Positions 1-49,079 of a stretch of DNA of 49,079 bases are shown here, piece by piece. The notes under the pieces were generated by a model. That model searched no databases, had not been told where the DNA came from, and worked only from the letters and a program-made list of their open reading frames with translations. A program made the position numbers and the translations under genes. Source of the DNA: an uncultured Acetobacteraceae bacterium. Lineage in GTDB: Bacteria > Pseudomonadota > Alphaproteobacteria > Acetobacterales > Acetobacteraceae. How positions within the stretch are numbered: position 1 is the first letter of the stretch; each line of letters starts with the position of its first letter. Where the stretch lies: positions 1 through 49,079 of the forward strand of contig CALMVT010000088.1 of NCBI GenBank assembly GCA_937873175.1. Reading direction: 5' to 3'.

Positions 1-188
1 CCGGGATTAAACTTCAATAAGTAGTCCCGCGGCACGGAATGCCGAGCACGGAGTTTGTCCATCGCGTGGGAGAGGGCTAATGCCTGCTGTGCCTCAACAA
101 CGACACCGCCATAGATCAGGAAATCTCCTTTGCGCTTCTCAAGGTTGGTCTCGTCGCAGTAGAGCAGATGCATATTGAGTTGCCGCAT
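1..188 (-). CDS. DUF3800 domain protein, N-terminal part (runs off window)
   Basis: The reverse strand reads an open frame from ATG 188 (a second in-frame ATG is at 173) to the window edge, about 62 residues. The start reads MHLLYCDETNLEKRKGDF and continues with LIYGGVVV. This is the opening pattern of DUF3800 proteins: a hydrophobic strand, an acidic Y-x-D-E motif, then a strand ending in GG. The family has an RNase H-like fold by prediction, is of unknown function, and is common on mobile elements and near defence genes. An in-frame stop lies just upstream, so the start is bounded to 188 or 173. The stretch is visibly richer in A and T than the rest of the window, which fits horizontal transfer. 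The family assignment rests on this short N-terminus only. Confidence 0.65.
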   Translation of the reverse strand, partial: MRQLNMHLLYCDETNLEKRKGDFLIYGGVVVEAQQALALSHAMDKLRARHSVPRDYLLKFNP

Positions 189-338
189 AGAGCGTTCTAA
201 TGCACGGCAGACTACACGCTGAGATTACTGATCCAAGTCGTTTTTCTGATCCGAAGCGACTCGGCAACCTGCAAGCTGTGGCTAGAGACAGGTCTTTCCT
301 GTAATGGATCGAGAGCGACAGTTCGACGACAAACTGGC

Positions 339-897
339 CTACTCACCACCATAAAGTTCTTCAACCGTGATGACGACTTCAGGTGGGTCCATCGCGATCG
401 GGCCGCCCACGACGACCAGCGTGTCGATGGTGGCGCCAGCCCGGCGGTGATGGGTAACGATCCGCCGGGTGGGATGGACTCAGGTAATGCGCGATCGATG
501 GCACCCGAAAATAGTCGGCCAGCTTGCCGCCAGTGTCCGTCGAGGCCGTGCCGGGCGAGAGCACTTCCACGATGACCACCGGGTTTGGAGCCGCGATGGC
601 ATCATCGGCCATCGGCTCCCCGCAGTTCACCAGCGCGTCCGGTTCGTAGTCGCTGTCGCCGGTTTCCACCGTCGCGCCGTCAGGCAATGCCTGGCAACTA
701 ACGCCAGCGGTTGCGATTGCGCGTTCCAGCGCCTTGTAAACGGCTACCTTGGCCCGAAGATGCGCGCCGCATTCCGGCGCCATGGCCACGATGCGGCCAT
801 CCACCCGTTCATAGCGGCCCCTGGATTGCGCTTCGCACCACTGCCTGAACTCCTTGCGGGAGTAATGCCGGTCAGCTTCTGGCGATGAAAGGGTCAT
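339..897 (-). pseudogene. Uma2-family (DUF820) endonuclease, frameshifted
   Basis: From ATG 897 the frame encodes a Uma2-type restriction-endonuclease-like protein: helix with YSRKEFRQWCEA, then the core with YEPDALVNCG and VVIVEVLSPGTASTD, which supply the D...E-V-L-S-P nuclease signature of the family. The natural frame continues to about position 470 (..DYFRVPSIAHYL) and is then lost. The -1-shifted frame resumes with VHPTRRIVTHHRRAG and ends ..EVVITVEELYGGE at the stop 341-339, a typical Uma2 C-terminus. The join is best explained by loss of two bases just after the CTGA at the HYL codons. Without repair the protein would end in an unrelated 30-residue tail at 379. The upstream codon at 900 is TTG; ATG 897 is the likelier start. 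Uma2 genes are abundant, poorly characterised and often carried by mobile DNA. Confidence 0.8.
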
Positions 898-1031
898 CAA
901 GTATTCCGTATCATGGAGCTACGGCCGAGAAAGCGAACTGCGTGTCGGCGTCCGACATTCGCTTGCGCTCGGCGTCCATCGGGGTCCAGCGCCGCCCAGA
1001 CGGCAATGTGCGTGTCAAGCAGCAGCCTCAA
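897..1031 (-). pseudogene. VapC-type PIN toxin remnant (5' stub, frameshifted)
   Basis: Directly behind the antitoxin, a TTG start at 1031 overlaps the antitoxin stop by four bases (TTGA) and opens LRLLLDTHIAVWAALDPD, the classic PIN-domain opening with the first catalytic Asp (LLDTH). After the DPD the reading continues sensibly only in another frame (DAERKRMSDADTQFAFSAV), which is the usual second segment of VapC before the S-L-W-E-I-A motif. Just there homology ends, and the next gene begins at 897. The toxin has therefore lost its frame and its last 90 or so residues, including the remaining acidic active-site residues, and cannot be a working RNase. Confidence 0.75.
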
Positions 1032-1282
1032 TCTGGCAGGCCAAGCACGCGCCGGCTGAAATCGGGGTCGTCGAAATCCGGCGGCAAACTCACCTTGAGG
1101 CCATCAAGCCCGAGTTCGCAGCAAATGGCGGCCGCTTTGTCGAAATCCATGCCGGACGCGCTCTGCACCGGGATCAATTCAGCGAAGGGACGGCCATGTT
1201 TGGTCACAACAACGCGCTCGCCACGGACCGCCGCGGCGGCCTCGGCGAAGCGGGCTTTGGCCTCGCGTATCGAAAGCTCCAC
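1028..1282 (-). CDS. Phd/YefM-family antitoxin (orphan)
   Basis: 84 residues from a GTG start at 1282, preceded by a strong G-rich ribosome site (GGGGGGA about 7 bases upstream). The N-terminus is typical of type II antitoxins of the Phd/YefM family: short beta strand, helix with REAKARFAEAAAAV, then RVVVTKHGRPFAELIPV, the DNA-binding and dimerisation part. The remaining 40 residues are the toxin-binding tail (..PPDFDDPDFSRRVLGLPD). The antitoxin is intact, while the toxin that overlaps its stop is a truncated pseudogene, so it is now an orphan. It would be expected to bind the palindrome 35 bases upstream and repress its own promoter. Confidence 0.85.
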   Translation of the reverse strand: MELSIREAKARFAEAAAAVRGERVVVTKHGRPFAELIPVQSASGMDFDKAAAICCELGLDGLKVSLPPDFDDPDFSRRVLGLPD

Positions 1283-1316
1283 GGCAAGTCCCCCCAGTAA
1301 TGCCCATGCTCAAGGC

Positions 1317-1332
1317 GGCTGGCACGCCAGCC
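1317..1332. promoter_or_regulatory. Perfect palindrome upstream of the antitoxin, candidate operator
   Basis: GGCTGGC-ac-GCCAGCC, a perfect 7-base inverted repeat with a 2-base centre, lies 35 bases upstream of the antitoxin start. Antitoxins of this class autoregulate through such palindromes. It is not followed by a T-run, so a terminator is less likely. Function is inferred from position only. Confidence 0.45.
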
Positions 1333-1457
1333 TAACACGACCAGGATTTGTGGCCACTACGTGACCACGCGGCCCATGCCGGGCCAATTGTGTGTCCAGT
1401 GTCCTCAACAGCATGTGCCGGATGCAGCCAGCCGACAGGACCGTCGATACAACCCCA

Positions 1458-2429
1458 TCAACGCTCCTTCACGTAAGGCACCCCGCTCGCCCGCGGTGGC
1501 ACCGTCCGCCCGACGAACCCGGCCAGCAGCACCACCGTCAGCCCATACGGCAGCGCCTGCAACGCCTGCACCGGGAACTGGCCGATCCCCGGCACTGCCA
1601 CGCCTTGCAGCCGGATCGCCGCCGCGTCCAGCAGCCCGAATCCCAAACAGGCCAGCAGGGTCGGCCAGGGCCGCCAGCCGCCCAGGATCATCGCCGCCAG
1701 CGCGATGAAGCCGCGCCCGGATACCATGTCGCGCTGGAACCCCGCCCCCTGCGCCGTCGCAATGGACGCCCCGGCGATCCCGCACAGCACGGACGCGATC
1801 AGCACCGCTGCGCAGCGGAGCCGCGCCACGGACACCCCGGCGGTGTCGGCCGCGGCCGGATGCTCCCCGCAGGCGCGCAGCCGCAGGCCGAAGCGGGTGC
1901 GGCCCAGGACATAAGCGCTGACCGGCACCAGCGCGAAAGCCAGGTACGCCAGCGCCGTCTGCCCGCCGAGCAGCGTGGCGTAAACCCGCCCCAACACCGG
2001 AACCCCGGCCAGCGCCTCCGTCCCCGGCAGCACGACCGACAGGAAGCGGGCGCCGGGCGGCAGCGGCGGCGTTTGCCCGCCCTGGCGGAACCAAATCAGC
2101 GCCAGCGTCGCCGTCAGGCCGGAGGCGATGATGTTGATCGCCATGCCGGACACGACCTGGCTGCCGTTCAGCGCGATGCTGGCATAAGCGTGCACCAGCC
2201 CGAGCAGGCACGCCGCCCCGATGCCCGCCAGCAGGCCCGGCACAGCCTGGCCCGTGACCGCGGCCACCGCGGCGGCGGCAAAGGCGCCGACCAGCATCTT
2301 GCCTTCCAGCCCGACATCGACAATGCCGGCGCGCTCCGACACCAGGCCGGCCAGGGCGGCGAGCAGCAGCGGCGTGGCGAGGCGCAGCGTCGCGGCCAGC
2401 ACGGGCAGGGCAGCGTCAAGGACCTCCAC
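1458..2429 (-). CDS. BMP-type ABC transporter permease, second subunit
   Basis: 323 residues, all-helical inner-membrane protein of the BPD_transp_2 family, as in nucleoside importers NupQ/YufQ and sugar importers of the RbsC class. It begins with hydrophobic segments and the diagnostic block PLLLAALAGLVSERAGIVDV, followed by GLEGKMLVGAF; this NIGLEG-like stretch is conserved in permeases paired with BMP binding proteins. Mid-protein it has GLRLRACGEHPAAADTAGV, the cytoplasmic loop contacting the ATPase. The start is GTG at 2429, four bases after the first permease's stop, so the two are translated together. It is the last gene of a four-gene operon. The substrate is probably a nucleoside or related small molecule by family; the sequence does not settle it. 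Confidence 0.9.
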   Translation of the reverse strand: MEVLDAALPVLAATLRLATPLLLAALAGLVSERAGIVDVGLEGKMLVGAFAAAAVAAVTGQAVPGLLAGIGAACLLGLVHAYASIALNGSQVVSGMAINIIASGLTATLALIWFRQGGQTPPLPPGARFLSVVLPGTEALAGVPVLGRVYATLLGGQTALAYLAFALVPVSAYVLGRTRFGLRLRACGEHPAAADTAGVSVARLRCAAVLIASVLCGIAGASIATAQGAGFQRDMVSGRGFIALAAMILGGWRPWPTLLACLGFGLLDAAAIRLQGVAVPGIGQFPVQALQALPYGLTVVLLAGFVGRTVPPRASGVPYVKER

Positions 2430-2433
2430 CGCC

Positions 2434-3515
2434 TCAGCCGCCCCGGCGGCGCAGCGCGCGCAGCAGCGCCGGGCGCAGCATGTTGCCCAAGGCGCCGGTG
2501 AGCAGGATCACCAGGCCCTGAATCAGCACCACGATCTCGGTCGGCACGTCCGGCGCTTCAAAGGCGAGTTCCGCGCCGCCCTGGGTCAGCGCGCCGAACA
2601 GCAAGGCGGCCAGCAGCACGCCCGCCGGATGATTGCGCCCCATCAGCGCCACCGCGATGCCGGTGAAGCCGTAGCCGCCAGTGAAGCCCAGCAGTAGCCG
2701 GTGCTGCGCGCCCAGCAGTTCGTTCACTGCGACCCCGCTGGCCAACGCGCCGGACAGCGCCATGACGAGAACCGTCATCCGCGCCTGGTCGATGCCGGCG
2801 TAGCGCGCGACCTCGGCGCTTTCCCCCGCCACGCGCAGCGCGTAGCCCCAAGGCGTGCGCCACACCAGCAGCCACACCGCCCCCGCCGCCAGCAAGGCGA
2901 GCGGCAAGGCGAGGTTGACCGGGGCGGAGCTGGGAAAGCCCAGGGCGGACAGCGACGGCAGGTCCGCCGCCGCGGCGAAGCGCCGGGTTTCCGGCGACAT
3001 GGACCCCGGCGCAATCAGCACGTTGACGACCAGGTACACCAGCAAGGACGCCGCGAGGAAGTTGAACATGATCGTCGTGATGACGATGTGGCTGCCCCGC
3101 CGCGCCTGCAGCCAACCGGGCACGGCGGCGTAGGCGGCCCCGCAGGCCGCGCCGGCCAGCACCGCCAAGGGCAGCAGCAGCGCCGCCGGCAGCGCCTCCC
3201 CGTGCAATGCCGCGAGCGCCACGCCGATGCCGGCCAGGACGGCCTGGCCCTCCGCCCCGATGTTGAACAGCCCGCCCTGGAACGCCACCGCCACAGCCAG
3301 CCCGGCAAACGCCATGTCGGTCGCGTAATACAAGGTGTAACCGACCGCGTCGGCGGAGCCGAGGCTGCCCATCGCGAGCGCGGTCAACGCCACCACCGGG
3401 TCGTTGCCGGTGAGCAGCATCAGCCCGGCGGTGATGGCCAACGCCAGCAGCAGGTTTAGCAGCGGCAGCAACGCCAGATCGACCCAGTGGGGCAGGGCGG
3501 CGGCGGGCGCTCCGC

Positions 3516-3519
<4 letters not shown>
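2434..3519 (-). CDS. BMP-type ABC transporter permease, first subunit
   Basis: 361 residues with about nine predicted membrane helices, the NupP/YufP-like partner of the following permease. The block LYYATDMAFAGLAVAVAFQG then LFNIGAEGQAVLAGIG is the family signature (..F-N-I-G-x-E-G-Q). Further on GYALRVAGESAEVARYAGID is the ATPase-coupling loop and GYGFTGIAVALMGRNHPAG is another conserved segment. Its ATG (3519) overlaps the stop of the ATPase gene as ATGA, indicating translational coupling. With its partner it forms the translocation channel. Confidence 0.92.
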
Positions 3520-5080
<1,561 letters not shown>

Positions 5081-5084
<4 letters not shown>

Positions 5085-6073
5085 TTCGGGCAGGCGTTGT
5101 CGCTCAGGTAGTCGTGCACCGTGATCTTGCCCGCGGCGATGTCGGCCTTGGCCTCGTCGACCCGGCTGCGCATGGCGGGCGTGACCACGCCCGCGTTGTT
5201 CTCGTCGAACGCCAGGCCCACGCCGTTTTCCCCGAGGCCCAGCACCTGCGTGCCCGGGTGCCAGGTGCCGGCGCGGGCGGCTTCCAACGCCGCGCGGGTG
5301 GCGACATCGACCCGCTTCACCATGCTGGTCAGCACGTGGCCGGGGTGCAGCATATTCTGGTTGGAATCGACGCCGATGCCGAACTTGCCGGCGTCCGCCG
5401 CCGCCTGCAGCACGCCGAGGCCCGTGGCGCCCGCGGCGTGGAACACCACGTCGGCGCCGCGCTCGATCTGCGAGCGCGTCAGCTCCGCGCCGCGTACCGG
5501 GTCGGCCCAGGCGGCGGGGGTGGAGCCGGTCATGTTCTGCAGCACCTCCACCCGTGGGTTCACGGCGCGGGCGCCCGCCGCGTAGCCGCAGGCGAACTTG
5601 CGGATCAGCGGGATGTCCATGCCGCCGACGAAGCCGATCTTGCCGGTGGCGCTGCGCATGGCCGCCAGCATCCCGGCGAGGTAGCTGCCCTGCTCTTCCC
5701 GGAACAGGATCGACTGCACGTTGGGGGCCTCGACGACGGAATCGATGATGACGAAGCGCAGCGCCGGAAACTCGGCCGAAACGGTTTTCACCGCGGTGGC
5801 CTGGTTGAAGCCAACCGCGATGATCGGGGTTTGGCCGCGCCGCGCGAAGTTGCGCAGCGCCTGCTCGCGCTGGGTGTCGTTCTGCGGCTCGAACTCCCGC
5901 ACGGCGATGCCGCTGGCCCGGGTGAAGGCTTCCGCGCCGTCGTGCACGCCCTCGTTGAACGACTTGTCGAACTTGCCGCCCATGTCGAACACGATGGCGG
6001 GCGCGACCTCCGCGGCGCGGGCGACGCCTGCGGACAGGAGCGCGATCAGGGCTGCGGCAAGCAATGGGGGCAT
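5081..6073 (-). CDS. BMP-family substrate-binding protein of ABC importer
   Basis: 330 residues from ATG 6073, chosen because GAGGGA lies 8 bases upstream and a clean signal peptide follows (MPPLLAAALIALLSAGVARA, cleavage after ARA). Longer in-frame starts up to 6202 would bury this leader. The mature protein has IVFDMGGKFDKSFNEGVHDG, the hallmark of the Bmp/PnrA/Med lipoprotein family, then ..FARRGQTPIIAVGFNQA and VGGMDIPLIRKFACGYAAGA. Family members bind purine nucleosides (PnrA, BmpA) or related compounds. No lipobox Cys is present, so it is a free periplasmic protein. It is the first gene of the importer operon and is divergent from a D-aminopeptidase gene, which hints at, but does not prove, an amino-acid-containing or peptide-like substrate. 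Confidence 0.9.
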
Positions 6074-6200
6074 CGTTTGGGTCCCTCGGGCCATCGGCCC
6101 TGCGTGGGTGGGGCAGTTCGGGCCATGGTAGGGCGAAGGGAATACGCCAGCAATGCGCCGCGCTTTACGCCCTGCCGTTCCCCGGGTGAGGATGCCGGCC

Positions 6201-7763
6201 ATGACGACCTCCCCCGGCGCCCGCCTCGACCGCTTCCTCCAAACCCTGCCGCGCGCCTATCCCGGGCCGGGCGGCGCGGTGGCCGTGCTGCGGGAGGGCG
6301 AGGTGTTGGCCCGGCACGCATGGGGCTGGGCCAACGCCGAGCGGCGCATCCCCTTCACGCCGCACACGCTGTTCCGCATGTGCTCCGTCACCAAGCAGTT
6401 CACCTGCGCCCTGGTGCTGGATGCTTTTCCCGACCCGTCCGCGCTGGACAGCGACGTGCGGGCACGCTTGCCGGTGCTGGAAGGAGCGCCGCCCGGCGCG
6501 CTGCACCTGTGCCACAACCAGTCGGGCCTGCGCGATTACTGGGCGGTGGCGATGCTGCACGGCGCGCCGGCGGAGTCCGCGTTCGGCGACACGGAGGCCG
6601 CCCGGGTGATCGCCGGCACCCGGACGCTGCAGTTCGCGCCGGGCTTCCGCTACTCCTACGTGAACCAGAACTTCCGCATCCTGTCCGACATCCTGCAGGA
6701 GCGCACGGGCCGCGGCTTCGCGGAGTTGCTGCGCACCCGCATCTTCGAGCCGTCCGGCATGGAGCGCGCGGTCCTGGCCGCCGACACCCGCGCCATGCCG
6801 GACGGCACGGAAGGCTACGAGGGCACCCAGGCCACCGGCTTCCGCCCGGCGGAGAACCGCATCCTATGGACCGGCGACGCCGGGCTGGGCGCTTGCCTCG
6901 ATGACATGATCGCCTGGGAACAATTTATCGACGCGACGCGGGACGATGCGGGCGAGCTTTATCGCCGGCTGTCCGCCCCGGTCGCCTTTACGGACGGCAC
7001 CCCGGCCGCCTACGGCTTCGGGCTGGGCCGGTCCACCGAAGGGGGCCGTCCCGTCACCGGCCATGGCGGCGCGCTGCGGGGCTGGCGCAGCCACCGCATG
7101 TATGTGCCGTCGGAGCGCGTCTCGGTTGTCGTCATGTTCAACCACCTGTCGGACGCCCGCGCCGCGGCACTGGACGCGCTGGCCGCCGCGCTGGGAGAGG
7201 ACCGGCCACCGCCCGGCGCCGCGGTGCCGATGCCCGACTGGCTCGGCACGTACATGGAACCGGAAACCGGGCTTGCCGTGCGGATCGACGCGGGGCCGGA
7301 CGGGCAGGTGCGGCTGCGCTATGGCCATTCCGCCGAGCGGCTTGATCTCCACCCGAACGGCACCGCGGGCAACGGCGGCACCCGGCTTCGGCCCGGCGAG
7401 GGCGGGCTGTGGATGGACCGCCCGGGGGAGAACCAGAGTTCCCGCCTGTGCTCCTGCGACGGCCCGCCCCTTGCCGATGCTGCCGGCCGCTACCGCTGCG
7501 CCGAGTTGGATGCGGAGCTGACGGTGGCCGACGCCGGGGGCGTGCTGTATGGCGGCTTTTCGGGGTTCCTGGGCCAGGGGCGCATGGAACTGCTTGATCC
7601 CATCGGGCCGGACGTTTGGGCGCTGCCCTGCCCGCGCGCCCTGGACCACACGCCGCCGGGCGACTGGACGGTGGCGTTCCGGCGGAACACGGCGGGCCGT
7701 GCAGCGGGGGTGGAGGTCGGCTGCTGGCTGGCCCGGCGCCTCCATTACGCGCGCATTGGCTGA
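6201..7763 (+). CDS. dap: D-aminopeptidase (DAP, penicillin-recognising family)
   Basis: 520 residues from ATG 6201; GGTGAGG sits 9 bases upstream, whereas an ATG at 6192 abuts that site. The length equals that of the Ochrobactrum anthropi D-aminopeptidase. The N-terminal beta-lactamase fold carries S-V-T-K (Ser62, Lys65), Y-S-Y-V-N (Tyr153, Asn155) and H-G-G near residue 288, the expected SxxK, YxN and HxG catalytic motifs. Two C-terminal eight-stranded barrel domains follow from about residue 335. The reference enzyme removes N-terminal D-residues such as D-Ala from short peptides. No signal peptide is apparent, so action is probably cytoplasmic. It is divergent from the BMP importer operon, with about 130 bases between the starts. 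Confidence 0.88.
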   Translation: MTTSPGARLDRFLQTLPRAYPGPGGAVAVLREGEVLARHAWGWANAERRIPFTPHTLFRMCSVTKQFTCALVLDAFPDPSALDSDVRARLPVLEGAPPGALHLCHNQSGLRDYWAVAMLHGAPAESAFGDTEAARVIAGTRTLQFAPGFRYSYVNQNFRILSDILQERTGRGFAELLRTRIFEPSGMERAVLAADTRAMPDGTEGYEGTQATGFRPAENRILWTGDAGLGACLDDMIAWEQFIDATRDDAGELYRRLSAPVAFTDGTPAAYGFGLGRSTEGGRPVTGHGGALRGWRSHRMYVPSERVSVVVMFNHLSDARAAALDALAAALGEDRPPPGAAVPMPDWLGTYMEPETGLAVRIDAGPDGQVRLRYGHSAERLDLHPNGTAGNGGTRLRPGEGGLWMDRPGENQSSRLCSCDGPPLADAAGRYRCAELDAELTVADAGGVLYGGFSGFLGQGRMELLDPIGPDVWALPCPRALDHTPPGDWTVAFRRNTAGRAAGVEVGCWLARRLHYARIG

Positions 7764-7850
7764 CGGAACGGATCGGGGTCAACCAACGCGGGAGCTGGCG
7801 CGTTCGCCATACATGAACATTGTCGCAACGACCTGTCCCGCGAGGCTTGC

Positions 7851-9791
7851 ATGTCCCTGACCAGCCTGCTGCTCGGCCGCCGCCTGGCCAACCGCGAGGC
7901 CCAAGGCCGCAAGATCGGCGTGTTCGAGGGCGTGCCCGCGATGGGCTTGGACGGCCTCAGCTCGGCGTCCTACGGGCCGGAGGCGATGCTGACCGTGCTG
8001 GCCGTCACCGGCGCCGCCGGGCTTGGCGCCGTGCAGCCGATCACCTGGGTCATCCTGGCGCTGCTCGCCATCCTGTTCCTGTCGTATTGGCAGACCATCG
8101 CCGCCTACCCGAACAACGGCGGGTCGTACACGGTGGCGCGGGAGAACCTGGGGCACGACGCCGGGCTGCTGGCGGCGTCGGCGCTGATGGTGGATTACAT
8201 GCTGAACGTCGCCGTGGGGATCTCCGCGGGCGTGGGCGCGCTCACCTCCGCGGTGCCGGTCCTGCACCCGTATACCCTTCCCTTGTGCTTGGCCGTGCTG
8301 GCGGCCATCACCGTCGTCAACCTGCGGGGCACCAAGGAGTCCGGCCTGGCGCTCGCGGTGCCGACCTACCTGTTCATCGCGAGCCTCGCCTTCATCCTCG
8401 TCGCGGGCGCGTGGGCCGCTTGGACCGCCGGCGGGCAGCCGCAGCCCGTGGTGGCGCCGCCGGGCCACGCGGAGGCAACCGGGGCGCTCACCTTGTGGCT
8501 GCTGCTGCGCGCGTTCGCCGCCGGGTGCACGGCGATGACCGGGGTGGAGGCGGTCAGCAACGGCGTCGGCGCGTTCAAGGAGCCAACGGTCAAGCACGCC
8601 CGCGGCACGCTTGCGGCGATCTGCCTGGTGCTTGGGCTGCTGCTGCTCGGCATCGCCTACCTGGCCCGCGGCTACGGGGTGACGGCGATGGACCAAACGG
8701 CGGAGGGCTACCAGAGCGTCCTGTCGCAGTTGGTCGCGGCGGTGTGGGGGCGGGGCTGGGTGTATTACGTCACCATTGGCAGCGTGCTGGCCGTGCTGTG
8801 CTTGTCGGCCAACACCAGCTTTGTCGGCTTCCCCCGGCTGTGCCGGCAGGTGGCGGATGACGGCTACCTGCCGAAAGCGTTTGCCCTGCCGGGGCGGCGG
8901 CTGGTGTACGCCGTGGGGGTGCTGTTCCTTGCGGCCGGCGCCGGGGCGCTGCTGGCGGCGTTCCGCGGCATCACCGACCGGCTGATCCCGTTGTTCGCGG
9001 TGGGGGCGTTTCTGTCGTTCACGCTCAGCCAGGCCGGAATGGCGGTGCATTGGCGCCGCGAGGGTAGGGGGCACGCCGACCAGGCACGCTTCGGGATCAA
9101 CGGGCTGGGGGCGCTGTCCACCGGCGCGGCGCTCGCCATCATCTTGGTCGCGAAGTTCACCGAGGGCGCGTGGCTGACCCTGCTGATCATCCCGCTCACC
9201 TTTCTGCTGCTGCGGCTGACCCGGCGCTATTACCGCGACCTGGAGCGCCAAGTGCTGGCCGGCAGCCAGCGCAGCATGGACCTGCGCGACCACGCGCGGC
9301 CCTGCGCCGTGATCCCGCTGGAACGCTGGGACCGCATGGCCCGGCGCGCCGTGCAGGTCGCCGCCAGTCTGTCCCCGGACGTGGTGGCGCTGCATTTGAC
9401 CGACCTTGAAGGCCCCGACGCTGCGGAGCACGAAACGCGGCTGCGCGGGGAATGGTCCTGTTTCGTGCAGCAGCCCGCGCTGGCCGCCGGCCTGCCCGCG
9501 CCGGGCCTGGTGATCGAGCCTTCACCCTATCGCAGCGTGCTGGCGCCCTTGCTGCGGGAGGTGACGGAGATGCAGCGGCGTTGTCCCGGCCGCCCCGTGG
9601 TCGTGGTGCTGAGCGAGCTGGCCGGCGGGCGCTGGTGGGAAGCCGTGCTGCACACCCACCGCGCCCAGCGGCTGCGCACCCAGGTGCTGCGCCATGGCGG
9701 CCCGAATGTGTCCGTCCTGGTGGTGCCCTGGCAGTTGGAAGCGCCGGAAACCGAGCTGGTGCTGAAGGAGGAGGAACCCCAAGCGGCATAG
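7851..9791 (+). CDS. APC-superfamily permease, KimA-like with C-terminal cytosolic domain
   Basis: 646 residues; GAGG lies 5 bases before the ATG. About twelve membrane helices span residues 30-460: IGVFEGVPAMGLDGLSSASY and GPEAMLTVLAV match the opening of the KimA (YdaO) type of APC transporter, then AAYPNNGGSYTVARENLG, the unwound-helix substrate region. A soluble C-terminal part of about 180 residues follows (RYYRDLERQVLAG..), with a strand-helix pattern (AVIPLERWDRMARRAVQVAA) like that of KimA. Bacillus subtilis KimA is a high-affinity potassium importer gated by c-di-AMP; many relatives are annotated simply as amino-acid permeases. Potassium transport is therefore a good guess but not shown. 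It is a single gene, not evidently in an operon. Confidence 0.75.
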   Translation: MSLTSLLLGRRLANREAQGRKIGVFEGVPAMGLDGLSSASYGPEAMLTVLAVTGAAGLGAVQPITWVILALLAILFLSYWQTIAAYPNNGGSYTVARENLGHDAGLLAASALMVDYMLNVAVGISAGVGALTSAVPVLHPYTLPLCLAVLAAITVVNLRGTKESGLALAVPTYLFIASLAFILVAGAWAAWTAGGQPQPVVAPPGHAEATGALTLWLLLRAFAAGCTAMTGVEAVSNGVGAFKEPTVKHARGTLAAICLVLGLLLLGIAYLARGYGVTAMDQTAEGYQSVLSQLVAAVWGRGWVYYVTIGSVLAVLCLSANTSFVGFPRLCRQVADDGYLPKAFALPGRRLVYAVGVLFLAAGAGALLAAFRGITDRLIPLFAVGAFLSFTLSQAGMAVHWRREGRGHADQARFGINGLGALSTGAALAIILVAKFTEGAWLTLLIIPLTFLLLRLTRRYYRDLERQVLAGSQRSMDLRDHARPCAVIPLERWDRMARRAVQVAASLSPDVVALHLTDLEGPDAAEHETRLRGEWSCFVQQPALAAGLPAPGLVIEPSPYRSVLAPLLREVTEMQRRCPGRPVVVVLSELAGGRWWEAVLHTHRAQRLRTQVLRHGGPNVSVLVVPWQLEAPETELVLKEEEPQAA

Positions 9792-9813
9792 GATTGCGGC
9801 GTGAAGCACGGCG

Positions 9814-10689
9814 CTAAAGCCGGAAGCGGTTCTCCGGCAGGCCCGGCACATCGACTTCCAGCTTGAACAGGCTGCCCGACAGCCGCTCGCCGGGATGGTG
9901 GGCGGTGGACACGTACAGGGTCCTCAGCGCTTCCCCGCCGAACGCGGCCGTGGTGACGTTGGACACCGGCATCGCCACCCGATGTACCGTTTGGCCGTCC
10001 GGCGAAGCGCGCAGGATGCAGCCGCCACCGTAGCGGCAATTCCACAGCCAGCCTTCGCGGTCCATGGCCGAGCCGTCCGGGAACCCGGCGCCGGCTGCTT
10101 GGAGGAACGGGCGCTCGTTCGCAATGGCGCCGGACGCGGCATGGTACTCGTAAACCCGGACCTCGTTCTCCAGCGTGTCGGCGGAGTAGAAGCGGGTACG
10201 GTCCGGACTCCAGCACAGGGTATTGGCGATGCCCAGGCGCTCCCGCCAGACCGTGACGGCGCCATCGGGGGCGATGCGGAACAGCGTGCCCTCGCCGGGG
10301 CCGACTTCGCCTTCCCCGCCGTCGGAGAGGACGTTGTTTTTCATGGAACCGACCCAGAAGTTGCCGGCAGGGTCAGCCCGGCCGTCGTTCAGCCGGACCC
10401 GCGGCCAACCCGGCAGGGTGAAGCCATGCTCCTGCCGCGCGTCCGTTTCCGGCCGCCACAGCAGCAGGCGGGAACCGAGCGCCACCAGCAGCGTGCCCGG
10501 CCGGGTGGTCAGCGCCAGCGCCACGACCGGCTCCTCGAACAGCCAGCTATGGACGCCGCCGCTGGCCGCGTCGAGACGGTGGATCAGGAATCGGTTGATG
10601 TCCGTCCAATAAACCGCCTTTTCCTCCGCGTGCCAGGTGACGGCCTCGCCGCAACGGTCGCCGGTGGGTGCTATGCAGATGGCATCCAT
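9814..10689 (-). CDS. SMP-30/gluconolactonase/LRE-family protein
   Basis: 291 residues from ATG 10689 (GGAAG 8 bases upstream; longer in-frame starts give unlikely N-termini). It is a six-bladed beta-propeller lactonase by family: GDRCGEAVTWHAEEKAVYWT (metal-binding Glu in the first blade), RVRLNDGRADPAGNFWVGSM (Asn/Asp metal ligands), then GIANTLCWSPDRTRFYSADT and FPDGSAMDREGWLWNCRYGG (catalytic Asp in FPDG). Such enzymes hydrolyse sugar-acid lactones with a divalent metal, usually in sugar-oxidation pathways. No signal peptide, so cytosolic. Its stop lies 22 bases from the convergent KimA-like gene. The neighbours give no clue to the particular lactone. Confidence 0.88.
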   Translation of the reverse strand: MDAICIAPTGDRCGEAVTWHAEEKAVYWTDINRFLIHRLDAASGGVHSWLFEEPVVALALTTRPGTLLVALGSRLLLWRPETDARQEHGFTLPGWPRVRLNDGRADPAGNFWVGSMKNNVLSDGGEGEVGPGEGTLFRIAPDGAVTVWRERLGIANTLCWSPDRTRFYSADTLENEVRVYEYHAASGAIANERPFLQAAGAGFPDGSAMDREGWLWNCRYGGGCILRASPDGQTVHRVAMPVSNVTTAAFGGEALRTLYVSTAHHPGERLSGSLFKLEVDVPGLPENRFRL

Positions 10690-10777
10690 GGCCCAGCTTC
10701 CGGGCATTCCCCGGGCACCGTCAAGCCCGCCCGCCCGAAGCGTCAGGTTTTGTTGGCAAGAAGATTTGAATCTTGTT

Positions 10778-11053
10778 ATGACTGCGCGGCTTTCCCGCAC
10801 CGGCTGGAGTTGGAGCACACCACAATTGACGCAGCACAACGGCGAACGCCCTGGCCCGGTTCGGCCCACGGAGGCTTCAAGCGCCGCGCCGCAGGCGGCG
10901 GGCTACCGCATCGCCCTGCGGCGCAACGGCCCGGCCGTGGAAATCACGCTGACGGCAAGCAACGAGTACGCGGGCATGGAACTGTATGACACCTTGCTGC
11001 AATCGGTGAAGTCCGGTCACCTGCGCTTCGAGCTCGCCCTCGCCCGGTCCTGA
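10778..11053 (+). CDS. Small hypothetical protein
   Basis: An open frame whose last 50 residues look protein-like: AAGYRIALRRNGPAVEITLT then ASNEYAGMELYDTLLQSVKS and a hydrophobic end, consistent with two strands and a helix. The start is uncertain: ATG 10778 gives 91 residues with a low-complexity first part and no clear ribosome site, while the frame is open back to 10637. It runs divergently from the SMP-30 gene at a distance of 88 bases. I do not recognise a family. A short hairpin with a T-run follows the stop, which supports a transcribed unit. Confidence 0.45.
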   Translation: MTARLSRTGWSWSTPQLTQHNGERPGPVRPTEASSAAPQAAGYRIALRRNGPAVEITLTASNEYAGMELYDTLLQSVKSGHLRFELALARS

Positions 11054-11077
11054 GCCGGGCGTTCCGGCAGGCGTTTT
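11054..11077 (+). terminator. Candidate intrinsic terminator
   Basis: GCCGG-gcgtt-CCGGC hairpin immediately after the small gene's stop, followed within 6 bases by GTTTT. The stem is short, so this is a weak candidate. Confidence 0.35.
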
Positions 11078-11482
11078 CCAGAAACCGACTGGTCGCTTGC
11101 GCCACGATGGAGGGCGTCGGTTTTCCTTGAGCACGTCCTGGCTTGCTCCTGCCAAGCTTCCGCTTGTTCGCAGTCGGGACCGCGCTGAGGGCAGCAATTT
11201 ACGGTTGCAATGCTTCGCTGATGCACGGCGTCGCCGGAAAACGAAGCTCTCCTCTTGTTTCTGAACATCAGTCTGTTAAGGCTGCCGCCATGAGTGGGGT
11301 ATCCTCAGTAGCGCTTGAGCAAGCGTTGCCAGTGAGGTCGGCAATTTTGCCCACTGGACAATGTTGTTCAATTGCATCAACATTTGCACGCTAGGCGAGT
11401 CCTGTTTGTTCATACTATCCGGAGTTGTGACGACGGTTTCAACTTTAAGTTGAATGCGCTCCGGCCGAGTTGAAGGGTCCTC
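11078..11482. other. Intergenic region upstream of the GGDEF-EAL gene
   Basis: About 400 bases without a convincing gene; an 83-codon plus-strand frame here lacks any protein-like features. The region is AT-richer than its surroundings. It contains a GCTTG/CAAGC hairpin near 11140-11158, a near-perfect palindrome CGCTTGAGCAAGCG at 11312-11325, and a 17-base perfect palindrome close to the downstream gene (listed separately). It probably holds the promoter of the c-di-GMP gene. Confidence 0.5.
11438..11474 (+). promoter_or_regulatory. Palindrome and repeated AGTTGAA motif before the GGDEF-EAL start
   Basis: TTCAACTT-t-AAGTTGAA is a perfect 17-base palindrome at 11438-11454. Its right half AGTTGAA recurs at 11468-11474, exactly 20 bases (two helical turns) on, just 8 bases before the ATG at 11483. 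Such symmetry and helical spacing suggest a binding site for a dimeric regulator. A related inverted repeat stands before the large glycosyltransferase (23530-23546). No regulator is assigned. Confidence 0.35.
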
Positions 11483-13447
11483 ATGCTGGACAAGCAACCG
11501 ATACCAACGCCGGGCGGCCACGCCGGCATGGGCCTCGTGACGGCTGCGCTGCTGCAGGGCCGCGCGGACGCCGCCCCGGGCGATGAAGCCGAACGCCTGC
11601 GCACGCTTGCCGCCTATGGCCTGGCCAGCACGTCGTCCGAAGCCGACTTCAACCAGTTCGCGTCCATGGCGGCCGACCTGTTCGGAATGCCGATCAGCTT
11701 GATCAACCTCGTCGGCGAGCAGCACCTGACGGTGAAAGGGCGCTCCGGGCTGCACGTCGAGAGCATCCCGCGCGAGGGCGCGTTCTGCGCCTACGCGATC
11801 CTGAGCGACGGCGTGTTCATCGTGCCCGACCTGGCCGCGGATGCGCGCTTCGCCGATCACCCGTTGGTCACTGGGCTGGGCTTCCGCTTCTACGCCGCAG
11901 CGCCGTTGGCCAGCCCGGCCGATGGCCACCGCATCGGCACGTTCTGCATCGTGGACCGCGTTCCGCACCCGCCGCTGGACGAGCGGGGGACGCGGCTGCT
12001 CAGCAGCCTGGCGGCCCTGGTCATGGACCGCATGGAGCTGCGCCGCGCCGAGAACCGGCTGCGCTACCTGGCGCACAACGACCCGCTGACCGGATGCGCC
12101 AACCGCGCCAAGCTCGGGGAACTGACGGAGGCGGCGGCCACGGATGGGCCGGCGGCGATGGTGCTGCTCGACCTCGACAGCTTCAAGCACGTCAACGACA
12201 CGCTGGGCCACGCGGCGGGCGATGTGCTGCTGGTCGAGGTGGGGCGTCGCCTGGCCGCCGCTCTGGCTGGCCGGGGCACGCTGGGGCGCTTGGGCGGCGA
12301 CGAGTTCGCGGCCCTGCTGCCCGGCCTGGACGATGCGGATGCCGCCTGCGGCCTGGCGCACGCGATGCAGGAAAGCCTTGATCCGCCTTTCCTCATCGCC
12401 GGGCGCGAGTTCCGGGTCGGCGCCAGCGCCGGCGTCGCCGTGGCGCCCCCGGCCGAGGTCGGGCACCTGCTGGCCAGCGCGGACCTGGCGCTTTACCGCG
12501 CCAAGAGCGAAGGCCGCCGGCAATGCCGCTTGTTCGACCTGGCGATGCGCGAACGCTACGTCGCCCGTCGTGCCCTTGAGGAGGAGGTCAGCCGGGCCGC
12601 CCGCGGCGGCGAGTTCGAGCTGCATTTCCAACCGCAGATCAGCCTCGGGCGCGGTGTGTTGATCGGCGCGGAAGCCCTGCTGCGCTGGCGTCACCCCAAG
12701 CACGGGCTGCTGCCGCCGGCCGCGTTCCTGGATGCGCTGGAGGCCGGGTCCATGGCGGGCGCGGTGGGCGATTGGGTGATCGAGGAAGGCTGCCGCCAGG
12801 CCGCGGCCTGGCGCGAGCAGGGCCTGGCGCTGCGGGTCGGCGTCAACCTGTTCGCCGAGCAGATCCGAGCGGGCAACCTGGAAGCCACGGTCCGGGCGGC
12901 GCTGGACCGCTGGGTGCTGCCCGCCTCGGCCCTGGAGCTTGAACTGACCGAAACCATCGCGCTGCGCCATGACGACGAGCTGCTCGCGCCGCTGCACGCG
13001 CTGCACGCGCACGGGGTGGGCGTGGCGCTCGATGATTTCGGCACCGGCTTCGCTTCGCTCTCGATGCTGCGGCGCTGCCCGCTGAGCCGGCTGAAGATCG
13101 ACCGCGGCTTCGTGTCCGAGCTTGGCACCGAAGGCGCCCTGGGCAGCGGCAGCGACCGGAGCGACGTGGTAATCGTGGAAGCGGTGCTGGCGCTAGGGCG
13201 CGGGCTGGGCCTGGGCGTGGTGGCGGAGGGGGTGGAAACCGAGGCGCAGGCGGCCTTTCTCGCCGCGCATGGCTGCGACGAGGCGCAGGGCTACTTCTAC
13301 GGGCCGCCGGCGCCGGCATCGCGCATGCTTGCGGCTGCTCCCGGCCAGGCCCGGCGCTTCCGCACTGACCGGACCGCCCAGCCTCATCCTGCCCTTGCAG
13401 CCGCCCAGGCGCCGCGCCGCCGGGCCGGCGGGAAGGGCGGGTCCTAG
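11483..13447 (+). CDS. GAF-GGDEF-EAL c-di-GMP turnover protein
   Basis: 654 residues. Residues 35-185 form a GAF sensor (AAYGLASTSSEADFNQFASM..FCAYAILSDGVFIVPDLAAD..). Residues 195-350 are a diguanylate cyclase domain with an intact GGDEF (271-275); no RxxD inhibitory site is seen before it. Residues 365-620 are a phosphodiesterase domain with EAL at 397-399 and the further active-site residues ELELTET, DDFGTGFASLSML, LKIDRGFV and VAEGVET all kept. Both activities could therefore be functional, with the GAF domain choosing between them. There are no membrane segments, so it is cytosolic. c-di-GMP controls motility, adhesion and exopolysaccharide, which fits the several glycosyltransferases nearby. 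Its stop overlaps that of the convergent cupin gene by four bases. Confidence 0.95.
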   Translation: MLDKQPIPTPGGHAGMGLVTAALLQGRADAAPGDEAERLRTLAAYGLASTSSEADFNQFASMAADLFGMPISLINLVGEQHLTVKGRSGLHVESIPREGAFCAYAILSDGVFIVPDLAADARFADHPLVTGLGFRFYAAAPLASPADGHRIGTFCIVDRVPHPPLDERGTRLLSSLAALVMDRMELRRAENRLRYLAHNDPLTGCANRAKLGELTEAAATDGPAAMVLLDLDSFKHVNDTLGHAAGDVLLVEVGRRLAAALAGRGTLGRLGGDEFAALLPGLDDADAACGLAHAMQESLDPPFLIAGREFRVGASAGVAVAPPAEVGHLLASADLALYRAKSEGRRQCRLFDLAMRERYVARRALEEEVSRAARGGEFELHFQPQISLGRGVLIGAEALLRWRHPKHGLLPPAAFLDALEAGSMAGAVGDWVIEEGCRQAAAWREQGLALRVGVNLFAEQIRAGNLEATVRAALDRWVLPASALELELTETIALRHDDELLAPLHALHAHGVGVALDDFGTGFASLSMLRRCPLSRLKIDRGFVSELGTEGALGSGSDRSDVVIVEAVLALGRGLGLGVVAEGVETEAQAAFLAAHGCDEAQGYFYGPPAPASRMLAAAPGQARRFRTDRTAQPHPALAAAQAPRRRAGGKGGS

Positions 13448-13893
13448 CCGGCGGGCGGCGACCACCCCGGGGGCGCCATCTCGAAACCCGAGAATTCAAA
13501 GGCCGGGGCGACGACGCAACTGACCAGGCTCCAAGCGCCGAGGCTGCGCGCGTCCTGCCAGGCGTGCGCCGGCACCACGGCCTGCAGCGCCTCGCCGCCG
13601 GCCAGGTCAGGCCCGAGCCGCACGGCCTCCTGGCCCGCCCCGGCGTCCATGCCGAGCAGCAACGGCGCGCCCGCCTGCCAAAGCCAGATCTCGGCGGCGT
13701 CAACCCGGTGCCAATGCGACCGCTCGCCCGCCGCCAGCAGGAACAGGATGCACGTGCCCGCGCCGCGCCTGCCCGCAGCCGGGTGGTCGCGCCACACCTC
13801 GCGGTAGTGTCCGCCTTCCGGGTGGGGCGACAGGCCGAGCGCCTCGCGCGCGGCGGCAGCGTCCAGGGTGGGGTCGCGCAGGTCGATCGTCAT
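13444..13893 (-). CDS. DUF985 (cupin-5) family protein
   Basis: 149 residues from ATG 13893 with GGAAGGA 8 bases upstream. It matches the DUF985/cupin_5 family throughout: LGLSPHPEGGHYREVWRDHP at residues 19-38, TCILFLLAAGERSHWHRVDA then AEIWLWQAGAPL, and VVPAHAWQDARSLGAWSLVS near the end, followed by FEFSGFEMA. These are single-domain cupins, mostly uncharacterised; some are proposed sugar isomerases or epimerases. The H-W-H-R pair and the following E are the probable metal site. It is divergent from the SDR gene. Confidence 0.9.
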   Translation of the reverse strand: MTIDLRDPTLDAAAAREALGLSPHPEGGHYREVWRDHPAAGRRGAGTCILFLLAAGERSHWHRVDAAEIWLWQAGAPLLLGMDAGAGQEAVRLGPDLAGGEALQAVVPAHAWQDARSLGAWSLVSCVVAPAFEFSGFEMAPPGWSPPAG

Positions 13894-14032
13894 GGGGCCA
13901 TCCTTCCGGGACCGCAGCCTACGGCGGGGAGGGCGTCCGGGCCAGCGCGCCGGGATGCGCCGTCCGACACTGGCCGCGCGCCCGGCTTCGTGACAGGCTG
14001 GGCGCCATCGGACGGGGAGGGAGGCTTCGGTC

Positions 14033-14779
14033 ATGACAGAGAAGATTGCGCTGGTGACGGGCGCCGGCAGCGGCGTGGGGCGGGCCGCAGCGGTGGCGCT
14101 GATGCGGGCGGGCTGGACCGTGGCGCTGGTCGGGCGCCGGGCGGACGCGCTGGAAGCCGCGGCGATGGAGGGCGAGGCGGGCCGGTCCATGGTGCTGCCC
14201 GCCGACGTGTCGCAGCCCGCGGCGGTCGATGCGGCGTTCGCTGCGGTGGAGCAAGCCCATGGCCGGTTGGACCTTCTGTTCAACAACGCCGGCATGGGCA
14301 CCCCGGCGGTGCCCATCGACGAGCTTTCGGTCGAGCAATGGATGGCGGTGGTGGGCGTGAACCTGACGGGGTCGTTCCTGTGCGCCCGCAGCGCCTTTGC
14401 TTTGATGCGGCGGCAGGCTCCGGGGGGTGGGCGGATCATCAACAACGGCTCGATCTCCGCCTACGCGCCGCGGCCCGGCTCGGTCGCCTACACCTCCACC
14501 AAGCACGCGATCACCGGGCTCACCAAGTCGCTGTCGCTGGACGGGCGGCCGTTCAACATCGCCTGCAGCCAGATCGACATCGGCAACGCGGCGACCGAGA
14601 TGACGGAGCGCATGGCCGCCGGCGTGCCGCAGGCGAACGGCTCCATGATGGTCGAGCCGCGCATGGACGTGCGCCACGTCGCCGACATGGTGGTGCACAT
14701 GGCGGGCCTGCCGCTCGACGCGAACGTCCAGTTCGTCACCGTGATGGCGACGCGGATGCCGTTCATTGGGCGAGGCTGA
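14033..14779 (+). CDS. Short-chain dehydrogenase/reductase
   Basis: 248 residues, classical SDR: cofactor motif TGAGSGVG at residues 9-16, [10 protein letters not shown] with NNAG, and an active site of Ser plus YTSTK ([20 protein letters not shown]). The Arg-rich stretch VGRRADALE after the second strand (GRR) favours NADP. The substrate is unknown. The C-terminus [18 protein letters not shown] is common in a group annotated only as SDR family oxidoreductase. It is a single gene with a ribosome site GGGAGGGAGG about 13 bases before the ATG, and it is not in an obvious pathway with its neighbours. Confidence 0.88.
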
Positions 14780-14817
14780 CCAAACGGGTCAGACGGCCGG
14801 GGCTGACTGTGCCCGAG

Positions 14818-15984
14818 TCAGACGGGCATGGCGGCCGCGGGCGGCGGCGCTTCCGCCAGCGCGCGGACGATCAGCGCCGCCATGGCGGTCCAGATGCCGT
14901 CCCACGACATGCCGGCGAGCAGGGCATCAGCCGCCGGCTGCCATGAGGCGGGCCGGAGCGCCAGCGCCTGGTCGATGCAGGCGGCGAAGGCGTGCGGCGT
15001 GCCAGCGACCTGCACGCCGGGGCAGTCGCCGTATTGCCGCACCACATCCGCGATCGGCGTGGACACCACCGGCAGGCCGGCGGCGAGGAATTCCGGCGTC
15101 TTGGTCGGGCTGATGAACCGCGTCGCCTCGACCATCGCGAACGGCATCATCGCCGCCTGCCAGTTCGCGGCGTAGCCCGGCAAGGCGGCATAGGGCTTGG
15201 CGCCAAGGTAACGCAGGTTGGCCCGTGCCGGCAGGGCGGCGGGGTCGATCTTCGCCGTGGGGCCGATCAGCACGAATTGCACGCCGGGGCGGAGGTCCGC
15301 CACGGCGGCGAGCAGGCCGGCGTCCAAACGCTCATCCAGCACGCCGTAGAAGCCGACGCGGGGATGCGGAACCCGGCGCTGGTCGTCCGGGTCCGCCAGG
15401 CCGTTTCGCGCCGGCTGAAAATGCGCCGCGTCCACGCCGCTTGGGAACAGGTGCACGTTGCCGTGGTCGCGGCGCTTCGCGTCGAACAGGCTCCGCCCGC
15501 CGGTGAACACGAGGTCGGCCCGGCGCAGCAGCGCCCGCTCGCGCGCCAGCAGGGCCGGGTCGGCGCCGGCAAAGGCCGACAGCTCGTCCATGCAGTCGTA
15601 CACCGTGACGCGCCCGTGTAGGTGGTCGGAGAACGCCAGCGCCTGCGGCGTGTAGTACCAGAGGATCGGATCGGCGATCCTCTGCTCCTGCAGCATGGCG
15701 TCGAGCAGGCGGCGCTGCGCCGCGTCGGGATCGCAGCCCCAAGGCAAATGAGGCTGCACGATCAGCACGCCCTCGGGCGACAAGCGCGCTTGGAAGCCGG
15801 GCGTTCCCTTTTCGACCCAAACCGGCTCTTCCCAGTACACGACCCGCAGGGCGGCCGCGGCGCGGGTCAGCAGGTGTTGCGGGCGCTGGAACACGAAAGC
15901 CCAGCGAAGGTGCGAAAAGCACAGAAGCGTTTGCCGGTCCCCGGCCGTCAAGAACCGTCGCACGTCCTGTCCGGACTCCTGCAT
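14818..15984 (-). CDS. Glycosyltransferase, GT4-like (GT-B fold)
   Basis: 388 residues. The N-terminus LLCFSHLRWAFVFQRPQHLL is distinctive of a group of GT-B glycosyltransferases; YYTPQALAF and VYDCMDELSAFAG follow. The C-terminal nucleotide-sugar domain has VGFYGVLDERLD, FVLIGPTAKIDPAALPARAN, RYLGAKPYAALP and SPTKTPEFLAAGLPVVSTPI, the usual E-x(3-7)-G-L-P-V-V signature. It is cytosolic or peripheral. Donor and acceptor cannot be read from sequence; such enzymes add sugars to exopolysaccharides or cell-surface glycans. It is convergent with the SDR and divergent from the topoisomerase gene. An AT-rich patch just upstream (CTTATATCG) may be its promoter. Confidence 0.88.
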   Translation of the reverse strand: MQESGQDVRRFLTAGDRQTLLCFSHLRWAFVFQRPQHLLTRAAAALRVVYWEEPVWVEKGTPGFQARLSPEGVLIVQPHLPWGCDPDAAQRRLLDAMLQEQRIADPILWYYTPQALAFSDHLHGRVTVYDCMDELSAFAGADPALLARERALLRRADLVFTGGRSLFDAKRRDHGNVHLFPSGVDAAHFQPARNGLADPDDQRRVPHPRVGFYGVLDERLDAGLLAAVADLRPGVQFVLIGPTAKIDPAALPARANLRYLGAKPYAALPGYAANWQAAMMPFAMVEATRFISPTKTPEFLAAGLPVVSTPIADVVRQYGDCPGVQVAGTPHAFAACIDQALALRPASWQPAADALLAGMSWDGIWTAMAALIVRALAEAPPPAAAMPV

Positions 15985-16126
15985 CCCGCTTCCTTATATC
16001 GATCGAGCAGCCCCAACGTGGGATTGCGGACCGGGTTCGTTCGCATCCGCTTTCCGCGAAACCCGCGCGCCGCCCCGGAGTTTGTGCCCTGCCCGGCCGT
16101 TCCGCCGGACCAACGGGACGAGAAGC

Positions 16127-17227
16127 ATGCCGGACGCTGACGACGACAGCCCGAACGACCCCGCCGCCGCGGCGCGCGCCGCCCGCCTGCGCTACGTGTC
16201 GGACCGCAAGCCCGGCATCCGCCGCGCCGTGGACGGCGAGGGCTTCGCCTACTTCGACACGGACGGCAGCCGCATCACCGACGAGCGGACGCTGGACCGC
16301 ATCCGCAAGCTCGCGATCCCGCCGGCCTACACGGAGGTGTGGATCTGCCGCGACCCGCGGGGCCACCTGCAGGCCGTGGGCCGCGACGCGCGGGGCCGCA
16401 AGCAATATCGCTACCATGCCCGCTGGCGCGAGGTCCGGGACGAGGCGAAATACGGCAAGATGCTGACCTTCGGCCGCGTGCTGCCGACCATCCGCGCCCA
16501 GGCACGGCGCGACATGGCGCTCCCCGGCCTGCCGAAGCGCAAGGTGCTGGCCGCTATCGTGTCGCTGCTGGAAAAAACCATGATGCGGGTCGGCAACGAG
16601 GAGTACGCCAAGCAGAACAAGAGCTTCGGCCTGACCACGCTGCGCGACCGGCACGCAAAGGTGAAGGGCGGGCACCTGACCTTCGACTTCCGCGGCAAGC
16701 ACGGCGTCGAGCACCACATCGACCTGCAGGACCGCCGCCTGGCCCGGATCGTGGAGCGTTGCCGCGACCTGCCGGGACAGGACCTGTTCCAGTTCGTGGA
16801 CGGGGACGGGGAAACCCACGGGGTCGGCTCCGACGACGTGAACGAGTACTTGCACGAGATTTCGGGGGAGGACGTCACCGCCAAGGATTTCCGCACCTGG
16901 GCCGCGACCAACTTGGCCGCGGAGGCATTGGCGGCGGCGGAGGTGCACGACACCAAGACCAAGGCCAAGCGCGCACTGGTGGAAGCGGTGGAAAGCGTCG
17001 CCAAGCGGCTCGGCAACACGCCGGCGATCTGCCGCAAGTGCTACATCCACCCGGCGGTGTTCGAGGGCTACCTGGACGGCAGCCTGGCGGAAGGCCTCAA
17101 GGCCCGGGCCGACGAACTCCTGGAGCACGACGGCGCCGGGCTGTCCGCGCGGGAACTGGCGGTGACGCGCTTCCTGAGCAAGCGGCTGGGCGAGGTAATC
17201 GAGGAGCCGCAACGCGACGTGGCTTGA
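16127..17227 (+). CDS. DNA topoisomerase IB (poxvirus-like)
   Basis: 366 residues from ATG 16127; longer in-frame starts lack a protein-like N-terminus. It is a bacterial type IB topoisomerase: LRYVSDRKPGIRRAVDGEGF with YFDTDG, then KLAIPPAYTEVWICRDPRGH, the DNA clamp, and GRKQYRYHARWREVRDEAKY. The catalytic domain includes KTMMRVGNEEYAKQNKSFGL, TTLRDRHAKV and FDFRGKHGVEH, providing the Arg/Lys active-site residues. The nucleophile Tyr is in the C-terminal ICRKCYIHPAVFEGYLDG. It relaxes supercoils without ATP via a 3'-phosphotyrosyl link. Such enzymes are accessory in alphaproteobacteria. It is not in an operon; paaG starts 53 bases after its stop. Confidence 0.95.
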   Translation: MPDADDDSPNDPAAAARAARLRYVSDRKPGIRRAVDGEGFAYFDTDGSRITDERTLDRIRKLAIPPAYTEVWICRDPRGHLQAVGRDARGRKQYRYHARWREVRDEAKYGKMLTFGRVLPTIRAQARRDMALPGLPKRKVLAAIVSLLEKTMMRVGNEEYAKQNKSFGLTTLRDRHAKVKGGHLTFDFRGKHGVEHHIDLQDRRLARIVERCRDLPGQDLFQFVDGDGETHGVGSDDVNEYLHEISGEDVTAKDFRTWAATNLAAEALAAAEVHDTKTKAKRALVEAVESVAKRLGNTPAICRKCYIHPAVFEGYLDGSLAEGLKARADELLEHDGAGLSARELAVTRFLSKRLGEVIEEPQRDVA

Positions 17228-17280
17228 CAGCAGCCGGCCGCGGCGCATCGTACGCCCAAGAAACAAGGGCGGAGGGCCGG

Positions 17281-18057
17281 ATGGACGACAGCTTGCAGGT
17301 GGCGCGCAGGCAGGGCGTCATGGCGTTGACGCTGAACCGCCCCGACCGGCTGAACGCGCTGACCGCTCCGTTATGCGCGGCTTTGGGCGCTGTGCTGGCG
17401 GAGGCGGAGGCTGATCCCACCGTCCGGGCGGTGCTGCTGCTGGGCGCCGGCCGCGGCTTCTGCGCCGGGCAGGACTTGGCGGAGGTTTCGCCGGGCCAGG
17501 ACCTGGGCGACGTGCTGGAGTATCGGCTCAACCCGGTGATCCGCGCGCTCCGCGCATCACGGCTGCCGGTGGTATGCGCGGTGGGGGGCGTTGCTGCCGG
17601 GGCCGGGGCCAGCCTGGCCTTCGCCTGCGACGTCGTGCTCGCGGCGCAGTCCGCCCGGTTCATCCAATCCTTTGTCCGCATCGGCCTGATTCCGGACGGG
17701 GGTGGCACCCATGCCTTGCCCCGCCTGGCTGGCGACGCCCGCGCCCGCGGCATGGCGCTGCTGGGCGAACCCGTGAGCGGCGCGCAGGCCGAGGCTTGGG
17801 GCCTGGTCTGGCGCGCCCTGCCCGACGACGAGCTGCTGCCGGAAGCGGAGCGCATTGCCGCCTACCTTGCGGCCCAGCCCGCGGAGGCAGTCGCGCGGAT
17901 CAAGCGGGCGTTGGATGCCGCCGGGGCCAATACGCTGGACCGGCAGCTCGACCTGGAGCGCGACCTGCAACGGGAATGCGGCGCGTCGGCCGACTTCCGC
18001 GAAGGCGTCCAGGCGTTCCTGGACAAGCGGCCCGCCCGGTTCGGCCGGCCGGCGTGA
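17281..18057 (+). CDS. paaG: 2-(1,2-epoxy-1,2-dihydrophenyl)acetyl-CoA isomerase (PaaG)
   Basis: 258 residues of the crotonase family from ATG 17281 (GGAGGG upstream). The oxyanion-hole stretch is GRGFCAGQDLAEVSPGQDLG and the active site is AVGGVAAGAGASLAFACDVV, then FVRIGLIPDGGGTHALPRLA. In PaaG the general base is the Asp in LIPDGG, rather than the two Glu of hydratases, which fits the isomerase. PaaG converts the phenylacetyl-CoA epoxide into the oxepin for ring opening in aerobic phenylacetate degradation. Its stop overlaps the GTG of paaI (GTGA), and paaK follows; this contiguity supports the assignment. The epoxidase genes paaABCDE are not in the window. Confidence 0.9.
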   Translation: MDDSLQVARRQGVMALTLNRPDRLNALTAPLCAALGAVLAEAEADPTVRAVLLLGAGRGFCAGQDLAEVSPGQDLGDVLEYRLNPVIRALRASRLPVVCAVGGVAAGAGASLAFACDVVLAAQSARFIQSFVRIGLIPDGGGTHALPRLAGDARARGMALLGEPVSGAQAEAWGLVWRALPDDELLPEAERIAAYLAAQPAEAVARIKRALDAAGANTLDRQLDLERDLQRECGASADFREGVQAFLDKRPARFGRPA

Positions 18058-18491
18058 CGACGGGCGCGGACCTCGCCGAAGCCTGCGCCGCCGCCATGTG
18101 GCGGGCGGACCAGGCCAGCCAGGACCTCGGCATGGTGATCGAGCACGTGGCACCCGGCGCCGCCCGCCTGTCCATGGAGGTCGCGCCGCGCATGGTGAAC
18201 GGCTTCGGCACCTGCCATGGCGGCTTCATCTTTGCCCTGGCCGACAGCGCCTTTGCCTTTGCCTGCAACACCCACGGCGCGGTATCGGTCGCGAGCCATT
18301 GCTCCGTCAACTTCCTGCGCCCGGCTGCCTTGGGCGAACACCTGGTCGCCACCGCCGCCGAGCGCCACCGCGCCGGGCGCAGCGGCATCTACGACGTGCG
18401 CGTCACCGCGGGCGGCGAGGTGGTGGCCGAGTTCCGCGGTTATTCCCGCACCACCGGCGCCCGGCTGCTGGAGGGCGCCGATGCTCCGTGA
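18054..18491 (+). CDS. paaI: Hydroxyphenylacetyl-CoA thioesterase (PaaI)
   Basis: 145 residues from GTG 18054, which overlaps the paaG stop. A single hotdog domain: GFGTCHGGFIFALADSAFAF contains the HGG and the catalytic Asp (L-A-D) of PaaI, and SVASHCSVNFLRPAALGEHL is the second family block. PaaI cleaves dead-end ring-hydroxylated phenylacetyl-CoA and frees CoA. Its last 11 bases overlap the start of paaK. Position between paaG and paaK makes the assignment firm. Confidence 0.92.
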   Translation: MTTGADLAEACAAAMWRADQASQDLGMVIEHVAPGAARLSMEVAPRMVNGFGTCHGGFIFALADSAFAFACNTHGAVSVASHCSVNFLRPAALGEHLVATAAERHRAGRSGIYDVRVTAGGEVVAEFRGYSRTTGARLLEGADAP

Positions 18492-19791
18492 CCTGTCCCC
18501 GCGCCCCGGCGACCTCGACCCCATCGAAACCGCGTCGCGCGACGAGATCGCCGCCCTGCAGCGCCGCCGCATGGCCGAAACGCTGCGCCACGCCTATGCG
18601 AACGTGCCGCATTACCGCCGGGCGTTCGACGCCGCCGGGGTGCATCCCGACGATTTCCGCGACCTGCCCGATTTGGCCCGGTTCCCGTTCACCACCAAGG
18701 CGGACCTCCGCGCCAGCTACCCGTTCGGCATGTTCGCCGTGCCGCGGGAGCAGGTCGCGCGCATCCACGCCAGCAGCGGCACCACGGGCAAGCCCACCGT
18801 GGTCGGCTACACCCAGGCCGACCTCCATGTGTGGGCGGAGGTCATGGCGCGGTCGATCCGCGCCGGCGGCGGGCGGCCCGGCATGCGGGTGCACGTCGCT
18901 TACGGCTACGGCCTGTTCACCGGCGGCCTCGGCGCGCATTACGGGGCGGAGCGCTTGGGCTGCACGGTGATACCCATGAGCGGCGGGCAGACCGAGCGCC
19001 AGGTGCAACTGATCCAGGACTTCGCCCCCGAGATCATCATGGTCACGCCGAGCTACATGCTGGCCCTGCTCGACGGCTTCCGCGCCGCCGGCGTCGATCC
19101 GCGCGGCACCTCTTTGCTCGCCGGCATCTTCGGCGCGGAGCCGTGGACCAATGCCATGCGGGCGGAGATCGAGCGAGACTTCGACATGCATGCCGTTGAT
19201 ATCTACGGCCTGTCGGAAGTCATGGGACCCGGCGTCGCCAACGAGTGCGTGGAAACCAAGGACGGCCTGCACGTTTGGGAGGATCATTTCTACCCCGAGG
19301 TCATCGACCTCGAGACCGGCGCCGTGCTGCCGGACGGCGTGGCTGGCGAGCTGGTGTTCACCTCCTTGACCAAGCAGGCCACCCCGGTGATCCGCTACCG
19401 CACCCGCGACCTCACGCGCCTGCTGCCCGGCACCGCCCGCGCGATGCGCCGCATGGAAAAGGTGACGGGCCGCAGCGACGACATGCTGATCGTGCGCGGC
19501 GTCAACGTGTTCCCGACGCAGATCGAGGAGTTGGTGCTGGAACGCGACGAGCTGTCCGGCCACTACCAGATCGAGCTGGCCCGGACGGGCCGGATGGACG
19601 AGATGCTCATTCGCGTGGAAGCACGGCCCGAGGGGTTTGGCGCCACCGACGCCGGCCCTGCCTTGGCGCTGGCGGTGAAGGAGCGGGTCGGCGTGTCCGC
19701 CCGGGTCGAGGTGCTACCCCCCGGCGGCATCGAGCGCAGCCTCGGCAAGGCGCGCCGGGTCATCGACCGGCGGCCGAAGGGCGGCATCTGA
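18481..19791 (+). CDS. paaK: Phenylacetate-CoA ligase (PaaK)
   Basis: 436 residues from ATG 18481. An adenylate-forming enzyme: ATP-binding loop ARIHASSGTTGKPTVVGYT, LLAGIFGAEPWTNAMRAEIE, then VDIYGLSEVMGPGVANECVE and KDGLHVWEDHFYPEVIDLET, all diagnostic of PaaK. The C-terminal lid has GRSDDMLIVRGVNVFPTQIE and ends IERSLGKARRVIDRRPKGGI, with the adenylation Lys in the GKA stretch. It activates phenylacetate with CoA and ATP, the first step of the pathway. Overlap with paaI shows operon coupling. The last 78 bases overlap the convergent glycosyltransferase gene. Confidence 0.95.
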   Translation: MLRDLSPRPGDLDPIETASRDEIAALQRRRMAETLRHAYANVPHYRRAFDAAGVHPDDFRDLPDLARFPFTTKADLRASYPFGMFAVPREQVARIHASSGTTGKPTVVGYTQADLHVWAEVMARSIRAGGGRPGMRVHVAYGYGLFTGGLGAHYGAERLGCTVIPMSGGQTERQVQLIQDFAPEIIMVTPSYMLALLDGFRAAGVDPRGTSLLAGIFGAEPWTNAMRAEIERDFDMHAVDIYGLSEVMGPGVANECVETKDGLHVWEDHFYPEVIDLETGAVLPDGVAGELVFTSLTKQATPVIRYRTRDLTRLLPGTARAMRRMEKVTGRSDDMLIVRGVNVFPTQIEELVLERDELSGHYQIELARTGRMDEMLIRVEARPEGFGATDAGPALALAVKERVGVSARVEVLPPGGIERSLGKARRVIDRRPKGGI

Positions 19792-22700
19792 CGGGGACGC
19801 CGCGGCGGCCTGCCGCAGCGCCGCCCGCGCTTCCGCCATCGCCCGGTGCTGCCGCCGCACCAAGTCAGGATCGGCGCCGAGCACGGACTGCATGTGCCGG
19901 TGCATCCGCGACACCTCGTCCAGGTGCCGGGCGACGGGCAGGCGATGGGTGACGCTCGCGGCGTGGCGGCGGTGCGCGTTGAGCGGACGGGCGACGTAAG
20001 CGACGCTGCCGCCCTGGGACAGCGCCTCCGCGTAAAGGCGCCAGTCGCCGGCCATGGCGAACTCCGCGAGGTCCGCACCGCAGCGCCGCAGCGCCCCCTG
20101 CAAGGCCGCCCGGCGCCACAGGACGGCGCTGGCGTTCAGGATCAGGTTGCGCGCCCCCAGGCAATCGCGCATGAACTCGCCCGCCGGGAACACGCCGTCC
20201 CGCGCCAGCATCGGCGCCTCGGCTTCCGCGTAGTAGCCCTGGTGGTTTGGCCACAGCGCCGCGCCGCCCGCGTCCACCGCGCGGCTGTCGCTGAATGCCA
20301 GCACCGCGTCCGGCGCATCCGCCAGCGCCTGGCACAGGGCCGCAAGGAAGCCTGGGTCCGCCGCGTCGTCCGCTTCCGCGATCCAAAGCCACTCGCCCCG
20401 CGCGAGGTCCGCCGCCCGGCGCCACTGCTTGAACACGGAGCCGGAGTTGCTGCCGCCCGCCAGCCACCGCACGATGCGCCCGGCCGCCGCGGCGGCATCG
20501 CCCACCACCGCCGCGCTGTTGTCCGTCGAGGCATCATCCAGCACGATCACCTCGGACACCGGATGGGTTTGCGCGAACACGCTGCCCAGGCGCTGTCCCA
20601 GATACCGCGCGTAGTTGTAGTTCGGCACCACGACCGAGACCTCCGGCGTGCCGGGGTCCGCCAGCCGCAGCAGGCGGTCGGCGTAGCCGTCCCAACTGAA
20701 GCACCGCCGCGCCGTCTGGGCCAGGCGCTCGCGGTCGCCCGGCCGGGCTTGCAGGGCGAGCGCCCGCATCTGCCGCACCATCTCCGCCGCGTCGCCCAGC
20801 GGCACCGCAACGCCGGCGCGGAACTCGCGCAGCAGGTCCGGCGTGCCGCCGCTTTCCTCGAACGCCACGGTAGGAACGCCGGCGGACATGGCTTCCAGCA
20901 CCACGGAAGGGAACGGGTCCTCCCGGGAGGTCAGCAGGAACACGTCGGCGCAGGCCAGCCAGTCCGCCCCCTCCGCGCAATACGGGATGTGGTGGAAGCT
21001 GCCAGCCGTTTCCGCCGCCGCGATCTCCGCGCCCAGGTAGGCCAGCATCTGCGGGTCGATGTCGCCGACCCAGAGCAGGTGGATACCGGGGTCCGCGGCC
21101 CGCGCCAAGCGCCACGCTTGCAGGAACAGGTCGAAGCCCTTGCGCAGATCGGCGTAGCCCAGGCCTACCGCGAGCAGCGCGCCGTCGAGCAGCCCGAGCC
21201 GGGTCCGCATCGCCGCCGCCGTGGCTGGGGCAATGGTTACGGGGCGATACAGCCCTTGCGGCAGCACCGCCGCCCGGCCCGGCGGCACCGCGACCAGCTC
21301 ATGGAACCGGTCGCGCACATAAGGTGACGCGAACACCACATGCTCCGCCGCCGCCGCCCCGGTCCTCGCCCCATCAACCAGGCCGCGCTCCCGCAGCAGG
21401 CGCGGCAGCTCGTGCACCAGCATGGTGCAGGCGATGCCGGCCTGCGACAGCGCCTCGCAGGTGTGCGCCGCGGCGGAGGTGTTGACGACCGCGCGGCCGT
21501 AGCCCCGGGCCGCCGCCGCCTGCGCCTGGCGCGGCAGGTCCTGCGCGCCGGCCAGGATCGTGACCGGCCCCACCGCCCGGTACTCCGCTTCCAACGCGCC
21601 GCCGCCCAGCAGCAGGAACGCGACCTCGACCCCCCGAATTTGCCGCAGGTGGCGGCCAAGGTGCAGCAGCAGCATCTGCGCCCCGGAAGGCCAGGCGTCA
21701 TGCCCCACCAGCAGCAGCCGTCGGCGCCCCGCCTCCGCCGCCATTCCGGCCACCGCGCGCCCGGTGGCGTTTAGGTAGGCGGCGCCGAAATGCATGTCGG
21801 GTTCTAGGTATGCGCCCTCCGCCCACTCGTTCCAGGCGTTCACGCAAACGATCGCCTCGCCTTGGACCGGCTGCGCGACCGCGGCCGTGACCAGCCGGTC
21901 GAGCCAGGCCTGATAAGCCGCCGGCGTCGATCCGTGCAGCACCATGCCCGCGCCCTGCCGCCGCGCGTCGTTGTCCCAGCTCGGCACGGCCGTGCGGATC
22001 AGCGAATACGGCGGCGCAGACAGGTCCGACGCCGCCGCGGCGTCCTCATACGAGTACACCCGTGCCGTCGCCGCGTGGTCCAGCATGCGCAAGGTGCCAT
22101 TCAGCGGCTGCAAGTCGTTGCACAGCTTGTGCGGCGGGAACTCCACGGCGGCGTCCATGCCGAAAGGGCGGGGGTCGCGGTCGTCAAAGCTTTGCGCCAT
22201 GACGAACACCGGGTCCTCGCCATGCCGGCGGAACAGCGCGCGCCACCGGTCCACCGCGGCGGCGCACTTCGGGATCAGCCCGGCACGATACACCATCAGC
22301 ACCGGCCGCCCGCCGAGCCGGATGTAGCGCGGGTCCCGAAAATGCCGCAGCAGCTCCGCCGCCAGCGCCGGCTCGTCGGCCCGGTGGTAGTCCTGGGAGA
22401 TCAGCACCTCGTGCTCCGACCCGTCCCAACGGCGGGACCAATTCTCGTTGGCCCACATCAAGCAGAACGGCAGATCTACCGTGGGGTCGGCCAGCAACGC
22501 ATCAAGCGGCGTATGGAGCAGGCGACGGCCGTTAAACCAGTAGAAGTAGAACACGAAGCCATGCACCCCGGCGCCGCGCGCCAGCTCCGCCTGCTGCCGC
22601 AGCGTGTCCGTGCCGTGCAGCCGGTAATGGCCGAGGTCCCGCGGGATGCGCGGCTGATAATGCCCGGCAAAGCGCGGCAAGCCGCGGGCCACGTTGGTCC

Positions 22701-23523
22701 ATTCGGTAAAGCCGCGGCCCCACCAGGCATCGTTTTCCGGCACGGGATGGAACTGCGGCAGGTAGAATGCCAGCACGGTCGCACGCCGAGGGGCGCCGGG
22801 CGGCAAGGGCTGCACCTCCTCGAACAACGGCCCCGGCTGCGTGTTGCGCCGCACCTCGGAGGGGATGTCGGCCTCGGCGGCGGGGCGGGTCGGGAACACG
22901 CTGGGTTCGTGCCGGTGCGCGCGGTAATGCAGCAGCGGGTTGGCGTCAGGCAGGTCGCGCAGGTAGCGCTCGCGGTAGAACCGGCCATCGAAGCCCGGCG
23001 CCGCTTCCCGGTCCTCCTTGGCGCCTTGCAGCAGGTAATGCTCGAACGGGTCCATCCGCGCCGCGCGCACGTCGGGCGAGCGCAGGAGGTAGTGCGCCGC
23101 ATCGAACTCCGGGATCGGGCTGACCAGGCCGCCGTGCCGGTGCTGCAGGAAATGCGCCAAGCAAAGCTGCCCCGCGGGGATGCCGTGCGTGACCCGGTAC
23201 CATTCCGGCTCGAACCAGGCGACGGGCTGGCGGCCTTCCGCCTCGCCGTGCTCGATGTAGTGCAGCAGCGGCTCCGCCCCGCTGTTCCGCACGTCACGGT
23301 TGCGCCGCAGGTACCAGGCCGGGTCGAAATACGGGTTGGGCCAGCGGCCTTCCCGCCAGCCGTAGCGGAAGTAATGCACCAGCGGGTCGAGGCCGGCCTC
23401 GTCCAGGTCGGTGTTGCGTTTCAGGAACCAGTCCTGCACGAACAAACCCGACCGTTGCAGGATCAACAGGTCGCCGGCGTCGATGCGGTGCGGCGCGGAG
23501 GGTGTTTCCTGCGGCTTGGACAT
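19714..23523 (-). CDS. Large multidomain glycosyltransferase: repeats, WbsX, GT4 and GT2 domains
   Basis: 1269 residues. Residues 27-210 carry about five degenerate repeats of roughly 40 residues built on F-D/E-x-x-W/Y-Y-L...P-L-x-H-Y-x-x-x-G (for example YFDPAWYLRRNRDV, PLLHYIEHGEAEGRQP). Residues 249-590 are a WbsX/GH99-like domain: VLAFYLPQFHPVPENDAWWG, GFTEWTNV, HGFVFYFYWFNGRRLL, LMWANENWSRRWDG. Residues 605-960 form a GT4 domain (LLLVGHDAWPSGAQMLLLHL; SREDPFPSVVLEAMSAGVPT). Residues 973-1190 form a GT2 domain (VSVVVPNYNYARYLGQRLGS, EVIVLDDASTDNSA, WLWIAEADDAAD). Such proteins assemble rhamnan-like or O-antigen glycans. No signal or membrane helices, so cytosolic. The ribosome site is poor and an inverted repeat lies just upstream. 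The stop is within the 3' end of paaK. Confidence 0.92.
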   Translation of the reverse strand: MSKPQETPSAPHRIDAGDLLILQRSGLFVQDWFLKRNTDLDEAGLDPLVHYFRYGWREGRWPNPYFDPAWYLRRNRDVRNSGAEPLLHYIEHGEAEGRQPVAWFEPEWYRVTHGIPAGQLCLAHFLQHRHGGLVSPIPEFDAAHYLLRSPDVRAARMDPFEHYLLQGAKEDREAAPGFDGRFYRERYLRDLPDANPLLHYRAHRHEPSVFPTRPAAEADIPSEVRRNTQPGPLFEEVQPLPPGAPRRATVLAFYLPQFHPVPENDAWWGRGFTEWTNVARGLPRFAGHYQPRIPRDLGHYRLHGTDTLRQQAELARGAGVHGFVFYFYWFNGRRLLHTPLDALLADPTVDLPFCLMWANENWSRRWDGSEHEVLISQDYHRADEPALAAELLRHFRDPRYIRLGGRPVLMVYRAGLIPKCAAAVDRWRALFRRHGEDPVFVMAQSFDDRDPRPFGMDAAVEFPPHKLCNDLQPLNGTLRMLDHAATARVYSYEDAAAASDLSAPPYSLIRTAVPSWDNDARRQGAGMVLHGSTPAAYQAWLDRLVTAAVAQPVQGEAIVCVNAWNEWAEGAYLEPDMHFGAAYLNATGRAVAGMAAEAGRRRLLLVGHDAWPSGAQMLLLHLGRHLRQIRGVEVAFLLLGGGALEAEYRAVGPVTILAGAQDLPRQAQAAAARGYGRAVVNTSAAAHTCEALSQAGIACTMLVHELPRLLRERGLVDGARTGAAAAEHVVFASPYVRDRFHELVAVPPGRAAVLPQGLYRPVTIAPATAAAMRTRLGLLDGALLAVGLGYADLRKGFDLFLQAWRLARAADPGIHLLWVGDIDPQMLAYLGAEIAAAETAGSFHHIPYCAEGADWLACADVFLLTSREDPFPSVVLEAMSAGVPTVAFEESGGTPDLLREFRAGVAVPLGDAAEMVRQMRALALQARPGDRERLAQTARRCFSWDGYADRLLRLADPGTPEVSVVVPNYNYARYLGQRLGSVFAQTHPVSEVIVLDDASTDNSAAVVGDAAAAAGRIVRWLAGGSNSGSVFKQWRRAADLARGEWLWIAEADDAADPGFLAALCQALADAPDAVLAFSDSRAVDAGGAALWPNHQGYYAEAEAPMLARDGVFPAGEFMRDCLGARNLILNASAVLWRRAALQGALRRCGADLAEFAMAGDWRLYAEALSQGGSVAYVARPLNAHRRHAASVTHRLPVARHLDEVSRMHRHMQSVLGADPDLVRRQHRAMAEARAALRQAAAASPSDAALRPPVDDPARLAEAALDAAGG

Positions 23524-23529
23524 GGCAGC

Positions 23530-23546
23530 GTTGAACCGTCCTCAAC
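23530..23546. promoter_or_regulatory. Inverted repeat GTTGA...TCAAC before the large glycosyltransferase
   Basis: GTTGA-accgtcc-TCAAC lies 6 bases upstream of the glycosyltransferase ATG, followed by AT-rich CTTTTGATTGAATATTC that may hold its promoter. The GTTGAA element is shared with the repeats before the GGDEF-EAL gene (11438-11474). The function is unproven. Confidence 0.3.
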
Positions 23547-23640
23547 TTTTGATTGAATATTCACGTCATGACTGCGCGTCGTCAACCTTTGTGGTTCCGG
23601 AGATTTGCTGTTTTATGTTGAAGCGGACGGGGGAGGGCGT

Positions 23641-24045
23641 GTGGCATCATTGTGGGTTGTGCTGGGAAGCGCGCTGGGCGGTTTGGCGCGCTACTGGCTC
23701 GGTGCCTGGGTCGCAGCCTGGACCGGGCCGAGCTTTCCCTGGGGCACCCTGCTGATCAACGTGCTCGGCAGCTTCGTCATCGGGCTGTTTGCCGCGGCGC
23801 TTGGGGAGCGCGGGCTGTTCAGCGACGCGCTGGGCCATAACGGGCAGTTCCTGGATTTCGTGGACCTGCGCGCCTTTGTGATGGTCGGGCTGTGCGGCGG
23901 CTTCACCACCTTTTCCTCGTTCAGCCTGCAATCCCTTGAGCTGCTGCAAGCCGGGCGGACCGGCCCGGCGCTGGGCTACGTGGGTGGCTCGGTGCTGGCC
24001 TGCCTGCTGGCGGTGTGGGGTGGCTGGGTGCTGGGCCGGGCATGA
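23641..24045 (+). CDS. crcB: Fluoride efflux channel CrcB/Fluc
   Basis: 134 residues from GTG 23641, with GGGGGAGG 4-5 bases upstream; an ATG at 23605 in frame gives an unlikely leader. Four membrane helices: SLWVVLGSALGGLARYWLGA, TLLINVLGSFVIGLFAAALG (the conserved Asn of helix 2), RAFVMVGLCGGFTTFSSFSL (the G-F-T-T-F-S signature with the Phe residues that line the pore), and a last helix ending WGGWVLGRA. It works as a dual-topology dimer that lets fluoride leave the cell. The stop overlaps the ATG of the next gene (ATGA). I looked for a fluoride riboswitch upstream and did not see one. Confidence 0.95.
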   Translation: MASLWVVLGSALGGLARYWLGAWVAAWTGPSFPWGTLLINVLGSFVIGLFAAALGERGLFSDALGHNGQFLDFVDLRAFVMVGLCGGFTTFSSFSLQSLELLQAGRTGPALGYVGGSVLACLLAVWGGWVLGRA

Positions 24046-24923
24046 TCCTGTCCCGGGTGCCGCCCCCCAAGCTGTCGTCACTCGTCGCCGCGCTGTGCAC
24101 CGTCTTGCTCGCGGGCTGCTCCGCGGCCGGCCTGCTGAACGCGACCGTGCAGCGGAACGGCGTGACGGTTGAGCACGGCATCGCCTACGGCGACGGGCCG
24201 CGGCGGGTGCTCGACATCTACCGGCCGGGCGGCGCGGCCGGGCCGCACCCGCTGGTCGTGTTCCTGTATGGCGGAAGCTGGCGCACTGGAAACCGCGAAA
24301 CCTACGGCTTCGTGGCCATGCCGCTGGCCGCCCGCGGCGCCGTGGTCGTGGTGCCGGACTACCGGCTGTATCCCGAGACTGCCTTTCCCGGCTTCCTGCA
24401 GGACAACGCGCAGGCCATCGCCTGGGCCGTGGCCCATGCGGGCGCGCTCGGCGCCGACCCGCAGCGTGTGTTCATCGTCGGCCACTCCGCAGGCGCCTAC
24501 AACGCGGCGATGCTGGCGCTTGACGGGCGCTGGTTGGCGCAGGCGGGGCTGGACCGGGCGCAGATCACGGGCATGGTGGGGCTGGCCGGACCCTACGACT
24601 TCCTGCCGATCACCGATCCCGACATCATCCCGGTATTTGCCCCGGTGGGTGATGGGCCGGCGAGCCAGCCTGTCACTTACGTCGATGGCCGCAACCCGCC
24701 CTTGCTGCTGCTGGCCGGGGACGCGGACCAAAGGGTGCGCCCGCGCAACACGCGGTCGCTCGCAGCGCGGGTGGCGGCGGCGGGCGGCCCCGTGCAAAGC
24801 CGGATCTATCCGGGGCTAGGGCATATCGGCATCGTGACCGCCTTCACTCCGCTGTTCCGCTGGCGGGCCCCCGTGCTGGACGACGTATGGCGTTTCATCG
24901 CGGCCCAGCGTCCGGCGGCTTGA
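24042..24923 (+). CDS. Lipoprotein alpha/beta hydrolase (carboxylesterase-like)
   Basis: 293 residues from ATG 24042, overlapping the crcB stop. The N-terminus is a lipoprotein signal: hydrophobic SSLVAALCTVLLAGCSAAG with lipobox LAGC. The mature part is an alpha/beta hydrolase: VVFLYGGSWRTGNRETYGFV (oxyanion G-G), nucleophile elbow VFIVGHSAGAYNAAMLAL (G-H-S-A-G), LLLLAGDADQRVRP for the acid, and GLGHIG for the catalytic His. It resembles the BD-FAE/carboxylesterase group, which deacylates sugar or aryl esters. It is anchored at the cell envelope. Pairing with crcB is by overlap only; no functional link is evident. Confidence 0.9.
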   Translation: MILSRVPPPKLSSLVAALCTVLLAGCSAAGLLNATVQRNGVTVEHGIAYGDGPRRVLDIYRPGGAAGPHPLVVFLYGGSWRTGNRETYGFVAMPLAARGAVVVVPDYRLYPETAFPGFLQDNAQAIAWAVAHAGALGADPQRVFIVGHSAGAYNAAMLALDGRWLAQAGLDRAQITGMVGLAGPYDFLPITDPDIIPVFAPVGDGPASQPVTYVDGRNPPLLLLAGDADQRVRPRNTRSLAARVAAAGGPVQSRIYPGLGHIGIVTAFTPLFRWRAPVLDDVWRFIAAQRPAA

Positions 24924-24925
24924 GC

Positions 24926-25717
24926 CTATTGGCCGCGGAACACCGGCGGGCGCCGGGCACGGAACGCCGCCAGGCCGTCGCGGTAGTCCTCGCTGCGCAG
25001 CGCCCGGCGGCGGCCCTCCTGCAGTTGCTGTGCCGTGGCGGAGGGGAGCGGCATCGCCTGCGCCAGCGCCCGCAACTGCTGCTTGGCGCTGGCCACGGAA
25101 AGCGGCGCGTTGGCGGCGATGCGGGCGGCCAGGGCATAGGTGAACGCTTCCAGCTCCGGTTCCGGGACCAGGTGGTTCAGCAGGCGCAGCGCCAGCGCGC
25201 GCTCCGCCGGCACCGGGTCGGCGGTGGCGAACATCTCGGCAGCGATGTGCGGCCCGGCGCGCAGCAGCACGTTGAGCAGGCCGTCCGGGTCGTACGGCAG
25301 GCCAAGCCGCGCCGGGGTGAAGGCCAGGCTGCAGGTCGGGTCCGCCACCGCGATGTCGCAGCGCAAAGCGAGGTCGGTGCCGCCGCCCCAGGCCGAGCCG
25401 TGCAGCATGGCGATCACCGGCGCCGGGCACTCGGCCACGCAGCGGAACAGGGCTTGCAGCGGGCCGTGGGGCGCCAAGGGGTCGAAATCCGGCGCCAGGT
25501 CGCCGATGTCGAAGCCGGCGCACCACACCCGGTCCTCGGGCCGCGCCCGCAGCACCACGGCGCGAATGTCCTGGCCGACAAAGCCGCGGAACGCGCGGGT
25601 CAGCCCGTCCAGCATGGCGCCGCCAAGGGCGTTGCGCTTGGCCGGGTCCTGCATGGTCACGGTGGCGATGGGGCCGTCGATGGCGAGGCCAACGGGCGCA
25701 AGGGCTTGGGTGCTCAC
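24926..25717 (-). CDS. scpB: Crotonase-family protein, methylmalonyl-CoA decarboxylase-like (ScpB)
   Basis: 263 residues from GTG 25717 (a TTG at 25735 is also in frame; neither ribosome site is strong). Along its whole length it follows E. coli ScpB/YgfG: DPLAPHGPLQALFRCVAECP, PVIAMLHGSAWGGGTDLALR, FTPARLGLPYDPDGLLNVLL, PAERALALRLLNHLVPEPEL, and the end RSEDYRDGLAAFRARRPPVF. ScpB decarboxylates methylmalonyl-CoA to propionyl-CoA. The Tyr of LGLPYD is kept, but the usual His of the SAGHD motif is Phe here (CAGFDIGD), so activity or specificity may differ. It is convergent with the esterase gene, 2 bases from its stop, and is not in a propionate cluster here. Confidence 0.78.
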   Translation of the reverse strand: MSTQALAPVGLAIDGPIATVTMQDPAKRNALGGAMLDGLTRAFRGFVGQDIRAVVLRARPEDRVWCAGFDIGDLAPDFDPLAPHGPLQALFRCVAECPAPVIAMLHGSAWGGGTDLALRCDIAVADPTCSLAFTPARLGLPYDPDGLLNVLLRAGPHIAAEMFATADPVPAERALALRLLNHLVPEPELEAFTYALAARIAANAPLSVASAKQQLRALAQAMPLPSATAQQLQEGRRRALRSEDYRDGLAAFRARRPPVFRGQ

Positions 25718-25815
25718 CTGAGCACGATAGCGCAAGCCGCGCGGCGCGGCGACATCGGGCGGCGGGGCCGCTATGGTGCGAACTGCCCGCCGAGTCGAAT
25801 TCTGGGAACGCCGCC

Positions 25816-26631
25816 GTGAGACTTACAAGCCGTGCCGTCATCTGGGCCGCGGCCCTGCTGCTCCCCGCTTGGGGCGCCCACGCCGCGGCGACGGCGTGCC
25901 CCGAACACTTCGCCGCCGGGCAAGCGCCCGAACTGGTCAACCCGCGGCTCGCGCCCGGCACGCGCGCCTTGTGCTACCAGGCCTTCGCCCTGCTGCATTC
26001 CCCTCTCACGCGCACCGCGCTGTATTCGGCCGAGCACCTGACCGCGGAGCGCATCGAGGCCGCCCGCGCCACCCCGCGCAGCGGCGACTTCCACCCGGAC
26101 CCGGCCCTGCCGCCCGATGAACGCGCGGAGCTGTCCGACTACGCCCGCAGCGGCTTCGACCGCGGCCACCTGGCGCCCAGCGGCGACATGCCGGACCCGG
26201 ATGCGCAGCAGGAAAGCTTCACCCTCGCCAACATGGTCCCCCAGGCGCCGAAGCTGAACCGCGGCGTGTGGGAAGGGATCGAGAGCGCCGTCCGCACCCT
26301 GGCGCAGCGCCGGGGCGAGCTGTATGTCGTGACCGGCCCGGTCTTCCGGGGCGGCGAACTTGCAACGGTCGGCCACGTCGTCGTGCCGACCTACGTGTTC
26401 AAGGCCGTGCTGGACCCGCGCAGCCGCAGCGCCGCCGCCTACGTGGCGGAGAACACCGAGAACGCGGCGTGGACGGCGATCAGCATCGCGCAACTGACCC
26501 GCCTCATCGGCATCAACGTGTTCCCGGCGCTTACGCCGGGCGGGCGCAATGCCACCCTGCGCTTGCCGGAGCCGACGCCGCACGGCTATGCCGGCGGCCA
26601 GTCCTACCCTAAACGCAGCAGGATGCCGTGA
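25816..26631 (+). CDS. Secreted DNA/RNA non-specific endonuclease (NUC family)
   Basis: 271 residues from GTG 25816. Signal peptide: RAVIWAAALLLPAWGAHA, cleavage near AHA-AA. The nuclease core has YARSGFDRGHLAPSGDM, the D-R-G-H signature with the catalytic His118, and APKLNRGVWEGIE with the Mg-binding Asn148; ELYVVTGPVFRG and PTYVFKAVLDP follow. This is the beta-beta-alpha-metal nuclease of the Serratia nuclease/NucA type, exported to the periplasm or medium, degrading single- and double-stranded DNA and RNA. Two Cys of the mature protein (Cys28, Cys53) could form a disulfide. The stop (TGA 26629-26631) shares one base with the ATG of a small gene. Confidence 0.93.
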   Translation: MRLTSRAVIWAAALLLPAWGAHAAATACPEHFAAGQAPELVNPRLAPGTRALCYQAFALLHSPLTRTALYSAEHLTAERIEAARATPRSGDFHPDPALPPDERAELSDYARSGFDRGHLAPSGDMPDPDAQQESFTLANMVPQAPKLNRGVWEGIESAVRTLAQRRGELYVVTGPVFRGGELATVGHVVVPTYVFKAVLDPRSRSAAAYVAENTENAAWTAISIAQLTRLIGINVFPALTPGGRNATLRLPEPTPHGYAGGQSYPKRSRMP

Positions 26632-26891
26632 TGCCTGACATGACCCCTTTTGCCAACGACAGCGCGGCGGTCGAGATCGGCGACCTCAAGCTGGAGAACG
26701 GGCGCGACCGCATCGCCTGCTATGGCAGCCTGGACCTGACGCGGGACAAGGCCGGGCTGGCGCTGGCCCGGCAACTGCAGGCCGTGCTGGCCGCCGTGGT
26801 GCAGGCGTTGGAAGGCGACAGGAGCCTTCCGGACACGATCCCGCCGCCGAAAAAACGGGGGGCGGTGAAGAACCCGTTTGATGAAGGGTAG
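26631..26891 (+). CDS. Small hypothetical protein downstream of the nuclease
   Basis: 86 residues from ATG 26631 (GTG 26628 also in frame), starting at the last base of the nuclease stop, so probably translated with it. The sequence has ordered parts: AAVEIGDLKLENGRDRIACY then GSLDLTRDKAGLALARQLQA and a long helix, and ends in PPPKKRGAVKNPFDEG. No signal peptide, so it is cytosolic, and being acidic-amphipathic it could be an inhibitor or a chaperone, but that is only a thought. Alphaproteobacteria often have similar small proteins labelled hypothetical. Confidence 0.7.
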   Translation: MPDMTPFANDSAAVEIGDLKLENGRDRIACYGSLDLTRDKAGLALARQLQAVLAAVVQALEGDRSLPDTIPPPKKRGAVKNPFDEG

Positions 26892-27349
26892 GCGAAGCAT
26901 CCTGCTCCGGCGCCGTCGGCAACCCGCGGCCTAGCCGCTCCGTCTGCCGCGCCCGCTCGACACTCTGCGCTTCGCGTTCAGGGCGCTGGCTTCACGCCTG
27001 ACTGAGTGCCCTTCCAGCGATGCCGCGCCGTGACGGCTCCGGGCAGCGGTCACGAAGCCCCAATGCCCGCGTCGGACGCCACAAGCCATCATCATACCCC
27101 CTCCGGCGGGGCTTATGACCGGCAAGCCTCGGCGGTCCTGAGCCATTCTTCCGACTCGTTGAGGGTGAGATCAGGGGCAGGATCATGCCACTTACATCCA
27201 GGTGCCTCCACAGCTCACCTGACCGGACACAAAACAAGGTCCGCAAGCTAATTCTGGTATGTCAATGTCAATTTTTATACTTGCCGCATGAAACCGTGTG
27301 TGTGACGGTCCCGCAGCATCGAGATGGCGGATAGCTGTTGTGGGGGCAG
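26892..27349. other. Intergenic region with possible relic sequence
   Basis: About 450 bases. The first part has a GCGGC-cta-GCCGC hairpin (26926-26938) with no T-run. Bases 27000-27246 read an open frame of 84 codons on the minus strand with no matching ribosome site or recognisable domain; it may be the trace of a lost mobile element, but I cannot support that. The last 100 bases are AT-rich, with TGTCAA twice and a TATACT hexamer, and probably hold the glycosyltransferase promoter. Confidence 0.45.
27276..27281 (+). promoter_or_regulatory. Candidate -10 element (TATACT) of the glycosyltransferase promoter
   Basis: TATACT sits 69 bases before the GTG start in an AT-rich stretch. A matching -35 is weak (TCTGGT with 17-base spacing). 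Low confidence. Confidence 0.25.
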
Positions 27350-29395
27350 GTGATCTCCAAACACAAAAAGCTCGACATCCCCGTGCCGTGGCCGGCCACA
27401 ACGGTTTCCAACGAGCCGGAGCGTTCAAAACCCTTTTCTGAATTCGGCTTCAAGGATTGGCCATGGGAAGCCGTGTGCGGCCCGAAGTTGCCCCAATCGC
27501 GTCCGGACGGAACCGCATGGCCCTGTGTGTCCGTCATCACGTTGACCCACCAGGCAAACGCGGCCGAGCGGACGCGACTGTCCGTCCGCCATCAAGCCTA
27601 TCCGAACCTGGACCCCATCACCGTCACGCTTGAAGCGGGCGAGCAGCCCCGTTCAGCGTTGCGCCGTGCTAGCGTGGCCGCACGGGGGGCGTTCGTGGTC
27701 CTGCTCGCGGATGGCGAGATGCTGGCGCCCGGCGGGCTGGCCGCTGCGTGCCTGATCCAGTCCACGGACGGCGCGACAGCGGTGGCCGGGATGCGCATCG
27801 GCTTCGGCCCGTCGGGGGTCAGCACCGTTGACGTGATCGACGCTTGCGCACCGGAATGGCTCAACCCCCAGGCGCTGCCGGGTCCCGACCTGTTGATGGC
27901 GCACACCGTGTTCGAGCGGCACGTCCTGGGCGACGCCGCGGCGGGCGACGCCCCCCTGCGCTTGTCGGTGATGGGCCGGCCCATGGCGCTGCAGCCCGAG
28001 CCTGAGACTGCCGGACTGCCGGGGATGGCGCTGTCGGTTGCCGCGCTGACGGATGGCGGCGCCGGCGGGGGGGCGAGCATCGCGGACCGGCGCTTGACCG
28101 ACGCGCTGCGGCTGGCGGGCCACCAGGTGCGCGTCGTCCCCTTGACGCGCGGCGCTTCGGTTGTCACCGCCGAGTGGGTGGACGAATTTCCCGCCGCCGA
28201 GGCCGCGATCGCTGCCGGCGGCTTCGACCTGGTGCTGGCCGGCAACATCCACGGCGCGACCCGGCGCGCGGATGTGCTCGCGCGCATGCACGCCCATGCC
28301 CCGGTCGCCGCCATCACCCATGACCTGTTCCTGCTGACCGGCCGCTGCGACATGCCGTTCGATTGCGCGCTGATCCACGACCGCTGCACGAGCGCCTGCC
28401 CCACGCCCACCCACTACCCTTATTTGGCGCCGAACCGGATCGAGGCGGCGTGGGAAGGCAAGCGCGCGTTCCTGCGGTCGGACCCGCCGCCGCTGCTGCT
28501 CGCCAACTCCCATTGGGCGGCGGCATTCATCCGCACGGTGGTCGGGTCCGCGCTCGGCGCGATCGTGCGGCGGATCGACCTCGCGTTCCCGACCCAGGTG
28601 TTCCGGCCCCACGATCGCGCGGAAGCGCGTGCGGCGCTCGGCCTGCCCAAGGATGACGTGCTGATCATGTTCGCCGCCGCCAACGCGGATGATCCGCGCA
28701 AAGGGTTCCTGGACATGCTGCCCAGCCTGCACGCGGTTGCCCGTCCCGGCGTCGGTTTCGTCGTGATCGGCCGGATCGACCATCCGGAACGGCTCGACCT
28801 GCCCAACCTGTTCGCCCCCGGCCCCATCGCCAATGAAGGGCGGCTGGCGCTGTGGTTCGCCGCCTGCGACCTGCATGTGACCACCAGCCGCTATGAAACG
28901 CTCGGCATGACGCCGATCGAGGCGGGGCTTTGCGGCACGCCGACCGTTGCATACCGCCAGACCGGGCTGTCCACGGCCGTGATCGACGGCGTGTCCGGGT
29001 CCCTGGTCGATCCAAACCCGGCGGCGTGCGCACAGGAGATCGCGCGGCTGGTGGACGACGCGGGCGCGCGGCATGCGCTCGGGGCCTGGGGGCGGATCGC
29101 GCTCGAAGCGCGGCACAGCCACGCGGCGAGCTACCTCAGCCTGCTTGCCGCATTGCGGGCGCATGGGCTGGTGCCGCCCGCGGCGCCACGCGGACGGGTG
29201 CGGTTCGACCCGGCGGTCGTGCGGACGTTTGCTGGTGCGGCCGACCCGGCCCCGTGCGCGTCCGGCATCGTGCGCGCCCGGCCCCGGCGGCTGGTCCAGC
29301 TTGCACGCCGCGCGAAGCATGCGGTCTTGGGCCGCAAGCTGCCGCTGTGGGTGCGGCGCGCGGCTTGGATGCTGAAAACGGCGCGGGGCCGCTGA
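27350..29395 (+). CDS. Glycosyltransferase with degenerate GT2-like N-terminus and GT4 domain
   Basis: 681 residues from GTG 27350 with a G-rich site just upstream; TTG 27338 is an alternative. Residues 50-200 look like a reduced GT2 fold: CVSVITLTHQANAAERTRLS, ASVAARGAFVVLLADGEMLA. There is a single D-G-E in place of the usual D-x-D, and the domain is cut short. Residues 220-630 are GT4: LALAGHQVRV-type start (ADRRLTDALRLAGHQVRVVP), PVAAITHDLFLLTGRCDMPF, DDVLIMFAAANADDPRKGFL, HVTTSRYETLGMTPIEAGLC and GTPTVAYRQTGLSTAVIDGV. The cluster of Cys and His in the middle (TGRCDMPFDCALIHDRCTSACP) could bind metal. It probably elongates a surface glycan. It is a single gene, 31 bases from a convergent CoA-transferase. 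Confidence 0.85.
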   Translation: MISKHKKLDIPVPWPATTVSNEPERSKPFSEFGFKDWPWEAVCGPKLPQSRPDGTAWPCVSVITLTHQANAAERTRLSVRHQAYPNLDPITVTLEAGEQPRSALRRASVAARGAFVVLLADGEMLAPGGLAAACLIQSTDGATAVAGMRIGFGPSGVSTVDVIDACAPEWLNPQALPGPDLLMAHTVFERHVLGDAAAGDAPLRLSVMGRPMALQPEPETAGLPGMALSVAALTDGGAGGGASIADRRLTDALRLAGHQVRVVPLTRGASVVTAEWVDEFPAAEAAIAAGGFDLVLAGNIHGATRRADVLARMHAHAPVAAITHDLFLLTGRCDMPFDCALIHDRCTSACPTPTHYPYLAPNRIEAAWEGKRAFLRSDPPPLLLANSHWAAAFIRTVVGSALGAIVRRIDLAFPTQVFRPHDRAEARAALGLPKDDVLIMFAAANADDPRKGFLDMLPSLHAVARPGVGFVVIGRIDHPERLDLPNLFAPGPIANEGRLALWFAACDLHVTTSRYETLGMTPIEAGLCGTPTVAYRQTGLSTAVIDGVSGSLVDPNPAACAQEIARLVDDAGARHALGAWGRIALEARHSHAASYLSLLAALRAHGLVPPAAPRGRVRFDPAVVRTFAGAADPAPCASGIVRARPRRLVQLARRAKHAVLGRKLPLWVRRAAWMLKTARGR

Positions 29396-29426
29396 TGACC
29401 AGATGGGCCGGCGGCTTCCAGCCGTG

Positions 29427-30791
29427 TCAAGCGCTGCCCGGCCAGGCTGGAAGGGACGCCCCCAATGGCCCCGCCGCACGGTCCCAACGCATCACCGCGG
29501 CCCCCACGGAGGCGGGCGGCCGCAATCGCATCAGCGGCCCCCAAACCGTCGCCTCACGCCCTTCGGCGTAATCGGCGTCCCCCGGCTTGCCGAGTGCCCC
29601 GCCGCCGTCCTCCCCGGCATCGGCGGCGCTCCCGGCCAGCAGCGCCGCGGTGCGCGCCAGGGACACGCGGGTTTGCGAGCCGCGGTCGCGTGCCAGCCCG
29701 AGCGCAACCGCGGCGGCCACCGTGTAGCCGGTCGCATGGTCCAGCGCCTGCACCGGCAACGGCACCGGCCGGTCTGCGCCGGCTTGCACCATGCCCCGGT
29801 GCGCGATCCCGGCGCTCATCTGCACCAGGCTGTCAAACCCGCGGCGGCCGGCCCAGGGTCCGGTCCAGCCATAGGCGTCCAGGCATACGTCCACCAAGCC
29901 GGGCCGCACCCGGCGTCGCGTGGCCGGGTCCAGGCCCAACCCGTCCAGCGCGCCGGGACGGTAGCCATGGACCAGGACATCCGTTTCCGCCAACAGCGCA
30001 AGCAAGCGCTCCCGACCGGACGGACCCTTCAGGTCGAGCCTGGCGCAAGCCTTGCCGAGCGTGACATCCGGCTCAAGGGCCGGCTCGTCCCAATCCGGCG
30101 GGTCGATCCGAAGCACCTCCGCCCCGAACCCGGCCAGGAACCGCGTCGCGGTGGGTCCAGCCAGCACGCGGGTCAGGTCCAGCACGCGGACGCCGGCCAG
30201 CGGGCGCGACGGGTCCTGGGGTACGCGGGAACGGCCGCCGCCGCCGGTGATCTCCGTCCAGGCAAGCGGCTCGGTCGTCACGGCCCGGCCCTGCGCATGC
30301 GCGCGCCAATCGGCGAGCGAGCGCATGGCCGCCGCGCAGCCCCCGCGCGCCACCACCTCCGCTTCCAGCGCATCCGCCTTCCAAGCCCGCACGGCGCCCT
30401 GCACGGCATCGCGGTCCGGTTCGACGCCGAGCGCCGCAAGCGCGGCCGCGCGGTGCCGGGGCGCGTTGGTGTGCAGCCGTATCCACCCGTCCGCTGCCTG
30501 GTAGTCGCCGGCAACTGGGTCCCAGGCCGGCGGCGCGGCCCAGCCATCAGGCTTGAACGAGGTCCCGAACCAAAACGAGGCAAGCCGCCGGTCCACCCGC
30601 ACCTTTGGCCGCCGCGACCCGGCCATGTTCGCCACGGCCAGCGCCGCGGCACCGACTGAGGCCGCGGCGAGGTCGCTGACGGCAAACACCGAGGGCAGGC
30701 TGCCCTCGCCCTCGAACGCCACATCGGCCAGCGCGTCGCTGGAACCGCCCAGCCCGGTCCAGATGTCGCGCAGGAACCCGGTTGCCTGCAT
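29427..30791 (-). CDS. CaiB/BaiF-type CoA-transferase with permuted halves
   Basis: 454 residues from ATG 30791 (GGAGAAG 6 bases upstream). The part from residue 197 on is the canonical family N-terminus: RPLAGVRVLDLTRVLAGPTA, FGAEVLRID, DVLVHGYRPGALDGLGLDP, and LPVQALDHATGYTVAAAVAL with the catalytic Asp at 351. Yet it stops about 100 residues later. Residues 30-180 match instead what normally follows that Asp: an Asp-motif echo (VFAVSDLAAASVGAAALAVA) and a C-terminal-like YQAADGWIRLHTNAPRHRAA block. The halves thus appear in swapped order. Class III enzymes move CoA between carboxylic acids. It is the third gene of an operon with a hotdog thioesterase and an MFS carrier. Confidence 0.85.
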   Translation of the reverse strand: MQATGFLRDIWTGLGGSSDALADVAFEGEGSLPSVFAVSDLAAASVGAAALAVANMAGSRRPKVRVDRRLASFWFGTSFKPDGWAAPPAWDPVAGDYQAADGWIRLHTNAPRHRAAALAALGVEPDRDAVQGAVRAWKADALEAEVVARGGCAAAMRSLADWRAHAQGRAVTTEPLAWTEITGGGGRSRVPQDPSRPLAGVRVLDLTRVLAGPTATRFLAGFGAEVLRIDPPDWDEPALEPDVTLGKACARLDLKGPSGRERLLALLAETDVLVHGYRPGALDGLGLDPATRRRVRPGLVDVCLDAYGWTGPWAGRRGFDSLVQMSAGIAHRGMVQAGADRPVPLPVQALDHATGYTVAAAVALGLARDRGSQTRVSLARTAALLAGSAADAGEDGGGALGKPGDADYAEGREATVWGPLMRLRPPASVGAAVMRWDRAAGPLGASLPAWPGSA

Positions 30792-30823
30792 GGCAGCTTC
30801 TCCTCGTCGGGGCGCCCCGTCCA

Positions 30824-31237
30824 TCAGGGGATGGGATAAAGGATGATCTGGGTGCACCGGAACAGCGCGATGGACTTGCCGGTGGCCTCGTTGCGAACCG
30901 TTGCGTCCCAAACCTGCGTCGTGCGCCCACCGTGCAGCAGCCGCGCTTCGCATGACACGCCACCTTGCCGGGCGGTGCCGATGAAGTTGGCCTTCAGCTC
31001 GGCCGTGGTGAAGCTGGTAGCGCCCGGCGGCAGCGCCGCCAAGCAGCCGAAGCCGCAAGCGGTGTCGGCCAGCGCGACAACCGTGGCCGCGTGGAGATAG
31101 CCGTTCGCGGCCAGGTGGTGCGCCTGGAGCTCGAACCGGCCCCGCGCCAGACCCGGCGGCGCGTCCGTCCACTCGAACCCGAGCAGGCCGGGCAGGCCCA
31201 CTGCTTGCCGGTCTGCAAACCTTGCGGCGTCGCTCAT
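30824..31237 (-). CDS. PaaI-family hotdog thioesterase
   Basis: 137 residues from ATG 31237, six bases after the MFS stop. One hotdog domain: HHLAANGYLHAATVVALADT has the N-G-x-x-H...A-D-T pattern of the PaaI/YbgC class (the Asp is the general base), and TSFTTAELKANFIGTARQGG is the core strand. RTTQVWDATVRNEATGKSIA and a final LFRCTQIIL strand complete the fold. It hydrolyses an acyl-CoA. Located between a carrier and a CoA-transferase gene, it probably recycles CoA in the same route; the acyl group is unknown. Confidence 0.88.
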   Translation of the reverse strand: MSDAARFADRQAVGLPGLLGFEWTDAPPGLARGRFELQAHHLAANGYLHAATVVALADTACGFGCLAALPPGATSFTTAELKANFIGTARQGGVSCEARLLHGGRTTQVWDATVRNEATGKSIALFRCTQIILYPIP

Positions 31238-31243
31238 GCTGCA

Positions 31244-32509
31244 TCAAGCCTTTGCTGCGGGTTGGGGGGCATCCGGCCGGGCGCGTGAGGCGGCGGCCAG
31301 GATCGTTGCGGCAAGAAGGTTCGCGCCGGCGCTCGCGAGGACCGGCAGGGTGTAGCTGCCGCCAATGTCGTAGGCGAAACCCGCGGCGCTTGGGCCGATC
31401 AACGTGCCGACCGCCACGCTCGTGTAAAGCAGGCCGATGAGGGCGCCGATGTTGCGTCCGCCAAAACAATCCATGACCACCGCGGGCAGCACGGCGACCC
31501 ACCCGCCGTAGAACACGCCAAAGGCGAATGCGAAGGCGGCCAGCTCCCATGCCTCGTCCAAGGCCGCCCAAGCGGCCAGGGTCAGCGCCATCCCCACGAA
31601 CATCAGCAACAGGGATTGCAGGCGGCCCATCCGATCCGCCAAGCCGCCAATCGCGAAGCGTCCCGCAGTGCTGCCGATGCCGATCACGCCCAGCAGCATA
31701 ACAGCCGACGGTTGCGGGACGCCGTGATCCAGGGCGTACGGGACGAGGTGGACGAACGGCATGAACACGCCGAACGAGCAGGCCAGGCAGGCGGCGTACA
31801 AACCGAGGAACTGCCGGGTCCGCACGGCGTCGCGGACCGTCATCCCCGCCGCGCGTTGCGCCACCCCCGGCTGGGCGCGCGGCGCGGGAGGATCGCCATC
31901 CGGCGCCAAGCCGCGGCTGTGCGGGTCATCGATGATCAGGAACGCCATCCCAGCCCCGATGATCGCGGCAAAGGCGCCCAGGGCAAGGTAGGCTTCGCGC
32001 CATCCCAGCGCTTCGATCAAGGCCGCGGCGCAGGGCGGCATGACAAGCGTGCCAACCCCGATGCCGCTGACCGCGAGGCCCGACGCGAGGCCCCGCCGAC
32101 GGGTGAACCAGCGCTGCACCGCGCCGATTGCGGGCACATAGGAGGTGCCGATGCCAAGCCCGACCCCTAGCCCGTAGGCCAAGCAAACCTCCGGCAGCGT
32201 GCGCGCCGCGCCGGCTGCCGCCAGGCCCAAGCCCGTCATCAGCATTCCCGCCACCGCCAAGCGCCGAGCGCCCCAACGGTCCGCAAGCGGGCCGCTGACG
32301 ACGCCAAAGCCGAAATACAGGAAGCCCGCCAACGAGAACACCAGGGACACCGAACCGCGCGACGCCGCGAACTCCGCCTGCAAGGGCTTGAGGAATGTGC
32401 TGAACGTGTAGGCGCTGCCGAATCCCACGAACATGACCGCGAATGCCGCGGCAACGACGACCCAGCCGTAGAAGATGCCCGGCCGGACGTGGGCGGCTCT
32501 GCCGCTCAC
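31244..32509 (-). CDS. MFS transporter, OFA/monocarboxylate-type
   Basis: 421 residues from GTG 32509, twelve membrane helices. IFYGWVVVAAAFAVMFVGFG is the signature opening of the oxalate/formate antiporter and monocarboxylate porter branch; SLVFSLAGFLYFGFGVVSGP and LADRWGARRLA (the MFS motif A) follow. VQRWFTRRRGLASGLAVSGI is helix 5 with the conserved G-x-G pattern, and GRFAIGGLADRMGRLQ repeats motif A in the second half. It likely takes up a carboxylate, which the CoA-transferase and thioesterase behind it then process. The three genes are spaced 6 and 32 bases. Confidence 0.9.
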   Translation of the reverse strand: MSGRAAHVRPGIFYGWVVVAAAFAVMFVGFGSAYTFSTFLKPLQAEFAASRGSVSLVFSLAGFLYFGFGVVSGPLADRWGARRLAVAGMLMTGLGLAAAGAARTLPEVCLAYGLGVGLGIGTSYVPAIGAVQRWFTRRRGLASGLAVSGIGVGTLVMPPCAAALIEALGWREAYLALGAFAAIIGAGMAFLIIDDPHSRGLAPDGDPPAPRAQPGVAQRAAGMTVRDAVRTRQFLGLYAACLACSFGVFMPFVHLVPYALDHGVPQPSAVMLLGVIGIGSTAGRFAIGGLADRMGRLQSLLLMFVGMALTLAAWAALDEAWELAAFAFAFGVFYGGWVAVLPAVVMDCFGGRNIGALIGLLYTSVAVGTLIGPSAAGFAYDIGGSYTLPVLASAGANLLAATILAAASRARPDAPQPAAKA

Positions 32510-32818
32510 GGGTTCCAGGACGGTGCTTGCGGTGCGGCCCCATGCCTTGCGTGAGCATGGCTGTCGTCAAGTATAGACCTAACGCGGCTCATGGCGCTCT
32601 ATCCAGGTGGAGGCCGATGATCCGAGGAGGCCGGTTCCCATGCAAACCAGATTTCCAATCCAAGCCGGTTTCGGAAAACTAAATGGCTATGCATGGCCTT
32701 CTGCCGCTGCTGTCGGTGAAGCACGCCGCACGGGTGCGGGCTACGGAACGCTCCAGAGATTGCCGGTCAGCCCTGGATGAGGGCGAGCCGGTCGGCGTGA
32801 GCAGCCGGCATCCAGAGG
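32510..32818. other. Intergenic region between the MFS operon and the TPR regulator
   Basis: About 310 bases with no supportable gene. A 72-codon plus-strand frame starting near 32683 has random-looking content. An AGTATAGAC stretch near 32570 on the plus strand could be part of the operon promoter read on the other strand. No clear terminator was seen after the regulator's stop. Confidence 0.4.
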
Positions 32819-34399
32819 TCATTCCGGCAGCCCTGCTTTCCGCAAGCCTTCCGCAAAGGTGGAAACGTCCTCCGGCCGGCGGAGCGGGAGCCAGTTCTTG
32901 AGGTTGGAGATGCGCAGGGCGGGATCGAGCTGGCGCAAATGGCGCATCGCCCGCCGCCCTTCGTCCACCCGGCCGGCAAGCGCATGGCTCGCCGCGATGA
33001 TGCCGACCACCATCAGAAAGCTCGGCAAGTCCCTGAATGCCTTCTCGGCCCAGGATGACGCGGCGCCGGAACGCCCCGCCAACAGGTATGCCAGCGCCAT
33101 CCCGGCTTGCATCCGATACAGTTCCGGGTCCAATGGGCTTAGGCGCATTGCCCGCTCGAAGTGCTCGATCGCCGCGCCCGGCTCACCGCGCCAGGCCCGC
33201 AGGAAGCCGCCGAGGAACCAAGCGGACGCCAGGTTCGGATCGAGCACCAACGCCCTGTCGAGCAGCGCGATGCCGCCATCAAGGTCGCCGGCGAGATGGC
33301 CGAGCGCATGGCCGCTCCTGGCGAGGGCAACCGCGTCGTACTGGCCCAGCTTCACAGCCCGGCGGGCCAATCGAACCCCCTCGGCAACCTCCCGGGGGCG
33401 ATCGGTCATCCAACCGTTGACCTTACGCCAGAAATGGCACCACGCCGCCATGCCGTAGGCCGACGCGAAATCCGGATCGAGCCGCATCGCCGTGCGGAAC
33501 AACGGCAACGCCTCGTTGATGCCCTCCCTGGTTCCCCCCTGCATGTTCGCCATTCCGCGCAGATAATGGTCGTAGGCATCGAGGCTTTCGGTCGGCTTGC
33601 GCTTCGCGCGTTCGATTTCCGCCCGCTCCAGTTGCGGCGCGATGGCGCCGACGACGCTCGCGGCCACCTGATCCTGCAGCTCGAAGATGTCGTCGAGAGT
33701 ACCCTCGAAACGCTCTGCCCAGAGATCCACCCCGGTTGCAGCATCGACGAGTTGCCCCGTGATGCGCACCCGGTTCGCTGCCTTGCGCACGCTGCCTTCC
33801 AGCACGTAGCGGACGCCCAGCTCATGGCCCACCTGCTTCACGTCCACCGCCCGGCCCTTGAAGGTGAAGCTTGAGTTGCGCGCGATGACGAATAGCCAGC
33901 GGACGCGCGACAAGGCCGCGATGATGTCCTCCACCATGCCGTCGGCGAAGTATTCCTGTTCGGGATCGCCACTCAGGTTCTGGAACGGCAAGACCGCAAT
34001 GGAGGGTTTGCCGGGAAGGGGCAGCGTTTGTGCGGGTTCACCCGGCGCTGCGGACTCGGTTTTCAGGGAACGGACGCCATCGAACGAAGGTGCTTCCCTG
34101 ACCTCGCCAACGAAGCGGAACCCTTTGCGGGAAACCGTGCGGATCAGGCGTTGTTGCTCGCCGGTGTCGCCGATCGCCTTGCGCACCGCATTGACATGGC
34201 TGGCCAGGGTCGATTCGGAGACGATGCGGCCATTCCACACCGCGTCGAGAAGGCCGTCCTTGCTGACGACGCGCTCGCGGTTCTGCACCAGATGGACCAG
34301 CAGGTCGAAGACTTGCGGGCCGACCGAGATCGCCTCGAAGCCCCGCGTGAGCTCCCGACGTTCAGGGTCAAGCACATAATTCTCGAATGCGTACGACAC
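32819..34399 (-). CDS. Winged-helix regulator with TolB-like and TPR domains (CadC/adenylate-cyclase-like)
   Basis: 526 residues from GTG 34399 (GGAG 7 bases upstream; the frame is open to 34531). Residues 1-100 are an OmpR/PhoB-type winged helix: YAFENYVLDPERRELTRGFE, VGPQVFDLLVHLVQNRERVV and SESTLASHVNAVRKAIGDTG, the recognition helix. Residues 125-290 are the TolB-like domain: KPSIAVLPFQNLSGDPEQEY, FADGMVEDIIAALSRV, VRYVLEGSVRKAANRVRITG. Residues 300-520 are TPR-type repeats (..AYDHYLRGMANMQGG, ASAWFLGGFLRAWRGEPGAA). The plan matches many rhizobial and acetobacterial proteins annotated as adenylate cyclase or CadC-like, but has no cyclase domain and no membrane helix. It is divergent from the NmrA-cupin pair, which is a natural regulatory target. 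Confidence 0.88.
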   Translation of the reverse strand: MSYAFENYVLDPERRELTRGFEAISVGPQVFDLLVHLVQNRERVVSKDGLLDAVWNGRIVSESTLASHVNAVRKAIGDTGEQQRLIRTVSRKGFRFVGEVREAPSFDGVRSLKTESAAPGEPAQTLPLPGKPSIAVLPFQNLSGDPEQEYFADGMVEDIIAALSRVRWLFVIARNSSFTFKGRAVDVKQVGHELGVRYVLEGSVRKAANRVRITGQLVDAATGVDLWAERFEGTLDDIFELQDQVAASVVGAIAPQLERAEIERAKRKPTESLDAYDHYLRGMANMQGGTREGINEALPLFRTAMRLDPDFASAYGMAAWCHFWRKVNGWMTDRPREVAEGVRLARRAVKLGQYDAVALARSGHALGHLAGDLDGGIALLDRALVLDPNLASAWFLGGFLRAWRGEPGAAIEHFERAMRLSPLDPELYRMQAGMALAYLLAGRSGAASSWAEKAFRDLPSFLMVVGIIAASHALAGRVDEGRRAMRHLRQLDPALRISNLKNWLPLRRPEDVSTFAEGLRKAGLPE

Positions 34400-34640
34400 G
34401 TCGGCGCTCCATGATCCCGTGCGCGCGTCGCCGGGCCGAGTGGGCCGAGTGCCCCGGCATGCCATCGATAGCACGGCCGCCGCCGCCGGGCACAGGACGC
34501 TGCATCGCTGCCGTCTTGGACGAATAACCAAGGTAAACCCAACAGCAACTCAAGGCCGCCGCAAGGACTCGCTGCCGACCCGCAGGCATTCTCCGCGCCG
34601 TGGACCGCAATGGATGCGGTCGGTAGGGCCGGAGGATGAA

Positions 34641-35396
34641 ATGAAAATCGTGGTCATCGGCGGCAGCGGCCGCATCGGATCGAATGTCGTCAACAGGCTA
34701 CGCCGGCAGGGTCACGCGGTCGTGGCGGCGTCGCCCAACTCGGGCGTCAACACGGTCACCGGCGAGGGATTGGCGGAAGCGCTTGCAGGCGCCCAGGTGG
34801 TCATCGACGTCGCGAACTCGCCATCGTTCGAGGACAAGCCGGCCCTGGAGTTCTTCCAAACGTCAGGGCGCAACCTGCTTGCCGCAGAAACGGCCGCTGG
34901 CGTGCGCCACCATGTGGCGCTTTCGGTGGTCGGCACTGACCGCCTTCAGGAAAGCGGCTATTTCCGTGCGAAAAAGGTCCAGGAGGACCTGATCAGGGCC
35001 GCCAAGATTCCATACACGATCCTTCGTTCGACGCAGTTCTTCGAGTTCGTCGATGGCATCATCGAGGCCGGCACCGAGGGAAACGTGATCCGCTTGTCGC
35101 CTGCCCTTGTGCAGCCGATCGCCTCGGATGACGTCGCCGCCGCATTGGCCGACCTTGCGGTCGGGCCGCCGGTGAACCGCATTGTCGAGATTGCTGGTCC
35201 TGAGCCGTTTCCGCTCGACACGCTTGCTCGAAAGGTTGTGGCCACGAACGGCGACCGTCGCCGGGTGATCGCCGACGTTCACGCGCGCTACTTCGGCCTG
35301 GCGTTGAACGACCAATCACTGACCCCGGGCGACAACCCGCGCATCGGGCCGACGCGGTTCGGGGATTGGCTCAGCCACGCATCGGTGCGGCCATGA
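34641..35396 (+). CDS. NmrA/SDR-type NAD(P)-binding protein
   Basis: 251 residues, GGAGGA at 34631 just before the ATG. N-terminal Rossmann motif MKIVVIGGSGRIGSNVVNRL (G-x-x-G-x-x-G), then VIDVANSPSFEDKPALEFF and VRHHVALSVVGTDRLQESGY with the atypical SDR active-site layout. YFRAKKVQEDLIRAAKIPYT and ILRSTQFFEF are typical of the NmrA/HSCARG and quinone-oxidoreductase-2 (QOR2) group. It is either an NADPH sensor or a quinone or aldehyde reductase; the family is too diverse to choose. Its stop overlaps a possible ATG of the next cupin gene. It is divergent from the winged-helix regulator. Confidence 0.85.
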   Translation: MKIVVIGGSGRIGSNVVNRLRRQGHAVVAASPNSGVNTVTGEGLAEALAGAQVVIDVANSPSFEDKPALEFFQTSGRNLLAAETAAGVRHHVALSVVGTDRLQESGYFRAKKVQEDLIRAAKIPYTILRSTQFFEFVDGIIEAGTEGNVIRLSPALVQPIASDDVAAALADLAVGPPVNRIVEIAGPEPFPLDTLARKVVATNGDRRRVIADVHARYFGLALNDQSLTPGDNPRIGPTRFGDWLSHASVRP

Positions 35397-35425
35397 GTTC
35401 GCGGTTCAGCAATGGGGAACGAGCC

Positions 35426-35824
35426 ATGGCCATGTTCAGAACCGTCGCCGCGCTGCTCCTGGCAGCAGGCGCCGCCAACGCACAGCAGCCCCCGCCGGAG
35501 GCGGTCGTCACGCCCTTGATAACCAAGACGCTGGCCGATTATCCGGGCAAGGAGGTGTTGGTGCTCACGGTCGATTATCCGCCGGGCGCGGTGGACCCCG
35601 TGCATCGCCACGATGCGCATGCCTTCATTTACGTGCTGGAAGGCTCGATCGTGATGGGCATGCGCGGCGGCCAACCGGTCACGCTGACGCCGGGCCAGAC
35701 CTTCTACGAAGATCCCGACGGCGTGCATACCATCGGGCACAACGCCAGCGAAACGGAGGCGGCCAAGTTCCTGGTCGTCTTGTTGAAGAACAGCGGCGAT
35801 CCCGTCCTCAAACCGGCGCAATGA
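35426..35824 (+). CDS. Periplasmic cupin-domain protein
   Basis: 132 residues from ATG 35426; GGGGA lies 9 bases upstream and a signal peptide follows (MAMFRTVAALLLAAGAANA, cut before QQ). ATG 35393, overlapping the NmrA stop, would add 11 residues. The single cupin has motif 1 GAVDPVHRHDAHAFIYVLEG (G-x5-H-x-H-x4-E pattern variant with HRHDAH) and motif 2 PGQTFYEDPDGVHTIGHNAS. Metal binding is likely through His residues. Similar cupins travel with NmrA-like or quinone genes in alphaproteobacteria. The exact reaction is unknown. Confidence 0.88.
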   Translation: MAMFRTVAALLLAAGAANAQQPPPEAVVTPLITKTLADYPGKEVLVLTVDYPPGAVDPVHRHDAHAFIYVLEGSIVMGMRGGQPVTLTPGQTFYEDPDGVHTIGHNASETEAAKFLVVLLKNSGDPVLKPAQ

Positions 35825-35980
35825 CGCCGGCACGGCGCGAAACGCGGCTGGCCGCGCTGAGCATCATTCTGCAGATCGTGTTCACGCGCGGTCAGCCGTT
35901 GTCATGTTTCGGGAAGAACGCGGTGTGGTAAACATCGGCGATGTGGCACACCAGTTCATCCGGGCGGGAATGCAACGGAC

Positions 35981-37171
35981 ATGACGGACGCGCTTCTGAC
36001 GATCAATGCGGGGTCATCGAGCATGAAGTTCGCCCTGTTCGAGATCGCGCCGGCGGGCGACCCCCGCCTGCTCAGTCACGGGCAGATCGAGGGGCTTGGC
36101 ACCGCGCCGCATTTCCTGGCGCGCGACCGGGCGGGCGCGGTCCTCGCGGAGCGCCGCTGGAGCGAAGGCGCGGCCGTCACCCACGAGGCGGCTTTCACCG
36201 AACTCCTGCGCTGGATCGACGCGCACCTCTACGGCGCGCGCGTGGTCGCGGCCGGGCATCGGGTGGTGCACGGCGGACGCCGGCTCGCGGCGCCGGCCCG
36301 GATCACCGGGGACACCATGGCAGAGCTGGACAGCCTGGTCCCGCTTGCGCCGCTGCACCAGCCGCACAGCCTCAGCGCGATCCGGGCGATATCGGCGCTC
36401 CGCCCGGCGCTGCCGCAGGTCGCCTGCTTCGACACGGCGTTCCACCGGACCATGGGCGCGGCGGCGCGGCATGTCGCGCTGCCCCGCGCGCTGACCGAGG
36501 ACGGGATCGAGCGCTACGGCTTCCATGGGTTGTCCTACGAGTACATCGCCTCCCGGCTTCCGGACACGGCGCCCGCCTTGGCATTCGGCAAGGTGGTCGT
36601 GGCGCATCTCGGCAACGGCGCCAGCCTGTGCGCGCTTCATGCGGGCCGGAGCGTGGACACCACGATGGGCTTCACCGCCCTGGACGGCCTGGTGATGGGC
36701 ACGCGCTGCGGCGCGCTGGACCCGGGCGTCGTGCTGTATCTGATGCAGGCGCGCGGCATGGCCGTGGATGCGGTGGAGCACCTGCTTTACTCGGAGTCCG
36801 GCCTGCTCGGCGTGTCCGGCGTCAGCGGTGACATGCGGGCGCTGATGGACAGCCGCGACCCGCGCGCCGCGGAAGCGATCGAGCTGTTCGCCTTCCGCGT
36901 CGCCCGCGAAGCCGGCGCCATGGCGATGACGCTCGGCGGGCTGGACGGCGTGGTGTTCACCGCGGGCATCGGCGAGCACGTCGCGCCCGTGCGGCGCCGG
37001 GTTTGCGAGCGCCTGGCCTGGCTGGGCGTCGCGATCGACGACGCGGCGAACGGGCGCGGCGACGCCTGCATCAGCCAGCCCGGCAGCCGGGTCGCGGCGT
37101 GGGTGATCCCGACAAACGAGGAACTGATGATCGCCCGGCACACCCTGACCGTCATCAACACCCTTGCATGA
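35981..37171 (+). CDS. ackA: Acetate kinase
   Basis: 396 residues, full length for the family. Motifs in order: [18 protein letters not shown] (ATP-site NxGSSS), [32 protein letters not shown] (acetate pocket), [35 protein letters not shown] and [34 protein letters not shown], and [10 protein letters not shown] at the end. It converts acetyl-phosphate and ADP to acetate and ATP. xfp starts 22 bases after its stop; there is no phosphotransacetylase gene beside it. So in this pair the acetyl-phosphate comes from phosphoketolase, giving a substrate-level ATP. Cytosolic. Confidence 0.97.
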
Positions 37172-37193
37172 CCCGGCAACAGGAGACACAGCC

Positions 37194-39587
37194 ATGAACG
37201 AGCAGAGCATGAGCGCCGGAGGCGGCCAGGCGGTCTCGGACGACGAGGTCCGGCGCATGAACGCCTACTGGCGGGCGGCCAACTACCTGTCGGTGGGCCA
37301 GATCTACCTGATGGACAACCCGCTGCTGCGGGAGCCGCTTGAGCCGCAGCACGTCAAGCCCCGCCTGCTCGGCCATTGGGGCACCACGCCCGGCCTCAAC
37401 TTCATCTATGTGCACCTGAACCGGGTCATCAAGCGCGACGGCCTCAATGTCATCTATGTCGCCGGCCCCGGCCATGGCGGTCCCGGCCTGGTCGCCAACA
37501 CTTACCTTGAGGGCACCTACAGCGAGGTTTACCAGGCCGTCCCGCAAACCGAGGCGGGGATGAAGCAGCTGTTCACCCAATTCTCCTTCCCGGGCGGCAT
37601 TCCAAGCCATGTCGCCCCGGAAACCCCGGGGTCGATCCACGAAGGGGGCGAACTGGGCTACTCGCTGCTGCACGCTTATGGCGCGGTGTATGACAACCCG
37701 GACCTGCTGGCCTGCTGCGTGGTCGGCGACGGGGAAGCGGAAACCGGGCCTTTGGCCGCGAGCTGGCACTCCAACAAGTTCCTGAATCCGGCGCGCGACG
37801 GCGCGGTGCTGCCGATCCTGCACCTCAACGGCTACAAGATCGCCGGGCCGACCGTGCTGGCGCGCATCGACGAAAACGAGCTGGAAGCGCTGCTGACGGG
37901 ATACGGCTACAAGCCTCACGTCGTGGCCGGCGACGATCCCGAGGCGATGCACCGCCTGATGGCCGCCACGCTGGACACCGTGCTGGCGGAGATCCGCGCC
38001 ATCCAGGACCGCGCGCGCTCCCGTGGCGACACGGCGCGCCCGCACTGGCCGATGATCGTGCTGCGGTCGCCAAAGGGCTGGACCGGGCCGAAAACGGTGG
38101 ACGGCAAGCCCGTCGAGGGCACGTTCCGTGCGCATCAGGTGCCCTTTGCCGAGGTTCGGGGCAACCCCGGGCACCTCAAGCTGCTGCAAGACTGGATGCG
38201 GAGCTACCGGCCGGAGGAACTGTTCGACGCGGACGGGCGCCTCCGGCCCGAGCTGGCAGCCTTGGCGCCGGAAGGCGCGCGGCGCATGGGCGCCAACCCG
38301 CACGCGAACGGCGGCCTGCTGCTGCGCGACCTGGTCCTGCCGGACTTCCGCGACCACGCGGTGGCCGTGCCGGCGCCGGGCGGCGTGGACGCAGAGGCCA
38401 CCCGCGTCCTGGGCCTGTTCCTGCGCGACATCATGGCCGCCAACGCCGCCTACAACAACTTCCGCGTGTTTGGCCCGGACGAGACCGCCTCGAACCGCCT
38501 GGGCGCGCTGTTCGAGGTCACCGGCCGCACGTCGGAGGCCACGATCCTGGAGGGCGACGACCACGTGTCTCGCGATGGCCGGGTGATGGAGGTGCTGAGC
38601 GAGCACCTGTGCCAGGGCTGGCTGGAAGGCTACCTGCTGACCGGGCGGCACGGCTTCTTCTCGTGCTACGAAGCGTTCATCCACATCGTTGATTCGATGT
38701 TCAACCAGCATGCCAAGTGGCTGAAGGTCACCCGGCACATCCCGTGGCGCCGCCCGATCGCCTCGCTGAACTACCTGCTCACCAGCCATGTCTGGCGCCA
38801 GGACCATAACGGGTTCAGCCACCAGGACCCGGGCTTCATCGACCACGTGATGAACAAGAAGGCCGACATCGTGCGGGTTTACCTGCCGCCGGACGCCAAC
38901 ACGCTGCTGTCGGTCGCCGACCATTGCCTGCGCAGCCGCAACTACGTGAACGTGATCGTTGCGGGCAAGCAGCCGGCGCCGCAATGGCTGGACATGGAGG
39001 CGGCGGTCCGCCACTGCACGGTGGGCGGCGGCATCTGGACCTGGGCCAGCAACGACGCGGGCGCCGAGCCGGACGTGGTGATGGGCTGCGCCGGCGACGT
39101 GCCGACTCTGGAAACGCTGGCGGCGGTGGACCTGCTGCGCACCCACTTGCCGGAGCTGCGCATCCGGGTGGTGAACGTCGTGGACCTGATGTGCCTGCAG
39201 CCGAAGTCGGCCCACCCGCACGGCCTGTCCGATTTCGAGTTCGATTCAATGTTCACGGCGGGCACGCCGGTGATCTTCGCCTATCACGGCTATCCTTGGC
39301 TGATCCACCGGCTGACGTATCGCCGGGCCAACCACGACAACTTCCATGTGCGCGGCTTCAACGAGGAGGGCACCACGACCACGCCGTTCGACATGACGGT
39401 GCTGAACGGCCTCGACCGGTTCCACCTCGCGATGGACGTAATCGAGCGGGTACCCCGGCTGATGAACGTGGCGGCGCACCTGCAGCAGCACCTGCGCGAC
39501 AAGCTGGTCGAGCACCGCCACTACGTGCAGACCTATGGCGAGGACCTGCCCGAGGTCCGCGACTGGCGGTGGCCGAGCCGAGAATAG
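37194..39587 (+). CDS. xfp: Phosphoketolase (xylulose-5-P/fructose-6-P)
   Basis: 797 residues from ATG 37194 with AGGAGA upstream. N-terminal TPP domain: [77 protein letters not shown], then [20 protein letters not shown], the thiamine-diphosphate motif. The middle part has [20 protein letters not shown], and the third domain runs to [20 protein letters not shown]. It splits xylulose-5-P (and in many members fructose-6-P) with phosphate to acetyl-phosphate plus glyceraldehyde-3-P or erythrose-4-P. Co-transcribed with ackA. It is a carbon-saving bypass well known from acetic acid bacteria and bifidobacteria. Substrate preference cannot be read from sequence. Confidence 0.97.
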
Positions 39588-39618
39588 CCGCAGGGCGCCG
39601 CGGCGCTCAGCCGGGCGT

Positions 39619-40691
<1,073 letters not shown>

Positions 40692-40695
<4 letters not shown>

Positions 40696-42242
40696 CGGCC
40701 GGCGACGCGCTTCGATTGGGCATGGAGCAACCAGGTGAGCGGCAACGCGAACAGCACCATGATGGCCGCATAGGGTGCCGCGGCGGCATAGTCGATCTCG
40801 GCGCTGTAGGACCAGAACATGGTGGCCAGCGTTTGCGTGCCGTTCGGCGCCAGCATCATCGTCGCGGTCAGCTCGTTGGTGATGCCGAGCGAAACCAGCG
40901 CCAAGCCCGCCGCCGCGCCCGGCGCCCCCAGCCGAATGGTGGTCGCCCACAACGCCCGGCCTGGCGGGCGTCCAAGGGCGGCGGCGGCCTGCTCCAATTC
41001 AACAGGAGCCTGGGCGATGCTGGCGCGCAGGCTGAGCATCGCGCGCGGCAGGAACAGCAGGGCGTAGGCGAGGAGGATGGTGACAATTGTTTGGTAGATC
41101 GGCATCGCGACGCGCACGGTGACCGTTACCAGCGCCAAGGCCACCACCACGCCGGGCAAGGACCCGACGACGTAGTTTTCCGCTTCCACGGCCCGCTGCA
41201 GCCGTCCCGGGGCGCGCACCGACAGCCAGGCCATCGGGATGGACGCCAGGGTGGTCAGCACCCCGCCCGCGGTCGCGAGCAGCAGCGTTTGGCCAAGTGC
41301 GGGGCCGATCTCGCTGGCCCGCCACACCCCCGCGCCGCCCCGGACCAGCCAGCGGGCCAGGGTCACCAGCGGCACGCCCAGCGTGACCGCCGCGACCAGG
41401 GCCGGCAACAGCAGGCAGGCGGTCGTGGCCCTGCCCAGGCGGAACCGTGCGGGCGCACGCGCCGCGCCGCTGCCGACCCGGGCATAACGCGCGCCGCCCC
41501 GCACCCAGGTTTCCAGTGCAAGCAGGCCGAGGCAGCACGCCACCAGGACGCCGGCCAGCATGTTGGCCGCGGGTCCGTTGTAGGACGACTGGAACTGGTC
41601 AACGATGGCCGTGGTGAAGGTGTCGAAGCGGACCATGCCGTACAGGCCGTACTCAGCCAGCAGGTGCAGCCCGACCAGCAGCGAGCCGCCGCAGATCGCC
41701 AGCCGGAGCTGCGGCAGCACCACGCGCCCGAACACGCGCCACGGCGGCAGGCCCAGCGACGCCGCGGCGTCTTCAAGGGCCGGATCAAGCCTGCGCATCG
41801 CGGCTGCGATGGGAAGGTAGAGAAACGCAAAGTAGGCGGCGACCGAGATCAGCACGCCGGCCGGCAAGCCGTGCAGGCCGGGAACCAGCGTGGTCCAGGC
41901 ATAGCTGTGCACGAACGCCGGCACCGACAGCGGCGCCACGGCGAGCCAGGCCCAAAGGCGCGACCCCGGCAGGTCGCTCCGCTCCGTCAACCAGGCGAGC
42001 GCGACCGCCAGGCCGATGCAGAGCGGCACGGTGCACGCGACCAGCAGAACCGTGTTGAGCAGCAGCTCGCCGACCCGCGGGCGGAATACAAGGGCGGCCA
42101 CCGTCGGCCACCCCGTCTGCACCGTGACAACAGCCACGAAGCCCAGCGGGACGAGGCTGAACAGCGAGACCAGGGCGGCCGCAACCGTGATCGCGGTGCC
42201 CGGGACCGTCCAGATGCCGCGCGGCGATGGTGTTGAACGCAT
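40692..42242 (-). CDS. fbpB: Fe3+ ABC importer permease (FbpB type, fused double permease)
   Basis: 516 residues from ATG 42242, the start that puts about twelve helices right after a short cytosolic leader; the ribosome site is weak (CCGAG adjacent). Two BPD_transp_1 halves in one chain: the first with [20 protein letters not shown] then [14 protein letters not shown], the second with [20 protein letters not shown] and [20 protein letters not shown], i.e. two EAA loops for the ATPase. The FbpB type of ferric importer has this single-chain layout. It lies between the binding protein gene (47 bases upstream) and the ATPase gene (overlap). It moves Fe3+ delivered by FbpA across the inner membrane. 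Confidence 0.92.
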
Positions 42243-42289
42243 CTCGGATGCTTGCGTGGCCAGCCGTGAAGTACCGGCTAGCCGCTTCC

Positions 42290-43324
42290 TTACAGCAGCC
42301 CGGCCCGCGTCATCAGCTCCGTCACCTTCTTGCTGTTCAGCTTGGCCGCATCCACCTTCGGTGCCTGCAGCTCGGACAGGGGGACCAGCGCCGGGTTGGA
42401 TGCGGCCCCGGTTCCGACCGCATACTCGAAAGAGTCGCCGGCGCGCAGGATGTCCTGGCCGCCCTTGCCGACGATCCATTTCAGGAACGCGAGCGCCTGC
42501 TCCTTGTGCCGGCTCGTGGCCAGCACGCCGCCGCCGGAGATGCTGACAAACGCGCCGGGGTCCTCGCCGCGGAAGTAATGCAGGGCGGCGTTGCCGCTGT
42601 TCTCGCCGGTCTTGGCCTGATCGCCGAAGTAGTAATAATGGTAGATGACCCCGCCATCGGACTGGCCTGCGTTGACTGCCTTCAGCACGGTGCCGTTGCC
42701 GCGGTATGCGACCGAGTTCGCCTTCATGGCCTTGAGCCACGCCAGGGTTGCGGCCTCGCCCTTCAATTCAAGCATCGCGCTGACGATCGCCTGGAAGTCA
42801 GCGCCGGCCGGCGACGCGCCCCAGCGGCCCTTCCAAGCCGGGCCGGCCAGGTCCAGGATCGACGCCGGCAACTGCTCAGGCGCGAGCTTGGCCTTGTTGT
42901 AAACAAACACGGTGCTGCGGGCCGCGATGCCGACCCAATGGCCGCTCGACGGGCGGAACGCGGCGGGCACTCGTTCAAGAAGGTCGGCGGGCAACGGGGC
43001 GAACAGTTCGGCGTTGTCAACCAGCGCCATGGCCGGCGAGTTCTCGGTCAGGAACACGTCGGCCGGCGAGGCCGCGCCCTCCTGGACGATCTGGTTGCCC
43101 AGCTCAGTATCGCTGCCGTTGCGCAGCGTCACCTTGATCCCGGTCTCGCCCGTGAACGCATCCGCCCAAGCCTTGGTCAGGCTGGTATGCTGGGCATTGT
43201 AAACGGTGATGGCCTCGCCGGCTGAGGACGCGGGGGCGCCCTGCGCATGGGCGCGGACGGGACCGCCGACCCAGGCAACGGCCAACGCGAGGAGGCCGAT
43301 GACGGTTGAGAAACGTGGCTTCAT
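42290..43324 (-). CDS. fbpA: Periplasmic Fe3+-binding protein (FbpA type)
   Basis: 344 residues from ATG 43324 (GAGG 5 bases upstream), with a signal peptide ([20 protein letters not shown] then AHA). The mature protein begins [20 protein letters not shown] and has [58 protein letters not shown] and [20 protein letters not shown]; the paired Tyr of the YYY stretch coordinate ferric ion in the family. It is the first gene of fbpABC. A Fur-box-like sequence lies about 75-95 bases upstream, so iron-dependent repression is likely. Confidence 0.93.
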
Positions 43325-43399
43325 GGGGACCTCGGCGAAGGGAGGGCGAGACCGGATGCACAAGGCAGTCCCGGCACGCCCGTGTCGCCCCTTCGCTAC

Positions 43400-43420
43400 T
43401 GCGTCTCATTCTCACTTGCA
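43400..43420 (-). promoter_or_regulatory. Fur-box-like operator upstream of fbpABC
   Basis: On the coding strand the sequence is TGCAAGTGAGAATGAGACGCA, whose core GTGAGAATGAGA and flanks match the pattern of proteobacterial Fur sites (TGCAAATGAGAATCATT..). The outer three bases of each arm are inverted repeats and some inner bases pair too. It is in the 142-base gap between the aldolase stop and fbpA, where the fbp promoter must be. Binding by Fur rather than Irr or RirA is not decided by this. Confidence 0.5.
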
Positions 43421-43440
43421 AGGCCATCCTACCCAGCCCT

Positions 43441-43458
43441 TGCCGAGCTGAGCCGGCA
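43441..43458 (-). terminator. Hairpin after the aldolase gene
   Basis: TGCCG(a)GC-tga-GCCGGCA folds into a bulged stem 9 bases after the aldolase stop, before the Fur-like site. No T-run follows, so it may be a weak or factor-dependent end, or an mRNA-stabilising hairpin. Confidence 0.3.
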
Positions 43459-43466
43459 TCGTCCCT

Positions 43467-44495
43467 CTATCCCTGCTTCAACACCGCCTCCGTGATGGCG
43501 CTGTCGTTTTCCAGCGGGCGGCTGGGCTTGAGGCCCTGCGCTTGCAGCGTTCCATGGTAGGCTTTCACGGCCTCCTTCGGGCTGATCGTGCCGTTGGCGA
43601 CCTCGCGCATGAACCTGATGATGTCGAGCGGCGAGTCGGCCAGGTTGATCTTGCGTCCGAACAAGGCGAGGCGGGCGCCATGCCGTTCCGCCTGGTGCAG
43701 CAGCTCAAACGTGTCGCGCGTGGTGCCGGCCCCGCCGCCCAGGACGCCCACGACCAGGGACGGATCATAGGCGGCCAGCTCCTCCAGCGCCGCCGGGCCG
43801 TTGAACGGGATCTTCAGGAACTGCGGGCGGTCCGCGCGCATCACGCCCGCGAGCGTGCGCAGGATGTGGTCGTTGACGAACTTCGGCACGTTTGCCGGGT
43901 CAAGGTCGCGCGGCGCGTTCGGGTTGAACACTTCCAGGAAGTAGCGGAAACCGCACGCCGCCGCTTCCTCGCGGAACTCGGCGAAGGCTTGCAAGGAGGC
44001 GAGGTCGGCGTCCAGGTCGTTGTTGAAGGTAACGGAGTAAAGGCCCAAGTCGGTGCCGGTGATCGGCGTGCCTGGCACCGGATGCAGCGCGCCGTGCATG
44101 ACGCGCGGCAGTTTCGCCGTGCGGAACGGGCGGGAAGGGTGGTGCGTGTAGCGCCCGCCGCGCAGCCCGCCCCAGCAATCCGTTGCCTCGTTGGCGCGTA
44201 TGGCGGGCTGCACGGCGCTGCCGCGGAACACGCCCTCCTCGACCATCCGCTCCAGGTTGGAGGCGGACAGCAGCATAATGTCCACGATGTCCTGCTGCAC
44301 GACCGCGGTGATCTGGTCGAGGTAGCTGCGCAGGCGGCGCGGGCCGGGCAGGGGGGTGCCGTCCTTTCCGCGCGGCGGCGCCGGGGTGGTGCAGCCCGAT
44401 CCCATGTCGCCGTCCTTGGCGTCGGCGATGATGAAATCGGATTTCGAGTAATGGCCGGCACGGATGCGTTGCAGCTTCTCGTCAAGGCGCTTCAT
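43467..44495 (-). CDS. DhnA/DeoC-LacD-like class I aldolase, role unknown
   Basis: 342 residues, AGGAAGG before the ATG. A TIM-barrel pattern of the class I aldolase family: SDFIIADAKDGDMGSGCT at the first strand (D-x-x-D-x-D, as in DhnA-type enzymes), FNNDLDADLASLQAFAEFRE, FRYFLEVFNPNAPRDLDP, FLKIPFNGPAALEEL with Lys228 at the place of the Schiff-base lysine, VVGVLGGGAGTTRDTFELLH (phosphate-binding Gly-rich loop) and FGRKINLADSPLDIIRFMRE at the last strand. It resembles sugar-phosphate aldolases such as tagatose-1,6-bisphosphate and fructose-bisphosphate aldolases, but I recognise no characterised close relative. It is third in an operon after a kinase and a dehydrogenase (57 bases from the latter), so it probably cleaves the phosphorylated ketose they make. 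Confidence 0.75.
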   Translation of the reverse strand: MKRLDEKLQRIRAGHYSKSDFIIADAKDGDMGSGCTTPAPPRGKDGTPLPGPRRLRSYLDQITAVVQQDIVDIMLLSASNLERMVEEGVFRGSAVQPAIRANEATDCWGGLRGGRYTHHPSRPFRTAKLPRVMHGALHPVPGTPITGTDLGLYSVTFNNDLDADLASLQAFAEFREEAAACGFRYFLEVFNPNAPRDLDPANVPKFVNDHILRTLAGVMRADRPQFLKIPFNGPAALEELAAYDPSLVVGVLGGGAGTTRDTFELLHQAERHGARLALFGRKINLADSPLDIIRFMREVANGTISPKEAVKAYHGTLQAQGLKPSRPLENDSAITEAVLKQG

Positions 44496-44552
44496 AGGGT
44501 TTGCCTTCCTGTTCTGTCACAGACGGACATGCCGGCCGCACCCGGCGGTGGA

Positions 44553-45323
44553 TCACCAGATGGTGAAGCCGGCGTCGGCCACCACGATGGAGCCGGTCAG
44601 CAGGCTTGATGCCTCGCTGGCAAGGAACAGGATCACCGACGCGACCTCCTCCGGACGCCCGGCGCGTTTCATCGGCGTGTCGCGGAGCCACCCCTGGCCG
44701 ATCTCCTGCCGCAGCGCCGGGCCGGACATCGCCGTGTCGATGTAGCCGGGGGCAACGGCGTTCACCCGCACGCCGCGCGCCGCCCATTCGCCGGCGAGCG
44801 ATCGGGTCAGTTGGTGCACGCCCGCCTTGGCCGCGTTGTAATGCGCCTGGCGCTGCGGCCGGTTGGAGATCAGGCCCGACATCGAGCCAACCGTCACGAT
44901 CGCGCCGCGCCCGCGGTTCAGCATGTGCCGGCCGAAGCCGCGGCAGCACCAGAACACGCCGTTCAGGTCCACATCGACGACCTTGAGCCATGCCGCGTCG
45001 GGCATGTCCTCGCCGCCGGTGTCCGGCCAGGCGATGCCGGCATTGGCCACCAGCACGTCGATGGCGCCGTATCGGGCGTTGAGGTCGTCCGCCACCTGCG
45101 TCACGTCGTCCGGACGGGTCACGTCCAGCGCCACGGTCTCGACCGCATGGCCCAGCCCGGCCATCTCGGCCCGGCCCGCTTCCAGCATCTCCGGCTGCAC
45201 GTCGGAGATGACGACCCGCGCGCCCGCCTCGGCGAGCGCCTGCGCGGCGCACAGCCCAATCCCGCGCCCGCCGCCGGTGATGAATGCCGTTTTGCCGTCC
45301 AGCCGGAATTTCTCGGAATACAT
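44553..45323 (-). CDS. SDR polyol dehydrogenase, galactitol-dehydrogenase-like
   Basis: 256 residues from ATG 45323 (AGGGGA upstream; the longer frame to 45425 overlaps the kinase). Motifs: YSEKFRLDGKTAFITGGGRG then IG (TGxxxGIG 16-23), an acidic residue after strand 2 (VVISDVQ) indicating NAD, NAG at 94-96, GSMSGLISNRPQRQAHYNAA with Ser147, Tyr162 and Lys166, and AGEWAARGVRVNAVAPGYID. The end ..TGSIVVADAGFTIW and the FRLDGK start closely follow Rhodobacter galactitol dehydrogenase, which oxidises galactitol to L-tagatose and accepts other polyols. The role is thus probably oxidation of a sugar alcohol to a ketose. It is 28 bases after the kinase gene and precedes the aldolase gene. Confidence 0.85.
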   Translation of the reverse strand: MYSEKFRLDGKTAFITGGGRGIGLCAAQALAEAGARVVISDVQPEMLEAGRAEMAGLGHAVETVALDVTRPDDVTQVADDLNARYGAIDVLVANAGIAWPDTGGEDMPDAAWLKVVDVDLNGVFWCCRGFGRHMLNRGRGAIVTVGSMSGLISNRPQRQAHYNAAKAGVHQLTRSLAGEWAARGVRVNAVAPGYIDTAMSGPALRQEIGQGWLRDTPMKRAGRPEEVASVILFLASEASSLLTGSIVVADAGFTIW

Positions 45324-45351
45324 GTCGCGATCCCCTGTTTGCCGGCTCGCT

Positions 45352-46572
45352 TCATGCCGCGCCGGGACGACGCGGCTGGCCGAGCACCAGCAGGCACCCG
45401 GCCATGAACGTGTCGCCCAGCCCAAGCGTCGTCGCGGGCTGCGGCAGAAAGGGCGCGGCGCACGCGACGATGCTCCAAGGCCCCACCCGTGACTCGTCCT
45501 GCGGCGCCTCGAACTGGGCGGCCGGGTCGAGCGCCGCCGGCCGCGCCGGCCGGCCCTGGGCCGCGCGGGTGCCGGCGAGCAGGCAGCCCATCATCAGCGC
45601 CGCCCGCTCCCGATCTGGGTCGCCGCGGGTGGCGGCGATGGCCCAAGCGTCGGCATGGATGCACAGTCGGTCAACGCCCAGGCGCTCGGCAGTTGCCACG
45701 ATGCTCGCCGCCTCGGGGGCGTCGCCGGGCACGAAGGCCCGGTACTCAGACTGGCTGAACCCGACCGAGCTGAACGCGCCGCGCAGCCCGGCCACCGTGC
45801 GGTCGCGCAGCCCGGGCGTGTCGAACCCGGCCATTTCAAGGTGCACGACGGGCACGCCGGCGGCGCGCCAGCGCAGCCCCAGGGACCGTGCCCGCGCGAC
45901 CGCCCCGTCCAGGTCGCCCCCGCCCACCGCGCTGAAGCCCGACAGCACGCCCGCCCCGGCTTCCGGCGCCAGCGCTGTGCTGAGCGCCTCGAACTCCGGA
46001 TCGTTCTCCAGCCCCGGATCGGTGAAGCGGACGATGATGCGGGACGACCGCGGCGCCACGGCGTTTCCGACCGGCCGCCCGGCCGTGAACTCGAAGATGT
46101 AGATCTTGGGCCGCGGCACGCCGCACGGCGCGACCTCCCGCGCCGGCACTGGCCGGCCCCCTTCTGCCAGGCAGATGCCGCCGTCGAGGCACGCCATCTG
46201 CTCGGCATCGCGGTGGCCCAGGGCCAGCAGGGCCGGCGCCCCGAGCAGCGTCAAGACCCGGGCGGCGTGCGCGCCAGTGCCGCCCAGGACCCGGCGCGGC
46301 GGCAGGGCGGCGTCCAGCCAGGCTGGCCCGGCGTCCCAATCCACGCGGATTTCCCCGCCAATGCCGGCCGCCGCGCGGCACGCCAGGGTTTGGCCCAGCG
46401 TCCGCGCCGGAGGCTCGGCGGAGGCAAGCAGCACGCCCACCGCGTCGTGCACCGACAGCACCGCGTCCACGCAAACGCCGAGGCCGCAGAACGTCCAGCG
46501 TCCGCGCAAGACATACTCGCCGAGGTTTGCGATCAGGTTCGCGTAGCCGCTGTGCCACCTACATTCCTGCAT
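45352..46572 (-). CDS. Sugar kinase of the ADP-dependent glucokinase/phosphofructokinase family
   Basis: 406 residues from ATG 46572; no ribosome site precedes it, so it may be leaderless or use another start. A ribokinase-like fold, but with features of the ADP-dependent branch: N-terminal WHSGYANLIANLGEYVLRGR then WTFCGLGVCVDAVL; VLGGTGAHAARVLTLLGAPA (96-115) in place of GGNAG; KIYIFEFTAGRPVG then APRSSRIIVRFTDPG (156-186), as in ADP-glucokinases; HLE at 244-246, the HXE motif; SQSE (274-277) where NXXE is normal, with Asn lost; and GLGDTFMAGCLLVL with the catalytic base Asp387. This family is mainly archaeal and metazoan. It is first in a three-gene set with a polyol dehydrogenase and an aldolase, and would phosphorylate their intermediate. 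Real use of ADP is not proven. Confidence 0.75.
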   Translation of the reverse strand: MQECRWHSGYANLIANLGEYVLRGRWTFCGLGVCVDAVLSVHDAVGVLLASAEPPARTLGQTLACRAAAGIGGEIRVDWDAGPAWLDAALPPRRVLGGTGAHAARVLTLLGAPALLALGHRDAEQMACLDGGICLAEGGRPVPAREVAPCGVPRPKIYIFEFTAGRPVGNAVAPRSSRIIVRFTDPGLENDPEFEALSTALAPEAGAGVLSGFSAVGGGDLDGAVARARSLGLRWRAAGVPVVHLEMAGFDTPGLRDRTVAGLRGAFSSVGFSQSEYRAFVPGDAPEAASIVATAERLGVDRLCIHADAWAIAATRGDPDRERAALMMGCLLAGTRAAQGRPARPAALDPAAQFEAPQDESRVGPWSIVACAAPFLPQPATTLGLGDTFMAGCLLVLGQPRRPGAA

Positions 46573-46916
46573 GGGGCGGGAGGTTAACGCCTCGACAGAC
46601 CCCTTCAAGCACGAAAACCGCAGAGAAACGCTTGATCCGGGATGGCAGGCCGCAAGCAAGCCGATGTGGTACGGCATGGCGCTGACCCGACCCGAGCCGG
46701 CCAACTATTCTGGTGCCGCCGCATGCTCAGCCTGGAGAGACGGCGATGGAGCCGACGCATGGAGGGGAATGATGCCGGTTTCGCAGATTGACGCACCGCC
46801 AAGCCGCCATGCTAAACCGGTTCCGCCTGGTTGACGTGTGCCGCAAGAAACCTGGTGGCGCATGGTCGGCAGGAAAGAAACGGCCAAAATGGGCCGAAGC
46901 CGGGGAAACGAGCATC
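46573..46916. other. Divergent intergenic region between kinase operon and lactonase
   Basis: About 340 bases with no convincing gene; the in-frame extension of either flanking gene into it is random-looking. It must contain the promoters of both directions. A LacI-type half-palindrome lies at 46813-46822 (listed separately). Confidence 0.5.
46813..46822. promoter_or_regulatory. LacI-family-like operator (TAAACCGGTT)
   Basis: TAAACCGGTT with the central palindrome AACCGGTT and the C-G centre fits the AAACCGGTTT type of site bound by LacI/GalR repressors. It lies about 95 bases before the lactonase ATG and 240 bases before the kinase ATG. No LacI gene is in the window, and such a short motif can occur by chance. 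Confidence 0.25.
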
Positions 46917-48107
<1,191 letters not shown>

Positions 48108-48273
48108 GACGGGCAGCGCGGAGAACGGGAGGGGCGCTGAACCGTTCCGCCGGGGATCGCACCAGCAAGCGGACCCGCGACGGCGGCCGCCCATCCCAAC
48201 CTCGCGCGCCGGCGCCGACATCGAGATCAATCATGTGCAACGACACTGGCCTCGCGTGACCCGGGGAGAACCC

Positions 48274-49079
48274 ATGCTGGACAGCCGTGCGTCCTGGGCG
48301 CGCCTTGCTGTGCTGCTGCTCGTCAGTTCCATCGGCGCCGTCGGCATGTGGTCGGTGGTGGTGACCCTGCCCGCGGTGCAGGCGGAGTTCGGCGCGGCGC
48401 GCGCCGGGGCGGCGCTGCCCTACACGGCCACCATGCTGGGCTTCGCGGCCGGCGGCGTGGTCATGGGATGGGCCGCGGACCGGTTCGGCATCGCGCGCAC
48501 CGTGGCCGTCGCGGGCGTGATGCTCGCCGCCGGCTACGTGCTTGCCAGCCGCACGCATGACCTGCTCGCCTACGCGCTGGTCCATGGCGTGCTGATCGGG
48601 ATGTTCGGCGCGGGCGCGCTGTTCGGGCCAGTGATGGCCGACGCTTCGCTCTGGTTCCGGCGTCGGCGCGGGCTGGCGGTGGCGGTGGCAGCGTCGGGCA
48701 ACTACGTCGCGGGCGCAGTCTGGCCGCCGGTCGTGGCGGCCACGACGCAAGCCTATGGCTGGCGTGCCACGGAGCTTGGCATCGGCGTGGTCATGCTGCT
48801 CACCATCTTGCCGCTCACGTGGTTCCTGCGTGCCCGCCCGCCGGCGCAGGCCGAAGCCGGGGCGGCCGGCCCGGCCCTTGCCACGTCGCGCATGCGCCTC
48901 GGCTTGTCGCCGGGGCTACTGCTGGCTTTGCTGGTGGTCGCGGGCCTTGGTTGCTGCGTCGCGATGGCGATGCCCCAGGTGCACATCGTCGCCTATTGCG
49001 GCGACCTCGGCTACGGCCCGGCACGCGGGGCGGAGATGCTGTCGCTGATGCTGGGCCTGGGCATCGTGAGCCGGGTCGC
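48274..49079 (+). CDS. MFS transporter, N-terminal part (runs off window)
   Basis: An open frame from ATG 48274 (GGGGAGA 6 bases upstream) to the window end, about 268 residues. Helices 1-6 plus the loop and part of the second half: LAVLLLVSSIGAVGMWSVVV, ALPYTATMLGFAAGGVVMGW, AADRFGIARTVAVAGVMLAA (MFS motif A), WFRRRRGLAVAVAASGNYVA and LGLSPGLLLALLVVAGLGCC. It belongs to the OFA/monocarboxylate-like branch, as does the one at 31244-32509. The cargo could be a small acid, perhaps the lactone-derived product of the neighbour, but nothing in the sequence proves that. The C-terminus lies outside. Confidence 0.85.
   Translation, partial: MLDSRASWARLAVLLLVSSIGAVGMWSVVVTLPAVQAEFGAARAGAALPYTATMLGFAAGGVVMGWAADRFGIARTVAVAGVMLAAGYVLASRTHDLLAYALVHGVLIGMFGAGALFGPVMADASLWFRRRRGLAVAVAASGNYVAGAVWPPVVAATTQAYGWRATELGIGVVMLLTILPLTWFLRARPPAQAEAGAAGPALATSRMRLGLSPGLLLALLVVAGLGCCVAMAMPQVHIVAYCGDLGYGPARGAEMLSLMLGLGIVSRV

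Follow-up and report, generated by a model that had tools for sequence, protein, structure and literature searches.

The class III, or family III, CoA-transferases, among them formyl-CoA transferase, YfdE/YfdW, CaiB, SUGCT and Mct, are described as mutually threaded dimers; by what route such links arise in evolution, and for what reason, is an open question. In the canonical layout a small domain lies between a Rossmann half and a C-terminal tail, connected by two linkers. According to excerpts of two published accounts, the active site of the classical enzymes is built by two subunits, from the Rossmann domain of one and the small domain of the other (PMC9196870, PMC3720670), whilst helix α7, which contains the Asp165 that binds the CoA thiol, and helix α8 of both subunits meet at the dimer centre (PMC9196870). 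The α-methylacyl-CoA racemases (MCR, FAR) share the superfamily fold and also have the classical order. BbsEF (9fn0, by its PDB title) combines a pair of family III chains, so that the two halves of such a dimer need not be alike.

The protein described here is a real and widespread rearrangement of this enzyme class. It is encoded in a stretch of 49,079 nucleotides from an uncultured Acetobacteraceae bacterium (GCA_937873175.1, contig CALMVT010000088.1), referred to below as the window. Its Rossmann half, catalytic aspartate, small domain and tail are all homologous to those of the class III enzymes. In contrast to these enzymes, the small domain is N-terminal rather than inserted between the Rossmann half and the tail, the helix unit bearing the catalytic aspartate occurs twice and a single connection joins the small to the large domain; BbsEF, with its two separate chains, also differs from this single permuted chain. 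No report of a permuted or rearranged class III CoA-transferase was present among the matches listed in a search of the largely freely accessible literature.

The gene and its neighbourhood

The 454-residue reading frame begins with the ATG at 30791 and ends with a stop codon at 29427-29429 (Table 1). Extended upstream the frame would comprise 714 residues, but the ATG at 30791 is accompanied by an AGGAG sequence and a nearby thioesterase gene. Membership of the CaiB/BaiF superfamily is clear, with a CoA_transf_3 (PF02515) score of 149.1 bits against a gathering cut-off of 23.3. The thioesterase gene is probably an operon partner of the CoA-transferase gene in the window; this was the only one of 101 loci searched with tblastn at which a thioesterase lay beside the gene, and no conserved operon is supported. 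Clustering of neighbouring reading frames across the loci was dominated by antisense frames. Together with the thioesterase gene, the transporter gene forms an apparent operon upstream (30824-32509, minus strand). Farther along the same strand, at 32819-34531, lies a gene for a protein with an N-terminal DNA-binding Trans_reg_C domain and TPR repeats, probably a transcription regulator, and a 685-residue frame with a group 1 glycosyltransferase domain (27338-29395, plus strand) is convergent with the CoA-transferase gene. The genome from which the window derives holds 11 further CaiB/BaiF matches, one of which (C499:8092-8844) adjoins a stretch that translates as X.

Table 1. Positions in the window of the permuted CoA-transferase gene, its parts and its upstream neighbours
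Feature	Position	Strand	Basis
Whole gene, permuted CaiB/BaiF-superfamily CoA-transferase, 454 aa	29427..30791	-	ORF, PF02515 E 2.3e-43, AF2 model
Residues 1-27, two short helices and a strand	30711..30791	-	DSSP of model
Residues 37-76, duplicated Asp-helix/strand/helix unit (echo of α7-β-α8)	30564..30683	-	Profile to classical 156-196; DSSP H38-55, E64-67, H68-76
Asp40 codon, echo of catalytic Asp, not conserved	30672..30674	-	D 96/217, E 44/217
Residues 79-176, linker and small domain, relocated N-terminally	30264..30557	-	Profile to classical 228-323; Pfam match in L109
Residues 177-195, strand and connector from small domain to Rossmann domain	30207..30263	-	Strand 177-183 in full-length model, not in N-part alone
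Residues 196-347, N-terminal Rossmann half (RPLAGVRVLDL...)	29751..30206	-	Pfam 1-207; classical 1-201
Residues 348-387, genuine Asp-helix/strand/helix unit	29631..29750	-	DSSP H349-367, E371-377, H378-386
Asp351 codon, catalytic aspartate by homology	29739..29741	-	D 81/81, 214/217; within stretch aligned to CaiB-family chains
Residues 388-411, loop at classical small-domain site	29559..29630	-	Classical 200-330 without counterpart here
Residues 412-454, ordinary C-terminal tail completing Rossmann domain	29430..29558	-	Profile to classical 330-367; VIA-align
Shine-Dalgarno-like AGGAG	30800..30804	-	8 nt 5' of ATG, read directly
4HBT thioesterase gene, upstream	30824..31237	-	PF03061 E 1.7e-14; 32 nt before ATG
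MFS transporter gene, next upstream	31244..32509	-	PF07690 E 1.8e-50

Order of the parts along the chain

In classical numbering it is close to certain that the chain runs from 142-325 (the helix unit of the catalytic aspartate and the small domain) to 1-200 (the Rossmann half with its own Asp helix) and then to 330-366 (the tail). The original prediction, which described a CaiB-type protein with its halves in swapped order, placed the usual N-terminal block only from about residue 197, and in agreement with this positions 1-207 of the 366 in the CoA_transf_3 profile match residues 198-390 (E 2.3e-43 for the whole protein). The solved class III enzymes likewise match from about residue 190 onwards, through their N-terminal 200-odd residues; the sole other trace among them is an insignificant match between residues 96-167 and residues 253-323 of 5yit. 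Residues 1-190 alone give no Pfam match up to E 10.

The identity of this N-terminal part emerged from a comparison of profiles (hhalign) built from 142 permuted relatives and 70 classical sequences. Residues 23-170 align with classical positions 142-323 (E 1.1e-10), with a score of 77.6 against 23.2 for the best of 100 column shuffles and an E of 0.77 for the reversed alignment. Residues 30-180 had been predicted to be what normally follows the catalytic aspartate, and the N-terminal 190 residues do align with C-terminal regions of CaiB. Two shorter stretches find the same places on their own, residues 27-91 at classical 156-196 (E 2.4e-4) and residues 83-184 at classical 228-323 (E 1.8e-8), in each case with none of 100 shuffles scoring as high. 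The C-terminal part aligns with classical 1-201 (E 9e-48, a value given without a shuffle control), and with residues 399-453 as input residues 412-449 align with classical 330-367 (E 9.2e-5, again with none of 100 shuffles as high). Reversed profiles of the N-terminal part, echo, small domain and tail gave E values of 0.17 or worse.

The canonical layout is therefore absent, since the small domain, at about residues 79-176, precedes the Rossmann half. Nor does the chain contain two full copies of the enzyme, as a tandem fusion would: it has one Rossmann half, one small domain and one tail, and only about classical 142-200 is present twice. The swapped order thus holds for the small domain and the Rossmann half, but the tail at 412-449 has not moved. 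In a distant relative with a 475-residue frame (L109) Pfam itself reports the rearranged order, model positions 151-314 coming first (E 1.4e-8) and 1-210 second (E 2.6e-46). Two Pfam stretches were found in five of the ten distant relatives scanned, a scan that does not give the position of the second one.

Predicted structure

Separate structural alignment of the two parts to chains of the family, a check of the kind that the original prediction had proposed with formyl-CoA transferase, relates both of them to it. The AlphaFold2 model of the full protein, built with 38 sequences, has a pLDDT of 92.7 and a pTM of 0.94. In VIA-align about residues 193 to 454 extend over the family III chains almost from end to end, with 242-260 residues aligned and Z scores of 19.3-23.2 over the 49 family rows listed; the next row is the unrelated CoaB (Z 7.2). 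Residues 195 to 454 lie on residues 2 to 413 of 1t4c, and the comparison of residues 194 to 454 with 9zav_B (Z 23.2, 258 residues aligned, rmsd 2.8) comprises the large domain together with the tail. The model has a complete large domain, with no small domain at the usual place.

Folded alone with 48 sequences, the N-terminal part has a pLDDT of 87.5 and a pTM of 0.65. All 47 VIA rows listed for it are family III or α-methylacyl-CoA racemase chains (Z 5.9-9.2, rmsd 5.3-6.9); a Z below 8 says little on its own, and the weight rests on the uniform family identity of these rows. The highest Z, 9.2, belongs to the racemase 2g04, tied with others within 1. Foldseek gave nothing for this part at E ≤ 0.001 (best E 1.7e-3), and all 50 rows shown belong to the family. 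Most rows in VIA-align start at chain residues 16-23, and the model allows the possibility that residues 1-27 might be a remnant of α1-β2 from a lost first Rossmann domain. A solved structure of a permuted member was not found in the PDB, whose sequences match significantly over the Rossmann half only.

The catalytic aspartate and its echo

Asp351, which had been assigned to the catalytic position, occupies it with near-complete conservation, being D in 81 of 81 close relatives and in all but three of 217 permuted sequences. The echo of the Asp motif predicted at residue 40 also exists as a homologous unit, and the two internal units match each other weakly (E 0.004, none of 100 shuffles as high); an earlier comparison of echo and genuine unit, based on a small profile from fewer sequences, had failed. 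Asp40 is D in 61 of the 81 close relatives, and among the 217 sequences the position is D in 96, E in 44, T in 25 and A in 23. As the units are still alike whilst Asp40 is not conserved, the echo is a decayed copy. A role for Asp40 as a second catalytic aspartate was considered and rejected on the same counts.

Conservation extends to other parts of the chain. Position 320 is D or E in 216 of the 217 sequences, and in the small domain D101 (207), H107 (209), N109 (188), H113 (180) and W162 (217) rank with the best conserved of the positions inspected. Judged from the alignment, these five residues are a candidate CoA- or substrate-binding set.

Active site and oligomeric state

On their DSSP make-up in the model, the two helix-strand-helix units are equated with α7-β-α8 of the classical enzymes. 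A single chain carries these central helices twice, along with a single Rossmann domain and a single small domain, and so holds the parts of one active site. It is on balance probable that the rebuilt chain is a CoA-transferase of the class III type, putatively active, in which one chain makes one full active site. The copy-1 helices (38-76) would stand in for α7/α8 of the partner subunit and the small domain would reach the Asp351 site within its own chain, the proposed result being a condensed half-dimer, possibly monomeric or else a non-threaded dimer. The usual chemistry would be expected, with an acyl anhydride on Asp351 giving way to an aspartyl-CoA thioester and CoA then passing to the acceptor acid. 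With the small domain attached through a single connection, the chain forms no ring that could be threaded, and interlocking of the classical kind would be impossible, as no ring can close without the second linker.

A less probable, though still substantial, alternative is a homodimer with exchanged domains, each Asp351 site being covered by the small domain of the other chain, again without a closed ring. Such an arrangement would retain the two-subunit site of the classical enzymes, as excerpts of their descriptions present it (PMC9196870, PMC3720670). Several features of the predicted chain argue against it: as a single chain it is modelled with confidence (pTM 0.94), and it already possesses the central helices in duplicate. 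Strands 79-81 and 177-183, moreover, appear in the full-length model only and are missing when the N-terminal part is folded alone, from which it follows that both parts pack inside one predicted chain.

Residue couplings fit contacts within or between chains equally, and the analysis, with an effective 172 sequences, does not distinguish one chain from two. Plausible strand and helix contacts rank first. Among pairs picked from the top 90, V53-A363 links the echo helix to the genuine helix (8.2 sd), and H113-L350 (5.1 sd), Q98-T357 (5.6), N109-D320 (4.6) and G122-T214 (4.9) link the small domain to the catalytic centre; A37-V347 is a further pair picked between the two parts. Pairs between the N- and C-terminal parts are not enriched, making up 36 of the top 90 and 8 of the top 30 against 50% of all pairs. 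The coupling map likewise lends no support to a pseudo-two-fold symmetry (mirror correlation of -0.04 for α1/α1' and 0.05 for the echo). Among offsets 300-321, the highest mean (0.72 sd, the next being 0.47) is that of 310, which brings echo and genuine unit into register.

Function

Retention of the fold with another activity, such as that of a racemase/epimerase or an isomerase, or with a role as an acyl-CoA-binding sensor, is improbable. The superfamily includes the α-methylacyl-CoA racemases, which also match the Rossmann part, and the thioesterase neighbour might be read in the same direction. Against this stand the aspartate kept in 214 of the 217 sequences and the acidic residue at position 320, together with the YGxxGP...G(F/Y)D...Q block, which we take to be the transferase form rather than the racemase form; motifs typical of the racemases were not seen. 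The preferred assignment thus remains a CoA-transferase, and an organic-acid CoA-transfer step is likely. No characterised member of the permuted group was found.

A possible indication of the substrate comes from relatives of the window protein. A divergent upstream gene for a citrate-synthase-like protein with an N-terminal HTH is present beside 26 of the 80 closest relatives (e.g. L118:4516-5688). Such a gene also occurs at L114, L115 and L118, giving 29 of the 101 loci searched, although L114 repeats L021 and two of the matches cover only the N-terminal part of the protein. Of 73 chosen neighbours, 8 match the Pfam citrate synthase family and 8 match HTH_17, and an Ewingella annotation was seen for this neighbour. 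The HTH part has no match in the genome of the window, where two matches to the C-terminal part only were obtained. The HTH-citrate synthase may be a regulator or a partner enzyme, and could reveal the substrate. A second permuted group (L101-L112 and L116), about 35-46% identical to the window protein, occurs in related genomes; no citrate synthase was found beside its members.

Phylogeny and origin

In a tree of the Rossmann part, one branch separates 39 permuted representatives from 70 classical ones (SH-aLRT 97.7), and in a second tree, from which three long or gappy rows were removed and to which one tandem copy was added, the division is 38 against 69 (SH-aLRT 97.2). These groupings fit a single shared origin of the permuted proteins. 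For the event itself the original prediction had offered either a circular permutation or an incomplete tandem duplication, and the second of these fits better. With classical 142-200 present twice, the rest once and the tail at the end, the layout is what a tandem duplication followed by complementary losses would leave. An ancestral CaiB-like enzyme would have been duplicated in tandem; the first copy would then have been stripped of its tail and most of its Rossmann domain, and the second of its small domain, so as to leave the Asp-helix unit and small domain of copy 1 followed by the Rossmann domain, Asp-helix unit and tail of copy 2.

DddD is a tandem CaiB fusion, and fusions of this kind also occur in the sampled genomes. 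L219 (a 941-residue frame) and L220 (840 residues), both on long branches, carry two family copies per frame, each matching the classical model nearly in full, and represent a plausible type of ancestor. The second copy of L220 adjoins the permuted branch in both quick trees with a support of 92, below 95, whilst the first copy of L220, like the two copies of L219, is placed elsewhere. With a branch length of 2.2 and this support, the placement may be a long-branch effect, and it offers a weak hint of the tandem route. Four relatives (L097-L100) with matches across the junction between the N-terminal and Rossmann parts had been considered as tandem intermediates, but all four turned out to be ORFs of the ordinary classical kind.

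A plain circular permutation, in which the C-terminal half including the tail moved ahead of the N-terminal half, is very improbable. It would account for the gross order, in which the C-side precedes the N-side, and circular permutants may themselves arise through tandem duplication and retain overlaps. Such an event would, however, have carried the tail forward, with the original C-terminus in front, and the tail is unmoved: it is still C-terminal both by profile and by the VIA-align matches, which run to near the chain ends, and the matches of the N-terminal part end between classical 320 and 340. For these reasons a plain circular permutation does not describe this protein.

Distribution

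The permuted layout, for which other species had been suggested as a test, recurs far beyond the window. Similarity to the protein or its N-terminal part yielded 218 loci, comprising 211 distinct sequences, with at least six places in the set twice. The N-terminal part precedes the Rossmann part in 217 of them and the reverse order occurs in none, the exception, L257, being a short frame. A scan with the whole protein gave 424 relatives, some of which may not be permuted; of the 80 that were kept, 75 give a single collinear match. A misassembly, frameshift or chance open frame might be suspected in a draft genome of 624 contigs in which long open frames lie on both strands of this region, but this is refuted by the same order at 217 of 218 loci from many genomes, by the Shine-Dalgarno sequence and by the conservation of residues along the whole protein.

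An HMM of 70 classical sequences was compared with all 218 ORFs, accepting segments up to E 10. The best segment before the Rossmann match starts beyond model position 130 in 206 ORFs; one of the others starts at 123 (123-258, the same region), nine have no such segment, and in two the Rossmann match is not whole. At model positions taken 20 apart, coverage by these segments extends over 140-320, with none at 120 and one at 340, and is gone by 340-360; the segments are strong alone (E < 1e-3) in just nine ORFs. A tail segment was reported in 44 ORFs, always where it would be expected, and 172 ORFs gave no such segment.

Of 398 genomes sampled from the phylum, at least 45 match the N-terminal part, as do at least 61 of 385 from the class to which the window belongs and at least 12 of 369 from another class, all of which are lower bounds because few candidates were scored per genome. 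Permuted ORFs are also carried by plasmids of a Tolypothrix and a Streptomyces; among the matches listed, the plasmid copies, where annotated, are named just 'CoA transferase'.

Implications

Some two hundred bacterial loci thus share one architecture whose order of domains is not apparent from annotation, and alignments or models based on the classical order would misplace the small domain. The family may, tentatively, be regarded as a natural and widespread single-chain version of an obligately interlocked enzyme, with an active site of its own, for which threading would be unneeded and the link dispensable, having been undone once. The same parts without a closed ring would permit a direct comparison of linked and unlinked forms in folding, stability and kinetics. 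Should one chain prove able to fold and to work by itself, the link of the classical dimers would be unneeded for catalysis.
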